A stretch of 64,000 bases of DNA from Halobaculum sp. MBLA0143 (lineage in GTDB: Archaea > Halobacteriota > Halobacteria > Halobacteriales > Haloferacaceae). This document shows positions 1 through 64,000 of the stretch, one piece after another. The notes under the pieces are model-generated. The model was not told the origin of the DNA, did not search any database, and saw nothing but the letters and a program-made list of their open reading frames with translations. The translations under genes and the position numbers were made by a program. The stretch is from positions 1,860,001-1,924,000 of the forward strand of contig NZ_JBGKAC010000001.1 of assembly GCF_041361465.1 (NCBI RefSeq), in the 5' to 3' direction. Each line of letters opens with the position of its first letter. Position 1 is the first letter of the stretch.

Positions 1-1
1 C

Positions 2-286
2 GGCGACCAGTGGGCGTTCGTCCAAGAGGGCGTCCCCGCCACGATGGTGTCGACCCAGTCCGACTCCTCGGGCCGCGGCTGGGGCCACACCCACGCCGAC
101 ACGCTGGACAAGCTCGACTCCCGGGACCTCCGGGCCGTCGCGGTTCAGGTGGCCGAGGCCGTCGTTCGGCTGGCGAACGGCGACGTGTCGCCGGAGCATC
201 GCACCCGCGCGGAGATGCGCGACCGGATCGACGAGGGGTACGAACAGGAGCTGAAGCAGGGCGGACGGTGGCCGTACGGGGAGTAG
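2..286 (+). CDS. M28-family peptidase-like protein, C-terminal fragment
   Basis: Only the last 94 codons are inside the window; the reading frame is open from base 2 to the TAG at 284-286. The fragment begins GDQWAFVQEGVPATMV and continues with GWGHTHADTLDKLD. This pattern (Asp before a 'valid-target' loop, then a His in H-x-x-x-D-T-x-D-K) is what I expect near the C-terminus of zinc-dependent M28 aminopeptidases, where the His is a metal ligand. The tail is acidic and ends in KQGGRWPYGE. The N-terminal part and the other metal ligands lie upstream, so family membership rests on this short stretch. A different member of the co-catalytic metallopeptidase clan is possible. Confidence 0.7.
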   Translation, partial: GDQWAFVQEGVPATMVSTQSDSSGRGWGHTHADTLDKLDSRDLRAVAVQVAEAVVRLANGDVSPEHRTRAEMRDRIDEGYEQELKQGGRWPYGE

Positions 287-287
287 T

Positions 288-540
288 TCACTCGTCTACC
301 GCGTACCGCTCGGGACGACCGTCGTCGCCGACGAACCACGACTCGCGCAGCGTCTCCACGTCGTCGTAGACGGTTCGCCTCGGGAGGTCCAACGCCGCAG
401 TCGTCTCTCTCACAGTCGCCGGCCCAGTTTCGTGGTGGTGTTGTACACCCGAGCGAGCCGTGGCCGTTCGACGAGCCGCGCCACCGGCAGCGTGTCGCCC
501 GACGGCGTCGCGCGGTCGTCTGCGGTCTTCGATATCAGTT
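288..540 (-). pseudogene. Frameshifted winged-helix regulator
   Basis: On the minus strand the frame ending at the stop 288-290 reads ETGPATVRETTAALDLPRRT then VYDDVETLRESWFV, a typical haloarchaeal winged-helix domain. The piece that should precede it, PVARLVERPRLARVYNTTTK, lies in a different frame just upstream (about 440-490). The two join perfectly if one base is restored in the GGGCCGG run near 417-424, giving NTTTKLGPATVRE. I see no good start codon: the upstream frame stays open past 600 without ATG or GTG. I therefore call this a decayed regulator with a single-base deletion. A sequencing error at the G/C run would also explain it. Confidence 0.65.
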
Positions 541-646
541 TCGGATCTAAGGTTGTTTGTAAAATCGTTGTGGCGGGGGTGCGGTTTCGCGCTCGTTCGG
601 CAGTGACCTCGCGGGCGGCCGCGTGCCGACTGTTTCAGTTCGAATT

Positions 647-856
647 GCCAGACACACCGTACAACTCGTGCGCTAAACTGCCAGACACACCGTACAACTC
701 GTGCGCTAAACTGCCAGACGCACCGTACAACTCGTGCGCTAAACTGCCAGACACACCTTACAACTCGTGCGCTAAACTGCCAGACACACCTTACAACTCG
801 TGCGCTAAATTGGCAGACGCACCTTACAACTCGTGCGCTAAACTGCCAGACACATA
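647..856. repeat. 33-bp tandem repeat, six full units plus a partial
   Basis: Six head-to-tail 33-bp units start at 647, 680, 713, 746, 779 and 812. A seventh copy is cut off after about 10 bases at 845. Units differ only at a few positions (cacacc/cgcacc; ccgtac/ccttac; one aaattgg variant). Copies 4-6 share ccttac and copies 1-3 share ccgtac, so the array grew by local duplication. It lies just upstream of the ATPase gene that starts at 893. There are no unique spacers, so it is not a CRISPR array. Iteron-like or regulator-binding function is a guess. Confidence 0.9.
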
Positions 857-868
857 CCCAAACTTTTC

Positions 869-880
869 ATTGCCGGCAAT
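869..880. promoter_or_regulatory. 12-bp perfect palindrome in the ATPase promoter region
   Basis: ATTGCCGGCAAT is a perfect 12-bp palindrome. It lies 12 bases before the ATG at 893 and directly after a T-rich, TATA-like stretch (aacttttcat, 861-870). A dyad at this spot would overlap the expected transcription start, as archaeal repressor operators often do. The 10-bp core TTGCCGGCAA recurs at 20621-20630 in the decayed intergenic region. Regulation is inferred, not shown. Confidence 0.5.
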
Positions 881-892
881 AGTTGCTACTGT

Positions 893-2329
893 ATGGACGA
901 GGAGCGCCTGCTCCGCCTGCTCGCACGATTGAACCCGTGGTGGGACGGGGGCGATGTACCCGAGACACTGTTGATGGGACAGTACAGACGCCGCGACTTC
1001 CACGCACTGAAGTCAGATATCGACAACGAGCCAGTGACGACGATCTGTGGCCCGCGGCAGGTCGGGAAAACCACACTCGTCGGACAACTTGTCGATCACT
1101 TACTGAACGAACGTGGTGTCGATCCACGCCGCGTGCTGTATCTGACCACGGAGACCAGTCAGCTCTTGCCGGAGTCCGGGGAGGTGGTCGCGGACCTGCT
1201 CGAAGCGTACGAGCGGCACTTCCTGGAGAAGTCGTTCGATAAACTCGACGAGACGGCGTACGTCTTCGTCGACGAGATCCAGAAGGTCGACGACTGGGAC
1301 GAGACGCTCAAGTTCTACGTCGACACGGTGTCGAATCTGTCGTTCGTCGTGACGGGTTCGGTGAGTGCACTCATCCAGCGTGACGCGAGCGACACGTTAG
1401 TCGGGCGGACGGAGCAGCGGACTGTCGTTCCGTTCAAATTTGCCGACTACGTCGACTACCACAGTGATCTCGACTCGCCACAGGCCACGGGTCTGCGCGC
1501 CAGTCTCAAGGACGCGCTGACCACCGGTGATCGTGAGTCCTTCGAGTCCGAACTCAAGCGTAGCTTCGCCTTCCGCTCGGAAGACGAGCCCGAACTTCGT
1601 TCGCTGCTGAACGACTACCTCACGAATGGGGGGTACCCTGGGGTTCTCGACAAGGACCCGGCCGCTGCGCTCTACAAACTCGATCAGGACCTCCAACGGG
1701 TCGTCACGGGCGACATTGAGTCGACGTACTCGGTCAAGAAGCCGAACGCGGTGTTCGGCGTACTACGGTACTTCGCGGAGTCTACCGGTTCGAAGATCAA
1801 TGTAGACCGGATCAGTAAGGAGACCGAGACGGCGCGGTCGACGGTCGAGCGGTACGTGAGTCACCTCGAAGAGTTCTTTCTCGTGTACAGGTGTCAGCAC
1901 TACACTGGGTCGGCGAAGCCAGGACGCAAGCAGCCGATGGCGTACGTCAACGATGTCGGACACCTGAACACGTTGCTCGGCGTGACGCCCGATACACCGA
2001 CCGCTGCCGAAGACCGAGGCGTCCAGTTGGAGACGATGGTCTGTGATCACCTGCGGCGGTTACAACACTACCTCTCGGGCAGACGGAACACGACGGTCGA
2101 GTACTGTGAGACGACCGGCGAAGTCGACTTCGTCGTCAGCGGACACGACTACGTCCTCCCGGTCGAGGTGAAGTGGGGTGACTCCACCGACGCGAACCTC
2201 GGGAGTGTCAGACAGTTCGTTCAGAGAAAGAACGCGGAGTTCGGTCTGGCGGTCAACAACGCCGGCGCGTTGGCGGTCGACGATCGAGTCGTTCACGTTC
2301 CGGCGTGGCTGTTTCTCTCGCTCTGCTGA
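893..2329 (+). CDS. AAA_14/DUF4143-family ATPase
   Basis: This 478-residue protein belongs by pattern to the archaeal/bacterial AAA_14-DUF4143 ATPases, whose cellular role is poorly known. Walker A is GPRQVGKTT (residues 53-61). Walker B is AYVFVDEIQK with D127/E128. A sensor-like VVTGS follows, then a winged-helix stretch around residues 300-330 (TETARSTVERYVSHLEEFFL). The C-terminal DUF4143 part carries a PD-(D/E)xK-like arrangement: EVDFVV near residue 408 and the V-E-V-K-W motif near 424. No membrane segment is visible. The ATG at 893 follows a T-rich promoter-like element and a palindrome, with a 33-bp tandem array further upstream. The gene stands alone. Genes of this family are often scattered on mobile or accessory DNA, which fits the eroded regulator beside it. 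Confidence 0.88.
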   Translation: MDEERLLRLLARLNPWWDGGDVPETLLMGQYRRRDFHALKSDIDNEPVTTICGPRQVGKTTLVGQLVDHLLNERGVDPRRVLYLTTETSQLLPESGEVVADLLEAYERHFLEKSFDKLDETAYVFVDEIQKVDDWDETLKFYVDTVSNLSFVVTGSVSALIQRDASDTLVGRTEQRTVVPFKFADYVDYHSDLDSPQATGLRASLKDALTTGDRESFESELKRSFAFRSEDEPELRSLLNDYLTNGGYPGVLDKDPAAALYKLDQDLQRVVTGDIESTYSVKKPNAVFGVLRYFAESTGSKINVDRISKETETARSTVERYVSHLEEFFLVYRCQHYTGSAKPGRKQPMAYVNDVGHLNTLLGVTPDTPTAAEDRGVQLETMVCDHLRRLQHYLSGRRNTTVEYCETTGEVDFVVSGHDYVLPVEVKWGDSTDANLGSVRQFVQRKNAEFGLAVNNAGALAVDDRVVHVPAWLFLSLC

Positions 2330-2413
2330 ACCACGCCGTCTCCCCGCTCGGCCAAACCCGGAACAGGCGGCCGCCTGCCGTGACCTTTTGCCCACCACAC
2401 CCGACGGACGGGT

Positions 2414-4054
2414 ATGGAACCCGATCCGGACCGGTTCGAGTCGCGTCGCTCCACCGTCTACGGCCAGCGAGGCGTGGTCGCAACGAGCCAGCCGCTCGCG
2501 GCCCAAGCCGGCCTCTCGACGATGGAGGACGGCGGCAACGCCTTCGACGCCGCGGTGGCGACGGCGGCGGCGTTGAACGTCGTCGAGCCAACGTCGACGG
2601 GGCTGGGCGGCGACGTGTTCGCGCTGTACCGCACGGCCGACGGCGAGGTGGGGGCGATGCGGTCGTGTGGCCACGCGCCCGCCGACGCCACGATCGACAA
2701 CGTCCGGCAGGCCGTCGCGGACGACCCGGAGACGGACGCCGACGAGCCGAGCGAGGCGACGATGCCGGACACGGGCCCGCACACGGTGACGGTGCCCGGG
2801 ACCGCCAGAGGGTGGGAGGTCACCGCCGAGCGGTTCGGCGAGAAGTCGCTGTCGGAGCTGCTCCAGCCGGCGATCCGGTACGCCACGGAGGGGTACCCCG
2901 TCTCGGAGCTGATCGCGGGCGCTTGGAGCCACGCCGAGGAGCTGTTCACGGACGACAACGCCCGCGAGGCGTACCTGTTCGACGGGGAGTCGCCGGACGT
3001 GGGCCAGACGGCGACGCTGCCGCGGCTCGGCGAGTCGCTCCAACAGATCGCCGACCGGGGCGCCGACGTGGTGTACGAGGGCGAGATCGCGGAGCAGATC
3101 GCCGAGGAGGTGCAGTCACACGGGGGGTTCATGACCGTCGACGATCTCGCGGAGTTCGAGCCGGAGTTCCCCGACCCCGTCTCGACGACGTACAACGGGA
3201 CGGAGGTGTACGAGCTCCCGCCGAACAACCAGGGGCTGATCGCGTTGGAGGCGCTGAACGTCGCCGAGGAGATCGGCGCCGGCGACAACCCGTTGGACTC
3301 GCCCGAACGAGTGCACGCCTTCGCGGAGGCGATGAAGGTCGCCTTCGAGGACGGCCACCACTACATCACGGATCCGGAGTACGAGGACCACCCGCCGCTG
3401 GGGTCGAAAGAGTGGGCGCGCGACCGGGCGGAGCTGATCGGCGACACCGCGAACCACGACGTGACGTTCGGCGTGCCGGACGCGAACGCGGAAGACGCCG
3501 ACACGGTGTTGCTGTGTACCGCCGACGACGCAGGCAACGTCGTGGCGTACATCAACTCTCGGTTCGCCGGGTTCGGGAGCGGACTCGTCGCGGGCGACAC
3601 CGGAATCGCGCTCCAGAACCGTGGGTCGTCGTTCTCGTTGGATCCGGACCACCCCAACAGTCTGGCGCCCGGCAAGCGCCCGTTCCACACCCTGATACCG
3701 GCGCTCGCGGACTTCGCGCCCGAGGGTGACCGCGAAGACTGGGCCGCGTTCGGCGTGATGGGCGGTTACATGCAGCCGCAGGGCCACCTCCAGGTGATCT
3801 CGAACGTCGTCGACTACGGGCTGCCGTTGCAGGCCGCGTTGGACCGGCCGCGGTGGCGCTACCGCGAGGACGGCTCGCTGGCGGTCGAGCCGCAGTTCGA
3901 CGGCCACACTGCGGGCAAGCTCGTCCGAAAAGGCCACGAGGTGCAGACGCTGCCGCCGTCGTTGTTCGGCGGGGCCCAGATCGTCCGCAGCGAGGACGGG
4001 ACGCTGTCGGCCGCGACCGAACCGCGGAAAGACGGGAACGCGGTCGGGTACTGA
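2414..4054 (+). CDS. Gamma-glutamyltransferase family protein
   Basis: This 546-residue protein covers the full length of the gamma-glutamyltransferase (Ntn-hydrolase) family. The large-subunit part contains STGLGGDVFALY and PGTARGWEV. The autocatalytic cleavage position aligns with ADTVLLCTADDAGN, where Thr364 would be the new N-terminal nucleophile. Further on are FGSG, LNPDHPN-like SLDPDHPNSLAPGKRPFHT (substrate and oxyanion region) and GVMGGYMQPQGHLQV. The residues after Thr364 (VLLC instead of the usual THxS) differ from characterised enzymes, so the exact substrate is uncertain; a haloarchaeal cephalosporin-acylase-like or gamma-glutamyl hydrolase role is possible. No signal peptide is seen, so it is probably cytoplasmic. 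It stands alone with its own ATG. Confidence 0.9.
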   Translation: MEPDPDRFESRRSTVYGQRGVVATSQPLAAQAGLSTMEDGGNAFDAAVATAAALNVVEPTSTGLGGDVFALYRTADGEVGAMRSCGHAPADATIDNVRQAVADDPETDADEPSEATMPDTGPHTVTVPGTARGWEVTAERFGEKSLSELLQPAIRYATEGYPVSELIAGAWSHAEELFTDDNAREAYLFDGESPDVGQTATLPRLGESLQQIADRGADVVYEGEIAEQIAEEVQSHGGFMTVDDLAEFEPEFPDPVSTTYNGTEVYELPPNNQGLIALEALNVAEEIGAGDNPLDSPERVHAFAEAMKVAFEDGHHYITDPEYEDHPPLGSKEWARDRAELIGDTANHDVTFGVPDANAEDADTVLLCTADDAGNVVAYINSRFAGFGSGLVAGDTGIALQNRGSSFSLDPDHPNSLAPGKRPFHTLIPALADFAPEGDREDWAAFGVMGGYMQPQGHLQVISNVVDYGLPLQAALDRPRWRYREDGSLAVEPQFDGHTAGKLVRKGHEVQTLPPSLFGGAQIVRSEDGTLSAATEPRKDGNAVGY

Positions 4055-4109
4055 ACAGTCACGGTCGCGGGAGCGTCCGCGACCGGGGTCGTCACTGGGT
4101 CGCCGCAGT

Positions 4110-5243
4110 TCAGATCGCGGAGCCGAGGTCGATCTGGCCGGCGCCCTGTTCGTTGCTCGAGAGCCCCAGGTCCGTCGCAGTGTTCTTCAGTCGCTGCCGG
4201 GCCTGGCTCGCGGAGTAGCCCTCGGCCATCAGCACCGCGGCCGCGCCGGAGACGTGCGGACAGGCCATCGAGGTGCCCGACAACACCTCCGTCCCGCCGC
4301 CGGCCCGCGTCGACAGCACGCCCTCGCCGGGCGCGGTGAGTTCGACCTCCGGCCCGGTCGAGGAGAAGCCCGCCAGACTCTCCCGGTCGTCGACCGCCGA
4401 GACGGCGACCGTCTCGTCCAACGCCGCCGGGTAGCCGACACAGTCTCGACACGGCCCGGAGTTGCCGGCCGCGGTAGACAGGAACACGCCGGCACCGGCG
4501 GCGTACGAACAGGCGTCCGCGACGGCTCGGGAGTAGCCCCCGCCCAGCGACAGCGAGGCGACGTCCCAGCCCTGGTTCGCGGTGTACTCGATTCCGGCGG
4601 CGATGTCGGAGTAGGAGCCGCCGCCGCGGGCGCCCAGCACCTTCACGGCGTGCAGCGTCACGTCCGGCGCGACGCCGACGACGCCGCGACCGTTGTTGAC
4701 GGCGCCGACCGTCCCGGCGCAGTGAGTGCCGTGACCGTTGTCGTCGCCCCAGCCGACAGAACAGCCTCGACACTCGACGGCGTAGGCACCCTGTCCGAGA
4801 TTCGGCTCCAGGTCCGGGTGGTTCGGGTCGATTCCGGTGTCGACGACGGCCACGTCCGCGCCGGCACCGGTGTACCCCGAGGTGATCGACTCGTCTGCGC
4901 CGACTTGGTAGATCCCGTACGGTACGTCCTGCGCGAGGGCGAACATCTCGCCGTTCTCTTCGACGTACCGAACGTTCGGGTTGTTCTCGAGCGCCTCGGC
5001 GGCCCGTGCCGGCATCCGCATCGTCGCCACGTCGAAGTCGAACTTCCGGACCGTCTCCGTGGCCTTCCGCTCGGCCGCACGGCGTCCAGCCCCGTTGACG
5101 AAGCCGACGTTCACCTCCACCTCGTCGTCCGGCGCGGCGGCGGCGAGCCCGGACAGCGCCGAGGCCCCCGCGGTCGCACCGATCGTTCGAAGCGCGTTGC
5201 GTCGTGACAGTGGTGTCCCGTCCTGTGACATCGCATGCGTCAC
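4110..5243 (-). CDS. Halolysin-like secreted subtilisin (S8 serine protease)
   Basis: A 377-residue subtilase. A Tat leader is visible: LSRRNALRTIGATAGASA (residues 12-29), followed by an Ala-rich cleavage area. A propeptide-like I9 region spans about residues 45-105. The catalytic triad is Asp135 (VAVVDTGID), His171 (GHGTHCAG) and Ser325 (SGTSMACPHVSG), with the oxyanion Asn261 in AAGNSGP. Cys-rich pairs (ECRGCS; PCRDC) may form disulfides. It is shorter than classical halolysins and appears to lack their C-terminal extension. Tat export suggests it folds in the cytoplasm and acts outside the cell. A second in-frame ATG lies at 5231. It is convergent with the upstream transferase gene and preceded by an AT-rich promoter. 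Confidence 0.95.
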   Translation of the reverse strand: MTHAMSQDGTPLSRRNALRTIGATAGASALSGLAAAAPDDEVEVNVGFVNGAGRRAAERKATETVRKFDFDVATMRMPARAAEALENNPNVRYVEENGEMFALAQDVPYGIYQVGADESITSGYTGAGADVAVVDTGIDPNHPDLEPNLGQGAYAVECRGCSVGWGDDNGHGTHCAGTVGAVNNGRGVVGVAPDVTLHAVKVLGARGGGSYSDIAAGIEYTANQGWDVASLSLGGGYSRAVADACSYAAGAGVFLSTAAGNSGPCRDCVGYPAALDETVAVSAVDDRESLAGFSSTGPEVELTAPGEGVLSTRAGGGTEVLSGTSMACPHVSGAAAVLMAEGYSASQARQRLKNTATDLGLSSNEQGAGQIDLGSAI

Positions 5244-5259
5244 CTAGTGGCACCCCCAA

Positions 5260-5279
5260 TTAACTTTTGTGTTATATTC
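5260..5279 (-). promoter_or_regulatory. AT-rich promoter of the halolysin-like gene
   Basis: Upstream of the ATG at 5243 the minus strand holds AATATAAC (5271-5278 region) and AAAGTTAATT (5260-5269). Both are TATA-like and 17-35 bases from the start codon, in an otherwise GC-rich chromosome. The short distance suggests a leaderless or nearly leaderless transcript. Confidence 0.5.
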
Positions 5280-5452
5280 TACGTACCTTTGTCGTCGAAG
5301 CGTGTATTTCGTGTGCCCGAGCAGCGACTTCCAGAAAATTCTGTCGTAATTCTTTCTGATCTACAGCCACTCGACTAGCAGCAGTGGGCGGAGAACGGGG
5401 GCTCCGGCGAGTGACGGTAGCTTTTCACGCCGCGGCCGCGTCTGTCGCCGTG

Positions 5453-6151
5453 ATGTTCGACGGATTTCGCTTGGCCGCTTCGACGGCCGACCTGACCGAA
5501 GAGCCGGCCGCCAGAGCCGAGGCTGACCTCCTGGAGTTTCGCGCGGATCTCGCGGACGACCCGCGGGCGGCGTTGGACGACTACGACGGGGAACTCCCTC
5601 TGCTCGTGACCAATCGCCCGGTCTGGGAGGGTGGTGAGGCCGACCCGGAGGGACGGCTCTCCCTGCTCGCGGAGGCTGTCGACCACGAGGCCGTGGTCGC
5701 GGTCGACGTGGAGTTGGCCGCGCTCCGGGGCCGGACGGAGCCGGGGGACACGGGCGCGTCGAGGCTCCGGGAGCGGGCCGCAGCCGCGGGCGTGACCGTC
5801 GTCGCCTCCGTCCACGACTTCGAGGGGACACCCGACGACGGCACCTTGGACGGGCTGTTCTCCGCGGCCGCCGAGGCGGGCGACATCGGGAAGGTGGCCG
5901 TCACCGCGACGGACACCGCCGACGCGCTCGCGCTCCTGTCTGCGACCCAGCGCGCGACGGACCGCGGCCACCGTGTCGCCGCGATGGCGATGGGTGCCGC
6001 CGGCGCCCACACCCGCGCCGTCGCCCCCGTCTACGGCTCCCTGATCGGCTACGCGCCCGTCCGGACGGACGCGGCGACCGCACCCGGCCAGTACGACCTG
6101 ACGACGCTCCGGCGGCTCGTCGACGGACTCGTCCCGTTGAACGCGCGGTAG
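5453..6151 (+). CDS. aroD: 3-dehydroquinate dehydratase, type I
   Basis: A 232-residue class I dehydroquinase, third step of the shikimate pathway (3-dehydroquinate to 3-dehydroshikimate). The family catalytic residues are visible: His121 in VVASVHDF and the Schiff-base lysine Lys147 in IGKVAV. An early E-F-R motif (ADLLEFRAD) matches the substrate-binding beta strand, and AAMAMGAAG near the C-terminus corresponds to the usual M-G-x-x-G loop. I chose the ATG at 5453 because the family starts right at the first beta strand; the frame is open for 23 codons upstream but these do not look like the family. A T-rich TATA-like stretch (tagcttttca) lies about 30 bases ahead. The gene is monocistronic and ends head-to-head against the next gene with no spacer. 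Confidence 0.93.
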   Translation: MFDGFRLAASTADLTEEPAARAEADLLEFRADLADDPRAALDDYDGELPLLVTNRPVWEGGEADPEGRLSLLAEAVDHEAVVAVDVELAALRGRTEPGDTGASRLRERAAAAGVTVVASVHDFEGTPDDGTLDGLFSAAAEAGDIGKVAVTATDTADALALLSATQRATDRGHRVAAMAMGAAGAHTRAVAPVYGSLIGYAPVRTDAATAPGQYDLTTLRRLVDGLVPLNAR

Positions 6152-7177
6152 CTACTCGAAGACGAGCCCGCCCGTGTCGGGCACGAGCCGCGCGGTCGCC
6201 CCGAGCGGCAACGGCACTGCGGGCGTCGACCCACCGAACGCCACTCCCGCGAGGAGGGTCGTGTCGGGGGCGTGTCGCGCGAGCTGTCGCTCGGCTGCCT
6301 CGAACACTGTCGAGACGGCCGGCGTCTCGCCGCCGGGCGGCCGAGCCAACAGGAGCCCGTCGACCCGGGTCAGCCACCCTCGCCGTCCGAGGGCTCCCAA
6401 CAGCCGCGTCACGGCCGTCCCGGGCGGCAGCGCTCCGCCGGCCGACAACGCCAACACCGCACCCTCCAGCCGCTCGGGCGCCGGCGAGAGCCGGGCGGCA
6501 CACAGCTCCCGTCTGACGACGCCGAGTCGCCCGCCCCACACCGGACCGGCGACGGTGCCGCGGTCCCGCCACCGCCAGCCCGAGCGCGAGGCCGTCTCGT
6601 CGCCGAGCGACCGTCTCCCGTCGTCGCCGTCGGCCGACGCCGTCGGTGACGTGACGTCGCCGAGGCGTCCGAACAACGCCCGCGAGAGGCCGTCCCGGAG
6701 CCGGCCGTCGACACCAGCCTCGCGCGTCAGCGCCGGGTGCGCAGACACTCCCCAGGAGACGACTCCGAGCCGCCAGAGGAACAGTCGGACGGCGTCGACC
6801 CGGCCGGTGCCGAACAACCGAGTCGGGTGGCGGCGGAGCCGGCCCTCGTCCAGGTGTGAGACGACACGCGCCGCCGGACCGCCGTCGGCGACCGCGAACA
6901 CGGCGTCGACGGCCGGGTCCGAGAACGCGCGCATCAGCTCTTCGGCCCGCTCGGCCGGCGGCGCCGGCCCGTCGGCCGGTGACCGCCGGGCCGTCGGGTA
7001 CCGGGTCGTCGTCAGTCCGAAGACGGAACGGAGCCGTGTCGCCGCCAGCGCCGTCCGTCGGGCGGAGACGGGCACTCCCGGCGCGACCAACGCGACCCGC
7101 CCGTCCTCCCGCACGGGCGGCGGCCGTCTGCTCGTCACACCGGCGGTATTCTGTCGGCGTTCTTGTACTTTCGCCAT
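6152..7177 (-). CDS. LD-carboxypeptidase/MccF-like (S66) protein, divergent
   Basis: A 341-residue protein with the layout of the S66 serine peptidase family (LD-carboxypeptidase, microcin C immunity protein MccF). It opens with VALVAPGVPV near residue 30, has FAVADGGPAARVVSHLD, then GTGRVDAVRLFLWRLGVVSWG, which corresponds to the family's G-x-S-D-x-T-x-L nucleophile elbow. Here the usual Ser-Asp is replaced by Gly-Arg-Val-Asp, so it may be inactive or use another residue. Later, GPVWGGRLGVVRREL matches the G-G-N-L substrate loop. I place the start at the ATG 7177 because the frame further upstream overlaps the preceding gene. It is the second gene of a minus-strand pair with a 20-bp gap. Confidence 0.6.
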   Translation of the reverse strand: MAKVQERRQNTAGVTSRRPPPVREDGRVALVAPGVPVSARRTALAATRLRSVFGLTTTRYPTARRSPADGPAPPAERAEELMRAFSDPAVDAVFAVADGGPAARVVSHLDEGRLRRHPTRLFGTGRVDAVRLFLWRLGVVSWGVSAHPALTREAGVDGRLRDGLSRALFGRLGDVTSPTASADGDDGRRSLGDETASRSGWRWRDRGTVAGPVWGGRLGVVRRELCAARLSPAPERLEGAVLALSAGGALPPGTAVTRLLGALGRRGWLTRVDGLLLARPPGGETPAVSTVFEAAERQLARHAPDTTLLAGVAFGGSTPAVPLPLGATARLVPDTGGLVFE

Positions 7178-7197
7178 CCGGCGGGCGGCCCCCCGGG

Positions 7198-7767
7198 CTA
7201 GGGGTCGGACTCCAACGGGAGCGCCGACAGCGGACGGTCGTGAGCGAGGTGGACAGTCAGCGACGTGGACGCCCCCTGGCGAGCGGCCCAGTGGACGGCA
7301 CACGCCCGGTGGTTGCCGTCCAACAACCGCGGGGGCCACGACCCCGTCGGCTCGCCGTCGCCGTCGACCGCACGGGCGACGGCGGCGCCCAACTCCGTCG
7401 TCGCCGCCGGTCGCATGGCTCGGACCGTCTCCGTCGCCCCCGGGAACGACGACTCCACGCCGTCGGCGGCCGCGAATCGGTCGACCGCACCCGCGACGGT
7501 GCCGTCGTCGGACAGTCTGTCCCAGGCCGGCTCCGGGAACGTCCCGAGCGCTCCCAGCTCCGCGCCCGACAGCGTCACCGCGTGCCAGACTGGCTCGCCC
7601 GTGGCCGCCGGGCGCGCCGGCTCGTCGAACGTCTCGGCGAGCACGCGAATCGCCCGGTCGCGGTCCCAGCCCGTCGGGTCACGGTCCGGCGTCTCCGACT
7701 TGTCCGTCTCGCGGCGAATCCACTCCCGGAAGACGGTCGCCGGCGACAGTGGCTCGACGGAAGTCAC
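7198..7767 (-). CDS. Uncharacterised protein with a ParB-like DGNHR motif
   Basis: A 189-residue acidic protein that I do not recognise as a named family. The most telling stretch is WPPRLLDGNHRACAVHWAAR near residue 145. It resembles the D-G-x-H-R box of ParB/Srx-type folds, where the Arg and His contact nucleotide or DNA phosphate. The first 100 residues contain Trp-rich helices. There is no membrane segment or signal. It is probably cotranscribed with the S66-like gene downstream, and the preceding regulator gene is 38 bp away in the same direction. A ParB-fold nucleotide-binding role is an inference from one motif. Confidence 0.6.
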   Translation of the reverse strand: MTSVEPLSPATVFREWIRRETDKSETPDRDPTGWDRDRAIRVLAETFDEPARPAATGEPVWHAVTLSGAELGALGTFPEPAWDRLSDDGTVAGAVDRFAAADGVESSFPGATETVRAMRPAATTELGAAVARAVDGDGEPTGSWPPRLLDGNHRACAVHWAARQGASTSLTVHLAHDRPLSALPLESDP

Positions 7768-7805
7768 GAGAAGGGCTGCGACGCGCGACGATCTAAAGCT
7801 GGCGG

Positions 7806-8777
7806 CTACGCCTCCTGTGGCTCGTCGGACCGCTCGCGGATGAGGTCGCGGAGTCGCTCGGGGTCGTCCGACAGCTCCGACCGGCCGACGACGGCCGTGC
7901 CGTCGACGGACTCCCGGTCGGCGTCGTCGTCGGTGAAGAACACCGCTCGAGTGTGGGTGACGCGGCCGATGGACGCCATCAGCTTGGCGCGTTTCTCGCC
8001 GGCCCGGGTGAGCGACGCCTGCGTGGACAACAGCGTGAACTCGGCGCCGGCGTCCTCCTCGCCGACCGTGTCGAACGGCGCCCGCTCCGTCGGGTGGACG
8101 ACGAACCCGGCGGCGGACAACACCGCGTGGACACGCTCCGTCTCCGGGTCCGCCGATGGCTCCGGTTCGTCCGGGTCCGGCTCACCGTCGCGGACCTCCT
8201 CGGCGCCGTCCATCACGGAGACGGGGTCGGAGAACGGCTCGTCGAACACGTCCTCCAGCTTCACCGCCACCTCGACGGAGGCGTTCATCCCGTCCTCGTA
8301 CTTCGCCACGGTGCGTCGGGAGACGCCCAGCTCCTCGGCCAGCCGGCCGAGACTCCAGCCGCGATCGCGCCGTTCGTCCGCCACCAGGTCGCCGTCGATG
8401 TTGACGTACAGCCCGCCGGGGGCGGCGTAGATCAGCGGCGGCACACCCTCCAACAACAGGTCGTACAGCGTGTCCGGGTGGATCGCCGGCACGCCGTGTC
8501 GGAAGTACACCACACCCGGCTTCAGGTCCTCGTCGCGGGTCCGCAGCCCGACGACCAACGGTGTACCCGACAGGTACCGGCCCAGGCGACGCATCTCACC
8601 GCCGGTCGCGGCGTCGAAGGCGTCCACGTTGCCCAGCACCTTGACGAGGAGCAGGTCCTCGCCCGACCGGGCAGCGAGGTCGAACCCCCGCGGACGGACC
8701 GCACACCGCTCGCTCGTCAGGAAGCCCGCGTCGGCGAGCAGCGCGGTCACGTTCTCCAGGAGTGCCTCACGGGACAT
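7806..8777 (-). CDS. Archaeal HTH-type transcriptional regulatory protein
   Basis: A 323-residue protein matching the archaeal 'putative HTH-type transcriptional regulatory protein' family. The N-terminal half (about residues 1-110) is a restriction-endonuclease-like or sensor domain with [14 protein letters not shown]. The central helix-turn-helix is [23 protein letters not shown] (about residues 140-162), a clear Cro/C1-type motif. The C-terminal third ([12 protein letters not shown] onward) repeats an alpha/beta domain and ends in an acidic tail. The ATG at 8777 matches the conserved start [19 protein letters not shown]. It heads the minus-strand cluster 7198-8777; targets are unknown. Confidence 0.85.
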
Positions 8778-8957
8778 ACCACTACCTACCCGACTCCTGG
8801 TTGATAACGGTTGTGGCGACCGTGCGATCCTCGTCGGAGTCCCGTCCGGCGGATCGCCCACACGGGCGGCAAGTAGTTTGAAGTAGGGTCAGTCGGCGGC
8901 CCGCGCGGTCGGCACGGAGGGTGCGCTTTTTCACCCCACACGGCGACAGTGTGTGGC

Positions 8958-9413
8958 GTGAGCCTAGAGACGACCGTGGCGGTGCCGTTCCGGAGCGCCG
9001 GCACGGACAGGATGGGGGAAGGCGAGTTCGTCGTCGCGCTGTCGCTGGACCGGGACTGGTTCTCGCCGGACCAGGCCAAGCGGCTCGTCGACGTGGCAGA
9101 GGGTCGCGGACTCCTCACCCACGAGAACGGAGACCTGCGGGCGACGTTCGACCCCAGCGGCGTGACCGTGCCGGAGAACTTCACCCCGGACTCGGACGTG
9201 TTGACCGAGCAGTCCACGTTCGAACGGGTGATCGACCGGCTCGTCGCCGCCGGCGTCGAGAAACGGGAGGCGGTCGCGGCCGCCAACGAACGGCAGAGCG
9301 AGATCGCCGTCAGCCTGGAGACGGCGGCCGTCCTGGTGGCCCGCGAGCGTGGTGTCGACGTCGCCGACACCGCGGCGGCCGCCCGGACGGACCTGCTCGG
9401 GGGTGACGACTGA
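8958..9413 (+). CDS. DUF2240 family protein
   Basis: A 151-residue protein that reads like the archaeal DUF2240 family: SLETTVAVPFRSAGTDRM, GEFVVALSLDRDWFSPDQAK and FERVIDRLVAAGVEKREAVA. Members look like small winged-helix or RNA-binding-type proteins of unknown function. I prefer the GTG at 8958 (protein MSLETT...), though a GTG three codons earlier is possible. A T-rich element (gctttttcac) lies about 30 bases upstream. The stop codon overlaps the next start (TGATG at 9411-9415), so translation of the two genes is coupled. Confidence 0.8.
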   Translation: MSLETTVAVPFRSAGTDRMGEGEFVVALSLDRDWFSPDQAKRLVDVAEGRGLLTHENGDLRATFDPSGVTVPENFTPDSDVLTEQSTFERVIDRLVAAGVEKREAVAAANERQSEIAVSLETAAVLVARERGVDVADTAAAARTDLLGGDD

Positions 9414-9919
9414 TGGTCCAGGAACGACTCGACGACGGTGTCCGGATCGCACAGTTGTTGTCCTCGGAGCTGTCGAGCGAGGCCGTCCGCCCGACGTTCG
9501 CCGTGGTCGACGCCGACCCGGACGTGGAGCCGACGCCGGACGGCGCGACCGCGTACCGGGTCGTGCTGGACGGTGAGTCCGGGTCCGTCCCGGTCGCGTC
9601 CGTCGCCGTCCACCCGGACCGGGCCCACGCCGCCGTCACCGCGACGGACGCGACCGCGGCCGACCTGCCGGCGGTCGCCGCCGACGCCGCCCGCGAGGCC
9701 GGACTCCGGGTCCGTCCGAAAGCCGTCACCCCGCCTCAGACGCTCGTGTTCGTCGAGGACGGCGCCGACGTGAAACGGGTGCTCCCGGTGTTCGCCGCCG
9801 TCGCCGACGCACTCGGCGGGGGGGAGCCCGCAGACGACGGCGACGGAGAGGCCGCAGGCGACGGTGGGGGAGGACCCGCAGAGGGCGGCGAGAGAGGAGC
9901 CACAGACGACGGGGAGTGA
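9413..9919 (+). CDS. Uncharacterised protein coupled to DUF2240
   Basis: A 168-residue acidic protein that I do not recognise. The first 125 residues look like a folded alpha/beta domain (AQLLSSELSSEAVRPTFAVV; PPQTLVFVEDGADVKRVLPV). The last 35 residues are a Gly/Asp/Glu-rich disordered tail. Its ATG overlaps the DUF2240 stop codon, so the two products are probably made in step and may work together. No catalytic motif or membrane segment is visible. Confidence 0.75.
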   Translation: MVQERLDDGVRIAQLLSSELSSEAVRPTFAVVDADPDVEPTPDGATAYRVVLDGESGSVPVASVAVHPDRAHAAVTATDATAADLPAVAADAAREAGLRVRPKAVTPPQTLVFVEDGADVKRVLPVFAAVADALGGGEPADDGDGEAAGDGGGGPAEGGERGATDDGE

Positions 9920-9926
9920 CCGTCGC

Positions 9927-11021
9927 TCAGTTCGGCGCGATGTCGTCCCGGCCGGCCGGGTGTGGTTCGTCCGTGTCCAACGGGTCCTCCAGCTCCCCCA
10001 TCACCGTCTCTAGGGCGTCTGTCGCGGTGAGGAGGCCGACCACCTCGCCGTCCGACAGGACCAACGCGAGCTCCTGACTCTCCGCCTGGAAGCGGTCGAC
10101 GGCGTCACTGACGGACGTGTCTGCGGAGATCGTCATCGGCGGCGCCGCGAGCTCCTCGAACGTCGTCTCCCCGTTCTTCAGCGCGTCCGTCTGGTCGACG
10201 ACGCTCGGGACGTACACCATCCCGACGAACTCGTCGACGCTCTCGCCAACGAGCGGGTACCGGACGTACGCCGTCTCGGCGATCCGCCGCAGGTTCTCCG
10301 TCGGGTCGGCGGCCGTCGAGAGGAACGTCACGTCCGGCTCCGAGACCATCACCTCCCGCACCTCCGTCGTGCCGGCCTCCAAGGCGTGTAACACCTCCTC
10401 GCGCCGTTCGCCCGACAGCTCACCCTCCTCCAGCAGTGACGACAGCCGGGTTCGGAGCTGGGCGCGGGACTCGATAGCGTCTTCTTCCGCCTCCAGCCAG
10501 GCGCCGGTCATCTCGACGCCGAACAGCCGGAGGGTCTGTTTGGCCACCCAGTCGCCCAGCTTGATCAACGGCGAGATCACGACGTAGAAGTAGTGGAGCG
10601 GCGCGGCGCCGTAGCGGCAGACGAACCGCGACCGCTCGACCCCGAGGTACGTCGGGGTCTGCTCCCCGTGGGTGAGGTGGACGAGGTTGATGATGAAGTA
10701 CGCGATCAGGGCGCCGGCACCCAACGACGCCAGCGCGGTGCCGCCGAACAACGGCTCGAACAACGCCGCGAGCGCCGGCTCTGCGACGATGCCGACCGCG
10801 ATACTGGAGGCCGTGATCCCGACCTGACAGGTCGTGAGGTACAGCTCCAGGTCCTGTGTCATCTCCCAGGCGCGTTCTAGACGGCTGTCACCGCCGAGGA
10901 ACTCCGACTCCGTGAACTGTCTAGCGCGTGTGAGCGCGAACTCGATTGCGACGAAGAAGCCGTTCGCCAGGATCAGGAGCGTGCCGGCGGCCAGCCGGAG
11001 CCCGATCTCGAACGTGTTCAT
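9927..11021 (-). CDS. CNNM/CBS-domain membrane protein (hemolysin C family)
   Basis: A 364-residue protein of the CNNM (DUF21) family of magnesium/cobalt-related transporters. The N-terminal membrane domain (about residues 1-190) has helices at LAAGTLLILANGFFVAIEFA, YLTTCQVGITASSIAVGIVA and GAGALIAYFIINLVHL, with the family signature FVAIEFALTRAR. A CBS pair follows (about residues 210-335), including VREVMVSEPDVTFL and LAPPMTISADTSVSDAVDRF, which would bind adenine nucleotides. The last residues are hydrophilic. It is monocistronic and convergent with the gene on its left. Transport activity is inferred from the family. Confidence 0.9.
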   Translation of the reverse strand: MNTFEIGLRLAAGTLLILANGFFVAIEFALTRARQFTESEFLGGDSRLERAWEMTQDLELYLTTCQVGITASSIAVGIVAEPALAALFEPLFGGTALASLGAGALIAYFIINLVHLTHGEQTPTYLGVERSRFVCRYGAAPLHYFYVVISPLIKLGDWVAKQTLRLFGVEMTGAWLEAEEDAIESRAQLRTRLSSLLEEGELSGERREEVLHALEAGTTEVREVMVSEPDVTFLSTAADPTENLRRIAETAYVRYPLVGESVDEFVGMVYVPSVVDQTDALKNGETTFEELAAPPMTISADTSVSDAVDRFQAESQELALVLSDGEVVGLLTATDALETVMGELEDPLDTDEPHPAGRDDIAPN

Positions 11022-11135
11022 ACCGGTGGGCGGCGCGTCACGGGCCAGCCGTTAGTGGTCTTCGGTCGAATTCACCGTCGGCAGTCCGTGGGTGCCGTCG
11101 TAACCGACTAACCCCGCGAACACGGAGCGACGAGC

Positions 11136-12416
11136 GTGACGCTCGACGACACACTCCCTCGGCGGGAGTTCTGCAAGGCGGCCGTCGCAACCGGCGGGGC
11201 GGCGGCGTTGTCGGCGTGTCTGGACCGGTTCGGCGACGAGACCGAGCCCATCCCGGCCGGCGACGGCCCCGGCGCACACCCCCAGGAGCAACACGCCTGG
11301 AACGACCACGTCCGGACCGACGACCACGGGAACACGTTGTTGCCGCGCCACCAGCTGTTGCTGTACTGCGAGCTCCCCGGCGACGGCCCGCCGACGGAGA
11401 CGGCCCGCGAACGGGTCGGAGCCGCCTTCGACGCCCTCGACGACGCGTTCGCCTGGAGCAACGAGGGGTTGCTCCACTCCGTCGCCTACTCCCGGGCGTA
11501 CTTCGAGCGATACGGCTCCGGGCCGGCGGGGGTCGACCTCCCGCGGCCGCGGCCGCTGGCGGACTTCGAGACCCCGACGTTCGACGAACACGACCTGCTC
11601 GTCCACCTCGCGTCCGACCGCTCGACGGCGTTGCTCGCGGCAGAGGAGGCACTCCGAGGGCGACGCGACCGAGCCAACGACGCCCCCGTGCCGGCACTGA
11701 CCGACGCCGTCGAGATCGCCGACCGCCGGACGGGGTTCGTCGGTGCCGGAATGCCGCGCGAACGCGCAGACGGGCTGGAGGGCATCCCGGACGGCAACCC
11801 GGTTCCCGAGGCCGCGCCGTTGTTCACGGGGTTCGTGGCCGGCTTTCGCCAGAACCAGGCGACCGAGGCGTACGTCACGCTCGAGGACGGGGCGTTCGCG
11901 GGCGGGACGACGAAGGCCGTCTCGAACTGGCGGCAACGGCTCTCGGACTGGTACGACGAACAGACCCACGACGAACGAGTCACGGAGTTGTTCTCGCCAC
12001 AACACGCCGAACGGGGACTCGTCGACGGAGTCGGCGAGAGCCTCGGCGACGACAGCGGGGTCGACGCGTTCCTCGACGACCTCGGCGAGGTCGCCCGGGA
12101 ACACGGCCGGATCGGTCACGCTCAGAAGGCCGCCCGGGCCAACCGCGACGCCGACGGCGACGTCCGTCTCCTCCGGCGACACTTCGAGTCGACCGACGAC
12201 GGAGTGGCGAGTCTCCACTTCCCGTCGCTCCAACGGGACCTGTCGGCGTTCGAGGCGGTCCGGCGCGCGATGAACGGCGACGACGTGATGGACGCCACGC
12301 CCGCGGTCAGACAACGCGTCAACAACGGCATCTTGGAGTACGTGTTCGTCCGTCACCGGGGGTACTTCCTCGTGCCGCCGCGGGCCAAGCGAGCGCTCCC
12401 GCGTCCGGCGGAGTGA
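11136..12416 (+). CDS. DyP-type peroxidase-like exported protein
   Basis: A 426-residue protein with a Tat lipoprotein-like leader: PRREFCKAAVATGGAAALSAC (residues 8-28), ending in a lipobox-type L-S-A-C. The rest resembles the dye-decolorising peroxidase superfamily. GFVGAGMPRERADGLEGIPD corresponds to the distal heme region, where the canonical GxxDG is altered. IGHAQKAARAN could carry the proximal heme His. FPSLQRDLSAFEAVRRAMNG matches the usual F-Q-R-D helix of the family. Because the distal Asp motif is not standard, peroxidase activity is uncertain; a heme-binding or deferrochelatase-like role is possible. The GTG at 11136 is the only start that includes the leader. Confidence 0.75.
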   Translation: MTLDDTLPRREFCKAAVATGGAAALSACLDRFGDETEPIPAGDGPGAHPQEQHAWNDHVRTDDHGNTLLPRHQLLLYCELPGDGPPTETARERVGAAFDALDDAFAWSNEGLLHSVAYSRAYFERYGSGPAGVDLPRPRPLADFETPTFDEHDLLVHLASDRSTALLAAEEALRGRRDRANDAPVPALTDAVEIADRRTGFVGAGMPRERADGLEGIPDGNPVPEAAPLFTGFVAGFRQNQATEAYVTLEDGAFAGGTTKAVSNWRQRLSDWYDEQTHDERVTELFSPQHAERGLVDGVGESLGDDSGVDAFLDDLGEVAREHGRIGHAQKAARANRDADGDVRLLRRHFESTDDGVASLHFPSLQRDLSAFEAVRRAMNGDDVMDATPAVRQRVNNGILEYVFVRHRGYFLVPPRAKRALPRPAE

Positions 12417-12518
12417 GGCGAGTGTCTCGGGGGAGACGGAACCGGTGTCCGTCGAGCGGCGGTACGCGACTCCGACTGGAGTCACTCTCCTGAAACCGCC
12501 ACAGGACGAACGACGTGT

Positions 12519-13136
12519 GTGACCGACGACACACTGGCCGTCTACTCGGACTTCGTCTGTCCGTTCTGTTACTTGGGCCGTGCCGCACTCCGGGAGTACC
12601 TCGCGGCCGCCGACGACCCGCCGACCGTCGAGTGGCGGTTGTTCGACCTCCGCGGGTACAAGCGCGACCCGGACGGTGGGTTCCGGGACGTGGACGACGG
12701 GAAAGACGAGGCGTACTTCGAGGAGGCACGCGAGAACGTCGCGCGACTCCGGGAGCAGTACGACGTCGAGATGCAGTCGTTCGACGACCTGCCGGAGGTG
12801 GACTCCTGGGACGCCCAACAGGCGGCGTTGTACGTCCGACAGACGTCCGACTCCTTCGACGAGTTCTACAACGCGACGATGGACGCCTACTGGCGCGACG
12901 GCCGCGACATCGCCGACCCGGACGTGCTCGCCGCCGTCGCCGAGGACGTCGGCGTGCCGAGCGGGGAGATCCGCGAGGCCGTCTCCGACGACCGACTCGG
13001 CACGGAGCTAGACGACCGGTTCGAGCGCGCACGACGCCGGGGGATCAGCGGGATCCCGACGTTCGTCTACGGCGACCACGCCGCTCGCGGGGCGGTGCCG
13101 CCGGCCCACCTCGAACGACTGGTCGAGGGGGCCTGA
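12519..13136 (+). CDS. DsbA-family protein (FrnE-like)
   Basis: A 205-residue thioredoxin-fold protein of the DsbA/FrnE group. The active-site motif C-P-F-C is at residues 14-17 (SDFVCPFCYLG), followed by the helical insertion and ending with GIPTFVYGDHAARGAVPP, where the cis-Pro (G-I-P) faces the active site. There is no signal peptide, so it should act in the cytoplasm as a dithiol oxidoreductase or 2-hydroxychromene-isomerase-like enzyme. It starts at GTG 12519 and stands between two convergent or divergent neighbours. It is convergent with the gene at 13149. Confidence 0.9.
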   Translation: MTDDTLAVYSDFVCPFCYLGRAALREYLAAADDPPTVEWRLFDLRGYKRDPDGGFRDVDDGKDEAYFEEARENVARLREQYDVEMQSFDDLPEVDSWDAQQAALYVRQTSDSFDEFYNATMDAYWRDGRDIADPDVLAAVAEDVGVPSGEIREAVSDDRLGTELDDRFERARRRGISGIPTFVYGDHAARGAVPPAHLERLVEGA

Positions 13137-13148
13137 TCCCGAGGCGGC

Positions 13149-14405
13149 TCACGCCCGCGTCCCGGCCGTGATCTCGAACCCCACGTCACGGAGTCGGCCG
13201 GCGAGTGGCGTCCCGATTCCCGACGCCGGGGTGAGCACCCCACCCGACAGCGGTGAGTCGGTGTCGTCTCGGAGGAGTGCCACCGCCGACTCCCCGAGCA
13301 TCTGTGCGGTCGCGCCGTAGCCCGGACCGCGGTCGGCCGCGAACGTCCCCTCGACGACGAACTGCCCCTCCGGTGCGGTGCCGCGCCCGAGCAGTCCGAT
13401 CCGGAACCGGCCCTCCTTGGCCTCCTCGGACGACGGCCCCTCTCCCCGGTCGGGGAAGACGTACTCGCGTACCGCCTCGCGGACGGGGTCGACCGACAAC
13501 GCAGCCGTCACCAGCCCCATCCCCGCCGACAGTCCGGTCGCGGCGGCCGCCCCGCCGAGACCGTCACCGGTCGGGATCGACTCGGTACACCGGAACTCCC
13601 GACCCCACGGGTATTCCAGGAGAGCGTTGCTTCGCCGGACCACCCGTTCGTTCACGACCGCCATCGGCGACGGACCGGTCCACTCCCCGCGCAGCCCGTC
13701 TCGTCGTGGCCCGGTCTGTTCGCCCGGGTCGACGCCGTCGCGTTCCCCCGCTGGCGCCAGCGAGTAGGGGTTCGCCAGTGTCTGGCGCGCGATGGGGTCA
13801 CTCGAGGCCTCGTCGAACAGCTCTGCGAAGCTCGCCAACGTCCCACCGCTGACGCCGCCGTCGCCCGCCTCCAGGTACACCCGAACTACGTCACACGGCG
13901 CCTCGAAGGTCTCGAGCGCGTGTTCCTGTACGACCGCCGTCCCCAGATCCGTCGGGACGGAGTCGAACCCACAGCTGTGGACGATCCGAGCGTCGTTCGC
14001 AGCCGCCTCGTCGTGGTAGCGGTCGACGATCTCGCGGACCCAGTTCACCTCGCCGGTGAGGTCACAGTAGTCGGTGCCGGCGGCGGCACACGCCGCGACC
14101 ATCGGCGAGCCGTAGGTGGTGTACGGCCCGACGGTCGTACACACCACCTGCGTCTGTTCGGCGATCTCTCGGAGCCGCTCCGGCTCGGTCGCGTCACCGA
14201 GCACGAGCGGGAGGTCGTCCCACTCGCTGTCGGCGCCGGTGAACGCCTCGGCGACCGCCGCGAGCCGTTCCTCGCTCCGACCGCCCAACGCGAGCGCCAG
14301 GTCCTCCGGCGCGTACCGGTCCGTCAGGTGTTCGGCGACGAGCCGGCCGGCGACCCCAGTCGCGCCCCACACGAGTACGTCGTACTGTCGGTGTTGTGTC
14401 GACAC
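13149..14405 (-). CDS. Saccharopine dehydrogenase-like trans-acting reductase
   Basis: A 418-residue NAD(P)-dependent oxidoreductase. The Rossmann motif GATGVAGRLVAEHL lies at residues 14-27, with GGRSEERL as the second cofactor-contact loop, CTTVGPYTTYGSPMVAACA and YCDLTGE as in the saccharopine-dehydrogenase-like family that includes mycobacterial trans-acting enoyl reductases. HSCGFDSVPTDLG is a strong match to that family. The C-terminal half varies and includes Gly/Ala-rich helices. Substrate unknown; a lipid enoyl or ketoreductase role is inferred from the family. It is monocistronic, 76 bp from the SDR gene that also runs on the minus strand. Confidence 0.85.
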   Translation of the reverse strand: MSTQHRQYDVLVWGATGVAGRLVAEHLTDRYAPEDLALALGGRSEERLAAVAEAFTGADSEWDDLPLVLGDATEPERLREIAEQTQVVCTTVGPYTTYGSPMVAACAAAGTDYCDLTGEVNWVREIVDRYHDEAAANDARIVHSCGFDSVPTDLGTAVVQEHALETFEAPCDVVRVYLEAGDGGVSGGTLASFAELFDEASSDPIARQTLANPYSLAPAGERDGVDPGEQTGPRRDGLRGEWTGPSPMAVVNERVVRRSNALLEYPWGREFRCTESIPTGDGLGGAAAATGLSAGMGLVTAALSVDPVREAVREYVFPDRGEGPSSEEAKEGRFRIGLLGRGTAPEGQFVVEGTFAADRGPGYGATAQMLGESAVALLRDDTDSPLSGGVLTPASGIGTPLAGRLRDVGFEITAGTRA

Positions 14406-14481
14406 GGGTTGTCGAGTACTCTTCGGCTCGGCGGCGGTTCAACTGTGTGGTCTCCGACGACCACCCCCCGTCTCGCGAGGA

Positions 14482-15345
14482 CTACCGCGAGAACGACTCG
14501 TCGAACATCTGCGCGGAGGTGGGCGCGGGGTCGCCCTCGGTGAGGTTGTACGGGGCGAACGACTCCACGCCGGCCTCGCGCAACACGTCCTCGTCGTACA
14601 GCGCCTCTCCCGTGAACTCGGCGGGATCACGCGAGAGGATCCCCAAGACCGTGTCGGCGACGATCCGCGGGTGTCGCCAGTCGTCTTCCGTCCCGAGGCC
14701 GAAGTACCGCGTCGCTCGGGTGTCGATGGCGGTGACCGGCCAGAACGTGTTACACCCGACGTCGTCGGCCGCGAGTTCTTCGGCCAGCGACAGGGTGAGG
14801 AAGCTCATTCCCAGCTTGGACCACGCGTACGGCGCCTTTCCCGGAGCGCGGTCCGTCGTCACCGGTGGCGCGTTCGCCAACAGCCAGGCACCGTCCTGCT
14901 CGCGGAGGTGTGGGAGGAACGCGCGGGCGACGAGGTAGCTCCCCCGGGCGTTCACGTCGTTCAGGAGATCGAACCGTTTCGTCGGGAGGTCCGCGACGTT
15001 GGCCAACTGGATCGCGCTCGCGTTGTTGATCACGATGTCGACCTCACCGAACTCGTCGATTGCGGTCTCGACGGCGGCCTCCACCGCCGCCTCGTCGCGC
15101 ACGTCCAGTTGGACGGCGAGGCTGTCGACCCCTCGTTCCCGGCAGGCGTCGGCGGTCTCGCCGATCGTCCCCTCCAGGTCGGAGTCGGAGTCGTCGACGG
15201 TCTTGCCGGTGGAGACGACGTTCGCCCCCGCCTCGGCGAGCGCGAGCGCGATCTCCTTGCCGATGCCACGGGTCGTGCCGGTGACGAACGCCGTCGAGCC
15301 GGAGAGGTCCGGCGTCTCCAGCGCGTCGAGTCTGGGTGTGTCCAC
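14482..15345 (-). CDS. Short-chain dehydrogenase/reductase (SDR)
   Basis: A 287-residue classical SDR. The cofactor motif is TGTTRGIGKEIALALAEAG near residues 19-37, the NNAS motif follows at VINNASAIQ, and the catalytic Y-x-x-x-K is in APYAWSKLG. The sequence resembles hydroxysteroid-dehydrogenase-like (HSDL2-type) SDRs without the SCP2 domain. I chose the GTG at 15345 because the upstream in-frame residues are Pro/Val-rich and would overlap the promoter of the divergent regulator. It lies next to a saccharopine-dehydrogenase-like reductase on the same strand; a shared lipid pathway is only a suggestion. Confidence 0.88.
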   Translation of the reverse strand: MDTPRLDALETPDLSGSTAFVTGTTRGIGKEIALALAEAGANVVSTGKTVDDSDSDLEGTIGETADACRERGVDSLAVQLDVRDEAAVEAAVETAIDEFGEVDIVINNASAIQLANVADLPTKRFDLLNDVNARGSYLVARAFLPHLREQDGAWLLANAPPVTTDRAPGKAPYAWSKLGMSFLTLSLAEELAADDVGCNTFWPVTAIDTRATRYFGLGTEDDWRHPRIVADTVLGILSRDPAEFTGEALYDEDVLREAGVESFAPYNLTEGDPAPTSAQMFDESFSR

Positions 15346-15461
15346 ACCCCCCGGTCGTGCCGGACCGACAAGAACCGCGGGGAAGACCACGGTCGCCAAC
15401 GGGCGGCGGGTTGTCGGCAGAGAGACGAAGCTACTTGCCTGGGGCACCACAACTCGGACAC

Positions 15462-16316
15462 ATGAGCGACTCGCGCGACGGGGCCGAGGTGTTACGGAGC
15501 AAGCGGGAGGCCACCCGGTACCGGATCCTCGTCGAGATCGCCCAGCGCCAGCCGGCGGTGAGCCAACGGGAGATCGCCGACGAGGTCGGCGTCACCGCCC
15601 AGGCGGTGTCGGAGCACCTCGGTGACCTCGCGGAGGCGGGCTACGTCGACCGCCAGGCCCGCGGGCGCTACGAGGTGACCGTCGAGGGGGTCGACTGGCT
15701 CATCTCGCAGACGACGGCGCTGGAGGCGTACGTCGGCCACGTCTCCGAGGAGGTGCTCGGCGACGTGGAGGTGGACACCGCCGTCGCCGCCGACGACGTG
15801 ACGGACGGGCAACGGGTCGCGCTGTCGATGCGCGACGGGGTACTGACGGCGACACCGTTGGACGACCAGTCGGCACCAGACGGAGGCACGGACGACGAGG
15901 AGACGGCCGAACGGTCCGGCGCGACGGCGCTTGCGGTGACGGACGCGGCCGCCGGGACGGACGTGGGCGTGACGGAGTTCGAGGGGGTCGTCGACTACGA
16001 ACTCGGGACAGTGACGGTCGTGGAGGTGCCGTCGGTGGAGGCCGGCGGGAGCCGCGCGGTCGACGACGAGACGCTGCGGCGTCACGGGGTGGAGGCGGAC
16101 CTCGTCGCCGCCGCGGGGACGGAGGCGCTGGCGGCGCTGCGCCGGGCGGAGATCACTCCGGACGTTCGGTTCGGCACCGCCGAGGCGGTGGAGGAGGCGG
16201 CGACGAAGGGGTTGGACGTGAGCTTGGTCGCCGTCTCCGACCAGGTGTCGGTACACACGGACCGGCTGCGTGACTCTGCGGTCGGCTACGAGGTGATCGA
16301 GGCGGAGCCGAGCTAA
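15462..16316 (+). CDS. Winged-helix transcriptional regulator (MarR/TrmB-like N-terminus)
   Basis: A 284-residue protein. The N-terminal winged helix spans about residues 10-75 (YRILVEIAQRQPAVSQREIA then VTAQAVSEHLGDLAEAGYVD). The rest is an acidic alpha/beta sensor-like domain (RVALSMRDGVLTATPLDD; FEGVVDYELGTVTVVEVPSV; VSLVAVSDQVSVHTDRL) with no recognisable ligand motif. The ATG at 15462 is the natural start of the HTH. It is divergent from the SDR gene and convergent with the next gene; the two stop codons overlap (TAA 16314-16316, opposite TAG 16313-16315). Confidence 0.85.
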   Translation: MSDSRDGAEVLRSKREATRYRILVEIAQRQPAVSQREIADEVGVTAQAVSEHLGDLAEAGYVDRQARGRYEVTVEGVDWLISQTTALEAYVGHVSEEVLGDVEVDTAVAADDVTDGQRVALSMRDGVLTATPLDDQSAPDGGTDDEETAERSGATALAVTDAAAGTDVGVTEFEGVVDYELGTVTVVEVPSVEAGGSRAVDDETLRRHGVEADLVAAAGTEALAALRRAEITPDVRFGTAEAVEEAATKGLDVSLVAVSDQVSVHTDRLRDSAVGYEVIEAEPS

Positions 16317-16966
16317 CCGAACAACTGCTCGAACAACGCCGCTTGACCCCGGCGGAGCCGTTCGAGGAAGGCGGTCTTCCCGATGTCCAGCTCTGCGGCC
16401 ACCTCGCTCGCGGTGACGGCCTTCGGCACCCCGAAGTACCCCATCTCGGTCGCGGTCTCGATGGCCGCTCGCTGTGCGGGCGTGACGTCGAACCGACCGG
16501 CGGCGCCCGCGTCGCCGCCCCCCAACGGGTACACTCGTTCCAAGCCGACGCCGACGCGGTCGCCGGCGGCAGACATCACGCCCTGGAGCACCTCGCGGCC
16601 GACGACGGCGCCGGCGAACCGCGCCCCGTCCGGGCGGTAGGTGAGTGTCTCGGGCATGAACCCCACGTCGACGAGGTCGTGGACCACACACGGGGACAAG
16701 GAGAGACAGCGGTACGCGGCGCGGTCACCGGTAGCGGTGCGGTCGTCGGCGGCCGCGCGGTGGAGGTACCGCACCCGGTCGTCCCCGTCCAGTGTCGCCG
16801 CCACCCCCTCGCCGGCCGGGGCGGAACACCGGACGAGCGCGTTGCCGTCGCGGCGCAACGACGGCGGGTCGGCCGTGACCGTCGTCTCACAGTCGGCCGC
16901 GGCCGCCGACAACGGGCAGTCGTCGCCCGTCACCGCCACCTCGACGACGAGACACTCGTCGATCAC
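16313..16966 (-). CDS. Bat-type HTH_10 regulator next to the paa operon
   Basis: A 217-residue protein. The C-terminal 55 residues are a bacterio-opsin-activator-type helix-turn-helix: FDVTPAQRAAIETATEMGYF, then PKAVTASEVAAELDIGKTAF and LERLRRGQAALFEQLF. The N-terminal 150 residues form a ligand-sensing-like domain rich in Cys and His (ADCETTV; VRCSAP; CLSLSPCVVHD), so redox or metal sensing is possible. Its start at 16966 is divergent from paaA, about 70 bp apart, so it is the best candidate for the local regulator of phenylacetate genes; this is inferred from position only. Confidence 0.8.
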   Translation of the reverse strand: MIDECLVVEVAVTGDDCPLSAAAADCETTVTADPPSLRRDGNALVRCSAPAGEGVAATLDGDDRVRYLHRAAADDRTATGDRAAYRCLSLSPCVVHDLVDVGFMPETLTYRPDGARFAGAVVGREVLQGVMSAAGDRVGVGLERVYPLGGGDAGAAGRFDVTPAQRAAIETATEMGYFGVPKAVTASEVAAELDIGKTAFLERLRRGQAALFEQLFG

Positions 16967-17037
16967 ACGGCAACATCTGCGCGGATCTCACTTCAACCCC
17001 GGCCATAGACGGGGAAATTCCTACGGTACGGCAGTCC

Positions 17038-17988
17038 GTGTCGCTGTACATGGACATCGAGACGGTGGAGGAACGTGCCGGGCCGCGGGCGTTCGGCCCG
17101 GACGACGACCTCCCGGAGGAGTACCGCCGCGCCGCGACGCGGATGATCCAGTTTCACGCCAACAGCGAGGTGATGGGCGGCTACCTCGACAAGCAGTTCA
17201 CGCGGCACGCGCCGTCGCTGGACCGGAAGCTGGCGTGTACGGCGAAGGTGCAAGACGAGATCGGTCACGCCCAACTGCTGTACCGCGCCGCGGAGACGCT
17301 GGGCGTGAAGACCCGCGAGGAGATGCTGACGGAGCTGGCCGAAGGGGAGGGGAAGTTCCTCAACTGCTTCCACTACCCCGTCGACTCCTGGTACGAGGCA
17401 CCGATGATCGACTTCTTCGTCGACGGCGGGGCGATGCGTCGGCAGGCCACGCTCAAGCGTACCTCCTGGACGCCGTACGCTCACGCGATGGACAAGGTGT
17501 GTTTCGAGGAGGGGTTCCACGTCAAACACGGGGAGTCGATCCTGAGGGAGCTGATGACCTCGTCGAAGGCGACCCAGGATCGCGTTCAGGACACCTTCGA
17601 GGAGTGGTGGCCCCGGATTCTCCAGTTCTTCGGGCCGACGAACGACGAGTCGCACCACGACGAGTTCGCCCAACGGGTCGGGCTGAAGACCGTCTCGAAC
17701 GACGAACTCCGGAACTCGTTCCTCGACATGTACCTCCCGAAGGCCCGGAAGTACGGGCTGGAGATCCCCGAGTACCCCCGGATCTTCGAGCGCGACGACG
17801 GGACGATGGCCGTCCGCGAGGACGACCTGGAGTGGGACGAGTTCTGGACCATCGCCAAGAACGACTACGAGGGGAGCCACGAGCAGATCGGCAGCCGGCG
17901 GCGACGCCAGGAGGCCGTCGAGTGGGTCCGGAGCTCGTTGGACGGCGTCGAGGCGGCCGGCGACACGACGCCACAGGCGGCCGACTGA
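17038..17988 (+). CDS. paaA: 1,2-phenylacetyl-CoA epoxidase, catalytic subunit A
   Basis: A 316-residue (or 312-residue) diiron oxygenase subunit that epoxidises phenylacetyl-CoA in aerobic phenylacetate degradation. Di-iron ligand motifs are visible: VQDEIGHAQLLYRAAE near residue 75 and CFEEGFHVKHGESIL near residue 160, each with E-x-x-H. FHANSEVMGGYLDKQF and IPEYPRIFERDD are typical of PaaA. The GTG at 17038 lies 20-25 bases after a TATA-like aaattc, fitting a leaderless message; the ATG at 17050 is the alternative. It is the first gene of the paaABCD-zinc-ribbon operon. Archaeal members are known in Halobacteria. Confidence 0.95.
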   Translation: MSLYMDIETVEERAGPRAFGPDDDLPEEYRRAATRMIQFHANSEVMGGYLDKQFTRHAPSLDRKLACTAKVQDEIGHAQLLYRAAETLGVKTREEMLTELAEGEGKFLNCFHYPVDSWYEAPMIDFFVDGGAMRRQATLKRTSWTPYAHAMDKVCFEEGFHVKHGESILRELMTSSKATQDRVQDTFEEWWPRILQFFGPTNDESHHDEFAQRVGLKTVSNDELRNSFLDMYLPKARKYGLEIPEYPRIFERDDGTMAVREDDLEWDEFWTIAKNDYEGSHEQIGSRRRRQEAVEWVRSSLDGVEAAGDTTPQAAD

Positions 17989-18027
17989 CCGACACGAGAG
18001 AGACCAGCGGCACCACGGAGACCACAC

Positions 18028-18375
18028 ATGATCTGGGAAGTGTTCAGACAGGAGGAACCGGGTGACTACCACCAGCACGTCGGCAACGTCCACGCGCCCG
18101 ACCGAGAGATGGCGAAGCAGTTCGCGGCCGTCCAGCACGCCCGCCGGATGGAGACGAACTCGCTGTGGGTCGTCCCCCAGTCGGAGGTCGGCGAGGTGGA
18201 CGGCGAGGACACGGCGTTCGGCGGGACGACGGACAAGTCCTACCGGTGGGCGATGACGTACAACGACGTCGACGCCTCCTTCGCCGAGGAGGTGGCCGAC
18301 AGCGAGGCGGCCCAGCGGGAGGCCGCAGAGAAGCGCGGCGACGAAGACGACGGCCGCGAGGGGGCAGAGTCGTGA
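18028..18375 (+). CDS. paaB: 1,2-phenylacetyl-CoA epoxidase subunit B
   Basis: A 115-residue small subunit. It begins MIWEVFRQEEPGDYHQHVGN and has PDREMAKQFAAVQHARRM and NSLWVVPQSEV, the standard PaaB pattern. Its role is thought to be bridging or stabilising the PaaA-PaaC complex. The C-terminal 25 residues are a charged, halophile-type extension. It starts 39 bp after paaA, and its TGA overlaps the GTG of paaC (GTGA, 18372-18375). Confidence 0.95.
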   Translation: MIWEVFRQEEPGDYHQHVGNVHAPDREMAKQFAAVQHARRMETNSLWVVPQSEVGEVDGEDTAFGGTTDKSYRWAMTYNDVDASFAEEVADSEAAQREAAEKRGDEDDGREGAES

Positions 18376-19196
18376 CGGGCGCCGGGCTGGACCGCGACGA
18401 CCTCACCGACGAGCAACGGGCTGCGTTAGAGGAACTGCTGTTCCGGCTCGCGGACGACGAGTACGTCCACGCCGAGCGGGCGACGGAGTGGCAGATCTAC
18501 GCCCCCACCCTGGAGTCGGACCTGGCGCTGGCGAACGTCGCGCAAGACGAGTTCGGTCACGCCAGACTCTGGTTCGACCTCCTGGGAGAGCTCGGTTACT
18601 CGGAGGCGGAGTACCTCTGGGAGCGGCCCGTCGACGACTGGACTCACAGCACGCTCGTCGAACGACCGTTCCCCGACGGGGGCTGGGGCAACGCCGTCGT
18701 CCGGGGGTACCTCTACGACGTCGCCGAGCGCATCCGGTTGGAGGCGTTGCTGGACACGAGCTACGCCCCGTTGGCCGACCGCGTCGGCAAGGCGTTAGAC
18801 GAGGAGACGTACCACCGCGAGCACGCCGAAAACTGGCTCGAACGCCTGGCCGACGACCCGGAGGGGGCCACCCGACTCCAGACGGCCGTCGACGACCTGT
18901 TCACCCACGCGCTGTCGTTGTTCGCGGCCGGCGACCACGAGGCGACGATTCGGGAGGCGGGGTTCCGGACGGCGTCGCTGGCGGAGATGCGCGAAGAGTG
19001 GCTCGACACCGTGATCCCGCGGCTGGAGGGGCTCGGACTGGACGTGCCCGACCCCGAGGAGACGGCGTCACCCGAGGCACGCGGCCGTGACGGCAGCCAC
19101 ACCGACGCCTGGAGGGAGCTCCACGAAGAGTTCACCGCGACGTACCACGAGATCCAGCCCGAGGAGCCCGCGACGCTGTCCAGCGAGGGGGTGTAG
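18372..19196 (+). CDS. paaC: 1,2-phenylacetyl-CoA epoxidase subunit C
   Basis: A 274-residue ferritin-like structural subunit. It retains ELLFRLADDEYVHAERATEW, VAQDEFGHARLWFDLLGEL and ALDEETYHREHAENWLERL, the E-x-x-H helices of the PaaC fold. It pairs with PaaA and is needed for activity. I chose the GTG at 18372, which overlaps the paaB stop; the same frame is open further upstream inside paaB but those residues do not match the family. The next gene starts 2 bp after its stop. Confidence 0.95.
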   Translation: MTGAGLDRDDLTDEQRAALEELLFRLADDEYVHAERATEWQIYAPTLESDLALANVAQDEFGHARLWFDLLGELGYSEAEYLWERPVDDWTHSTLVERPFPDGGWGNAVVRGYLYDVAERIRLEALLDTSYAPLADRVGKALDEETYHREHAENWLERLADDPEGATRLQTAVDDLFTHALSLFAAGDHEATIREAGFRTASLAEMREEWLDTVIPRLEGLGLDVPDPEETASPEARGRDGSHTDAWRELHEEFTATYHEIQPEEPATLSSEGV

Positions 19197-19198
19197 CC

Positions 19199-19615
19199 GT
19201 GCCGACGAACGCGCCGCTGGACTCGGACGCCTGCGCGTACACGGAGTACGAGGACGGAGAGTCGCCGGCGGACTACCCGAAGACCGGCGCGGACGCGACC
19301 GGCGCGACCGCGGCGGTGTGGGACGCGCTCCGCGAGGTGGAGGACCCGGAGATGCCCGTCAGCGTGGTCGACCTGGGACTGATCTACGGTGTCGACGTGG
19401 ACGAGACCGCCGGCACCTGCGAGGTGGAGATGACACTCACCTACTCCGGGTGTCCCGCCCGCGGCATCCTGACGAACGACGTGCGGTGTGCCGCGGAGAC
19501 GGTCGCCGCGGTCGCGGACGCGGAGGTGCGGCTCCAGTACAGCCCGGAGTGGAACGTGAACATGGTGACCCCCGAGGGGCGCGACGCCCTGCGGGAGTTC
19601 GGACTGAGCGTGTAG
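19199..19615 (+). CDS. paaD: PaaD, DUF59/MIP18-type assembly factor
   Basis: A 138-residue protein of the PaaD/MIP18 (DUF59) family, thought to help assemble the metal centre of the epoxidase. DUF59 signatures are VWDALREVEDPEMPVSVVDL, GLIYGVDVDE and TLTYSGCPARGIL, with the conserved Cys in SGCPA. Bacterial PaaD carries a zinc ribbon at its C-terminus; here the protein stops before it (NMVTPEGRDALREFGLSV) and the ribbon is encoded by the next gene. The GTG start lies 2 bp after paaC. Confidence 0.93.
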   Translation: MPTNAPLDSDACAYTEYEDGESPADYPKTGADATGATAAVWDALREVEDPEMPVSVVDLGLIYGVDVDETAGTCEVEMTLTYSGCPARGILTNDVRCAAETVAAVADAEVRLQYSPEWNVNMVTPEGRDALREFGLSV

Positions 19616-19813
19616 ATGAGCGAGACACCCACCCCATCGGCACCGACGGACGACGACGACCCGAGCACGACCACCAGCGGCGAGACGAGTGGCGTGGAGT
19701 GCCCCTACTGCGGGTCGACGGAGACGGAGCGCGACCACCCGCAGGGGCCGTCCTCGTGCCGGTCGATGCACTTCTGTCGGGACTGTGGGCAGCCGTTCGA
19801 GCGGTTCGGGTGA
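19616..19813 (+). CDS. Zinc-ribbon protein, split-off C-terminal domain of PaaD
   Basis: A 65-residue protein. A 25-residue disordered, Ser/Thr/Asp-rich start is followed by a four-Cys ribbon: VECPYCGSTETERDHPQG, then SSCRSMHFCRDCGQPFERF. The C-x-x-C pairs (CPYC; CRDC) match the C-terminal zinc ribbon of bacterial PaaD, so function is probably split between this gene and paaD. Its ATG directly follows the paaD TAG with no gap. A decayed copy of its 3' end is found at 20640-20696. Confidence 0.88.
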   Translation: MSETPTPSAPTDDDDPSTTTSGETSGVECPYCGSTETERDHPQGPSSCRSMHFCRDCGQPFERFG

Positions 19814-19858
19814 GCCCGGCGGACGGTCGTCGACCGCCGCGACACCCGTTTCGACGGC

Positions 19859-20503
19859 TCAGAACAGTTCGTCGAGCGTCCGGTCGCCGTCTGCGCCCCC
19901 GTTCAGGGCGCTCGGGTCTGCGGGGGCGGCGTCGGCGTAGAACGTCTCCTCGCGGAGATCTGCGAGCGTCGTGTCGTCGCCGGGCACGTCCGCCGCGTCT
20001 CGCTCGTCCCCGTCGAACGCTTCTTCGACCGCGGACGGTAGTACGGGGCGTGGACACTCCTCGTGTCGTTTGACCGTCTCGGTCTTGTGCGTGGCGTCGT
20101 GGACCGCGCGGAGCACCGGCAGCCCACGGAGGTAATTGTACTCCGCCAGCAACGAGACGCCGAAGACGGTGAGCCCCCAGAAGTCCGCGGGAACGTCACG
20201 AGCGTCCTCGTTCGACTCGTGGTGATACTGTGTCAGGATCTCGTGGTCCGCGAGGTCCGCGAGCTGGTCGCTGACGGCGGATCGACTCCGCGGGACGTAG
20301 TACGCGATCTCGGTCGTGGACGCAAGGTGAGACGGGTGTCCCAACAGGACTTGGAGGACGTTGTGTCGAGTCTCCTGCGAGAGGTACCGCTGGACCGTCC
20401 GCTCGGTCTCGTACGGCACGCTGTCGTCGACACCGAAGACGGCCGCGACCGAGGGAACGTCGGAGTCGGTGGTCGGTTCGGTCGCCTCTCTGGAACGACT
20501 CAT
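19859..20503 (-). CDS. Winged-helix (ArsR-like) regulator
   Basis: A 214-residue protein with a winged-helix domain at about residues 33-105: RYLSQETRHNVLQVLLGHPS, TEIAYYVPRSRSAVSDQLAD and LADHEILTQYHHESNEDARD. PADFWGLTVFGVSLLAEYNY resembles the linker of haloarchaeal ArsR-type proteins. The C-terminal 80 residues are acidic and partly disordered. The ATG at 20503 is preceded by an in-frame GTG at 20509. It is convergent with the paa operon. Targets unknown; regulation of paa or of itself is possible. Confidence 0.82.
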   Translation of the reverse strand: MSRSREATEPTTDSDVPSVAAVFGVDDSVPYETERTVQRYLSQETRHNVLQVLLGHPSHLASTTEIAYYVPRSRSAVSDQLADLADHEILTQYHHESNEDARDVPADFWGLTVFGVSLLAEYNYLRGLPVLRAVHDATHKTETVKRHEECPRPVLPSAVEEAFDGDERDAADVPGDDTTLADLREETFYADAAPADPSALNGGADGDRTLDELF

Positions 20504-20766
20504 TTTCACGAGACGGTACGGACGGCTGTCGTGTAAACGTTCTTCAGCTGAACGGCTCTGCTGCCGTCAGATCACCGCGGAGTCAGGGGCGGCGAGATCA
20601 AGAGCCGGTGGGAACAGTTGTTGCCGGCAAATGCCATCCCGCCAGTCGATATGCGTCTGTCACGACTGCGGGTAGCCGCTTGAACGGTTCAGGTAGGAGG
20701 GTACCCGTTCGAACTGCGGTTAGGGCGGACAACGCAGCTTTTGTATAATGTGACTAAGATTGGCGT
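20504..20766. other. Intergenic region with gene debris
   Basis: This stretch has a paa zinc-ribbon remnant (separate entry), the palindrome TTGCCGGCAA at 20621-20630 that also occurs before the ATPase at 893, and an AT-rich element (tttgtataatg, about 20738-20752) that could serve as promoter for the small gene at 20767. No intact gene is seen. Confidence 0.6.
20640..20696 (+). pseudogene. Decayed copy of the paa zinc-ribbon 3' end
   Basis: The translation RQSICVCHDCG-stop-PLERF here lines up with CRSMHFCRDCGQPFERF of the intact zinc-ribbon gene (19762-19813). At the DNA level, cagtcgatatgcgtctgtca and gactgcgggtagccgcttga match cggtcgatgcacttctgtcg and gactgtgggcagccgttcga. An in-frame TAG replaces the Gln codon (cag to tag). 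This is a partial tandem duplicate of the end of the operon, separated by the HTH gene, that has since decayed. Confidence 0.75.
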
Positions 20767-20928
20767 GTGAGCGACAGCGACGATGAGACACCGACGACGA
20801 AAGGCGTCGCGTTCGACAGCTCCATCTCCGGGGCCGACCGAGAGGAGTGGGTGCGGAAGGCAAACGAGCGACTGAAACGGAAGCGTGAGACGGAGTGGGA
20901 CGGCTCGGAGCCCGAGCCGGAGGCGTAG
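20767..20928 (+). CDS. Small VapB-like antitoxin candidate
   Basis: A 53-residue gene starting at GTG. It opens with SDSDDETPTTKGVAFDSSIS, then ADREEWVRKANERLKRKRET, and ends acidic. The middle has the basic, alpha-helical look of a short antitoxin. Its stop is followed without a gap by an ATG and a PIN-domain-like start (MTTYVADAVG), which is the classic vapB-vapC order. VapB identity rests on this arrangement rather than on a recognised motif. Confidence 0.55.
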   Translation: MSDSDDETPTTKGVAFDSSISGADREEWVRKANERLKRKRETEWDGSEPEPEA

Positions 20929-20983
20929 ATGACGACGTACGTCGCAGACGCCGTCGGAATGCGCCGCTTGGTCGGAGAAGGGG
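20929..20983 (+). pseudogene. vapC: 5' stub of a VapC/PIN toxin gene
   Basis: Directly after the small antitoxin-like gene the sequence reads MTTYVADAVGMRRLVGEGV. The first strand of PIN-domain toxins has exactly this kind of start, with the first catalytic Asp in V-A-D-A. After about 18 codons the similarity ends, where the 3' end of the convergent MazF-like gene begins (stop at 20984). The rest of the toxin is missing, so the antitoxin has no working partner here. Confidence 0.5.
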
Positions 20984-21325
20984 TCAGACGGCTCCGATCA
21001 TCTCTCCGACTCGCTCGGCGATTCGGTCGACCGCGGTGTCCGCGAGACGCCCTTTCGGTCGAATTACGTCTTCGTGTTTCAGTGTGAAGATGTACCACGG
21101 AGAGGCGTAGCTCTCGCCGCCAGGGTCCCCGAGTGCCCACGCTTCCGCAGAGAGTTCGACCGCTGGCGGGCGGTTCGTCCGTGTGAGTGCGACGACGCCG
21201 TACTCCTCGCCGTAGAACGGGTGATTCGAGTCGGTGAGTACGACGTACGGGCGCTCCTGTGGCCCGGATTTGAACGGCGCCGGGTGCCAGACGACATCCC
21301 GCCGTATGAACAGGTCGTCGCTCAT
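20984..21325 (-). CDS. PemK/MazF-like toxin
   Basis: A 113-residue protein resembling PemK/MazF-type endoribonuclease toxins: RRDVVWHPAPFKSGPQERPY, YVVLTDSNHPFYGEEYGVVA, LTRTNRPPAVELSAEAW and then SPWYIFTLKHEDVIRPKGRL. The loop with Arg-Pro-Tyr-Val and the S-P-W...-K-G-x-L strand are typical. Its start overlaps the 3' end of the upstream winged-helix gene by 4 bp, a tight toxin-antitoxin layout (antitoxin first). RNA cleavage is inferred from the family. Confidence 0.75.
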   Translation of the reverse strand: MSDDLFIRRDVVWHPAPFKSGPQERPYVVLTDSNHPFYGEEYGVVALTRTNRPPAVELSAEAWALGDPGGESYASPWYIFTLKHEDVIRPKGRLADTAVDRIAERVGEMIGAV

Positions 21326-21684
21326 CGATGATCCCGGGGGTCAACGTCACTGTTGTGCCAGCCATCGAACTCGTCGTCGGCGTGCCGCTCCTCAAACGCC
21401 CGCATCGTGTGGAGGGTTCCCTCGACGGCCGCGAGCCGGTCGTCGTCTGCGGCGGACCAGTACGGCGACTCGTGTTCCACCAGTCCGCGGTCGGCGAGAC
21501 GGGACAGTGTCGGGTTGACGCTCCCGTCGGGGATCTCCACCTCGTCGCGGATCTCGCTCGGCTTGAACCCCAGCGTCGGGTTCTGTGCGAGGAACTGGAG
21601 GATGCGGAAGGCGTTCGACTCTGGGTCTATCGGGAGATCGTCGTCCGGACGATTCGCTCGGTACTCGTCGAACTCCACTGGCAT
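21322..21684 (-). CDS. Winged-helix antitoxin partner of the PemK/MazF-like toxin
   Basis: A 120-residue protein. A winged helix spans about residues 24-75: FRILQFLAQNPTLGFKPSEI, VEIPDGSVNPTLSRLADRGL and VEHESPYW. The C-terminal tail (LHTMRAFEERHADDEFDGWH) is acidic and would be the toxin-binding part. It is transcribed ahead of the toxin with a 4-bp overlap, so it probably represses the operon and neutralises the toxin, as MarR-like antitoxins do. A TATA-like box lies 20-28 bases before the ATG. Confidence 0.75.
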   Translation of the reverse strand: MPVEFDEYRANRPDDDLPIDPESNAFRILQFLAQNPTLGFKPSEIRDEVEIPDGSVNPTLSRLADRGLVEHESPYWSAADDDRLAAVEGTLHTMRAFEERHADDEFDGWHNSDVDPRDHR

Positions 21685-21703
21685 ATCCGAGTGTACGGAT
21701 TGT

Positions 21704-21712
21704 ATCTATTTG
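21704..21712 (-). promoter_or_regulatory. TATA-like box of the toxin-antitoxin pair
   Basis: The minus strand reads CAAATAGATAC here, an AT-rich element in a GC-rich setting. It is 20-28 bases before the ATG at 21684, a suitable distance for a leaderless haloarchaeal transcript. Confidence 0.5.
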
Positions 21713-21736
21713 TAGCTACTGCCCGTCGGGCGACGA

Positions 21737-22897
21737 TCACCGTGTCGCCCGCCGTCCGAGGACGAACACGAGCAGTGCCATCAGGAGCGCTCCGAGGAAC
21801 GACTCAATGGTGGCGAGGAGTTGTCCGTAACCGACGGGCTGGAGGTCGCCGTAGCCGACTGTGGTGAACGTGACCGTTGAGAGGTAGAGCCCCTTCCCGA
21901 GGAGGTTCAGGAGGTCGGTGTTCTGGAGGGCGTAGGTGAGGACCTGGCCGTTGTTCGTCGTGTCACGGATTCCGAAGAGAGGGAAGGCGGCTGCTCCGGC
22001 CAGGACCGTCAAGATTGAGAACACGACGACGCGCCCCGGAGACTCGCCGTGTTTCGTGAGCAGGCCGAACAGTCGGTTTCTGACCCACGAGCGAACGTTT
22101 TGCTGTCTCCAATAGTACATTCGACGATGCTTTTTCCGTTGGATAGTAGCCTCAGTTACCTGCTCTGGGAGCGCGCTGTCTCGGGATATTTGTTCAATCT
22201 GCCGAAATGTCCACGTTGCTTTCTTACTATCGTCATCCTGGTCCGTGTAGTGGTCTCCAAACTGTGTGTTGTCGTCCAGACGAATATCCGAGAGAATTGC
22301 ACCGTAGAGTTCAGCTTCAGTAAGGTTAGCGCCGAAGAGGTTGGCCTTCGAGAGGTCAGCGCGTTCGAGCGTAGCTGCATTGAAGTTGGCCCCCCTGGCT
22401 TGTGCATTTCGAAGATTTGAATCAGTAAAGTCGGCGTCTGAAAATTCAGCATCCCTAAGATGGGCACCTGACAAGTTAGCACTGGGAAGATCTGTGTCCA
22501 GAAAGTCGGCATTGAGTAGATCTGCTTCTGAGAGATCAGCCGCGAGAAGATCTGAACCCGAGAGGTCTGCATCTTCGAAATCAACTCCCGAAAGGTCGGC
22601 AAACCTCATCTGCACATCAGTAAGTGATTTTTCACCAAGATCGGCCCCAGACAGATTTGCACCGTCAAGGACGACCGGCTTGTCTTGATTGACCTCCGGA
22701 AAGTCTTTTCTAGGTTTTCCCGACACATCCGCATGCCAGATGCACCGGTCACCACCCGCAACAGTCTCACGACAGCACACAGCGGAGTGATAGGTCTCAG
22801 TAGCATTCGGAAGCGAATCTGGGAGAGGAGTGTACTCGGGCATAGCACTTGACGCCAGCATCTCGAAGCCACACCGCGTATCTGGTACTGCGCTCAT
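21737..22897 (-). CDS. Pentapeptide-repeat protein fused to a K+-channel pore domain
   Basis: A 386-residue fusion. The N-terminus has a Cys-containing region (SAVCCRETVAGGDRCIWHAD). Pentapeptide repeats (A[D/N]LS-type) run from about residue 75 to 205, for example GANLSGADLGEKSL and ADLSEADLLNADFLDTDL. The C-terminal 110 residues hold two membrane helices (VVVFSILTVLAGAAAFPLFG and the last ALLMALLVFVLG) around a selectivity filter TVGYGDLQ, the signature of a 2TM/Ion_trans_2 potassium channel. The repeats sit on the cytoplasmic side. The start is uncertain (ATG 22897, or 22843 beginning MPEYTPL). The repeat part is clearly lower in GC than its neighbours. Confidence 0.88.
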   Translation of the reverse strand: MSAVPDTRCGFEMLASSAMPEYTPLPDSLPNATETYHSAVCCRETVAGGDRCIWHADVSGKPRKDFPEVNQDKPVVLDGANLSGADLGEKSLTDVQMRFADLSGVDFEDADLSGSDLLAADLSEADLLNADFLDTDLPSANLSGAHLRDAEFSDADFTDSNLRNAQARGANFNAATLERADLSKANLFGANLTEAELYGAILSDIRLDDNTQFGDHYTDQDDDSKKATWTFRQIEQISRDSALPEQVTEATIQRKKHRRMYYWRQQNVRSWVRNRLFGLLTKHGESPGRVVVFSILTVLAGAAAFPLFGIRDTTNNGQVLTYALQNTDLLNLLGKGLYLSTVTFTTVGYGDLQPVGYGQLLATIESFLGALLMALLVFVLGRRATR

Positions 22898-22996
22898 TGA
22901 ACAACTGACAAGGCTGATAGCAGAAAAAACTAGGAGCTACATCCACCCGACCACGTAAGACAACAGTTAACCTCGCCACCCCACACCGACACTGGC

Positions 22997-23584
22997 GTGC
23001 ACGAGATCACCCAGTCGGGGTTCGTCGAGGTGATAACGGGGTCGATGTTCTCCGGGAAGACGGAGGAGCTGCTGCGACGGCTGCGGCGCGCGCGGATCGC
23101 GGGCCAGGAGATCGCCGTGTTCACGCCGGCGTTGGACGACCGCTACGGCACGACGAAGATCGGGTCACACGCCGGGCGGGAGTGGGAGGCGACCGTGATC
23201 GACCCGGAGGGGGACGGTCCCTGGGACCTGACGGAACAGTTGAACGGGGAGGAGGTGGTCGCGGTCGACGAGGCGAACTTCTTCGACGACACGCTCGTCG
23301 ACGTGGTGGAGTCGCTGGCCGCGGACGACCGGCGCGTGATCGCCTGTGGTACGGACCAGACGTTCAGAGGCGAGCCGTTCCACCCGTTGCCGGAGCTGAT
23401 CGCGCTGGCGGAGTACGTCGACAAGCTCCAGGCGATCTGTGCGGAGTGTGGCGAGCCGGCGACCCGGAACCAACGGCTCGTCGACGGGGAGCCGGCCCAC
23501 GCCGACGATCCGACGATCGTCGTCGGCGCCGACGAACGCTACGAGGCCCGGTGTCGCAACTGTCACGAACTCCAGGGGGAGTGA
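22997..23584 (+). CDS. tdk: Thymidine kinase
   Basis: A 195-residue type II thymidine kinase of the salvage pathway (thymidine to dTMP with ATP). The P-loop is GSMFSGKTEELL (about residues 15-26), the Walker B-like motif is VAVDEANFF, and a lasso/substrate region follows (GTDQTFRGEPFHP). A zinc site is formed by C-A-E-C (near residue 149) and C-R-N-C (near 188). The GTG at 22997 gives the normal length. It is followed by the tRNA-Met gene. Confidence 0.96.
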   Translation: MHEITQSGFVEVITGSMFSGKTEELLRRLRRARIAGQEIAVFTPALDDRYGTTKIGSHAGREWEATVIDPEGDGPWDLTEQLNGEEVVAVDEANFFDDTLVDVVESLAADDRRVIACGTDQTFRGEPFHPLPELIALAEYVDKLQAICAECGEPATRNQRLVDGEPAHADDPTIVVGADERYEARCRNCHELQGE

Positions 23585-23706
23585 GCGGGCCTGGCGGGCG
23601 CGACCGCAGACCAGTCGGGGCGGTGGCGCTCCCGACCGCGTGACCGCGTGACGAGACCGCGACGGATCGGAAGGGTAAAGAGTCTCACCACCCCACGGGA
23701 AACTGC

Positions 23707-23846
23707 GCCGGGGTGGCTTAGCTGGACATAGCGCCGCACTCATAGGGTTCCGAGATTCGGTGCGGTTCCCACTCCGCTCCCAGAGGCCCGCCGAGCCTCG
23801 TACCTGGGACATGCGGAGATCGCGGGTTCGAAGCCCGCCCCCGGCA
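23707..23846 (+). tRNA. Elongator tRNA-Met (CAT) with intron
   Basis: The acceptor stem is GCCGGGG (23707-23713) pairing with CCCCGGC (23839-23845), with discriminator A at 23846. The D arm is TGGCTTAGCTGGACATAGC. The anticodon stem CCGCA pairs with TGCGG, with CAT at 23741-23743, and the T arm is GCGGGTTCGAAGCCCGC. An insert of about 66 nt (23745-23810) splits the anticodon loop one base after the anticodon; such introns are cut at a bulge-helix-bulge and are known for haloarchaeal tRNA-Met. No CCA is encoded. The exact splice sites are my estimate. Confidence 0.93.
23745..23810 (+). other. Intron in tRNA-Met
   Basis: The 66 nt between position 37 of the tRNA and the 3' half of the anticodon loop start gggttccgag and end gtacctgggac. 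Flanking bases allow a bulge-helix-bulge. The boundary could be shifted by a base or two. Confidence 0.75.
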
Positions 23847-23931
23847 CTTCTCACAGTGGACGATACGTAGAGGTGCGTTCTGGACCAGTTGTCTGCTTAG
23901 TTATTTGTACGAGGGGGGAGCAGACCACGGT

Positions 23932-25092
23932 GTGACAGACGGCGACGAGACGGACGAGGGTGAGGTGAGTGTAGCGAGCGAGGGACTCGACGAACAGCTA
24001 CGCGAACAGTTGGAGTGGCTGATTGACGTACCGCTGTTCGTCGACGAACACCGAATCGGGCGGCTGTACGACATCGTCGTCGGGTCGATCTTCCGTCCGT
24101 ACAGGAGAGAACCAGAGGCAGGGGGCGAGACGGAAGAGGAGCGAGAGTTCGCGTCTGGCGGTGGCAGTTTCGAAGGAAACACAGATTTGAGCCTTGAGAC
24201 TTCGGAACTCGTGGAGATGATAGCCGGTGGGTTGCCGATTTCGGGAGGCCTCAGCCTCACAGGGATGCTCGACGGGAGCTTCGAACGGGAGTCGTTCGAC
24301 AGGTCGAGCAGGCAGTTCCAACTCGTCCAGGGACCACAGCGACAGTTGGCACAGATTGTCCTACGGTACCTTGGTGTAGTTGCCGACTCCGACAGTGACG
24401 GAGACGGCGGTGAGAGGATCCAGATAGCCGACAGTGGAGAGTTCGGCGGTGAGCCGATCGTCTGTGAGGGGTTCGGCGAGGTGTCAGATCACCTCGGCGG
24501 CAACTGCACGCCGACGCCTCCACGAGATCTCCTCGTGCTCGAACTTCCGGGCGTTCGAGACTCCGGAGCGACAACCGCAGGAGGCTCGCAGGAGAGTGAT
24601 CTGGCGACGACACTGGTCCCGACCGCAGCAGAGTTCGCCGACGGTGCCGTGGTGTCACTGTACAGGGACCTGCGAAGCGGGCGTGAACTCCCACCTCGGT
24701 ATCCACAGCGGGATCTGACGTGGTCGCAACTCGGGGAGTACTACAACAGCGAGGAAGACACCTACGACCCTGGTGCGCGCGTGGGAGACGACGTGTTGGA
24801 GGCACGGGAGTACTACTGGGACTGGTTCGAGGACAGCTTCGATCCGAAGACGGTGGTCCGTACGATCGAGGAGGCAGCCGGCGAACACGGACGAATCGAG
24901 TGGATAGACTTCAGGCTGCCGTACACTGACGAAGGGAACACGCTCCACCTCCACATCCAGGGACGCGGAGCGTACAACACCGGAACCTTCGCATACAACC
25001 TCGTGAAACGCGGGTATGAGCACGGAATCCGACTGGTGGGGACCGCGAAGTCCGGACCAGACTTGGACGTGCTGGCGATCTACGAGCGGTGA
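23932..25092 (+). CDS. Uncharacterised 386-residue acidic protein
   Basis: I do not recognise this protein. It is Glu/Asp-rich. The first 150 residues hold a helix-like EQLREQLEWLIDVPLFVDEH and SIFRPYRREP. The middle (GVVADSDSDGDGGERIQIAD onward) is beta-rich with RDLLVLELPGVRDS. The C-terminal part has EAREYYWDWFEDSFDPKTVV, IEEAAGEHGRIEWIDFRLPY and NTLHLHIQGRGAYNTGTFAY. Trp/Tyr richness near the C-terminus suggests a compact domain. There is no membrane segment and no known catalytic motif. I chose the GTG at 23932 (23905 TTG is further upstream). It follows tRNA-Met and is convergent with the queuosine-salvage gene at one base spacing, so transfer near a tRNA is possible. Confidence 0.75.
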   Translation: MTDGDETDEGEVSVASEGLDEQLREQLEWLIDVPLFVDEHRIGRLYDIVVGSIFRPYRREPEAGGETEEEREFASGGGSFEGNTDLSLETSELVEMIAGGLPISGGLSLTGMLDGSFERESFDRSSRQFQLVQGPQRQLAQIVLRYLGVVADSDSDGDGGERIQIADSGEFGGEPIVCEGFGEVSDHLGGNCTPTPPRDLLVLELPGVRDSGATTAGGSQESDLATTLVPTAAEFADGAVVSLYRDLRSGRELPPRYPQRDLTWSQLGEYYNSEEDTYDPGARVGDDVLEAREYYWDWFEDSFDPKTVVRTIEEAAGEHGRIEWIDFRLPYTDEGNTLHLHIQGRGAYNTGTFAYNLVKRGYEHGIRLVGTAKSGPDLDVLAIYER

Positions 25093-25093
25093 G

Positions 25094-26116
25094 TCAGTAC
25101 GCAGTCGTCCGACACCGGTGCGGCTCCGTCTCGACACCGTCGCGCGCCTGGAACAGGGCGTAGTCCAGTTCCGGGCCGGTCACGGGACGGTCACGAGATC
25201 GAGACAGTTGGACAGCGAGTTCGTCGGCCGCGAGCAGCGTCGCGGCCCTGAGTTCCACCTCGGGACGCGAGCCCGGTTCGAGTGGCCGACCAGCGTCGAC
25301 CTCCTCCGCGAGCGCCGAGTCGTACTCGAGGATGCCCAACGACCGGAGCACGTTCGGGAGGTTGTAGTCGGCGAACACGCTGAACGATGTCGGGCTCTCG
25401 ATGGAGAACCAGCCGTCCCCGAATCGGCCAAAGAGCATTCCGGCCAGCAACTGTCCCCGCTTGTCGAACCGAACGGTCATGTGGTCGTCGGTCGTCTCCA
25501 CGCGCCACTCGTCACGGAACGACGGGAACCGCTCGACTAACTCGTCGACGAAGCCGAACCCGTCGTCGTACAGAGCCACCGACTCCGTCTCAAACAGGTC
25601 GTGGAATCGCTCGCCCTCTGCAGCGACCAGTCGTTCGCCGAGTCCGGTGAGAATCTCGTAGCGTTCGGTCGCAAGGGGGAGCTGTGTCCCGTCGACCGGC
25701 GTGAACAGGTCGTCGAAGTCATCACGGGAGAGATCGGCAAGGAACTGTTCAGAGGTGATTGGAATCCCGGTGTCGTGTGCACGCTTCAGGCACGCCCACA
25801 TACCGAACGCGCCACGCCACTCGTGACCGTCGTACTCTGCAGTGAACTTGCGGCCGGTTTCGAACTCTCTGAAGGCGAAGTTGATCGCGTTCCCGACGAA
25901 CATGAAGTCGAACACGTCCGCAGGGGTGACCCCCGGCTGGCGCTCGTCCGGGAACACCGGCGCACGCCACGCCGGCAGTTCGAACTCCCGGTCGGCCCAC
26001 TCTGCAGCAGTCGTCTCTACCGCCTCGGTGTTGACCCTGACTCGCCGGAGGTCGTCTGCGAGACGACCGACCGACTCGCGCACCGGCGTCGGCGGCAGTT
26101 GACGGCTTAGTACCAT
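25094..26116 (-). CDS. Queuosine-salvage protein (DUF2419/Qng1-like)
   Basis: A 340-residue protein matching the DUF2419 queuosine salvage family (queuosine 5'-phosphate N-glycosidase that frees queuine). Conserved landmarks are VGNAINFAFREFETGRKFTA with YDGHEWRGAFGMWACLKRAH, RYEILTGLGERLVA, FPSFRDEWRV, FDKRGQLLAGML, FSVFADYNLPNVLRSLGILE, PGSRPEVELRAATLLAADEL and the C-terminal TEPHRCRTTAY. The match covers the whole length. Archaea mostly use archaeosine, so a salvage enzyme is notable; it might free a preQ-type base or act on imported nucleoside. It is convergent with the unknown gene to its left. Confidence 0.88.
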   Translation of the reverse strand: MVLSRQLPPTPVRESVGRLADDLRRVRVNTEAVETTAAEWADREFELPAWRAPVFPDERQPGVTPADVFDFMFVGNAINFAFREFETGRKFTAEYDGHEWRGAFGMWACLKRAHDTGIPITSEQFLADLSRDDFDDLFTPVDGTQLPLATERYEILTGLGERLVAAEGERFHDLFETESVALYDDGFGFVDELVERFPSFRDEWRVETTDDHMTVRFDKRGQLLAGMLFGRFGDGWFSIESPTSFSVFADYNLPNVLRSLGILEYDSALAEEVDAGRPLEPGSRPEVELRAATLLAADELAVQLSRSRDRPVTGPELDYALFQARDGVETEPHRCRTTAY

Positions 26117-26304
26117 CTCTCGTTACTCTGGGCCGCCTCCCGGCTTCAACTTTCGGGAGTCTTCACCCGCCAACCCCCCACCCCATGTGAAACGTCCACA
26201 AGACACATACTCCTCAGCCACGCGGTGACACCTGGGGTGAGAGGGATGGACGAAGGAACGAGGCGCGCAGACGAGTCGAGCGAGAGAAAACGAGGTGGGC
26301 CGGC

Positions 26305-26406
26305 GTGTTGAACGACGCGACGGAGTCGGACCTCCTGGCGGCAGCGGTGGTCGTCGTCTGGGCGGTGGTCTGTCTGGCGGCGATCGGGATCAGGTTCGGG
26401 CTGTGA
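26305..26406 (+). CDS. Small single-helix membrane protein
   Basis: A 33-residue gene, too short for most gene finders. It starts at GTG and encodes LNDATESDLLAAAVVVVWAV and then a hydrophobic helix ending GIRFGL, one membrane span with an acidic N-terminus. Coding look: GC-rich third positions and no in-frame stop. It ends 47 bases before the aldolase GTG. Function unknown; its small size keeps the call tentative. Confidence 0.45.
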   Translation: MLNDATESDLLAAAVVVVWAVVCLAAIGIRFGL

Positions 26407-26453
26407 GCGGGGAGTACGGAGGGTTGAAACCCCCGGCCGGTCACGATTTTGCC

Positions 26454-27251
26454 GTGAGAGACGAGGGTATCAGCCGTCGGCTCCGCGAGGGAGCGCCGGC
26501 GGGCGTGTGGCTGTCGATGCCGTCGCCGACCGTCGCGGAGGTGGTCGCCGGCACGGGGACGGACTTCGTCGTCGTCGACACGGAACACACCGCCGCGAGC
26601 GTCGAGACGGTCGAGAACGCCGTTCGGGCGGTCGAGGCCGCCCCGGGCGACGCGGTCGCGCTCGTCAGGGCGGCCTGGAACGACCCGGTCCGGATCAAAC
26701 GGCTGCTCGACACCGGTGCCGCGGGGGTGATCGCCCCACAGGTCGAGACCGCCGCCGAGACGGAGTCGTTCGTGGACGCGACTCGGTACCCCCCGGCGGG
26801 CGACCGCGGGCTCGCCGCCGGTCGGGCGTCCGACTACGGCGCGTCGTTGGACGACTACTACGACACCGCCGCCGACCGACTGGCGACGGTCGTCCAGGTG
26901 GAGTCCCCACGGGCCGTCGACAACGTCGCCGAGATCTCCGCCGTCGACGGGCTGGACGCCGTGTTCGTCGGGCCGGCGGACCTGTCGGCGTCGCTGGGCG
27001 TGTTCGGCGAGTACGACGCAGAGTCGTTCCGTTCGGCCGTCGACACCGTGCTCGCGGACAGCACGGTGCCGGTCGGTACACTGGCGACGGCGCCGGACCA
27101 GGTGGACGACTGGGCCGCCCGGGGGTTCGACTTCCAGGCCGTCGCGGCGGACACGACCGCGCTCCAGCGCGGGGTGTCGGCGTCGCTGGCACGGTACGCG
27201 GACACGGAGACGGGGACGGAGAACACCGAGGGGGGCTCGGGACGGAGCTGA
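26454..27251 (+). CDS. HpcH/HpaI aldolase family protein
   Basis: A 265-residue class II pyruvate aldolase-like protein. Conserved motifs: GVWLSMPSPTVAEVVAGTGT, VVVDTEHTAASVETVENAVR (the E-H-x-x loop), GAAGVIAPQVETAAE (metal-site Glu), the Arg in VALVRAAWNDPVRIKRLLD, and GLDAVFVGPADLSASLGVFG with the metal-binding Asp. It is typical of 4-hydroxy-2-oxoheptanedioate aldolases, citryl-CoA-type lyases excepted. The GTG at 26454 follows a T-rich stretch. The last 15 residues are a Thr/Gly/Glu tail. Substrate unknown. Confidence 0.9.
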   Translation: MRDEGISRRLREGAPAGVWLSMPSPTVAEVVAGTGTDFVVVDTEHTAASVETVENAVRAVEAAPGDAVALVRAAWNDPVRIKRLLDTGAAGVIAPQVETAAETESFVDATRYPPAGDRGLAAGRASDYGASLDDYYDTAADRLATVVQVESPRAVDNVAEISAVDGLDAVFVGPADLSASLGVFGEYDAESFRSAVDTVLADSTVPVGTLATAPDQVDDWAARGFDFQAVAADTTALQRGVSASLARYADTETGTENTEGGSGRS

Positions 27252-27262
27252 CGGGGGGTGCG

Positions 27263-27439
27263 TTACACTGCCCGGCCGTCGTTGCTCGTGCCGACGCGGT
27301 AGGTGCCGTACGTCAGGAGCGCGGCCGCCGGCACGAGCGCGGCCTGCCACAGCGGGCTGGCGTCCGCCTGGATTCCGGGGAGGAACATGAGAATCCCGAT
27401 CAGCATCAGTGCGCCGCCGAGCGCGATGTCGCGGTTCAT
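27263..27439 (-). CDS. Small two-helix membrane protein
   Basis: A 58-residue protein. Two membrane helices are seen: ALGGALMLIGILMFLPGIQA and LWQAALVPAAALLTYGTYRV, joined by a short polar loop. It starts at the ATG 27439 (MNRDI). It is convergent with the aldolase gene. I do not recognise the family; a small haloarchaeal inner-membrane protein. Confidence 0.65.
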   Translation of the reverse strand: MNRDIALGGALMLIGILMFLPGIQADASPLWQAALVPAAALLTYGTYRVGTSNDGRAV

Positions 27440-27488
27440 ACGACTGCGTAGGCTCTCGGCGAGCAAAGAGGGTTTCTCTCCACGCCGG

Positions 27489-28082
27489 TCACGACTCCGT
27501 CGTGGCGGCCTCCAGGTCCGGCGCCCGCTCGCCCGCCGGGACCGTCGTCGACAGCCAGTTCTCCTCGGGCGGGAGCGGGCAGGCGAAGGCGTCGTCGAAC
27601 GCACAGAACGGCGTGTACGCGAGGTTGAAGTCGACGACCACCTCGTCGCCGTCCGTCAGTTCACTCTCGGGGTGGAAGTCGAGGTAGCGGCCGCCGCGGT
27701 AGGTCGCTTGACCGGTCGTCTTGTCCCGGAACGGGACGAAGATTCCGTCGCCGCCGCCGGTCGGGCGGTAGCCACAGACCGACTCCGCGACGGTGTCGTC
27801 GCCGCCGGCCGTCGGCAGTTCGAACTCGAAGGTCACGACGGGGACGAGCCGCTGTGGATCGCCGTTCTCGACGGTGGCCTCCACCGGCTCCGCGTCGTCG
27901 TCGATCCGGACAGTCGCTTCGACGCGGTACGCCGGTGCGGGCTCGAAGTACTCCAGCCCGTCGAACTCCTCGCGGACGGCCGGCGACAACGGGGACCGCC
28001 GGTCCGTCGACAGGAACTCGTCTTTCTCCGCCCGACTCTCTCGGAGCCGTTCGCGCCAGTCGGCCTCGTCGAACTCCGTCAC
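27489..28082 (-). CDS. DUF1684 family protein
   Basis: A 197-residue protein of the DUF1684 family. Landmarks are RESRAEKDEFLSTDRRSPLS, EFDGLEYFEPAPAYRVEATV, FVPFRDKTTGQATYRGGRYL and VVDFNLAYTPFCAFDDAFAC with PLPPEENWLSTTVPAGER. The family is widespread and its function is unknown. The YRGGRYLDF and N-x-A-Y-x-P-F-C-A motifs are the most conserved part and could be a ligand site. It ends before a promoter-like gap upstream of the MBL hydrolase gene on the other strand. Confidence 0.9.
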   Translation of the reverse strand: MTEFDEADWRERLRESRAEKDEFLSTDRRSPLSPAVREEFDGLEYFEPAPAYRVEATVRIDDDAEPVEATVENGDPQRLVPVVTFEFELPTAGGDDTVAESVCGYRPTGGGDGIFVPFRDKTTGQATYRGGRYLDFHPESELTDGDEVVVDFNLAYTPFCAFDDAFACPLPPEENWLSTTVPAGERAPDLEAATTES

Positions 28083-28165
28083 GGTCGGGGTTGGCCGGCG
28101 ACGGGCTTCAGTGTCGCGGCTCGTGGTCCGCCACGCCTAACCCCGCTCGTGGCCGACGGTGACGT

Positions 28166-29005
28166 ATGCGTGTCACGTTCCTCGGCACTGGGTCGGCGAT
28201 GCCACACCCGGAGCGGGTTCAGACAGGGGTGCTCGTGGAGGCCGCGGCCGGCGACGCGAGCCCGTTGCTCGTGGACTGCGGCGCCGGCGTCCTCCACCGC
28301 CTCTCGCAGACGGACCCCGGCTACGAGGCCGTCTCGACGGTGTTGCTCACACACCACCACTTGGACCACGTCGCAGACCTCCTGCCGTTGCTCAAGGCGC
28401 GGTGGCTGGCCGGCGAGGAACACCTCCGGGTCGTCGGTCCCGCGGGGACGAAGGAGCTCGTCGACGACGCTCTCGCCGTCCACGACTACCTCGACGGCCG
28501 GATCGACCTCTCCGTCCGCGAGGTGGGCGCCGACGAACGAGTGGAGCTCGCGGGGGTGACTGTCGACACCTACCGAACCCGTCACTCCGTGGACTGTCTG
28601 GCCTACCGGTTCGAGCCGCGCGAGGGTGACGCCACGGACGCTGTGGGCGACGCCGACGCGGGCGAGGAGAACGGCGAACGCGACGCGGACGCTCGACGAG
28701 AGCCCGGCGCGTTCGTCTTCTCGGGCGACTCCGAGGCGTTCCCGGGGCTGGCGTCGTTCGCCGACGGCGCGCGGGTGTTGGCCCACGACTGTTCGTTCCC
28801 GGACGGGGTGGACGTGGACGGTCACCCGACGCCGACGCAGTTGGGCGCGGCGCTGGCGGAGGCCGACGCCGACGTGGAGCGCGTCTACCTCACCCACCAG
28901 TACCCCCACACGGACGGCGAGGAGGAGTCGATGGTCGCGGCCGTCGAGTCGCAGTTCGACGGCGACGTGCGGGTCGCCCGCGACGGGCTCCGGTTCCGGG
29001 TCTGA
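28166..29005 (+). CDS. MBL-fold metallo-hydrolase, RNase Z/arylsulfatase-like
   Basis: A 279-residue metallo-beta-lactamase-fold protein. The metal motif is LLTHHHLDHVADLLPLLKAR (H-x-H-x-D-H), with VTFLGTGSAMPHPERVQTGV at the start, an RTRHSVDCLAYRFE strand, FVFSGDSEAFPGLASFA (metal-ligand Asp) and VYLTHQYPHTDGEE with the last His. The layout resembles RNase Z-type and phosphorylcholine/cAMP-type hydrolases. Substrate unknown. A Gly/Asp/Glu-rich insert lies near residue 158. It is followed by a separate gene about 90 bp downstream. Confidence 0.9.
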   Translation: MRVTFLGTGSAMPHPERVQTGVLVEAAAGDASPLLVDCGAGVLHRLSQTDPGYEAVSTVLLTHHHLDHVADLLPLLKARWLAGEEHLRVVGPAGTKELVDDALAVHDYLDGRIDLSVREVGADERVELAGVTVDTYRTRHSVDCLAYRFEPREGDATDAVGDADAGEENGERDADARREPGAFVFSGDSEAFPGLASFADGARVLAHDCSFPDGVDVDGHPTPTQLGAALAEADADVERVYLTHQYPHTDGEEESMVAAVESQFDGDVRVARDGLRFRV

Positions 29006-29098
29006 GACGGCTCCCGGACCGCGCCGTCCGTGGAGACGGCTCGGGGCTCGGCCCCCGGATACGGGTCGTTCTTGTGGCTCCGGGACGCACCTCTGGCC

Positions 29099-29626
29099 GT
29101 GACACGCTTCGACGCGACGACGGAGGCCGACCGCCGCGAACTGCTCGCGGCCGCCGTGACGGCACACCGCGAGCGGGGGAGCCGGTTTCTCACCGCCGAG
29201 GCGGCGACGGTCGCCGAGCCGGCCGGTGACGGCGGTGACGGGGACGGCGGCGCGGACGCCGACGGCGAGGGTGACGCCGCCGACGGCGAAGGCGACGGCG
29301 GCACAGACGCGACCGAAGAGAGCGGTGACGACGAGACCGAGGACGGCGACGAGCCGGTCGAACGAGTCCCGCCGTGGATCCAGTTCGGCGAGGGAGAGTT
29401 CAACCTCGACTGCACGGACGAGGAGCTGTCGGTGTTGCGGACCGTCGTCGACGACTACGCGGAGTTCCGCGTCGACCAGCTGGAGTCGCCCGAGACGGCG
29501 GCGGCGACGAACGTCCGGATCACAGCTCACACGAGCGAGGATCGGCTGGCTGCGTTCACAGAACGAGTGTTCCGAGAGGTGTACGGCCAGCCGGCGGAGT
29601 TCCGGCTGTGGGTGACGACGGTGTAG
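29099..29626 (+). CDS. Uncharacterised protein with a long acidic linker
   Basis: A 175-residue protein that I do not recognise. The N-terminus (RFDATTEADRRELLAAAVTA) is helical. An acidic Gly/Asp/Glu linker of about 60 residues follows. The C-terminal 75 residues look folded: WIQFGEGEFNLDCTDEELSV, DDYAEFRVDQLESPETAAAT and EDRLAAFTERVFREVYGQPA. There is no membrane segment or known motif. The GTG at 29099 is the likely start; the upstream residues look like a 5' leader. It is convergent with the membrane protein gene. Confidence 0.7.
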   Translation: MTRFDATTEADRRELLAAAVTAHRERGSRFLTAEAATVAEPAGDGGDGDGGADADGEGDAADGEGDGGTDATEESGDDETEDGDEPVERVPPWIQFGEGEFNLDCTDEELSVLRTVVDDYAEFRVDQLESPETAAATNVRITAHTSEDRLAAFTERVFREVYGQPAEFRLWVTTV

Positions 29627-29641
29627 TCGAGCCGGGACGAC

Positions 29642-30880
29642 TCACTCGAACCGGGCCTCGTCGATCCGTTCGCGGACGGCCTCGGCGTCCGCCAGCCCGA
29701 CGAGTGTCCCGCTGTGCTCGCCGCCACGCACGGCCAGCCGTTGGAGCCGGAGCGCCGAGACGCCGTCCAGCACCGCCGCCCCGGTCTCTACTTCCGTGAC
29801 GTCCGCCAGGTCGACGCGCCACTGTGGCGTCTCCAGGAGTCGGTCGTACGCGACCAGACAGTCGTCGTACAGCCGGTACTCCAGGTGACCGTACAGGAGG
29901 TCCGCCTCGGTCGCGACCGAGGCGGCGCCGACGACGGCGACGCCGGCGAGGATTCCCGCGGCGGCGACGACCCCGGCGGTGCCGTCGAGTACGAGCCACA
30001 CGAACACGGCGATCGCTCCGACGAGCAGCCCGGCGCGAGTGAGGAGGACACGCCCCGGTCCCGTCAGCGCCCTGGCGGCGACGACGCTCCGCCGGTCGAC
30101 GCGCCACGTCGCCGTCGGCGCACCCCGGCCGGCCGGGACCGGGTCACGGTCGCCGATCCGTGCCTCGGGCTGCATCCGCGCCGGGAGGAGTCGTCGGCCC
30201 AGCCCGACCGTGTCGGCCACGCCGACGAGCGTCCGTCCGCAGACGACGACGGCCACGGGAACTCCGGCGTCGACCGGGCCGCCGTCACCGAACACCACGA
30301 CGACGACCAGAAACAGGAAGGCCGCCGGCGCGAGGAACTGTCGGAGCCGGACGACTGCCGCCGGCGACAGGTCGGCGTACGGCCGTCGTCGCAGGTTCAC
30401 CAGCAGCGCCACGAGTTCGCCGAGCGTCACGCCGACAGCACCGAGGAGAACGACGGCCGCGTGTCTTCGGATTACGTCCGCCCCGACGAACGCGATCACG
30501 CCAGCGCCCGCCAGGAGCCAGACGAGCGATACGAACAGACCGGCGGTGGCCACAGTCGGGAGGGCGTGTGGATGGATCGGCGGGAGGAGGCCGGGTGTCT
30601 GTATGCCGCCGCGTTTCTCCCGCAGCCTCCGGAACGGCGGGTCGAGGGTGCTCCCGAGTTCGCTGTTCGGGCGAGCAGCGAGCGTCGCCTCAAACAGCAG
30701 CCGAGCGGCGCCCGTCCCGACTTCGAGCCAGTAGAACGACAACACCAGGTCTAGCCGCCAGCCGAACCCGACGACTCCCGCGACCGGGACGAGGACCGTG
30801 ATCGCCGAGCGGGCGAGGCGAGCGGGTCGCCCGTGTCGCTCGCTGCCGTCGTCACCCGTGTCGACACCGGCCGATGTCAT
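29642..30880 (-). CDS. DUF6498-like membrane protein with a PH-like tail
   Basis: A 412-residue polytopic membrane protein. The N-terminal half resembles the DUF6498 family, with LVLSFYWLEVGTGAARLLFE and then helices at VATAGLFVSLVWLLAGAGVI and LAPAAFLFLVVVVVFGDGGP. A second membrane block (LTRAGLLVGAIAVFVWLVLD; VAAAGILAGVAVVGAASVAT) leads to a C-terminal bPH-like domain (ADLLYGHLEYRLYDDCLVAY; VDLADVTEVETGAAVLDGVS). The first 25 residues are hydrophilic. Function is unknown. It is convergent with the acidic-linker gene. Confidence 0.75.
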   Translation of the reverse strand: MTSAGVDTGDDGSERHGRPARLARSAITVLVPVAGVVGFGWRLDLVLSFYWLEVGTGAARLLFEATLAARPNSELGSTLDPPFRRLREKRGGIQTPGLLPPIHPHALPTVATAGLFVSLVWLLAGAGVIAFVGADVIRRHAAVVLLGAVGVTLGELVALLVNLRRRPYADLSPAAVVRLRQFLAPAAFLFLVVVVVFGDGGPVDAGVPVAVVVCGRTLVGVADTVGLGRRLLPARMQPEARIGDRDPVPAGRGAPTATWRVDRRSVVAARALTGPGRVLLTRAGLLVGAIAVFVWLVLDGTAGVVAAAGILAGVAVVGAASVATEADLLYGHLEYRLYDDCLVAYDRLLETPQWRVDLADVTEVETGAAVLDGVSALRLQRLAVRGGEHSGTLVGLADAEAVRERIDEARFE

Positions 30881-30918
30881 AGGCAGTCACTCGGAGAGGT
30901 CGGTACGGGTCCGGGTCG

Positions 30919-31854
30919 TCACTCCCCGCCGACTGCGGGATCCGTCAGATCCGCCTCCATGACGAAGTCCGGCTCGTCGGAGACGGGACACCGCACGGCC
31001 GCGAGGTCACTCACCGTCCGGACGGTCTCCGGGACGAACACCCGGACGGCGTCGGCGCCGAACTCGCCGGCGTCGCGGGCGACGCTGTCAACGACCGACG
31101 CCGCCGCAGTCGGCGAGTCCCAGGCGCCGACGGCGTACGTCGCCAGTCGGCGGACGCCCTCGTCCGTCTCTCGCTCGCTGGTCTGTGCCCGCGCGGCGAA
31201 CCCGCGGGTGCCACCGTCCTGTACGACGAACAGGCCGTCCTCGTCGGCCGCTCGCCGGAGGTCCGACCGCCGGAGTTCGGAGACGGCCCACGACTCTCCG
31301 GCGTCCAGAGCGAGCCCCGAGAGCGTCCTCCGGGCGTCGCTGTCCGTCCAGTACGACCACGCCGCGTCGGGGTCGGCGACGACGGACAGTTCGGGCTCCG
31401 CGTCGGCGTCCGGCTCCGGGGTGGCGTAGCGGAACTCCGTCGCCGGGGCGAAGCCGACGGACCGCGACTGCCCCAGTCCGGCGACGTTCCAGGAGAACAC
31501 CATGTTCCGGCAGACGACGGCGCCCTGCTCGCGGGCCCACCGGAACGCCGCCCGAGAGAGCCGCTGCGAGACGCCGTGACCGCGGTAGTCGGGGTCGACG
31601 CGCATCCCCTGAGCCCACGCCTCCGTCTCCGACAGCAGGACACACTGGAGCACGCCCGCGGGGTCGCCGTCGACGACGGCCACGAGCGTGTGTTGTTCGG
31701 GACCGTCCGTCTCGACCCACTCCGGGAACGTCTCCGGGAGGTAGTCGCTCGCCTCCTCGCGGTCGCTCCAGGTGTCGCGGGTGAACGCGACCACGCTGTC
31801 CACGTCCGACTCGCGGGCCTGGCGGACGGTGGTCGCCTCGTCGGTCACCGCCAC
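30919..31854 (-). CDS. GNAT-family N-acetyltransferase
   Basis: A 311-residue acyltransferase. The N-terminal GNAT domain has VRQARESDVDSVVAFTRDTW, then the acetyl-CoA loop AQGMRVDPDYRGHGVSQRLS (R-x-x-G-H-G) and RAAFRWAREQGAVVCRNMVF. The C-terminal half (about residues 150-300) is a second, GNAT-like or unknown domain with RRTLSGLALDAGESWAVSEL and a closing MEADL. Its start overlaps the 3' end of gatD by 10 bp, so the two genes are cotranscribed. The target is unknown. Confidence 0.85.
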   Translation of the reverse strand: MAVTDEATTVRQARESDVDSVVAFTRDTWSDREEASDYLPETFPEWVETDGPEQHTLVAVVDGDPAGVLQCVLLSETEAWAQGMRVDPDYRGHGVSQRLSRAAFRWAREQGAVVCRNMVFSWNVAGLGQSRSVGFAPATEFRYATPEPDADAEPELSVVADPDAAWSYWTDSDARRTLSGLALDAGESWAVSELRRSDLRRAADEDGLFVVQDGGTRGFAARAQTSERETDEGVRRLATYAVGAWDSPTAAASVVDSVARDAGEFGADAVRVFVPETVRTVSDLAAVRCPVSDEPDFVMEADLTDPAVGGE

Positions 31855-33119
31855 GGCTGGCTCTCCTCCGTCAGTTCGCCCGCGAGGTCAGTTCGCATCG
31901 TCGCTTCGGGGTCGTCGCGGTTGGCGAGCGCCCACATCAGCTTCACCTTCGCGGTGCCGGGCAGGGTGTCGCCCGCCTCCACGACGCCGGCGTCCAGGAG
32001 GTCTCGACCGGTGTCGTACACGCGGTCACAGACCCGCCCCTCCAGACACTGGCTCGTCATCACGACGGTCGTCCCGTCGTCGACGAACTCCGCCAGCCGC
32101 GGGATCAGGTCCGTGTGGACGTGCCCGAGACCGGTTCCTTCGACGACGACGCCGTCCTTGTCCGAGAGGTAGTCCATGGCGGCGGGATCCATCCCAGGGG
32201 TGAACTTCAGCAGTTCCACGTCCGTCTCCATGTCGGCGGCGACGGGGATCTCGTCGGGACGGTCGTCGGGGCGGGTGCGGTAGTCGGCGTCCTCGCGCAG
32301 TCGGACGGTCACCTCGTCGGGGTCGTAGTCGACACGCCCCAACGGGTCGCCGCCGACAGTCTCGAAGGCGTCACGGCGAGAGGTGTGGTTCTTCCGGACG
32401 CGGGTGCCGCGGTGGATCGCGCAGCCGTCGTCCGTCTCGTCGGCGTGCATGCAGACCACCACCTCCGCGAGGTCGGACTTGGCCGTCTCGACGGCGCCGA
32501 CGGCGTTGACGACGTTGTCGGAGGAGGGGCGGTCCGCGGAGCGCTGGCTCCCCGTGAACACGACCGGCACCGGGGTGTCGAGCGCGAACGACAGCGCGGC
32601 CGCGGAGTACTGCATCGTGTCCGTCCCGTGCATCACGACGACGCCGTCGGCACCACGTTCGATCTCTTCGGCGACCGCGTCGGCCAACTCCCGCCAGATC
32701 GACGGCTCCATGTTCTCCGAGAGGATGTTGGCGACGACCCGCCCGGTGTAGTTGGCCCGACCGGCCAGGTCCGGCACCGCCCGCAACACGTCCTCGGCGT
32801 CGAACCGCGCCGTCACCGCCCCCGTGCGGTAGTCGACCGTGGAGGCGATGGTGCCGCCGGTGGAGATCAGCGCGATCCGTTGGCGGTCCTCGTCGAACTC
32901 GATCTCCGAGCGCGCCCCCGGCTCCGTCTCCGTCTCTCCCACGTCGTACACGTCCGCCTCGACGAGCTCTACCGTCGACTCTGCACGCGAGAGCCCGACG
33001 TTGTACCCCCCGTCGAGCTTGACGACGAGTCGCTCGGCGTCCGACGACGGCATCAACACGCCCTCGTCCGTCACGCCCGCCCGCTGGACGCGGACGCGGT
33101 CACCCGGATCTGGTTCCAT
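31845..33119 (-). CDS. gatD: Glu-tRNA(Gln) amidotransferase subunit D
   Basis: A 424-residue archaeal asparaginase-like amidotransferase subunit that makes ammonia from glutamine for GatE (forms Gln-tRNA-Gln). The N-terminal AnsA-like domain (RVRVQRAGVTDEGVLMPSSD) is followed by the catalytic asparaginase fold: the first Thr in LISTGGTIAS (near residue 90), the second Thr and Asp in VVMHGTDTMQYSAAALSF (near residue 166), then KNHTSRRDAFETVGGDPLG and GVVVEGTGLGHVHTDLIPRL. The ATG at 33119 fits the family start. GatE is not in this window. Confidence 0.95.
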   Translation of the reverse strand: MEPDPGDRVRVQRAGVTDEGVLMPSSDAERLVVKLDGGYNVGLSRAESTVELVEADVYDVGETETEPGARSEIEFDEDRQRIALISTGGTIASTVDYRTGAVTARFDAEDVLRAVPDLAGRANYTGRVVANILSENMEPSIWRELADAVAEEIERGADGVVVMHGTDTMQYSAAALSFALDTPVPVVFTGSQRSADRPSSDNVVNAVGAVETAKSDLAEVVVCMHADETDDGCAIHRGTRVRKNHTSRRDAFETVGGDPLGRVDYDPDEVTVRLREDADYRTRPDDRPDEIPVAADMETDVELLKFTPGMDPAAMDYLSDKDGVVVEGTGLGHVHTDLIPRLAEFVDDGTTVVMTSQCLEGRVCDRVYDTGRDLLDAGVVEAGDTLPGTAKVKLMWALANRDDPEATMRTDLAGELTEESQPWR

Positions 33120-33206
33120 ACGACCCGGTTCGCCGGGGGCAGACTTCAAGGTCACCTTCCAGGCCAGTCCGGCACGGGGGGTGTCTGTGACCGCCGGCGA
33201 GGGGTC

Positions 33207-34142
33207 TCACTCCCCTTTCCCCAACCCGGGGACGGCGGTGTACCCCTCCGCCCAGCCGGTCACCCGGGAGGCGGAGATCACGAGCGCGAGGTACAGTAGG
33301 GCCGTCAGCCCGAACACGGCGGTGTACTTGAAGTTCTCGGCCGCGATCTGGCTGGCGGTGTCGAACATCTCCGGGGCCGTGACGAACGCCGCCAGCGAGG
33401 AGTACTTGATGAGGTAGACGAGCTCGTTCGACCACCCGGGAATGGCGAACCGGAGCGCCTGCGGGAGCACGACGAACCGGATCGCCGCGGGCTGCGACAG
33501 CCCGACCGCGCGCCCGGCCTCCAGCTGCCCGGCGTCGACGCTCTCGATGGCGCCGCGGACGTACTCCGCCTGGTAGGCGGCGCTGTTGATCACGAACCCC
33601 AGCGTCGCCACCGCGACCGCCCGGTTCGCCAACACGGGGTCGAGCGCCGACGGAACGGCCGCAGAGAGATTGAGCCCGTAGTACAACACGAACAGCTGCG
33701 CGAGCAACGGCGTCCCGCGCAGCAGTTCCGTCACCCCCAGTGAGATCCACGCGGACACACGGCCGTACACCCGGGCGACCGCCAACGGCACGGCGAACAC
33801 GAACCCGACCGCGATGCCGACGACCGTCATCACGACGGTGAGCCAGGCGGCGTTGGCCAACGCCGGCAGCGTGTCCAGCGCGAACGCGACGGGGTCGGTC
33901 ACGCCCGCGACGACCGGGAGGGCGTCGCCGACCCCCCGAACGGCCGCCGGCGCGAAGAACGACTCCCCCGCCGAGACGACGACCCCGCCCAGCCAGTCGT
34001 TCAGCCACCGAGCGAGGAGGTACAGCCAGAAGACGGCGAGTCCGGCGACGACCCCAGTGCGGCGGCCGACGCCGTCGGCGACGACCGTGCGGACGCTGCG
34101 CGTGTCGGCGGCCGACTCTGCGCTCGCGTCCGCGCCGCTCAC
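33207..34142 (-). CDS. Amino-acid ABC transporter permease
   Basis: A 311-residue HisMQ-type permease. The C-terminal half has the family signature INSAAYQAEYVRGAIESVDA with GQLEAGRAVGLSQPAAIRFV, the E-A-A-x-x-x-G loop that contacts the ATPase. Membrane helices include VVAGLAVFWLYLLARWLNDW and AWLTVVMTVVGIAVGFVFAV. About 100 extra N-terminal residues precede the normal start of the family. The GTG at 34142 overlaps the stop of the ATPase gene (GTGA). It is the last gene of the four-gene importer operon. Confidence 0.93.
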   Translation of the reverse strand: MSGADASAESAADTRSVRTVVADGVGRRTGVVAGLAVFWLYLLARWLNDWLGGVVVSAGESFFAPAAVRGVGDALPVVAGVTDPVAFALDTLPALANAAWLTVVMTVVGIAVGFVFAVPLAVARVYGRVSAWISLGVTELLRGTPLLAQLFVLYYGLNLSAAVPSALDPVLANRAVAVATLGFVINSAAYQAEYVRGAIESVDAGQLEAGRAVGLSQPAAIRFVVLPQALRFAIPGWSNELVYLIKYSSLAAFVTAPEMFDTASQIAAENFKYTAVFGLTALLYLALVISASRVTGWAEGYTAVPGLGKGE

Positions 34143-34924
34143 GGCTCCCTCCCGTCCAGGTTCGTCAGCCGGCCGAGGAACTCCGTCGTCCGGCGCTCCG
34201 TCGGCTCCTCGAACAGCTGTTCCGGTGGGCCACGCTCCACGATCACGCCGTCTTCCAGGAACAACAGCTCCGAGGCGACGGAGCGGGCGAACTCCATCTC
34301 GTGGGTGACGACCAACATCGTCGTGTCGCGGTCGGCCAGCTCCCGCATCACGCGCAGCACCTCGCCGATCAGCTCCGGGTCGAGCGCGCTCGTCGGCTCG
34401 TCGAACAGGAGGAGCTTCGGCTCCATCGCCAGCGCCCGTGCGATCCCGACCCGTTGCTTCTGGCCGCCGGACAGCTCGCCCGGGTACGACTCCGTCTGGT
34501 CGCCCAGGCCGACCTGTTCCAGTTGCTCGTGGGCGCGGGCCTCGGCGTCTTCGGTCGACTGCCCCAAGACTCGTCGCGGACCGAGAGCGACGTTGTCCAA
34601 CGCGGTGAGGTGGGCGAACAGGTTGAAGTCCTGGAACACCATCCCGACCTGACGCCGGAGTTCGTCCACGTCTAGCGCCGACGTGTCCGTCCCGTCGAGC
34701 GTGATCGTGCCGCGCTCGAACTCCGCGAGGCGGTTGACACACCGCAGCATGGTGGACTTGCCGGAGCCGCTGGGGCCCACGAGAACGGTCACGTCTCCGC
34801 GGTCCATCGTGAGATCCACCCCCTCCAACACCTCCTCTTGCCCGTAGCGCTTGTGGAGGTCCGCGATCTCCAACAGTCGGTCGCCCGTCTCCGCCGGCCG
34901 TGACGTAGTGGTGTTTCGGCTCAC
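34139..34924 (-). CDS. Amino-acid ABC transporter ATP-binding protein
   Basis: A 261-residue GlnQ/HisP-type ATPase. Walker A is GPSGSGKSTMLR (near residue 50), the Q-loop lies in QVGMVFQDFNLFAHLTALDN, the signature is ELSGGQKQRVGIARALAM, Walker B is LLLFDEPTSALDPEL and the H-loop is LVVTHEMEFARS. All are intact. Upstream it overlaps the first permease gene by 4 bp (ATGA, 34921-34924); downstream it overlaps the second permease. It energises the importer. Confidence 0.96.
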   Translation of the reverse strand: MSRNTTTSRPAETGDRLLEIADLHKRYGQEEVLEGVDLTMDRGDVTVLVGPSGSGKSTMLRCVNRLAEFERGTITLDGTDTSALDVDELRRQVGMVFQDFNLFAHLTALDNVALGPRRVLGQSTEDAEARAHEQLEQVGLGDQTESYPGELSGGQKQRVGIARALAMEPKLLLFDEPTSALDPELIGEVLRVMRELADRDTTMLVVTHEMEFARSVASELLFLEDGVIVERGPPEQLFEEPTERRTTEFLGRLTNLDGREP

Positions 34925-35679
34925 GCGTTCCCCTCCGGGATCGAGAACCGCTCGTCGACGTAGTCCAGCGCCCGGTTCGTCCCGAACGTCAGGAGGAAGT
35001 AGATCAGGCTGGCGAACAGGATCACCTCCAGCACGGCGGTGGTCTGTCTGACGAACAGGTCGTAGCTGCGCGTCAGCAGCTCCGACAGCCCGATCGCGAA
35101 CACGACGCTGGTGTCTTTCAGCACGATCGTCATCTCGTTCTGGAATCCGGGGACGCTCCGGCGCAGCGCCTGTGGCACCGCGACGTGCCGGATCGACTCC
35201 AGCCGGCTCATCCCGACGGACCGGGCCGCCTCCAGCTGCCCGTCGTCGACGCTCTGGAGGGCCCCCCGGAAGATCTGGCTCTGGTAGGCCGCACTCCGGA
35301 AGCCGAGCCCGAGAACGGCAGCGAGGAACCCGCCGGACACCTCGAGTCCGAGCAGCCGGAGGTCCGGCGTCGGCACGACGAAGAACATCACGATCAGGAT
35401 GACGACGATGGGCGTCCCGCGCAACAGGGTCCCGAGAGCGGAGACGACGGCCGCGGACCGCCCTTCGCCGTACGTCTCGACGACACCTGCCGGCAGCCCC
35501 GCGAGGAAGCCGACCAGTAAGCTAACGACCGTCAGCGCGACCGTCAGCCAGGCTCCCGAGAGGAGGTAGTCGCGGTTCGCCCAGACGAACGCCCAGTCGT
35601 CGGGCGCGGTCTGGACGAGCGCCGTCGCCGCCTCCACGGCCGTGACGGCCGCCGCCGGGTCCGTCGGCACCGGTGTCAC
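34921..35679 (-). CDS. Amino-acid ABC transporter permease
   Basis: A 252-residue permease of the HisMQ family. Helices include LLSGAWLTVALTVVSLLVGF and VILIVMFFVVPTPDLRLLGL. The signature is RSAAYQSQIFRGALQSVDDG with QLEAARSVGMSRLESIRHVA. The start overlaps the binding-protein stop (35676-35679). Its sequence differs clearly from the other permease of the operon, so the importer probably uses a heterodimer. Confidence 0.93.
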   Translation of the reverse strand: MTPVPTDPAAAVTAVEAATALVQTAPDDWAFVWANRDYLLSGAWLTVALTVVSLLVGFLAGLPAGVVETYGEGRSAAVVSALGTLLRGTPIVVILIVMFFVVPTPDLRLLGLEVSGGFLAAVLGLGFRSAAYQSQIFRGALQSVDDGQLEAARSVGMSRLESIRHVAVPQALRRSVPGFQNEMTIVLKDTSVVFAIGLSELLTRSYDLFVRQTTAVLEVILFASLIYFLLTFGTNRALDYVDERFSIPEGNA

Positions 35680-36476
35680 CCCGTGAAGTACTTGGCGGTC
35701 AGGTCCTCGTAAGTGCCCGACTCTCGGACGGCCGTCAGCCCCTCGCTGAGCGACGACTGGAGGTCGGAGTCGCCCTCCTGGACGGCGAAGCCGTAGTTCT
35801 CACCGGTCTCGTAGGTGAACGCCACGCTCACCGGACGCTGGGCGGCGAAGGTGTTGGCGACCGGCGTGTCTACGACCACCGCGTCCACGTTGCCGTTGAC
35901 CAGGTCCTCTACCGCGAGCACGTAGCTGCCGTACGTGTTGAAGTCGGAACTCGCCAGGTCGCCGCCGTTCACGAGCTGTTCTTCGACGACGCCCGCGCCG
36001 GTCGTCCCCTCCTGTGCGCCGACGGCACCGCTCGCCAGGTCCGACAGCGCCGACGGCGCGAAGTCGCTGCCGTCGGCGACGAGGATCGCCTGATCGGCCG
36101 AGTAGTAGGAGTCCGAGAAGTCGACGGACTCGTCGCGGTCGTCCGTGATCGTCATCGCGGCCGCGACCACGTCCGCACGGTCGTTGCGCAGCGCCGGGAT
36201 CAGGGAACTGAACTCGAACTCCTCCCAGCCGGCCAGCGTGTACTCCGTCTCCTCGACGACGGCGGTCAGCAGGTCCACGTCGAACCCGACCAGCTCACCC
36301 TCGTCGTTCTTCATCTCGAACGGCGGGAAGCCGGGCGCCGTCGCGGGGGTGATCTCCTCGGCGCCGCCGCCGGTGCCGGTCGCGCAGCCGGCGGTCGCGG
36401 TGATCCCCGCGACCCCACTCGCGCCGACGAGCTTCATGTACGTCCGCCTGTCCACAGTGTGTTCTGTACGAACCAT
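35676..36476 (-). CDS. Amino-acid ABC transporter substrate-binding lipoprotein
   Basis: A 266-residue periplasmic-type binding protein (SBP_bac_3 family). The Tat leader is DRRTYMKLVGASGVAGITAT and the lipobox ends at Cys31 (TATAGCATG), so it is anchored by lipid outside. The mature part opens ITPATAPGFPPFEMKNDEGE and contains the family signature VGFDVDLLTAVVEET. The ligand is unknown. It is transcribed first, from its own promoter (upstream AT-rich about 36500-36560), followed by permease, ATPase and permease. Confidence 0.95.
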   Translation of the reverse strand: MVRTEHTVDRRTYMKLVGASGVAGITATAGCATGTGGGAEEITPATAPGFPPFEMKNDEGELVGFDVDLLTAVVEETEYTLAGWEEFEFSSLIPALRNDRADVVAAAMTITDDRDESVDFSDSYYSADQAILVADGSDFAPSALSDLASGAVGAQEGTTGAGVVEEQLVNGGDLASSDFNTYGSYVLAVEDLVNGNVDAVVVDTPVANTFAAQRPVSVAFTYETGENYGFAVQEGDSDLQSSLSEGLTAVRESGTYEDLTAKYFTG

Positions 36477-36755
36477 ACCCGCTTGCAGCGGTGGGCGGTG
36501 TAAATGGCTTTCTCCTACATCATTCTCCGCCGCCTGATTCGGGGATTCGATCTGCGTATTTTCTCGTTTCCGAGTTGATCGTGGCCACGGTGCACGGAAC
36601 GACGCCGAGGTGTGTCGTCACCCCCCACGGTCCCGCCAGGCTTTACAGGTCGCCCGCTCGACAGTCGTGTATGTCGGTCGACGACCCCGACTCCGAGGAT
36701 ACCCGAAGTCGCCCCCGGGCGGCTGATCGGGAAATTCTGTGAGCAGGACCCGACC

Positions 36756-37163
36756 GTGACGGGTGTCGACGGCGGCGTCAGGCTGGCCGTCGGCGACCAC
36801 ACGGTGGAACTAGACGAGACGACAGCCAGACGACTCCGCGACCGGCTGACGGACGCCGTCGCCGGCCGCAGGGTGTTTCGACACACCGTCGGTCACACCC
36901 GCCCGGACGGGAGCTACGTCGTCGCCCGTCGCGGCGCCGACTCCGCCGGCCACCGGAAGGTGTTCGCCCGGTTCGGCGAACTCCGGGCGTTGTACGACGA
37001 CCTGCCCGACCGGTTCCGGGCCGACGACGTGACCGCCGAGGAGGTCACGGGCAACCGACGGCACCTCCTCGTCCGTCACGTCGCCGAACACCCGGCGTTC
37101 GACTGCGAGCTGGTCGCCAGACAACCGCTGACCGTCTCGAAGACGGAGGAGGTGAACGACTGA
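36756..37163 (+). CDS. Uncharacterised haloarchaeal protein, DUF7528-like
   Basis: A 135-residue protein with the look of a conserved haloarchaeal family (probably DUF7528). VDGGVRLAVGDHTVELDETT and ARRLRDRLTDAVAGRRVFRH are followed by HTRPDGSYVVARRGADSAGH, VFARFGELRALYDDLPDRFR, then VTGNRRHLLVRHVAEHPAFD and CELVARQPLTVSKTEE. It reads like a small fully folded domain with no membrane part. I chose the GTG at 36756; the frame is open further upstream, but that part is not similar to the family pattern. A small alternative ORF (MSVDDPDSEDTR) at 36671 is in another frame. Confidence 0.65.
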   Translation: MTGVDGGVRLAVGDHTVELDETTARRLRDRLTDAVAGRRVFRHTVGHTRPDGSYVVARRGADSAGHRKVFARFGELRALYDDLPDRFRADDVTAEEVTGNRRHLLVRHVAEHPAFDCELVARQPLTVSKTEEVND

Positions 37164-37209
37164 CCGCCTCTGCGTTGGACTTTTGAACCGAACAGAAAGT
37201 GTACCTGTT

Positions 37210-38316
37210 GTGTCACTGAAACTGTTCTCAGATGCGATACTCGGCGGTCGAACAGTCTCGAACCGTGTGATCGTGTCGCCGATGTGTCAGTACAGCGCAG
37301 ACGACGGGGCTGCGACGGACTGGCACCTGGTCCACCTGGGGTCGCGGGCCGTCGGCGGCGCCGGCGTCGTCGTCGCAGAGGCGGCGGCGGTGGAACGGCG
37401 AGGGCGGATCACGACCGGCGACCTCGGGTTGTACCGTGACGACCACGTCCCCCCGCTGGCCCGGGTCGCGTCGTTCGTCGCCGACCAGGGCTCCGTCCCC
37501 GGGATCCAACTCGCACACGCCGGTCGGAAGGCGTCGAAGCGACGGCCGTGGGAGGGGCACAGACCACTGACGGACGAGGAGGGTCGCTGGCCGATCGTCG
37601 CCCCCACCGCGGAGCCGTACCCGTACCAGGATCACGAGGCACCACCGACCCGTCGGCTGTCGGCCGACGAGGTCGAGGCCGTCGTCGACAGCTTCGCCGC
37701 CGCGGCACGGCGGGCCCGCGAGGCCGGCTTCCAGTTCGTCGAGATCCACGCCGCCCACGGCTACCTCCTCCACGAGTTCCTCTCCCCGGTGACGAACGAC
37801 CGGACGGACCGCTACGGCGGATGCTTCGAGGCTCGCACCCGATTGTTGCGGGAAGTGACGGCGACCGTCCGGGAAGTCTGGCCGGCCGACTCACCGGTCG
37901 GCGTCCGGATCTCGGCGACGGACTGGCTGGACGACCGAGAGTCGTGGACGGTCGCCGACTCCGCCCGACTCGCGCCCACCCTCGCCGAGGCCGGTGCCGA
38001 CCTGATCGACGTGAGCGCCGGCGGGCTCCATCCGGACCAGAGCGTGTTGCGTTCGACCCCGGGGTACCAGGTGCCGTACGCGGAGACGATCCGCGAACAC
38101 CTCCGCGAGGAGGACAGGGAGACGGCGGTCGCGACGGTCGGAGCGATCACGGAGCCGACGCACGCCGCCGCGATCGTCGCCAACGAGCGAGCGGACTTCG
38201 TCGCGCTGGGGCGCGAACACCTCCGGTCACCGTACTGGACCCACGACGCCGCCGTGGAGTTGGACGCCGACAGCGACGCCAACTGGCCGGTCCAGTACGG
38301 CTGGGCGACCGAGTGA
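37210..38316 (+). CDS. YqjM-type old yellow enzyme 1 (NADH:flavin oxidoreductase)
   Basis: A 368-residue FMN ene-reductase that reduces activated C=C bonds with NAD(P)H. The YqjM-class active site is intact: SPMCQYSA with Cys26 and Tyr28, the His pair in EIHAAHGYLLHEFLSPVTND, and the Arg loop at TEPTHAAAIVANERADFVAL. I chose the GTG at 37210 because the protein then starts MSLKLFSDAI like YqjM; TTG 37183 is possible. A paralogue lies inverted at 40848-41945, with near-identical stretches (see finding). Confidence 0.93.
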   Translation: MSLKLFSDAILGGRTVSNRVIVSPMCQYSADDGAATDWHLVHLGSRAVGGAGVVVAEAAAVERRGRITTGDLGLYRDDHVPPLARVASFVADQGSVPGIQLAHAGRKASKRRPWEGHRPLTDEEGRWPIVAPTAEPYPYQDHEAPPTRRLSADEVEAVVDSFAAAARRAREAGFQFVEIHAAHGYLLHEFLSPVTNDRTDRYGGCFEARTRLLREVTATVREVWPADSPVGVRISATDWLDDRESWTVADSARLAPTLAEAGADLIDVSAGGLHPDQSVLRSTPGYQVPYAETIREHLREEDRETAVATVGAITEPTHAAAIVANERADFVALGREHLRSPYWTHDAAVELDADSDANWPVQYGWATE

Positions 38317-38370
38317 CGCCACGGGAGAGTCCGAACAACGCTTATCGGCGCGGCCCGCCAACTCCGAGAC

Positions 38371-39255
38371 ATGAGTTCCCGCGACGACGAAGAGCTCGCG
38401 GCGTTGTTGTCCGACCTGGAGACCACGCTGGAGGATCTCCGGACGGAGTTGGACGACGAACGCCGTGGGCGGCGACGAGACCGACAGCCACGCGAGCGTG
38501 ACGAGCACGACCGGCGTGACGGCCGCGACCGACGCGACGACCGTGACAGTCGCGACGACCGGCCGCGTCGCCGCGAGGGGCCGCAGTTCGACCCGCCGTC
38601 CGTGGGCGACGTGTTGCGGTTCACCAACGAGTACACGCTGCCGACGCTGATCGCCACGCTGGAGGCGACGATCTCGGCGTTGGAGCTGTTCCAGAAGGTC
38701 GTCGGGGCGGTCGCTCCCGCGGACTCCGAGCCGCCACAGCGGCGCGACACCGGGCTGGACGGCGTCGTCGACGACGCGAGCGGCCGGGCGACCGACCAGC
38801 TCACTCGACGGCTGGACGACCTCCGGACGGCGCTCGCGGAGACGAATCTCCCACAGGACGGCGAGGCGCGCGACATCGTGAGCGAGGCGCGCTCGCTCAC
38901 CGAGGAGATCGAGTCGCGGGTCCGCGACTCCCGGCAGACGGTCGACGACGCTCGCCGGGACGGCCGCGACCGTCGAGACGACCGCGACAGTCGCGACCGC
39001 CGGGGAGACGGCCGCGACCGACGGCGTGACCGGCGTGACGACCGCGACGGTCGTGGCCGCGACGACGGCCCGGTGGAGATTGCCGTCGGTAGCCCGGGCG
39101 ACGACGAGGCGGACGACGACGCGGGCGACGACGCGAGCGACGGCGAGACCGACGAGGAGGCCGAAGAGCCCGCGCCGGAGGTGGACGTGGAAGCCGAACT
39201 CCAGTCGATCAAACGAGAGGTCGACGACGACGAAGACGAGGACGACGAGACGTAG
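38371..39255 (+). CDS. Arg-Asp-rich, coiled-coil protein (haloarchaeal)
   Basis: A 294-residue protein. The N-terminus (LAALLSDLETTLEDLRTELD) and a central part (RRLDDLRTALAETNLPQDGE, SLTEEIESRVRDSRQTVDDA) are predicted coiled coils. Two tracts are dense in Arg-Asp pairs (about residues 31-68 and 190-230) and the C-terminus is Asp/Glu-rich. DVLRFTNEYTLPTLIATLEA is the likely folded or membrane-near helix. The architecture recalls gas-vesicle-accessory or DUF7547-like haloarchaeal proteins. I do not know the function. Confidence 0.7.
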   Translation: MSSRDDEELAALLSDLETTLEDLRTELDDERRGRRRDRQPRERDEHDRRDGRDRRDDRDSRDDRPRRREGPQFDPPSVGDVLRFTNEYTLPTLIATLEATISALELFQKVVGAVAPADSEPPQRRDTGLDGVVDDASGRATDQLTRRLDDLRTALAETNLPQDGEARDIVSEARSLTEEIESRVRDSRQTVDDARRDGRDRRDDRDSRDRRGDGRDRRRDRRDDRDGRGRDDGPVEIAVGSPGDDEADDDAGDDASDGETDEEAEEPAPEVDVEAELQSIKREVDDDEDEDDET

Positions 39256-39627
39256 TCAGATCGGCCGGAACCGGAAGCCGTCCCACGACTGACTGTCTGG
39301 CTCTCTGATCCCGGCCTCGGGGTCGCGCAGTTCCGGGGTGTACACTGGCTCGACCTCGTCGCCGATCGCCACGTCGTCGGTGGCCTGACCGAGCGCGCGG
39401 ACGGGCTCTCCGTCCACGTCGAACTCTACGATAGCGAGTGTGTTCGGCTCCCGGACGCCCGGCGGCGTGGCGGTCGACTCCGTCCACGTCACCACGCGGG
39501 CGGTGTACTCCGAGAGGTCCACCGTCCCGACTCGTTCGGCACCGTCCGGGCTCACGGGGTGCGGGGGGTAGGTGATCGTGCCGTCGGCGTACTCCGCGGC
39601 CTCGAAGACGGGCTCGTCGTCGCTCAC
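39256..39627 (-). CDS. OB-fold acyl-CoA-associated protein (DUF35-like)
   Basis: A 123-residue protein of the DUF35/OB-fold type that pairs with thiolases. It has FEAAEYADGTITYPPHPVSP, VDLSEYTARVVTWTESTATP and NTLAIVEFDVDGEPVRALGQ with VAIGDEVEPVYTPEL, a typical OB barrel. The rubredoxin-like zinc finger common at the N-terminus of this family is absent, so only the OB part is present. It overlaps the thiolase gene by 4 bp, so the two proteins probably form a complex. Confidence 0.8.
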   Translation of the reverse strand: MSDDEPVFEAAEYADGTITYPPHPVSPDGAERVGTVDLSEYTARVVTWTESTATPPGVREPNTLAIVEFDVDGEPVRALGQATDDVAIGDEVEPVYTPELRDPEAGIREPDSQSWDGFRFRPI

Positions 39628-40790
39628 TCTGCCACCTCCAGGAGCGTCGTCGTCACACAGTTGCCGAACCCGCCGACGTTACACGCCAGCCCCACGTCGG
39701 CGTCCACCTGCCGCGGGCCGGCCTCGCCGAGCACCTGTTCGTACACCTCGACCGCCTGCGCGACGCCGGAGGCGCCCAGCGGGTGGCCCTTCGACTTGAG
39801 TCCGCCGGAGGTGTTCACCGGAATCTCCCCGTCGCGGGCGGTGCGACCCTCCGACGCGGCGCGCCAGCCCTCGCCTCTGTCCGCGAAGCCGAGACCTTCG
39901 AACTGGAGAACTTCCAGGATCGTGAACATGTCGTGGAGTTCCGCCACGTCCACGTCCGCGGGCTCGCGGTCGGCCATCTCGAAGGCGGCCGCCCCGGAGT
40001 CGCGGACGGCGCCCATCGTCGTCGGGTCCGGTCGCTCGTGGACGACGTGGGTGTCCGTCGCGCCGGCGACGCCGGTGACGACGGCGTACTCGTCGGTGTA
40101 CGACGCCGCCAGCGACTCCGGGACGAGCAGGAGCGCGGCGGAGCCGTCCGTGATCGGACAGAAGTCGTACAGCCGCAGCGGGTCCGCGACGATGGGACTG
40201 TCCAGCACGGTCTCGCGGTCGACCGCCTCCCGGAACTGGGCGTTGGGGTTGTCGACGCCGTTGGCGTGGTTCTTCACCGCCACGTCCGCCAGGCTCTCCC
40301 GGGGAGCGTCGTGGGCGTCGAGGTACGCTCGGGCCGTGAGTCCGGCGAACGACGGCAGCGTGACGCCGTGTCTGTACTCCGCCGGGTGGGTGAGCGACGC
40401 GATCACGTCCGTCGCCTCCGCCGTGCTCCGGTGGGTCATCTTCTCGCCGCCGACCAACAGCGTGCAGTCGCTGGCGCCGGCGGCGACGGACTGCCAGGCG
40501 GCGTAGATTCCGGCGCCGCCCGAGGCCGAGGTCTGGTCGACCCGTGCGGTGTAAGCGGGAACTGCCCCCAGGTCGTGCGCGAGCGCGTTCGGGACCCCCG
40601 TCTGGCCCTCGAACTCCCCGCTTGCCATGTTCGAGACGTACAGGTGGTCGACGGCGTCGGCGTCGACGCCGGCGTCGGCCAGACACGCCTGACCGGCCTC
40701 CGCCAGCAGGTCCAGCACCCAGCCGTCCCGTCGGCCGAACTGTGTCATCGACGCCGCCACGACGGCGACGCGGTCGTCCGTGTCGTCCAT
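39624..40790 (-). CDS. Thiolase-like protein (SCPx/acetyl-CoA acyltransferase family)
   Basis: A 388-residue thiolase-fold protein. The nucleophile region is VDQTSASGGAGIYAAWQSVA, where the canonical Cys of A-C-A-S-G is Ser88. The C-terminal catalytic motifs are present: GGLKSKGHPLGASGVAQAVE (His) and VGLACNVGGFGNCVTTTLLE (second Cys). ATG 40790 (MDDTDDRV) is the start. With the DUF35-like gene it forms the unit found in archaea for acyl-CoA condensation. The missing Cys suggests a non-condensing or regulatory role, unless Ser substitutes. Confidence 0.88.
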   Translation of the reverse strand: MDDTDDRVAVVAASMTQFGRRDGWVLDLLAEAGQACLADAGVDADAVDHLYVSNMASGEFEGQTGVPNALAHDLGAVPAYTARVDQTSASGGAGIYAAWQSVAAGASDCTLLVGGEKMTHRSTAEATDVIASLTHPAEYRHGVTLPSFAGLTARAYLDAHDAPRESLADVAVKNHANGVDNPNAQFREAVDRETVLDSPIVADPLRLYDFCPITDGSAALLLVPESLAASYTDEYAVVTGVAGATDTHVVHERPDPTTMGAVRDSGAAAFEMADREPADVDVAELHDMFTILEVLQFEGLGFADRGEGWRAASEGRTARDGEIPVNTSGGLKSKGHPLGASGVAQAVEVYEQVLGEAGPRQVDADVGLACNVGGFGNCVTTTLLEVAE

Positions 40791-40847
40791 ACCAGACGGG
40801 CGAGCGGCACCCACTTGCCCGTTTCCCTCCGCGGCGACCGGCGAGTG

Positions 40848-41945
40848 TCAGAACCCCCGTCGGTACTGGACGGGCACGTCGACGCCCTCGGGATCGTCCA
40901 GTTCGTCGGCGGCGTGTAACGGCCAGTACGGCGACCGGAGGAACTCCCGGGCCATCGCCACCGCGTCCACGCGGTCGTTGGCCAGCAGTTGCTCCGCCTG
41001 GGTCGGCTCCGTGATCCCGCCGACGGCGCCGACCGCCAGGTCGACGCCCTCTTCGCGGAGGTGCTCGCGGATCGTCTCCGCGTACGGCACCTGGTAGCCG
41101 GGGCCGGTCTGCGGGACGGACTGTGCCGGGCTGATCCCGCCGGCGCTCACGTCGATCAGGTCGGCACCGGCCTCGGCGAGAGTGGGCGCGAGTCGGGCGG
41201 AGTCGGCGACTGTCCACGACTCTCGGTCGTCCAGCCAGTCCGTCGCCGAGATCCGGACGAACACCGGGTCGCCGTCCGGCCAGACCTCCCGGACGGCCGC
41301 CGTCACCTCCCGGAGGAGCCGCGTCCGACTCTGGAAGTCGCCGCCGTAGCGGTCCGTCCGGTCGTTCGTCACCGGGGAGAGGAACTCGTGGAGGAGGTAG
41401 CCGTGGGCGGCGTGGACCTCGGCGATCCGGAACCCCGCGTCGCGGGCCCGCTCGGCGGCCGCCCGGAACTGGTCGACGACGGTCTCGACCTCGTCGGTCG
41501 ACAGCCGGCGAGTGGGCTGTTCGTCACCGTCGCGGGGGTACGGCTCCTCGCTCGGCCCGAGCGCGGTCCAGCCGTCCGCCTCGGGCGACACCGGGCTGCC
41601 GCCGTCCCACGGCGGCGCGGTCGACGCCTTCCGGCCGGCGTGTGCGAGCTGAATCCCGGGGACAGATCCCTGGTCGGCGACGAACGACGCGATCCGACCC
41701 AGCGCCTCGGCCTGCTCCTCGTTCCAGATACCCAGATCACCGGGCGAGATTCGACCGGCCGGCGAGACGGCCGTCGCTTCCGACAGCACGACGCCGGCGC
41801 CGCCGACGGCCCGCGACCCCAGGTGGACCAGGTGCCAGTCCGTGGCGACACCCTCGCTGGCGCTGTACTGACACATCGGCGATACGAACACGCGATTCGG
41901 CAGCTCCGTCTCCCGCAGCTCCAACGGCTCGAACAGTCGGCTCAC
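40848..41945 (-). CDS. YqjM-type old yellow enzyme 2
   Basis: A 365-residue FMN ene-reductase with the same class-specific residues as the paralogue at 37210: SPMCQYSA (Cys25, Tyr27) and EVHAAHGYLLHEFLSPVTND. The C-terminus (VPVQYRRGF) resembles that of the paralogue (WPVQYGWATE). I chose the GTG at 41945; ATG 41969 is the alternative. It is divergent from the serine hydrolase gene and lies downstream-adjacent to the thiolase gene. Confidence 0.93.
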   Translation of the reverse strand: MSRLFEPLELRETELPNRVFVSPMCQYSASEGVATDWHLVHLGSRAVGGAGVVLSEATAVSPAGRISPGDLGIWNEEQAEALGRIASFVADQGSVPGIQLAHAGRKASTAPPWDGGSPVSPEADGWTALGPSEEPYPRDGDEQPTRRLSTDEVETVVDQFRAAAERARDAGFRIAEVHAAHGYLLHEFLSPVTNDRTDRYGGDFQSRTRLLREVTAAVREVWPDGDPVFVRISATDWLDDRESWTVADSARLAPTLAEAGADLIDVSAGGISPAQSVPQTGPGYQVPYAETIREHLREEGVDLAVGAVGGITEPTQAEQLLANDRVDAVAMAREFLRSPYWPLHAADELDDPEGVDVPVQYRRGF

Positions 41946-42081
41946 GGAGTGAGTCCGGTCGGTGGCCACAAACCTCCGGCGTCGGGGGAACGTCTCGCCG
42001 GGAGTCCGGCGGCGAGCGAGCGGGGAGCCAGGAGCGAGGCGTCACCCGAACTTTACGGGGCGGGGCGTCGTCGCCAGTCGC

Positions 42082-43425
42082 GTGGACGACGAACGAATCG
42101 CGGCCGCAGAACGGTTCCTGGCGGACTGGCTCGCGGACGAACGAGTGGCGGGCGCCGGGCTGGCGATCGTCGCCGACGGGGAGCCGATCCACACGGCCGG
42201 CTACGGCGCCCGCGACCTGGCGACGGACGCCCCCGCGACGGCCGACACACTGTACGGGGTCGGCTCCGTCACGAAGTCGGTGACGGCGCTGGCGGTGCTC
42301 CGGACGGTCGCGGACACGAGACTGTCGTTGTCCGACCCCGTCTCCGACCATCTCGACGTCTTCGGTGACGAGCCTCGGCCGCCGACGGTACAGGAGCTGC
42401 TCACCCACACCTCCGGGATGCCCGCGGACGGGGCGAGCGTCGCCCTCATCTCGCGTCAGATCGGCGGCGACCCCGCGGCGGTGCCGTTGTCGTCGCCGGG
42501 GGACCTGGATCGCCACGTCGCCGGCGCGACTGCCGACCGCGCGGGCGACGAACGGTTCCGGTACTACAACACGGGGTACACGTTGTTGGGGCGACTCGTG
42601 GCGACGCTACACGACCGGCCGTTCTCGGAGTACGTCGCAGACGAGCTGTTGGCGCCGCTGGGGATGGACCGGGCCGTCCTCGCGCCGTCGTCGTACGACG
42701 AACTCGACGACGCCGCGACGCCGTACCACCCGGCGACCGGCGAGCCGACGCCGTTCCCGTCGAAGGGGACCGGCGCGGCCGGCGGACTCGTCGCGTCCGC
42801 CCGCGACCTGGCGGCGTACCTCCGGTTCCAGACGACCGGCGAGCCCGCGGTGGTCTCCGGCGACGACCGTCGGACCGCACACGCCGCCCACGCGACCAGA
42901 CAGACGTACGGCGACGACACGACACAGGGGTACGGCTACGGCTGGATGCGCCGCCCGTTCGACGGGGAGACCCTGATCGAACACGGCGGTAGCATCGGCG
43001 TCGGCAGCGCCTACGTCGGGTTCCTGCAGGAGTCCGGGCTCGGGGTCGGGCTCGCCTGCAACGGCTCGCCCGAGGCACACCCACAGTTCGCCGGGCCGGC
43101 ACTGCTGTCGGTGCTACGGGGTGGTGAGCCGACCGACACTCGATTCTACCGGCTCCGCGAGCGGGCCGACCGGGTCGCCGGCGACTACGAGTCGTACCGC
43201 GGGATCCAACGGGCGACGGTCGCGCGGGAGGGCGCGCGGATCACGGTCGAACTGGACGACGCTCTCGAGTCACGGTCGTTCGAGGCGTTCCCCGAGGACA
43301 GCGACGGGGAGACACACCGCTACGAGACGGTCGCGCCCGACGGCGCTCGGGTGCCCGTCAGGTTCGTCGAGACGGACGACGGGACAGACCTGTTCTACCG
43401 ACGCTGGCGGCTCCACCCCGTCTGA
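42082..43425 (+). CDS. Serine hydrolase, beta-lactamase/DD-peptidase family
   Basis: A 447-residue class C-type serine hydrolase. The S-x-x-K motif is VGSVTKSVTALAVL (Ser near residue 69), the Y-x-N motif is RYYNTGYTLLGRLV, and the third motif region is LIEHGGSIGVGSAYVG (H-G-G replaces the usual K-T-G). It resembles haloarchaeal beta-lactamase-fold esterases. The C-terminal 100 residues form an extra beta-rich domain. No leader peptide is seen. The GTG at 42082 fits a normal start; longer upstream residues look random. Confidence 0.9.
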   Translation: MDDERIAAAERFLADWLADERVAGAGLAIVADGEPIHTAGYGARDLATDAPATADTLYGVGSVTKSVTALAVLRTVADTRLSLSDPVSDHLDVFGDEPRPPTVQELLTHTSGMPADGASVALISRQIGGDPAAVPLSSPGDLDRHVAGATADRAGDERFRYYNTGYTLLGRLVATLHDRPFSEYVADELLAPLGMDRAVLAPSSYDELDDAATPYHPATGEPTPFPSKGTGAAGGLVASARDLAAYLRFQTTGEPAVVSGDDRRTAHAAHATRQTYGDDTTQGYGYGWMRRPFDGETLIEHGGSIGVGSAYVGFLQESGLGVGLACNGSPEAHPQFAGPALLSVLRGGEPTDTRFYRLRERADRVAGDYESYRGIQRATVAREGARITVELDDALESRSFEAFPEDSDGETHRYETVAPDGARVPVRFVETDDGTDLFYRRWRLHPV

Positions 43426-43431
43426 TCCCCG

Positions 43432-43809
43432 TCACCGCAGCAGCCGGAACTCCGTCACCGGGGCCGGGTGGACGACCCGGAACCCGTCGGCGGTGGAGTG
43501 GAGTCCTTCGTCGTCCGGCGGGGCGCCGGTGCGCTGGTAGGCGCTGTCGTCGACGACGGCCGACTCGTACGGGCTGTCGGCCCGCGGACCGTCGTACGGG
43601 GAGTCGTCTCCGTCGCCGACCGGGCCGTCGGCCGAGGCGTACGCCCCCTCGCGGTGCGGCGGGTCGTCGAAGTCCTCTGGGGGGAGGTAGATGCGCTGGC
43701 CGTCCCCGTCCCACACCACGAGCGCCGCCTCCCGCCCGCCGTCCACGTCGATCACCGTCCGTCCGTCGCGGATGGACAGCTCCACCGTGACTGCGTCGTC
43801 GTCTGTCAC
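43432..43809 (-). CDS. Uncharacterised small acidic haloarchaeal protein
   Basis: A 125-residue protein that I do not recognise as a named function. It has a beta-strand-rich start (VTVELSIRDGRTVIDVDGGR, EAALVVWDGDGQRIYLPPED) and a polar Tyr/Asp/Ser-rich middle with repeated P-Y (DDSPYDGPRADSPYESAVV). It ends in VVHPAPVTEFRLLR. No catalytic residues or membrane segment are seen. It is convergent with the serine hydrolase. Confidence 0.65.
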   Translation of the reverse strand: MTDDDAVTVELSIRDGRTVIDVDGGREAALVVWDGDGQRIYLPPEDFDDPPHREGAYASADGPVGDGDDSPYDGPRADSPYESAVVDDSAYQRTGAPPDDEGLHSTADGFRVVHPAPVTEFRLLR

Positions 43810-43905
43810 GACCGCACAGACGCGACGAGGTTACTTGTGCCTGACCCCGCTCGCGTCGCCCGCCGTGGGAAACCGGTTAAGTAACACGCAGTTGAAGCGG
43901 AGACG

Positions 43906-46005
43906 ATGCACCACCCTGGCCCACCCCGGTTCGCGGCCGTCGGCGACGAGGTCGAACTCGCACCGCGGGAGCCGGACCCCGACCGCACGGCCGCGTACGG
44001 CTGGACGCTCGTCTCCGCCCCGACGGACGCGACCGCGACCGTCGGCGACGACGCCGTCGTCACCTTCGAGCCGGACGCCGCCGGGCTGTACCGCTTCCGC
44101 CACGACACCCCCGAAGGGAGTGAGACGCTCACCGTTCGCGCGTTCGGCGCCGACCGTCAGCCCGGGGAGACGGAGACCCGTCAGCAGTACTCCGGGACGG
44201 AGCCGCCGACGACGACGGACCACACCGTGCCCGAGACGGACGCCACGGCGGCGGCGACGGACGACCCCGGGTCCGGGCTCGCCCGGCTGGACGACGAGAC
44301 GGGCCCCGAGCGACCGCGGCTGGATCTGACGACTCACACGGACGAGGCCGCCGGCGAACTCGTCGTCGCCGCGAGCGTCGACGGCGCCGCAGACGCGACC
44401 GTCGAGTTCCTCGTCGACGACCGAGACGACCTCCCGGCGGCGGCGACGACGACGGCCGACGGCCAGTTCCGCGTCGACGCCGCGGCCGTCGGCGACCGGC
44501 TCCGGATCCACGCCGTCGCCGTCGCCGACAGCTACAGCGTGCCGGCGCAGGTCGACGTCCGCCGGGGCGACGAGCCGGACACGGGGAGCACTACGGACGC
44601 CGGAGACCCGCCGGACACGGGGAACACTACGGACGCCGGAGACCCGACGGAGGGGACGAACGCGGCGACGGTCCACACCGTCGCCGGCGAGTCGTTCACC
44701 GTCACGAACCCGTACGCGCCGCCGGCGTGGGCGCTGGACGCCGTCGTGTACGAGGTGTACGTCCGGACGTTCGCTGGCGAGCAGGCGAGCGACGGCGACG
44801 CGGACACGGTGTTCGACCGCATCCGCGACCGGCTGGACTACCTCGTCGACCTGGGCGTGGACGTACTCTGGCTCACGCCGGTGTTGGAGAACGACCACGC
44901 CCCGCACGGCTACAACATCACGGACTTCTTCGAGATCGCGGCGGATCTGGGCGGCCGCGAGGCGTACGAGCGGCTGATCGACGCCGCCCACGACCGCGGG
45001 CTCCGGGTCGTGTTCGACCTCGTGCTCAACCACTCCGCCCGGGCACACCCGTTCTTCATGGACGCCTACGGCGAGGGAGACGACGTCGGCGTCGGGGAGG
45101 GGAGCCCGAACCGGGACAGCGACTACTACGAGTGGTACGACTGGCGCGACGACGGGGAGCCGGAGACGTACTTCGAGTGGGAACACATCGCCAACTTCGA
45201 CTTCGACAGCCTGGCCGTCCGGCGGCACCTCCTGGACGCCGTCGACGAGTGGGCGGCGTTGGTCGACGGCTTCCGGTGTGACATGGCGTGGGCCGTCCCG
45301 AATGCCTTCTGGCAGGAGATCCACGACCGGCTGAAGACCCACGACGCCGACTTCTGGCTGTTGGACGAGACGATCCCGTACATCCCGGCGTTCCAGGCCG
45401 GCCTGTTCGACACTCACTTCGACTCCACGACCGCGTTCCAACTGCGCGAGGTCGGCGCCGGCGACGCCGCCGCCGACAGTCTGTTGGACGCCGTCGCCGA
45501 GCGCCGCCGGATCGGCTTCCCCTCGTACGCGTCGTTCATGCTGTACGCGGAGAACCACGACGAGAGCCGGTACGTTCAGAAGTGCGGGCGGGAGGCGGCG
45601 CTGGCGGCCGCCGGCGCCGTCGCCACGCTCCCCGGCACGCCGATGCTGTACGCCGGCCAGGAGATCGGCCAACTCGGTCGCCGGGACGCGCTCGCCTGGG
45701 ACGAGGCCGACGAGGGACTCCTGGACCACTACCGTCGGCTGCTGTCCGTACGCGGGGAGACGGACGCGCTCGCGGCCCGCGAACGGCTGGACCGTGTCGA
45801 GTACACTGTCGAAGACGGCGACCCGGGTCGAGTGACCGCGTACGCCCGCGGCGGCGAAGACGGGGTCGTCGTCGTGCTCAACTTCGGCGACGAGCCGGCG
45901 ACCGTCGAGTTGACACCGGCCGTCGGCGACGTGAACTTGGTCGACGGGGAGTCCGTCGACCCAGCCGCGCCGACCGTCGAGAGTGTGCTCGTCGTCTCGC
46001 GGTGA
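43906..46005 (+). CDS. Alpha-amylase-family (GH13) glycoside hydrolase
   Basis: A 699-residue protein. The N-terminal 260 residues hold two beta-sandwich-like domains separated by acidic Thr/Ala/Asp linkers, including a 12-residue tandem repeat (DTG[S/N]TTDAGDP) at about residues 225-248. The GH13 barrel starts near residue 277 (ALDAVVYEVYVRTFAGEQ). Conserved regions: GLRVVFDLVLNHSA, DGFRCDMAW (nucleophile Asp459), DFWLLDETI (acid/base Glu488) and AENHDESR (Asp552). No signal peptide is visible, so a cytoplasmic maltodextrin or glycogen enzyme is likely. It starts at ATG 43906 and is monocistronic. Confidence 0.93.
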   Translation: MHHPGPPRFAAVGDEVELAPREPDPDRTAAYGWTLVSAPTDATATVGDDAVVTFEPDAAGLYRFRHDTPEGSETLTVRAFGADRQPGETETRQQYSGTEPPTTTDHTVPETDATAAATDDPGSGLARLDDETGPERPRLDLTTHTDEAAGELVVAASVDGAADATVEFLVDDRDDLPAAATTTADGQFRVDAAAVGDRLRIHAVAVADSYSVPAQVDVRRGDEPDTGSTTDAGDPPDTGNTTDAGDPTEGTNAATVHTVAGESFTVTNPYAPPAWALDAVVYEVYVRTFAGEQASDGDADTVFDRIRDRLDYLVDLGVDVLWLTPVLENDHAPHGYNITDFFEIAADLGGREAYERLIDAAHDRGLRVVFDLVLNHSARAHPFFMDAYGEGDDVGVGEGSPNRDSDYYEWYDWRDDGEPETYFEWEHIANFDFDSLAVRRHLLDAVDEWAALVDGFRCDMAWAVPNAFWQEIHDRLKTHDADFWLLDETIPYIPAFQAGLFDTHFDSTTAFQLREVGAGDAAADSLLDAVAERRRIGFPSYASFMLYAENHDESRYVQKCGREAALAAAGAVATLPGTPMLYAGQEIGQLGRRDALAWDEADEGLLDHYRRLLSVRGETDALAARERLDRVEYTVEDGDPGRVTAYARGGEDGVVVVLNFGDEPATVELTPAVGDVNLVDGESVDPAAPTVESVLVVSR

Positions 46006-46020
46006 GGCGTCACCTTCCCG

Positions 46021-46677
46021 TCACTCTCGGTGTCGCCGGTCGAAGCGATCGGCCGGCAAGAGGAGGTCCTCCAGTTCCGGGACGTGTTTCACGTTGAACA
46101 CGACCCGCAGCTCCGCGGAGACGGGCGTAGAGATACACGACAGCCGGAACCCACGCCCGCCGAGGTCGTCGTCCAGAATGTGGTCGTCGGGCGTCGCCAG
46201 TTCGCCCTCGTACACGAGGACGGCGCAGTTGGCACACGCGCCGCCGCGGCAGGCGAACGGCCACGCGAAGCCGCGTTCCTCGGCCGCCTCCAGTAACGTC
46301 TCGTCCGGCTGAGCGAGGAACCGGCCGTAGGCGTGGTCCGACAGGTCCGCCGCGGCCGCCCGGTCGAACAGCTCCGGGTCGGACAGCGACCAGTCGTGGT
46401 CGACGGCCGCCTCGTAGTCCAGGTACTCCACGCGGGTGCCGACGTCCGGCGGCGGTGTCGTCGGTTCTTCGCTCGGCGCTGTCTCGGCGTCGCCGTCCCC
46501 GTCGCTCGGCTCGTAGCCAGCCTGGATCCGTTCGTAGGCCGTCCGCACCCGTTGGAACTCGCGGGCGGACCCGCCCTGGTCCGGGTGGGTCTCGATCACC
46601 CGACGCCGGTACGCGCGGTCGACGGCCGCGTCGTCGGCGTCCGGCTCGACGCCCAGCACCTCGAACGGTGAATCCAC
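46021..46677 (-). CDS. J-domain/2Fe-2S ferredoxin fusion
   Basis: A 218-residue fusion. The N-terminal J domain (residues 1-60) contains DSPFEVLGVEPDADDAAVDR, the HPD motif in ETHPDQGG and FQRVRTAYERIQAGYE. The C-terminal half is a plant-type ferredoxin: the cluster Cys run FACRGGACANCAVLVYEGEL with the fourth Cys in FRLSCIS. An acidic linker joins them. Haloarchaea are known to have such large ferredoxins. It probably carries electrons to oxidoreductases; the J domain may recruit DnaK. The GTG start is 46677. Confidence 0.9.
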   Translation of the reverse strand: MDSPFEVLGVEPDADDAAVDRAYRRRVIETHPDQGGSAREFQRVRTAYERIQAGYEPSDGDGDAETAPSEEPTTPPPDVGTRVEYLDYEAAVDHDWSLSDPELFDRAAAADLSDHAYGRFLAQPDETLLEAAEERGFAWPFACRGGACANCAVLVYEGELATPDDHILDDDLGGRGFRLSCISTPVSAELRVVFNVKHVPELEDLLLPADRFDRRHRE

Positions 46678-46847
46678 GCACGGTGGGAGGTGACGCGGAC
46701 GGTAAACCCCCGCGGCTTCCGGTGACGCCCGTGAGGGTCACTCCGGCAGCGTCACCGCCGGAACCGTCTCTGCTTCGGTCACGGGCGACGACACGGACAC
46801 CCGTGGCCCGTCTCGGAGAGATCACGTAGCCTGGCGATACGTCGACA

Positions 46848-46946
46848 CTACTCGTGCTCAGTCGGCAACTCGTGAGCCGCATCGGGGTCGAGCCCCGTAA
46901 CACTCGCCTCGACGGCCGGGGGACGAGTGGCGAGCCCGGGAAGCAT
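46848..46946 (-). CDS. Possible 32-residue ORF
   Basis: In the gap after the ABC ATPase gene the minus strand has MLPGLATRPPAVEASVTGLD and PDAAHELPTEHE before a TAG. The codon use is chromosome-like, but the length is short and there is no homology clue. A nearby frame ends in VSSPVTEAETVPAVTLPE (stop 46738-46740) and might be the tail of another lost gene. Low confidence. Confidence 0.2.
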   Translation of the reverse strand: MLPGLATRPPAVEASVTGLDPDAAHELPTEHE

Positions 46947-46971
46947 CAGAGAGTGACCTCTCGAGACGAAG

Positions 46972-47835
46972 TCACTCGACGAGATGGGCGTAGTAGTTGA
47001 ACAGGTCGCTGTACGTCGGCTCGGTCACTCGGGCGTCCGAGACGTTGGAGACGAGATCGGCGGCGTCGGTGTCGGGACGGACGATCCCACGGACGACGCC
47101 GTCACCACGGAACACCTCGCCGTCGATCACACCGTCGGTGATCGCCGGCGCGTTGCCCAGCGAAGTCTCGACGACCGGCGGCACCTCTCGTCTGACCTCC
47201 TCCGGCGTGCCGCTCGTCACGACGCCGTCGCCGGTGACGAACACGATCCGGTCGGCCGCGTCGGCGTCCATCGGGAGGTGTGTCGTCACCAGAACCGCCT
47301 TGCCGGCGTCGCGCAGCTCCGACAGGAGGTGGTGGACCTCTCGCACCATCGTCAGGTCGAGTGCCGCGGTCGGCTCGTCGAGGACGTACAGTCGGGCGTC
47401 GATGCTCAGCGTGATGGCCAGCTCCAGCTTTCGGCGCATCCCCCCGGAGTACTGCTCGACGGGGTCGTCCAGTTGGTCCGTGATCTCGAACAGGTCCGTC
47501 AGTTCGCGCCACCGATCGGTGAAAGACGGGTTGAGTCGAGCGTAGAACTCGACGTTCTCTCGACCGGTCAACCCGTCGAGACAGAGCGCGTCCTGTAACA
47601 GGAAGCTCGTCGTCCCCGGCGAACTGGCTGGCGGGTCACCGAGCACTTCGATCTCTCCCCCGGACGGAGTGGTACCCCCCGCCAGACACGACACCAAGAC
47701 GGACTTCCCGGTCCCGTTCGGGCCGAGCAGTACCACCGTCTCTCCGGCGTCGACAGTCAGGTCGACACCGTCGAGCACGGTCGTGTCCCCGAAGGACTTC
47801 TCGACGTTCTGTGCGCGTAACACTGGTTCGGTCAC
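46972..47835 (-). CDS. ABC-2-type exporter ATP-binding protein
   Basis: A 287-residue ATPase. Walker A is GPNGTGKSVLVSCL (Ser-Val-Leu in place of Thr-Thr-Leu), the signature is QYSGGMRRKLELAITLSI and Walker B is LYVLDEPTAALDLT. After the NBD (to about residue 220) come 65 residues that may contact the permease. The GTG at 47835 overlaps the permease stop (GTGA). Paired with the membrane gene upstream, it forms a simple two-gene exporter of unknown substrate. Confidence 0.93.
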   Translation of the reverse strand: MTEPVLRAQNVEKSFGDTTVLDGVDLTVDAGETVVLLGPNGTGKSVLVSCLAGGTTPSGGEIEVLGDPPASSPGTTSFLLQDALCLDGLTGRENVEFYARLNPSFTDRWRELTDLFEITDQLDDPVEQYSGGMRRKLELAITLSIDARLYVLDEPTAALDLTMVREVHHLLSELRDAGKAVLVTTHLPMDADAADRIVFVTGDGVVTSGTPEEVRREVPPVVETSLGNAPAITDGVIDGEVFRGDGVVRGIVRPDTDAADLVSNVSDARVTEPTYSDLFNYYAHLVE

Positions 47836-48683
47836 GGGAGGACCCCCCTGTCGTACAGCCCGCGTCTGACGAGGGCCACCGCGACCCCCGTCGCGGCCAG
47901 CGCGTAGCCGGCCAGCAGCGCCGGCCACCCGTCGGTCTGGGTGATCTCGACCCCGTCGGTCGTCACCAACTGGAGCGCCATCGCCCGGGTGCCGAGCGTG
48001 TTCGGGAGGAGACGCACGACGGCCTCGTCCAACACTGCCACTGACGGGACGATCCCGTTGTACCCGGTGAGCATGAACGCGAACACCGCGATCAGAGACA
48101 GGGCGAACTGTGCGTACTGTTCGTCGTTCGCCGCTACGACGACCGGTACGGCGAGACTGGCGAACACGACGCTCACTCCGACGAACCCACCGAACGCAGT
48201 GACTGCTGGTACGACGCCGGCGACACCGATGGGAGCACCGGTCGCCACGCCGACCAGGAGCCCGACGAGGAGCGACACGGCTGCGACGCCGACTCCGGCG
48301 AGCATCCGACCGACGACGTCTGCCGACGGCGACACCGCCATCGACCGGTAGGCGTGGAACCGTCTGTCGTCGGCGTCGACCGCCAGTTGGCTCCCGAACA
48401 CGGTCAGGGAGGCGATCGTCGCCCCCAGCACGGCGATTCCGACCGCGAAGAGTCCCTTCTGTGTCGGCGGGAACTCCCGCGTCGCCGTGAGCAACAGGTA
48501 CATCACTGGCGGTAACCCGACTGCGACTCCGAGAACAGTCCAGCTCCGGGAGACGTCTCGTGTCGTGCGGTACGCGAACGCACCGACCTGGTCGAGCCAC
48601 GCCGAGAGCCCGGCCCCCTCGTGGGCCGTCTCGGCGGCGTTGGACGCAGTCGTCTGTTCGGAGTCCGCCGACTCACCGGCCAT
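47832..48683 (-). CDS. ABC-2-type exporter membrane protein
   Basis: A 283-residue permease with about six helices, such as VLGVAVGLPPVMYLLLTATR, LFAVGIAVLGATIASLTVFG, GVGVAAVSLLVGLLVGVATG, VGVSVVFASLAVPVVVAAND and FALSLIAVFAFMLTGYNGIV. This is the ABC-2 family layout (DRRFHAYRSMAVSPSADVVG is typical of the cytoplasmic loop). The first 40 residues are a polar tail. It begins at ATG 48683 and is followed by the ATPase with a 4-bp overlap. The short Thr-tract gene lies directly upstream. Confidence 0.9.
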   Translation of the reverse strand: MAGESADSEQTTASNAAETAHEGAGLSAWLDQVGAFAYRTTRDVSRSWTVLGVAVGLPPVMYLLLTATREFPPTQKGLFAVGIAVLGATIASLTVFGSQLAVDADDRRFHAYRSMAVSPSADVVGRMLAGVGVAAVSLLVGLLVGVATGAPIGVAGVVPAVTAFGGFVGVSVVFASLAVPVVVAANDEQYAQFALSLIAVFAFMLTGYNGIVPSVAVLDEAVVRLLPNTLGTRAMALQLVTTDGVEITQTDGWPALLAGYALAATGVAVALVRRGLYDRGVLP

Positions 48684-48767
48684 CGCGCACCCCCCGGCAG
48701 CTCTGTGCACTCACACTGGTCCGTCGGGAGAGACCCGTCGTACAGCCGTGGTCGTGGTCTCGAGTCT

Positions 48768-48941
48768 TCATCCGACAGTCGTGACGGTCGTGGTCGTCGT
48801 GGTCGTCGTGGTCGTCGTGCTCGTCGTGGAGGCTCGTCTCCTCGTCGGCCCTCGCTCGTCGGCGAACTCCTCGGCGAACTCCCGTCTGTACTGGTCGCCG
48901 TCCGGCGACACGACCGTCGGCGTGCTGTCTCCCGTCTGCAT
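48768..48941 (-). CDS. Thr-tract micro-protein upstream of the ABC-2 exporter
   Basis: A 57-residue ORF starting at ATG 48941. The N-terminus is normal protein (DSTPTVVSPDGDQYRREFAE, then EFADERGPTRRRAS) and the C-terminal third is a run of Thr codons (T-T-S followed by eleven Thr, then V-T-T-V-G). The tract comes from tandem repeats of a 9-base gacgaccac-like unit. The gene ends 84 bp before the exporter permease in the same direction. It could be a secreted peptide precursor or just a small protein with an expanded repeat; the tract is a strong low-complexity feature. I do not recognise a family. Confidence 0.5.
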   Translation of the reverse strand: MQTGDSTPTVVSPDGDQYRREFAEEFADERGPTRRRASTTSTTTTTTTTTTTVTTVG

Positions 48942-49343
48942 ACGTGTCGTAGAACTTCGTACAGTAATCAAACGCCCTGGGGAGTCCGAGATACTACGAC
49001 CGAGGACGACAACTTATACCGGAGAAATTCGGACCGGAGCCCGTTTCGGCCGGTCCGGGGGGATCGGTCGGCGGTGACGACTGTGACGGTCGTCGCGGAA
49101 CAGGTCGGACCCTCGACTTCACCGTGGTCGAAGTCGTCGCCGAGTGTGTTCTCGAGTTCACCGAGACCCTGTGCTATCGTTACCGTCTCGACTGCTCCCG
49201 ATGTCCAGGTACGAGTACTGTACCCGTACGTACGAGTGTCCTACAAGTTCTCTCTTATCGATACACTGGCATCGTCGTTCGTGTACTCGTGAGATTTGCG
49301 CGTCGCTTCCTCGTTTGATGCCAGTGGCAGTTCCGTTCGGTCG
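48942..49343. other. Intergenic region, no confident gene
   Basis: About 400 bp without an accepted gene. A TATA-like box (minus strand, ggtataagtt, 49010-49020) is suited to drive the Thr-tract gene and exporter. The minus strand is open from 48968 to 49240 (91 codons, e.g. GLGELENTLGDDFDHGEVEG) but has no start codon, so it may be a decayed gene or chance. Near 49200-49240 a cgtac-rich region (acgagtactgtacccgtacg) could be regulatory. Confidence 0.5.
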
Positions 49344-50078
49344 TCACACGGAGACGGCGTGTTGCCGGAACTTGATCACGACCGCGATCAGCGAGGCGGT
49401 CCCGAGGAGGAGGAACGTCGCCCCGAGACTGTCGAGGACGGCCGTCTCCGGCGACACCAACAGGAGCGCCGTCGAGACGGCGGCCGCAGACACGAACACG
49501 AGCGTGAGCAGGACGTGTCTGACGAGTGTGTCCACGAGTGTCCCCTGGGTGGCGGTGCCGCGCAAGTGCTCGCGGAAGAAGTACCCGCCGTAGACGACGA
49601 TTCCCGGCGCCAACAGGATCGTGAGCGCGGCCGACAGCGACGGGCCGATCACCAACGGCGGCAGCCCGACGCCGAGGATACCGACGACGATCCCCACCTC
49701 CGCGCCGCGTCTGGTGGGGTAGTCGCCGAACCGTTCCAGCTCCGTGTTGGAGAAGACGGCGTTGTACTGCGCCTCCCGCATAGAGAGGGCACACCCGAAC
49801 GCGTAGCCGAGCAACAGCGTCGGGACGAGCGCGGCGACGGCCGTCGGTGGCGCCGACAACGACACCCGGCCGGCGCCGACGGCGCCGACGAGTAGACCCG
49901 CGAGCCCGACGAACGTGTAGTAGCCCCACAGTGACGACTGGGACTCCGGGGCTGCGCCGGCGATGCGGCGGGCGACGAACGCCATCCACGCCGACAGGAC
50001 GGCCAACAGGACGAAGCCGACGAACCAGATCAACTCCGTCCCGGCGGCGGTGCCGACGAGGGGGGCTGTCGGCGTCAC
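49344..50078 (-). CDS. Polytopic membrane protein coupled to the pseudokinase
   Basis: A 244-residue protein with about seven membrane helices: LIWFVGFVLLAVLSAWMAFV, YYTFVGLAGLLVGAVGAGRV, PTAVAALVPTLLLGYAFGCA, GAEVGIVVGILGVGLPPLVI, LSAALTILLAPGIVVYGGYF, LVRHVLLTLVFVSAAAVSTA and LGATFLLLGTASLIAVVIKF. No catalytic motif is obvious. I do not recognise the family. Its GTG overlaps the stop of the pseudokinase gene (GTGA at 50075-50078), so the two are translated together. Confidence 0.8.
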   Translation of the reverse strand: MTPTAPLVGTAAGTELIWFVGFVLLAVLSAWMAFVARRIAGAAPESQSSLWGYYTFVGLAGLLVGAVGAGRVSLSAPPTAVAALVPTLLLGYAFGCALSMREAQYNAVFSNTELERFGDYPTRRGAEVGIVVGILGVGLPPLVIGPSLSAALTILLAPGIVVYGGYFFREHLRGTATQGTLVDTLVRHVLLTLVFVSAAAVSTALLLVSPETAVLDSLGATFLLLGTASLIAVVIKFRQHAVSV

Positions 50079-51718
50079 TCCGACTCCTCCACGAGGCCGC
50101 GCAGTTCCTGGCCGAGTCTGGTCGCCGACTCGTAGCGCCACGGCTTCTCCGTCGCCGTCGCGGTCTGGACGATCTGATCCAACTCCGTCGGGAGGTTCGA
50201 CACCGTCATCGTCGGGTCCGGGACGTCGACGGGGACGAACCCTCCGTCCAAGTCGCGGGGGTACGGCGGCGCGTCGCCCGTGAGCATGGTGTAGAGGGTG
50301 GCGCCCAGTCCGTACACGTCGGAGAGTCGGCCGACGGAGCCGTACTCCTCGGACATCGCCTCCGGCGGAGCGTACCGCTCGTCGATCCGGAGCGTCCGCG
50401 GTCCGCCGAGGTTGGCGGCGACTCCGACCCGAGTCAGCTTCGGGACGTACGCGGCCGCGGTCTGGACGATTCCGATCGACCACGGGGAGACGGCGCCGTG
50501 GGCGGTGCCGCCCTGGTGCATCGTGGCGACGGCGTCACACAGCTCGATCGCCGTCTCGACGGCCGTCACCGGCGGGAGCCGGCCGGCCTCCCACAGCGGC
50601 CGGGGGAGGTAGTCTGTCGTGACCCACGGGTGCGGTGACCGACCGTAGTCGTGGACGGCGGCGACGTTCTCCAGCCCGTCGACGGCCGTCCAGTCGTCGA
50701 TCGCCGGCTGGAAGTCGCGCTGGAAGTCCTTGGTCGCGTACCGTCCTTCGGGGACGTACGTGTGAATGTTGAACTTGGTGTACTCGTTGTCGACGGTGCC
50801 GGCCGCGACGTACACCCGTTCGTAGTGCGAGAGACCGACGATCTCGATGGAGCTGACGGCCTGGAGCACGCTGGAGTCGGGGGTGAACGTGTTCGACTGC
50901 TCGCCGACGACGCGGTCCTCGACAGTGGGGTATGTGATGTACGGCCCCCAGAGCGTCCCGTCGAGCTGTTCTTCCGGCGGGGCGAGCGTCACGTCGACCC
51001 GGCCGGTGTCGGCGGTCGTCACGTCGTGGTAGTAGTCGAGCATGTCGACCAGGAACTCCGTCTCTCGAGAGTCGTGCTGTTGCGCCCGGGCGGCGAGGTG
51101 GTCGACGTTCGTCGGGTGGTGGTCCGCGACGAGCGCGACCGCCCACATCGCCGTGAGTCTGACGTGCCGACGGTCGTGGGCCAACAGCCGCAGCAACGAG
51201 GGGGTCCGCTGGGGTGCCTTCCACATCTCCTCGACGACCGTCTTGACGACCTCTCGCGCCTCCGGCGCGAGTTGGAGCGGCGCTTCGGACACGCGGGCGT
51301 CACGCCGGGGCTCGTCGGTCGGCTCCTCTCTGGCACCGGGGACGCCCGCGGCCACGTCCGCCGGAGTGGCCTCCAACGCGTCGTCGACCGGGTCGGGGCG
51401 CACGTCCTCCGGTCCGACCGCGTTGGTCGTCGCCGGGCCGGGCTCGTCGGGGGCGAGCCGTTCGCTGTCGGTCAACACGTCGACGACGAACTGGGCCTCG
51501 ACTGCCGCCCGGGACTTCGCCTGTGCGACCACGCCGTCTGCGGTCTCCGGACGGAACTCCGTCACGACGACCAACGCCCACATCGCGGTGAGTCTGACGG
51601 CTCTGTCCGGGTGGTCCAACGCCTCCACGACGACCGGGAGGTTCTCGACAGTTCCGTCGATGTCCGTGGCCACCTTCGTCGCGATTCGTCCGACAGTCGT
51701 GCGGTGCGGCGCAGCCAT
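50075..51718 (-). CDS. HEAT-repeat protein kinase-like protein (pseudokinase)
   Basis: A 547-residue protein. The N-terminal 230 residues hold two homologous HEAT-like units (AVRLTAMWALVVVTEFRPET and HVRLTAMWAVALVADHHPTN) that are internal duplicates, joined by an acidic linker. The C-terminal half (from about residue 285) has a kinase-like fold: APPEAMSEEYGSVGRLSDVY then GLGATLYTMLTGDAPPYP is the subdomain VIII-IX region. The catalytic loop reads HGAVSPWSIGI, lacking both the Asp and Lys of H-R-D-x-K, and the DFG region is TRVGVA. So it is probably a catalytically dead kinase that binds partners. It is translationally coupled to a membrane protein. Confidence 0.85.
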   Translation of the reverse strand: MAAPHRTTVGRIATKVATDIDGTVENLPVVVEALDHPDRAVRLTAMWALVVVTEFRPETADGVVAQAKSRAAVEAQFVVDVLTDSERLAPDEPGPATTNAVGPEDVRPDPVDDALEATPADVAAGVPGAREEPTDEPRRDARVSEAPLQLAPEAREVVKTVVEEMWKAPQRTPSLLRLLAHDRRHVRLTAMWAVALVADHHPTNVDHLAARAQQHDSRETEFLVDMLDYYHDVTTADTGRVDVTLAPPEEQLDGTLWGPYITYPTVEDRVVGEQSNTFTPDSSVLQAVSSIEIVGLSHYERVYVAAGTVDNEYTKFNIHTYVPEGRYATKDFQRDFQPAIDDWTAVDGLENVAAVHDYGRSPHPWVTTDYLPRPLWEAGRLPPVTAVETAIELCDAVATMHQGGTAHGAVSPWSIGIVQTAAAYVPKLTRVGVAANLGGPRTLRIDERYAPPEAMSEEYGSVGRLSDVYGLGATLYTMLTGDAPPYPRDLDGGFVPVDVPDPTMTVSNLPTELDQIVQTATATEKPWRYESATRLGQELRGLVEESE

Positions 51719-51833
51719 CTGTCACCCCCCTCGAACACGGTGCCACCCGGGCAGTGTCCGTCGGTACGATTGGCTACCGGTGCCGACCACTTAAATTGCG
51801 GTACGAACCGTCTCTCGAAGCGGTGGAACCGCG

Positions 51834-52625
51834 TTACTCCGGCGGCGCTGCCGGAGTGACGCCGGCGTACCGGTCCGTCTCGGCCACCCCAGAGTGTGGC
51901 GGCGGCAACAACACCTCTCCGTCGGGGTTGGCCGTCCGCCACGCTCCCCACGTCGACAGCGTCGACGGTCGGATCGACAGCCGGGTCCCCGTCTCCGGGC
52001 CACAGATCCCCGTGGCGAGGAGCTGGCTCCAGTAGCTCTGGGTCGTGGTGTCGAGCAGGACGAGGTTGCCGCTGGCACGCACGTCCACCTGCCGGCCCCC
52101 GGTGCGTTCGGCACCGAACGCCCGTCCGTCCCGTTGGGCGGCCGCGACCTGGATCCGCTCGGGCCGCCACAACAGCCCGGTGACGAGGAACGTGCTCGCC
52201 CGGCCGTCGATCCGCCGGTCGGCGACGACGCCGCTGCGACAGATCGGACAGAAGCTGACGAGCACCGGGCCACCGAACCGGTCACAGACCGCCTCGTGTT
52301 CCGCCAGGAGCTCCAACGGGTACGCCCGGGCACGGTCGCCGTCGCGGAGCCCGACGACGGTCTGTTCCGGGTCGATCCCGCCGACAGCCCCGGTCGCGGG
52401 GGCGTAGCGGTCGGGGATCTCGTGGGCGGTCCAGTCCGGCGCGAACGCCGGCTCGACGACCGCGTGAATGCCCGGGTCGGCGGCGACCGGCTCCGAGCAG
52501 ATCGTCGTCGGGACACCCTGGGCCGCGAGCCCACTCGGCGTCCGTGTGGGGGTGCCGGTCGCCTCGCGGCCGGCACAGCCGGCGGTCACGGCCGCGAGCG
52601 CGGCGAGGAGTCGGCGGCGGTTCAC
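51834..52625 (-). CDS. DUF3179 family lipoprotein
   Basis: A 263-residue DUF3179 protein. The N-terminus is a lipoprotein leader (NRRRLLAALAAVTAGCAG) with Cys17 as lipid anchor. Family motifs: EPAFAPDWTAHEIPDRYAPA, VVGLRDGDRARAYPLELLAE, and VLVSFCPICRSGVVADRRID (C-P-I-C). The two cysteines suggest a metal or redox site; the family function is unknown. I chose the GTG at 52625. It is divergent from the glucoamylase gene. Confidence 0.9.
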   Translation of the reverse strand: MNRRRLLAALAAVTAGCAGREATGTPTRTPSGLAAQGVPTTICSEPVAADPGIHAVVEPAFAPDWTAHEIPDRYAPATGAVGGIDPEQTVVGLRDGDRARAYPLELLAEHEAVCDRFGGPVLVSFCPICRSGVVADRRIDGRASTFLVTGLLWRPERIQVAAAQRDGRAFGAERTGGRQVDVRASGNLVLLDTTTQSYWSQLLATGICGPETGTRLSIRPSTLSTWGAWRTANPDGEVLLPPPHSGVAETDRYAGVTPAAPPE

Positions 52626-52760
52626 GACCCGGGGTCCGTCGGCGACGCGCCTGAACTGCTCGCGGTCGTGCGCGGGGTGAGCGACACCGCGGTCGGAACC
52701 CCGTGGCGCCGCAACAACGGTGACTCGTAATTCGGTACGAGAACCGAACACCACGAGAGA

Positions 52761-52768
52761 TTATATAT
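52761..52768 (+). promoter_or_regulatory. TATA box of the GH15 gene
   Basis: TTATATAT lies 22-29 bases before the ATG at 52790 and is the strongest AT-rich element near a start codon in the window. The short distance suggests a leaderless transcript for the GH15 protein. Confidence 0.75.
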
Positions 52769-52789
52769 CCAGGCGTCCGAGTCCGTCCC

Positions 52790-55700
52790 ATGCGCCTGCG
52801 AACGGCACTCAACGAGTTCAAACGCGACCCGTCGGACGGCGGGGCGGCCGACACGTCCACGGGCGCCTTCTCCGGGCGCGGGGACAGGCTCGTCCACGTC
52901 GACCCCCGTGGTCGGCTCCGAGACTACTCGTCGGCACTCTCCGGACTGTACGGAGTAGACCGCTCGCGGTTCGGGATCGAGACGGACGAAGAGACCTACT
53001 GGTTCGACGAACTGGACATCGTCCGGCAGCACTACTACCGAGAGACGATCCTCGTGGAGACGGAGTACGACGCCGGCCGGTTCACCGTCCACCAGTACGA
53101 CATCACGCTCGGCCGGGCCCACGTCACGCACGTCGAACTCCGGGGCGCGGTGCCGCCGGAGGCGAGTCTGGTCGCCTTCCTCACGCTCGCGCCGGAGGGC
53201 CGCGAGAGCCGGGTCGGCCGACTGATCCACGAGGAGGCCGGCCCGGAGTCGGCGACCGCACTGGAGGTGTTCCACCGCGACGAACACGACTACGTCACCG
53301 CCTCCACCGGACTGTCCGACGTGCGGGGCCAGGTGCCCGAGCGGTTCTACGAGATCCTGGACGACGACCCCGTGGAGTTCCCCTCGGAGTCGGCGCTCAA
53401 CCGCTACGAGGACACCCACCTCTCCGGTGACGTGGTCGTCACCGCTCCCTTGGAGGCGGCCGGCCGCGGCCGCCGTACGTCGCTCGTCACGCAGCTGTCG
53501 GACCACACGGACGTGGACCGGGCGGCGGCGCTCGGCGACCTGGCCAACTGCGCCGCGGAGTTCGACTCCGCTCGGGCGCTCCGCCGGGAGGCCGTCGGCC
53601 GGACGGAGGTGGCCGTCCCGGACGACGTGGCCCGCGAGCAGAACGTCCGTGACGACCTCCGTGCGCTCGCGTTGCTGGAGGCGCCCTCTGGCGCCCGGAT
53701 CGCCGGCCCGGAGTTCGACCCCTTCTTCACCAACTCCGGCGGCTACGGCTTCACCTGGTTCCGCGACGACGGCCGAATCTCACAGCTGCTGGCGGAGTCA
53801 CGCGACAGCCTCGGGCTGGACGTGCGCGAGAAGCTGTTGGAGAGTGCACGCTTCTACTGTGACACCCAACGGCCGGACGGCTCCTGGCCACACCGGGTGT
53901 GGGCCGCCGACGGGTCGCTGGCGCCCGGCTGGGCGAACGCTCGGGTGGAGGACCGCCCGGACTCGACGGAGTACCAGGCCGACCAGACGGCCACCGTCGT
54001 CCGGTTCCTCGCGACGGTGTTGTCGGAGTACGACGAGGAGCTGTCACCCGCGGACCGTGACCGAGTGACGGACGCCGTCCGGGCGGGCGTGGACTCGCTG
54101 CGAGGCTCGCTGGACGGCGACGGGCTGCCGGAGCCGTGTCAGAACATCTGGGAGGACGCGAGCGGCCAGTTCACCCACACGGCGGCGACGTTCCTGGAGG
54201 CGTTCTCGGCGACCGCGACCGCCCCGGTCGGGGAGTCGCTGCGCGACCGCGCCCGGACGGGCGCCGAGGCGGTCGTGGGTGGGTTAGACCGGTTGTTCGA
54301 CGACGACAGCCGCACGTTCGGGATGCGGCTGACGGACGGCGAGGTCGACGACCGGTTGGACGCCGCGACGTTCGCGCTCGTCGACGGGCTCGTGACGTAC
54401 GCCGACGTGGACGCGGTGACGCTGCCGGAGCCGTTGATCGACCGCGTCACCGACCACGTCGAGACCTGTCTGGAGCGGCTGTACCGCGACCCGGACGACA
54501 GCCCCATCGCCGGTATCGTCCGGTACGAGGGAGACCGGTGGCGCACCGGGGGCCAGGACGACGAGAAGGTGTGGTCGCTGACGACCGCGATGGGCGCGGC
54601 CGCCGCCGCGAAGCTGGGGACGTTCCTGGAGTCGCGGGCGGGCCGCGCCGCCGCAGACGGCGGGGTGACGGCTCACGCGCGGGCGGACCCGGACGCCGCC
54701 ACCCTGTTCGACCGGGCGGCGGAGCTGTACACACTGTTAGAACAGGACGGCCCGTTGACGAACGACATCGGCTACCTCCCGGAACAGACGTTCGACGACG
54801 GCCGGGCGGACTCCGCGACGCCGTTGGGCTTCTCACACGGCTACCGGCTGTGTGCGACCGCGCTGCTGTCGGCCGCCGACGCGCTGCCGAGTCGGGCGGG
54901 CAGCACCCCCAGTCCGCCGGAACGGCCACAGTGGACCACCGGCGAGAAGTTCGGCGTCGGCACCGCCGCCGACCACACCACGGACACCCCCTCCCGCACC
55001 TGGTTCACGCTGACCGAGGGGGCGCTGACGGAGGTGCGATTCCCCCGGGTCGACGTGATGAACCTCCGGACGCTCGACTTCGTCGTCGTCTGCGAGGGCG
55101 ACGAGTACACCGCCCGGACACACGTCGAAGGGGCGGCTGCCGGCGACGACACCGTCGACCGGAGCGTCGTCGCCACCGCGGACGACGCGCTGGCGTTCGC
55201 CCATGTCGTCACGGAGACGGGCGACGGCCGGGGCCACGAGTGGGAACTGCGCGTCGACTACGCCACGGACCCGGACCACGACGCCGTCGTGGCGGACCTG
55301 TCGTTCGAGGCGGCAGACGGCCACGAGTACGCGCTGTACGCCGTCGCCGACACCGCCCTGACCAACACCGGGGCGACCGACCGCGGGCTCCGACTGGGCG
55401 AGCCCGGCAGCCACTACCTCGTCGCGCGGGACGCCGACGCCTACACCGGCGACCGCCCGGCGGACGAGGACCCGCTCGTCGTCGACGAGGACGGCGACAG
55501 CTACTCCGTCGCGCTGACGATGGCGACGGCCAGCCGGTTCGACTGGGCCACCGTCGACGCCGCCGGCGGCGACTTGGACGAGCTGTTCGCAGAGGGGTCG
55601 ACGCCGTCGACCCGCGAGACCGTCACTGACGAACGGGTGGTGCTCGCCGGGCGGGTCGGCGTCGGGGAACGACTCTCCGACACGCTCGCCGTCGGGTTCG

Positions 55701-57412
55701 CTCGGCAGGCGGACGTGGCGGCGTCGCTCGGGGAGGCGGCCGGTGCGCTGACCGACGGCTTCGACGCCGTCGCCGAACGGTACGCCGACACCTGGCGGTC
55801 GTTCCTCGCGGACAAGCCCGTCCCCGAGGCCGTCGGCGACCGCGCCGCCGAGACCGCCGACGGGGAGACCGTCGACCTCGCCGCACAGTACCGCACCGCA
55901 CTGATGACGCTCCGGGCCGTCGAGGACAAGACGTTCCTCGGCGCCTCCATCGCTTCCCCCTCGGTCCCGTGGGGTGAGGCCGTCACCGCCGACGAACAGA
56001 AGGGGTACGGCTACAACTTCGTCTGGTCGCGCGACCTGTACCAGGTGTTCACGGCGTTCGAACTCGTCGGCGACCTCCAGACCGCCGCCGACCAGGTGGC
56101 GTACGTCTACAACTACCAACAGGACGAACGGGGGTTCATTCCGCAGAACACCTACCTCAACGGGATCACTCGCTGGGGGGGCGAGCAGATGGACAACATC
56201 TCGTTCCCGTCGGTCATGGCCTACCACCTCCACGACCACGGCCTCTCGTTCGACGACGTTGACTACGACTACGAACACGTCCGGCGCTCGGCGAGCTACA
56301 TCGCCCGCAACGGTCCCGACAGCGGCCAGGAGCGCTGGGAGGAGGAGTCCGGCTACTCCCCGTCGACGATCGCCGCGGAGATCGGCGGGCTGGCGTGTGC
56401 CGGCAAGATCGCGGCCGACACCGGCCGGGAGACGGACGCGCTCGTCTGGCTGGCCGTCGCCGACCGCTGGGCCAACCGGGTCGCCGAGTGGACCGCGACG
56501 ACAACCGGCACGGAGCGACACACGGAGACGCCGTACTTCCTCCGGATCGCCCGCGGCGGCGAGCCGGACGCCGGCCACCACCGCACGCTGGCCAACGGCG
56601 GCCCGCGACTGGACGAGCGCGACGTGATCGACGCCGGCTTCCTCGAGCTCGTCCGGCTGGGGATCCTCCCGTGGGACGACGAGATCGTCCGCAACTCCGT
56701 CGCCGAGGTGGACGACACAATCCGGGTGGATCTCCCGGAGGGGGCCGCCTTCTACCGCTACAACGGGGACGGCTACGGCGAGGTGGAACAGGGCGACATG
56801 GGCGCGCCGTGGTCCGTCGACCGCCCGGGGAAGGGCCGGCTGTGGCCCATCCTCACCGGCGAGCGCGCCGAGTACGAGCTGCGGGCCCCGGGAGACGAGC
56901 GCGACGAGGGTGTCGCCCCGAAGCGTGCGCTCACCGCGATGGCGTCGTTCGCCAACTCCGGGCGGATGATCGCCGAACAGGTGTGGGACCGCGAGGTGTC
57001 CACCGACTACGACTGGGCGTACGGCGAGGGCACCGGCTCCGCGACGCCGCTGGCGTGGTCGATGGCGCAGTTCGTCCGACTCGCCCACGGGATCGACGAG
57101 GACCACCCCGCCGAAGAGCCCGCGTTCGTCGCCGACCGCTACCGCGAGCAGGGTCTCCACCGCCCGGACGAGAGCCCGGCGCTCCGCGTCGACACCGACT
57201 TCCGCGGCAACGAGGTCGTCGTCAACGGGGAGACCACCGGCGAGGCCGTCGCCGTCTCCACGCCGACCGACGGCGCGTTCGTCGAGGTCGAGGACGGCAG
57301 CTTCGAGGCCACGGTGGAGATCGAGTACGGCGAGAACGACATCCTGGTCGCGGCTGCGTCGGATCGTGACCTGGAGGCGGCTGGGACGACCGTGACGCGG
57401 TTCACCGTCTGA
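52790..57412 (+). CDS. Double GH15 glucoamylase-like protein
   Basis: A 1540-residue protein made of two GH15-like modules, each with a beta-sandwich then an (alpha/alpha)6 barrel. The first half (about residues 1-700) has NSGGYGFTWFRDDGRISQLL near residue 318 and STEYQADQTATVVRFLATVL near 393. The second half (about 730-1470) has the classical glucoamylase/glucodextranase motifs: GYGYNFVWSRDLYQVFTAF (near 1074), EESGYSPSTIAAEIGGL (acid Glu near 1185) and YGEGTGSATPLAWSMAQFVR (base Glu near 1411). A final beta domain covers the last 70 residues. There is no signal peptide, so it likely acts on internal alpha-glucans. It is the longest gene in the window and has a strong TATA box. Confidence 0.9.
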   Translation: MRLRTALNEFKRDPSDGGAADTSTGAFSGRGDRLVHVDPRGRLRDYSSALSGLYGVDRSRFGIETDEETYWFDELDIVRQHYYRETILVETEYDAGRFTVHQYDITLGRAHVTHVELRGAVPPEASLVAFLTLAPEGRESRVGRLIHEEAGPESATALEVFHRDEHDYVTASTGLSDVRGQVPERFYEILDDDPVEFPSESALNRYEDTHLSGDVVVTAPLEAAGRGRRTSLVTQLSDHTDVDRAAALGDLANCAAEFDSARALRREAVGRTEVAVPDDVAREQNVRDDLRALALLEAPSGARIAGPEFDPFFTNSGGYGFTWFRDDGRISQLLAESRDSLGLDVREKLLESARFYCDTQRPDGSWPHRVWAADGSLAPGWANARVEDRPDSTEYQADQTATVVRFLATVLSEYDEELSPADRDRVTDAVRAGVDSLRGSLDGDGLPEPCQNIWEDASGQFTHTAATFLEAFSATATAPVGESLRDRARTGAEAVVGGLDRLFDDDSRTFGMRLTDGEVDDRLDAATFALVDGLVTYADVDAVTLPEPLIDRVTDHVETCLERLYRDPDDSPIAGIVRYEGDRWRTGGQDDEKVWSLTTAMGAAAAAKLGTFLESRAGRAAADGGVTAHARADPDAATLFDRAAELYTLLEQDGPLTNDIGYLPEQTFDDGRADSATPLGFSHGYRLCATALLSAADALPSRAGSTPSPPERPQWTTGEKFGVGTAADHTTDTPSRTWFTLTEGALTEVRFPRVDVMNLRTLDFVVVCEGDEYTARTHVEGAAAGDDTVDRSVVATADDALAFAHVVTETGDGRGHEWELRVDYATDPDHDAVVADLSFEAADGHEYALYAVADTALTNTGATDRGLRLGEPGSHYLVARDADAYTGDRPADEDPLVVDEDGDSYSVALTMATASRFDWATVDAAGGDLDELFAEGSTPSTRETVTDERVVLAGRVGVGERLSDTLAVGFARQADVAASLGEAAGALTDGFDAVAERYADTWRSFLADKPVPEAVGDRAAETADGETVDLAAQYRTALMTLRAVEDKTFLGASIASPSVPWGEAVTADEQKGYGYNFVWSRDLYQVFTAFELVGDLQTAADQVAYVYNYQQDERGFIPQNTYLNGITRWGGEQMDNISFPSVMAYHLHDHGLSFDDVDYDYEHVRRSASYIARNGPDSGQERWEEESGYSPSTIAAEIGGLACAGKIAADTGRETDALVWLAVADRWANRVAEWTATTTGTERHTETPYFLRIARGGEPDAGHHRTLANGGPRLDERDVIDAGFLELVRLGILPWDDEIVRNSVAEVDDTIRVDLPEGAAFYRYNGDGYGEVEQGDMGAPWSVDRPGKGRLWPILTGERAEYELRAPGDERDEGVAPKRALTAMASFANSGRMIAEQVWDREVSTDYDWAYGEGTGSATPLAWSMAQFVRLAHGIDEDHPAEEPAFVADRYREQGLHRPDESPALRVDTDFRGNEVVVNGETTGEAVAVSTPTDGAFVEVEDGSFEATVEIEYGENDILVAAASDRDLEAAGTTVTRFTV

Positions 57413-57461
57413 GGCGGTTCTGCGACTCCCGTCTTCGGGTCGTTCGTCTCGACTCGCTACA

Positions 57462-57491
57462 GAACTGCGTCGAGCGGGAATTGAACTTCGG
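57462..57491. repeat. Duplicated tRNA-Gly 3' end
   Basis: acagaactgcgtcgagcggg followed by aattgaactt here repeats, with a few changes, the region 57607-57636 that includes the 3' end (T arm and acceptor) of tRNA-Gly. The two copies are about 145 bp apart. Between them an inverted repeat is formed by ggaattgaac (57478-57487) and gttcaattcc (57533-57542). Such tRNA 3'-end copies are typical attachment-site scars of integrated elements; only a scar remains. Confidence 0.6.
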
Positions 57492-57612
57492 TCGTTCTGC
57501 TCGCTCGCTGCGCTCGCTCGCGTCACTCTCTAGTTCAATTCCCTCGTGACGAAGACAGCCGCCGACGGGCCGAGGAGCGACACGAGGTCACTCCGGCCGT
57601 CGGCGACAGAAC

Positions 57613-57683
57613 TGCGCCGAGCGGGAATTGAACCCGCGTCGATGGCTTGGAAGGCCATTGTCATACCACTAGACCACCGGCGC
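57613..57683 (-). tRNA. tRNA-Gly (TCC)
   Basis: On the minus strand the gene starts GCGCCGGTGGTCTAGTGGTA. The acceptor stem is GCGCCGG pairing with TCGGCGC (one G-T pair), the anticodon stem/loop is ATGGC-CTTCCAA-GCCAT with anticodon TCC, and the T arm is GCGGG-TTCAATT-CCCGC. No intron and no encoded CCA are seen. It lies between the GH15 gene and a membrane HTH gene; a partial copy of its 3' end is found 120 bp away. Confidence 0.95.
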
Positions 57684-57734
57684 GCAGCCACTGCTACTGG
57701 CGGGGAGCATTAAGACGTTATCCTTTCCGGCGGA

Positions 57735-58145
57735 CTACAACGCCACGAGTGTCGTCAGGACTTCGTAGACGGCGTACACCGTCACCGCGAGGATCAGCAC
57801 TCGCAGGAGGTGGCCGACTGGATTGTTCGGCAGTTCGTCCCAGGCCGCCGCGAGGTCGACACCCTCCTGTGTACCGCCGTCTGCCGTGAGCGAGCCGCCG
57901 CCGGCACCGCCGGTCGTCAGCTGGCCGCCGCTGCCGACCGCCTCGTCGCCGAACAACGACGCCATCTCCCGGTCGCCACGGTCCAACGCCGCCTGGAAGG
58001 CGTCGTAGTCGTCGAACCGACTCGTCACCTGGCTGACGTACGACGCAGAACAGTCACACGCCTCGGCGATCTCCGCGTTCGTCGCGTCCGGGTTCTCGCG
58101 CCAGGTCAGGAGGATCTCCCGCTGGAGTTCCGTCTTCTCCGTCAT
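57735..58145 (-). CDS. HTH protein with C-terminal membrane anchor
   Basis: A 136-residue protein. The N-terminal 45 residues form a helix-turn-helix: LQREILLTWRENPDATNAEI, AEACDCSASYVSQVTSRFDD. A Gly-rich linker (GGQLTTGGAGGGSLTADGGT) leads to one membrane helix at the C-terminus (LLRVLILAVTVYAVYEVLTT). It could be a membrane-tethered transcription factor, with the Cys of CDCSAS as a possible redox sensor. I chose ATG 58145 (MTEKTEL). Confidence 0.8.
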   Translation of the reverse strand: MTEKTELQREILLTWRENPDATNAEIAEACDCSASYVSQVTSRFDDYDAFQAALDRGDREMASLFGDEAVGSGGQLTTGGAGGGSLTADGGTQEGVDLAAAWDELPNNPVGHLLRVLILAVTVYAVYEVLTTLVAL

Positions 58146-58221
58146 ACCGACTGTCACGACCCACAGATAATGGGTCTAGGGTTCGGAACCGCCGTCGGAC
58201 GTGTCAGAGGAAACTAGACGA

Positions 58222-59304
58222 TCAGTCGTCCGCGGGCGCCTCCGCCTCGTCACTCTCCTCTTCGACACGCGGCCCGCCGGCGTGGCCCTCGTGTGCGATG
58301 GCGGTCGCCATCAGTTCCGACGAGACCGCGGGCACGTCCGCCTCCGTCACCGGCCCCTCCTCGTCGATCTCCTCGGCCGAGCGGGGGAACTCGCGGGCCT
58401 CGTAGTGGATGCCGATGCCGGCCTTCGCGCCCTGGCCCATCGCCACCGGGATCTGGTTGTGGCCGGGGACGATGTCGCCGACGGCGCGGACCCCGTCCAC
58501 GCTGGTCTCCCCGTGGTCGTCGACGGCGATCGTCCCGTCGTCGTTGCGCTCCACGCCCAGTTGGTCCGCGAGGTCCGCGTTGTAGTCGGAGCCGTACATC
58601 GGGAAGCCGCCGCGGTACTCCCGGCGGCTGTCGTCGGCGAACTCGAACGCGCGGAGCCAGCCGTTCTCGTCTTTCTGTATCCCGGTCACGTCCTCGTGGA
58701 CGATCTCGACGGGGTGGCTCCGGAGCTGTTCGTCCGTCTCCTCGCTCCACTCCGGCTCGTCGCCGCGGGTGAGCAGGTCCACGTCGTCCGTGAAGTTGAG
58801 CATGATCATGGCGACGTGAGCGGCGGCCTCGCCGGTCCCCATCACCCACACCGGCTCGTCGACGAACATGTAGGCGTCACAGTGGAGACACCAGTGGAGC
58901 CCCTTCCCGGTCCGGGGCAACGGCGGGTCCGGTCGCTCGTCGGAGAAGCCGGTGGCGAGGACGACGTGGTCCGCTCCGAGCGCCTCGTCGTCGGCCGTCA
59001 CCTGGAAGCGGGGGGTCTCGTCGTCCGCGTCCGCGCCCGTCTGTTCGATCCGGGAGACGAACCCCTGGCGGTAGTCCGCGCCGTAGCTCTCCACCTGTTC
59101 GCGGGCCGTCTGGAGGAACTCCACGCCGCTGACCTCCTCGGTCACCCCGATCACGTTGTGGGTGTCCGTCATCATCGCCGCGCGGCCGCCGCCGCGGTTG
59201 ACGACCACCGTGTCGTGCCCCAGCCGGGTGGTGTAGAGTGCTGCCGTCAGCCCCGCGGGGCCGCCGCCCACGACCGCGACCTCGTAGTCTGCGTCGTCTG
59301 TCAT
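58222..59304 (-). CDS. Thioredoxin-reductase-like FAD/NAD(P) oxidoreductase
   Basis: A 360-residue flavoprotein. The FAD motif is VAVVGGGPAGLTAALYTTRL, the second nucleotide site is VWVMGTGEAAAHVAMIMLNF and the active disulfide is HWCLHCDAY (C-x-x-C). VDGVRAVGDIVPGHNQIPVA is the C-terminal FAD motif. It resembles archaeal thioredoxin reductase-type enzymes but carries a longer C-terminal acidic tail. ATG 59304 (MTDDADYEV) is the start. It lies between the HTH membrane gene and the ABC ATPase gene, all on the minus strand, with gaps of 76 and 147 bp. Confidence 0.9.
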   Translation of the reverse strand: MTDDADYEVAVVGGGPAGLTAALYTTRLGHDTVVVNRGGGRAAMMTDTHNVIGVTEEVSGVEFLQTAREQVESYGADYRQGFVSRIEQTGADADDETPRFQVTADDEALGADHVVLATGFSDERPDPPLPRTGKGLHWCLHCDAYMFVDEPVWVMGTGEAAAHVAMIMLNFTDDVDLLTRGDEPEWSEETDEQLRSHPVEIVHEDVTGIQKDENGWLRAFEFADDSRREYRGGFPMYGSDYNADLADQLGVERNDDGTIAVDDHGETSVDGVRAVGDIVPGHNQIPVAMGQGAKAGIGIHYEAREFPRSAEEIDEEGPVTEADVPAVSSELMATAIAHEGHAGGPRVEEESDEAEAPADD

Positions 59305-59451
59305 CGTACAGTCGTTCGGGTCGCCAGCGGTAAAAACACGTCCGGTCGTGTAGCCGCGACAACACACCGAACGGGACGGCGACTCGGACGGCTCTGCGCC
59401 CCCGTTCGAAGCTACGGGGACTCGCCCCCGTTCGAAGTCGTCGAGACCCGC

Positions 59452-60423
59452 TCAGTCGTCCGCGCCGGACCGAGGCGGCTCCTCGGTCTCCGGCTCGGTG
59501 TCGTCCGACGCCGAGTCGTCGGTCGGGCCGTCCGGGCCGACGCGCCGGCTCCCGGGCATCGGCTGGCCGGCGACGTCGAGGAAGATCTCCTCCAGCGACG
59601 GCTCCTCCGTCCGGATGTCGAGCACACGGCCGCCGTCCGCCTCCACCCGTTCGCGCAGTGTGTCGACGGCGGTCATGTCCGGGAGCTCCGCGACGTGCCG
59701 GTCGCCGTCCGGCTCCGTCTCTGCCGTCGGCTGCGAGGTGAACACCCGGTATGTGGTGTCGCCGTACTCCGCCCGGATCTCCGGGACCGTCCCGCGGGCG
59801 ACGATCCGTCCCTCGTTCATGATCGCCACCCGGTCACAGATCGACTCGACGTGGTACAGGTTGTGTGCCGAGAACAACACGGTCTTGCCCCGGTCCGCCA
59901 GTTCGCGGGTGAACTCCAACACGTAGTTCGTCGTCAGCGGGTCCAGCCCGGAGGCGGGCTCGTCGTACACGAGCACGGACGGGTCGTTGACCAGCGACCG
60001 GGCGATCGCCACCTTCCGACGCATCCCCTTCGACACGTCACCCAGCCGTCGTTCCCGGTGCTCCAACTCCAGTTCGTCCAACGCCTCGCCGATCCGCTCG
60101 TCCGCGACCTCTCGGGGCACGTCGTACAGGTCGGCGAAGAAACGGAGGTACGACAACGCCGTCATGTCCTCGTACAACGGCGACTCCTCCGGGAGGAACC
60201 CCAGGTCCGACCGTGTCGACGGCTCGTCGGCCGGCGCACCCGCCAGCCGAACCGTCCCGGCCGTCGGCTCCAGCAGTCCGGCGACGCTCTTCAGTGTGGT
60301 CGTCTTCCCGGCCCCGTTCGGGCCGACGATCCCGAAGATCTCCCCCGGCTCGACCGCGAAGCTGCTGTCGTCGACGGCGACGAACCCGTCGTACACCTTC
60401 CGCAGCCCCTCGACGCGGATCAT
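59452..60423 (-). CDS. ABC transporter ATP-binding protein, no permease alongside
   Basis: A 323-residue ABC-2-type ATPase. Walker A is VGPNGAGKTTTLKSVAGLLE, the signature is GDVSKGMRRKVAIARSLVND, and Walker B is LVYDEPASGLDPLT. An extra C-terminal domain of about 90 residues (YRVFTSQPTAETEPDGDRHV; VEADGGRVLDIRTEEPSLEE) and an acidic tail follow. In this family the ATPase normally pairs with a 6-TM permease, but no such gene follows within the window; neighbours are a flavoprotein and a chemotaxis transducer. Confidence 0.9.
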   Translation of the reverse strand: MIRVEGLRKVYDGFVAVDDSSFAVEPGEIFGIVGPNGAGKTTTLKSVAGLLEPTAGTVRLAGAPADEPSTRSDLGFLPEESPLYEDMTALSYLRFFADLYDVPREVADERIGEALDELELEHRERRLGDVSKGMRRKVAIARSLVNDPSVLVYDEPASGLDPLTTNYVLEFTRELADRGKTVLFSAHNLYHVESICDRVAIMNEGRIVARGTVPEIRAEYGDTTYRVFTSQPTAETEPDGDRHVAELPDMTAVDTLRERVEADGGRVLDIRTEEPSLEEIFLDVAGQPMPGSRRVGPDGPTDDSASDDTEPETEEPPRSGADD

Positions 60424-60626
60424 ACACCCTACACGGTGGCTGCCCGAGTAAAAGCCGTCGCCTCCGTGGGTCCCGGTCCCCCCGCGTGGACACGCTCTCG
60501 GTCGTGTCTACCGTCGGCGGCGTACCGTCTTCTCCCGCCAGCCTACCAGGGCCTCGGCGTGCCGCGTCTCCGCTCGCTCCGCGCCGGCACGAACTACTTC
60601 GAACGGGAGTCGGCTCTCCCGCGGGG

Positions 60627-62300
60627 TCAGTCGCCGGGCGTCGGGAGGGGTGTGTCCGAGGCGTCGGGAGTGCCGCCGTCGCCCGTCTCCGGCAGGCGAA
60701 AACGGTCGAACATCGCCGACAGCCGGTCGGCGTCTGTCGACAACGACGCCGCGTCGGCGGCGACGGCGTCGGCCGCAGACGCCCCCTCGTCGGTCGTCGC
60801 CGCGACCGTCTCCGTGTCGGCGGCGGTGTCGGCCGCCAGCGTCGCCACGGAGTCGACGTGGCCCGCGAGTTCGGAGGCGACCCGGGCCTGTTCGTCCGTC
60901 GCGGCCGACACCTCCGCCACCCCGTCGTCGATCTCCGCGACCGCGTCCGCGAGGTCGTCGAACCGGCCCAGTGCCCCCTCCACGCGGTCGACCGTCCGTG
61001 TCACCTCTCGTCGGGTCTCCTCGACGCTCGTCGCCGCCGCGTCCGCCCGTCGCTGTAGCTCGTCGGCCGTCGCCCGGATCTCCCCCGCCCGTTCGCGGCC
61101 CGCCTCCGACAGCTCCTGTACCTCCTGGGCCACGACCGCGAACCCGGCCGCGCCGTCCCCGTCCGCGCGCGCCGCCTCGATCGAGGCGTTGATCGCCAAC
61201 AGGTTCGTCCGGTCGGCCAGTTCCTCGATCACGGAGGCGATCTCGTCGACCTCCTCGACCGCCTCCACCAACGCCGCCACCGTCTCCGCCGTCTCTGCCG
61301 TCCGGTCCGTCACCGTCTCCAGCTCCTCGACCGCAGACGCAGCCGCCGTCCGCCCCTCGTCGGCGAGCTCGTCCGCCTCGGCCGTCCGCTGGCGTACGTC
61401 CGTCGCCGACGCCGCCACCTCCTCCACCGTCGCCGACAGGTCGCTCACGTCCTCGCTCGCGGTCGCTAGCTCCCGTTGCTGTCTGTCGGCCGCCTGCGCG
61501 ATCTCTGCGGCGGCGTCTGCGGCCGTCTCGCTCGTCTCCCGGAGCGCGTCCGCCCGACTTCTCACCTCGTCGGTCGTCGTCGCCACCGCGTCGGCGAAGG
61601 CGTCCGCCTCCGCCAGCGACGACGCCAGCGTCTCCAACAGGTCGTCGAAGTCCCGCGCCAACGCCTCGTAGCCCGCCGGCACCCGGTCGGGATCCACCCG
61701 GGCGGTCAGGTCGCCGTCTCTCGCGGCGTCGGCCGCCTCGCCGAACTGCTCGACCACCGTCTCCAACTCTCGGGTGTAACGCCGCAGTTCGGCCCGCATC
61801 GCCGACAGCGCGTCGCCGAACTCACCGGGCACCGTCTCGTCGAACGCCGGGTCGTCGAACGACCGGTCCGCGAGCGCCTCCGCCTGTCGTTCGACCGTCG
61901 TCAGCGACGCACGCATCTCCTCGACTGCCCGAGCGAGGTCGCCGATCTCGTCCGGCTGTGTCGGGTCCACGTCCGGGTGGTCGCCGACGGTCGTCTCCGG
62001 CACCCGACCGGCCGCCACCGACTCGACGACCGTCCGGAGCCGCTCGACGGGCGCGATCACGTTCCGTCGGGCGAGAATCGCCGTGTTGCCGAACGCGACG
62101 GCCGCCCCCACGAGCAACGCCGCCTGCGCCGTCAGTCGCACCGGTCCCGCCGGCAGCAGCAACGGTGCCCCGGCCTGCGCGAGCGACACCCCGAACTGGA
62201 TCGTCACCGCCGCCAACACCGTTCGTTCGACGCTCTCGTCGACCCCCAGAGCCGACACCGACCAGTACAGCGTCGCAACGTACCGCTCGCGGAGGCTCAC
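60627..62300 (-). CDS. Methyl-accepting chemotaxis transducer
   Basis: A 557-residue Htr-type transducer. It has two N-terminal helices ([40 protein letters not shown]), HAMP-type regions ([20 protein letters not shown] and about residues 185-240), and a long coiled-coil signalling domain with hairpin tip [20 protein letters not shown] and [20 protein letters not shown]. There is almost no extracellular sensing domain between the helices, so it may sense through a partner or the membrane. I chose GTG 62300; the frame is open upstream but Arg-rich. Confidence 0.93.
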
Positions 62301-62488
62301 CGTCGTCCACCTCCGTCGCCGTCTTCGTCGCACAGTGCCGTCGTCGTCCGCCGAGTAGTTCGGATCATGCTACGGTGTCTGTGGTCGTCGCGGCCGTCTC
62401 GGCCACGCGTCTGTCGTCTCACTCACGAGTCGATCACTCTCCGGCAGAAGTCACTCCCTCGTTGTTGAATTCCGAGAATCGTCGCAAG
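62301..62488. other. Intergenic region, nothing recognised
   Basis: Between the transducer gene and the enoyl-CoA hydratase gene (both minus) there are 188 bp with a mildly AT-rich part near 62460-62480 (gttgaattccgagaatcg). No ORF with coding signs is seen. Confidence 0.5.
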
Positions 62489-63451
62489 CTACTCCCCGTG
62501 CCACTCGGGGTCGCGGTCCTCGAGGAAGGCGTCGATCCCCTCGTTGCCGTCGTGACTGCCGACTAGGCCGACGAACAGCTCCCGTTCGTGCGCCAGGCCG
62601 TCGTCCAACGGGCGCTGGGCGGCCGCTCGCACCGCCTCCGTCGCCCGCCGGACCGCGAGCGGGCTCTTCGCGGCGACCGTCTCCGCGAACGCCGTCACCC
62701 GGTCGTCCAGCTCCGCCGGCGGCACGGCCTCCTCCACGAGCCCGATCTCGGCGGCCCGGTCGGCGTCGATCACCTCCCCCGTGAGGATCAGCCGTAAGGC
62801 CTCGCCGGCGCCGACGAGCCGCGGCAGTCGTTGGGTGCCGCCGCCGCCCGGCATCAGCCCCAGGTCGATCTCCGGCTGGCCCAGCTTCGCGTCCGCTCGA
62901 GCGATCCGGAGGTCACACGCCTGTGCCAGCTCGCAGCCGCCCCCGAGCGCGTGGCCGTTCACTCGAGCGACGACCGGCACCGGACAGTCCGCGACCGTCT
63001 CGTACACGCGGGGGAACTCACTCGCCGCCCGTTGTTCGACCGCCGACCGCTCGCGCAGTTCCGTCACGTCCGCGCCGGCGACGAACGCCCGTGCCTCCGA
63101 GGAGCCCGTCAGGACGACCAATCGTACGTCCTCTGTGTCGCCAGTGGCGTCTGTGTCGCCAGTGGCGTCTGTGTCGCCGGTGGCGTCTGTGTCGCCGGTG
63201 GCGTCTGTGTCGCCAGTGGCGTCTGTGTCGCCAGTGGCGTCTGTCTCGGCGGCCCCCGCCTCTCCGACGGCGCTCGCCTCCCCGACGGCGTCGAAGGCGT
63301 CTCTCAGCGCCTCCCTGACGGCGGTGTTCAGCGCGTTCCGGGCGTCCGGGCGGTCGATCACCAGGTCCACGACACCCGGAGCACGCTCGCCGACGCTCGC
63401 CTCCAGCACGTCGCTGTCGGCGACCGCCGCGACGACCGGGTGGGCGTTCAC
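62489..63451 (-). CDS. Enoyl-CoA hydratase/isomerase family protein
   Basis: A 320-residue crotonase-fold protein. Landmarks are VDLVIDRPDARNALNTAVRE, the oxyanion loop RAFVAGADVTELRERSAVEQ, NGHALGGGCELAQACDLRIA (Glu) and KLGQPEIDLGLMPGGGGTQR (second Glu). At about residues 71-106 it has an in-frame insertion of six TDATGD-type units (an 18-bp tandem repeat) that is foreign to the fold but sits at a surface loop. The family's function is beta-oxidation. The GTG start overlaps the stop of the dehydrogenase gene (4 bp), so the two work in one pathway. Confidence 0.93.
   Translation of the reverse strand: MNAHPVVAAVADSDVLEASVGERAPGVVDLVIDRPDARNALNTAVREALRDAFDAVGEASAVGEAGAAETDATGDTDATGDTDATGDTDATGDTDATGDTDATGDTEDVRLVVLTGSSEARAFVAGADVTELRERSAVEQRAASEFPRVYETVADCPVPVVARVNGHALGGGCELAQACDLRIARADAKLGQPEIDLGLMPGGGGTQRLPRLVGAGEALRLILTGEVIDADRAAEIGLVEEAVPPAELDDRVTAFAETVAAKSPLAVRRATEAVRAAAQRPLDDGLAHERELFVGLVGSHDGNEGIDAFLEDRDPEWHGE
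63132..63239. repeat. 18-bp minisatellite inside the enoyl-CoA hydratase gene
   Basis: Six tandem copies of an 18-bp unit (tctgtgtcgccagtggcg, with two copies carrying ccggtggcg instead of ccagtggcg) run from 63132 to 63239. Each adds six codons (TDATGD) on the minus strand, so copy-number changes keep the frame. The insertion is in a loop of the crotonase fold. Confidence 0.95.
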
Positions 63452-64000
63452 TGTCGCCCCCCGACGCCGTCCGCGACGCCGACGATCTCACCCTCGTCCC
63501 AGACGTAGAACCCCTCGCCCGTCTTCTTGCCGAGCTTGCCCGCCCGGACCTTCCGGCGCAGCAACGCCGGCGGCTTGAACCGCTCGCCCAGCTCCTCCCG
63601 GAGGTGTTCGAGGATGTCCAGGCGCACGTCCAGTCCGACCGTGTCCGTCAGTTCGATGGGTCCGACCGGGTGGCCGTACCCTCGCTCCATCGCCTCGTCT
63701 ACGTCGCGCGGGTCCGCGACGCCGGTCTCCAGCATCCGGACCGCCTCCACCCCCTGGAGTGCCCCCAGCCGCGAGGTGGCGAACCCCGGAGCGTCCGTCA
63801 CCGTCACCGGTCGTTTCCCCAGCGCCGTCACGAACGACTCCGCGAACTCCCGAACGGCCGGGGTCGTCTGCTCTGCCAGCACCACCTCCACGAGATCCAT
63901 CGCGTGGACCGGGTTGAAGAAGTGGAGGCCGACGACCCGTTCCGGGGCCGACAGCCCGGCGGCGACGCTCGTCAGCGGCAGCGACGACGTGTTCGACGCC
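63448..64000 (-). CDS. 3-hydroxyacyl-CoA dehydrogenase, C-terminal part
   Basis: Only the last 183 codons are in the window; the frame is open to the right edge. HFFNPVHAMDLVEVVLAEQT is the family loop (H-F-F-N-P) with the catalytic His, and VTVTDAPGFATSRLGALQGV and GYGHPVGPIELTDTVGLDVR are conserved. The C-terminal domain ends GKKTGEGFYVWDEGEIVG. It precedes the enoyl-CoA hydratase with a 4-bp overlap. The NAD domain lies outside. Confidence 0.93.
   Translation of the reverse strand, partial: ASNTSSLPLTSVAAGLSAPERVVGLHFFNPVHAMDLVEVVLAEQTTPAVREFAESFVTALGKRPVTVTDAPGFATSRLGALQGVEAVRMLETGVADPRDVDEAMERGYGHPVGPIELTDTVGLDVRLDILEHLREELGERFKPPALLRRKVRAGKLGKKTGEGFYVWDEGEIVGVADGVGGRQ

Follow-up and report, generated by a model that had tools for sequence, protein, structure and literature searches.

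Membrane-linked pseudokinases are already known among the prokaryotes, and the gene pair described here, which encodes a HEAT-repeat pseudokinase and a seven-helix protein, is a variant of them. The EssB (YukC) protein of type VIIb secretion is a prokaryotic pseudokinase that serves as a membrane scaffold, and the MviN pseudokinase, of the ActPs3 family, is coupled to a membrane protein and also has a scaffold role (PMC12599244). In the PknG-GlnX-GlnH system of Actinobacteria, a soluble, TPR-bearing protein with a kinase fold is tied functionally to a separate transmembrane protein (PMC9769921, PMC8546545).

The pair lies within a window of 64,000 nucleotides (the whole stretch of DNA that was analysed) from the haloarchaeon Halobaculum sp. 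MBLA0143, and its features are collected in Table 1. Whereas EssB possesses a single helix of its own and belongs to a secretion system, in the haloarchaeal system the membrane part is supplied by a seven-helix protein with its own gene, and secretion genes do not recur near the pair loci. In MviN the pseudokinase forms one domain of the membrane protein itself and is a phosphorylation target of PknB; the haloarchaeal system, in contrast, consists of two genes, with a different membrane protein and with HEAT repeats, in a host where no other PF00069 kinase was found. PknG, unlike the haloarchaeal protein, is an active kinase, and GlnX differs from the seven-helix protein; no gene for a solute-binding protein recurs at the pair loci. 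With the Hanks-type Ser/Thr kinases PknB and Stk1 (PF00069) the pseudokinase shares the complete two-lobe fold predicted for it (Z 26-27, about 250 residues aligned), the APE motif, the subdomain IX Asp and the C-lobe Arg, but it has lost the catalytic Asp and Lys, mostly also the Asn, the beta-3 Lys and the glycine loop, and it lacks a transmembrane helix of its own and carries HEAT repeats at its N-terminus. The membrane protein, for its part, is like rhodopsin and GPCR bundles in its predicted seven helices and N-out/C-in topology and in a GPCR-like arrangement, but differs from rhodopsins and from HisKA_7TM in having no sequence relation to them, no conserved retinal Lys in helix 7 and no attached kinase domain. 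We know of no system in which a HEAT-pseudokinase is combined with a separate seven-helix protein.

Table 1. Features of the pseudokinase and membrane protein genes, in window coordinates
Feature	Coordinates	Strand	Basis and remarks
HEAT-repeat pseudokinase gene	50075..51718	(-)	547 aa + stop; open reading frame, HEAT and Pkinase matches, kinase fold
HEAT block 1, residues 8-87	51458..51697	(-)	Pfam HEAT at 27-54; model helices 8-87
HEAT block 2, residues 152-235	51014..51265	(-)	Pfam HEAT_EZ at 169-195; model helices 152-235
Pseudokinase domain, about residues 272-547	50078..50905	(-)	Structural alignment to Stk1/PknB over residues 271-547
Degenerate catalytic loop HGAVSPWSIGI (residues 407-417), replacing HRDLKPxN	50468..50500	(-)	Sequence
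Putative TATA-like box (archaeal), AATTTAAG	51790..51797	(-)	72 nt 5' of the pseudokinase ATG; read from the sequence
Seven-helix membrane protein gene	49344..50078	(-)	244 aa + stop; GTG start inside the pseudokinase stop
Putative Shine-Dalgarno-like GGAGGAG	50084..50090	(-)	5 nt before the membrane protein GTG; read from the sequence

The coordinates and reading frames that a sequence-only reading had assigned to the two genes proved exact, including the GTGA at positions 50078-50075, in which the GTG start of the membrane protein gene overlaps the TGA stop of the pseudokinase gene. This overlap and the GGAGGAG that precedes it fit translational coupling, and a 4-nt stop/start overlap is also used in several lineages. 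A scan for bacterial promoters and terminators gave no more than chance would, which is unsurprising in an archaeon. Directly 5' of the pseudokinase gene, and on the same strand, lies a gene for a DUF3179 protein with a lipobox-like start (51834-52754, minus strand); neither this gene nor the ABC transporter and amylase/glucodextranase-type genes that also surround the pair are conserved at other loci. Elsewhere in the window, a J-domain is fused to a 2Fe-2S ferredoxin domain (DnaJ and Fer2) in a single protein of 218 residues (46021-46677, minus strand).

The predicted structure of the window pseudokinase contains a complete two-lobe kinase fold, the nearest match of which is Stk1/PknB (Z 27.3, 2.6 A over 253 residues); at the level of Pfam profiles, a Pkinase (PF00069) match over residues 379-484 reaches 28.3 bits, just below the cut-off of 31.7, and a HEAT_EZ (PF13513) match reaches 28.8 bits, above the cut-off of 27. 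The earlier claim that the C-lobe is kept was borne out and can be widened to both lobes, the N-lobe also folding in the model; Glu 453 of the APE motif, the subdomain IX Asp 467 and the C-lobe Arg 528 are invariant. Likewise, the two duplicated HEAT units that had been described are present in the window protein, where the blocks are homologous to each other (VRLTAMWALVVV at residues 42-53 and VRLTAMWAVALV near residues 186-197) and are joined by a long linker modelled with low confidence, but this split and duplicated layout is peculiar to the window genus, and relatives carry a single HEAT block. A HEAT_2 match is given by 28 of 47 relatives.

In the active site of the window protein, HRDLKPxN has become HGAVSPWS, DFG has become RVG (within TRVGV), and the beta-3 Lys position is occupied by His319. 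The loss of the catalytic Asp and Lys and of the DFG Asp, all claimed from the sequence alone, therefore stands. That the catalytic residues might lie at shifted positions was checked in 48 paired proteins, none of which has either the catalytic Asp (0/48) or the catalytic Lys (0/48); the Asp position is held by Gly in 32, Ala in 14, Ser in one and Thr in one, mostly as HG[GA]. Of the remaining active-site residues, the Asn of the catalytic loop is kept in six of the 48 and the DFG Asp in 22, while the beta-3 (VAIK) position is Arg in 34 of 47 paired proteins, Lys in one, and His in the window genus. Judged by its sequence, the window protein is a non-catalytic pseudokinase, predicted to be unable to move phosphate by the usual mechanism. 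Some members of the family may still bind nucleotide, given the DFG Asp that 22 of them retain. Unusual transfer by a kinase fold has a precedent in the AMPylation carried out by SelO, and a rival explanation would accordingly have the domain bind nucleotide or perform such a transfer, in which case it would not be a pure pseudoenzyme; the DFG-type Asp and Asn residues that persist, and the completeness of the fold, accord with this explanation, but no acidic or Lys residue is invariant at the active site, all 48 paired proteins are without the catalytic Asp and Lys, and in the window protein the DFG Asp and the beta-3 Lys are gone as well, all of which makes it improbable.

Kinases of the intact type also occur in the order, and HxDxKPxN is kept in all eight of the unpaired examples aligned, which come from four loci; a few pseudokinases of the HG type are found without an adjoining membrane gene. 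Two tryptophans (W343 and W365) were considered as marks of the pseudokinases and rejected, as the intact-type unpaired kinases carry both; the Trp residues common to the two groups suggest a shared ancestry in a common haloarchaeal kinase stock. At three loci (L126, L127 and L128) three kinase-like genes are clustered; HxDxKPxN is intact in L127 and L128, and all three genes of L126 are degenerate. In the host genome itself, which is 97% complete, the pseudokinase is the only PF00069 match, so that its action through an activated canonical partner kinase is unlikely, insofar as such a partner would belong to the PF00069 family.

The membrane protein was found in 58 of 243 genomes in an initial search, and at the loci fetched thereafter a kinase-like gene lay just 5' of the membrane gene with very rare exceptions. 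Profile searches across 392 genomes of the order then placed the membrane protein in 86 (E<=1e-30) and the pseudokinase in 100 (E<=1e-60), and in 82 of those 86 a kinase-like gene lies immediately 5' of the membrane gene on the same strand (kinase coordinates for genomes G168 and G054 being taken from separate look-ups), so that the pair does recur in many haloarchaea, as had been anticipated. The gap between the profile matches is at most 60 nt in 54 of 83 adjacent places, with a median of 25 nt. In the other four genomes the partner is separated or broken: the two genes are 3.5 kb apart on opposite strands in G150, 92 kb apart on one contig in G020, and at separate loci in G185, and a broken pseudokinase copy lies directly 5' of the membrane gene in G193. 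In this last genome the kinase reading frame is split and the membrane reading frame carries an internal TAG, and in G197 both partners are represented by short reading frames; such joint decay is as expected if the partners are lost together. About 16 genomes match the kinase profile only, and the three inspected (G005, G062 and G125) all have intact catalytic loops. Distance matrices of the two partner proteins correlate strongly over 47 pairs (r=0.95, a value reached in none of 2000 permutations), part of which comes from shared species history.

When 295 genomes from the whole phylum were searched, only those of the host's order gave matches. Within it, adjacency is held across five haloarchaeal families at about 20-30% protein identity, and no third gene is clearly conserved at the pair loci, where one other reading-frame family recurs in 13 loci from four families. 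In Halorussus the pair resides on plasmids 300-340 kb in size, where the annotation gives no more than a HEAT repeat protein for the one and a hypothetical protein for the other; a tblastn search of plasmids with the membrane protein gave no match at the threshold used. A reading frame of about 80 codons lies between the Halorussus pair genes on the opposite strand (L130:8876-9115 and L131:8780-9019). Residence on large plasmids and the patchy distribution (86 of 392 genomes) would be expected if unrelated genes had travelled together, by chance or by block transfer, with no common function. Such hitch-hiking is nevertheless very improbable, in view of adjacency that persists at such low identity without a clearly conserved third gene, the presence of the partner even where the genes are separated, and the joint decay. 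A role in anti-phage defence was also considered and rejected: the PADLOC matches (PD-T4-6, MkoA and MAD6) reflect generic kinase similarity, and the membrane protein has none.

The membrane protein is predicted to form seven long helices (pLDDT 91.1), and its loop charges place the N-terminus outside and the C-terminus inside. It matches no known family at useful E-values in Pfam or NCBIfam, and gives no convincing match to an enzyme or transporter in Pfam, NCBIfam or, by sequence, the PDB. In structure it comes closest, with few exceptions, to GPCR or rhodopsin-like bundles, the top match scoring Z 16.0 (4.1 A, 216 residues aligned), and Foldseek returned a best E of 7e-3 and nothing below 1e-3; because such scores among helical bundles may reflect only a common arrangement, no kinship is claimed. 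Identity as a microbial rhodopsin (PF01036) was rejected, with an hhalign probability of 0.4% and the conserved retinal Lys absent from helix 7, where Lys occurs at position 236, near the cytoplasmic end and alternating with Arg, and elsewhere sporadically; identity as HisKA_7TM (PF16927) was likewise rejected (hhalign 0.9%).

Conservation of the membrane protein is concentrated in its predicted cytoplasmic half (2.20 vs 1.30 bits in the outer half, p=9e-11), and centres on a cluster comprising W51, Y53, R101, E102, Y163, D183, R187, H188 and Q239, in which the D183 position is Asp or Glu in 50 of 50 aligned proteins. A distant sister family of seven-helix proteins (hhalign 98.9%, E 1.6e-17) is present in further genomes of the order, and in seven of its genomes tested that lack the true pair the pseudokinase profile was absent from six and gave a weak match in the seventh. 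At the sister loci L134, L136-L139 and L142 no pseudokinase lies nearby, and the genes adjoin a multicopper oxidase-like or trypsin-like gene, neighbours that offer no functional lead. The W, R101, GT, RH and Q positions are common to the sister family and D183 is missing from it; since that family has other positions of the cluster and no pseudokinase nearby, D183 is a candidate for a pair-specific contact. Much of the cluster recurs in the sister family, and the positions other than D183 may for that reason serve an activity of the membrane protein itself rather than docking.

That sharing, together with the strong conservation of polar and charged residues within the cytoplasmic half of the helices, is what would be expected if the seven-helix protein were an enzyme, channel or transporter, with the cluster as its active or gating site and the HEAT-pseudokinase as a regulatory or assembly subunit. 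The pseudokinase domain of Mycobacterium tuberculosis MviN, which regulates cell-wall synthesis, provides a precedent (PMC12599244). This explanation is possible but unlikely, as Pfam, NCBIfam and the PDB hold no convincing sequence match of the kind it calls for, and the best folds are receptor and rhodopsin bundles, which prove nothing on function.

The coupling and joint inheritance of the two genes, the conservation of a kinase fold that has lost its catalytic residues, and the conserved cytoplasmic face of the membrane protein together speak for a scaffold or switch at the membrane. The two proteins probably constitute an obligate module, with the seven-helix protein holding the non-catalytic HEAT-pseudokinase scaffold and perhaps switching it. 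In such a module: (i) the seven-helix protein would reside in the cell membrane, the N-terminus on the outside and both the C-terminus and the conserved face on the cytoplasmic side, and would anchor the HEAT-pseudokinase at the inner membrane surface; (ii) the pseudokinase, folded but transferring no phosphate by the usual mechanism, would serve as a scaffold or as a conformational switch, and the HEAT repeats would form an arm for binding further partners; and (iii) the membrane protein would position the pseudokinase, and may alter its state upon a stimulus. Physical contact, a receptor role, the direction of signalling and a downstream client are steps that we infer, co-occurrence of the pair being no proof of contact. 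A bolder form of the proposal, in which an archaeal seven-helix receptor would signal through a non-catalytic HEAT-pseudokinase in place of a G protein or histidine kinase, as a phosphorylation-free receptor-adaptor, is speculative and rather doubtful.

The recurrence of the pair and the loss of catalytic residues in every pair examined support the suggestion, made from the sequence alone, of a membrane-associated module not described before, putatively a scaffold or a signalling unit. No description of the pair was found in the open-access papers searched; accounts of archaeal pseudokinases are scarce, and the same literature yielded no case of one with its own membrane partner. A pair that is co-inherited in five haloarchaeal families, with catalysis lost throughout and in a host that has no other recognisable PF00069 kinase, would, if the proposal is true, mean that a kinase fold is used in these archaea purely as a membrane scaffold.
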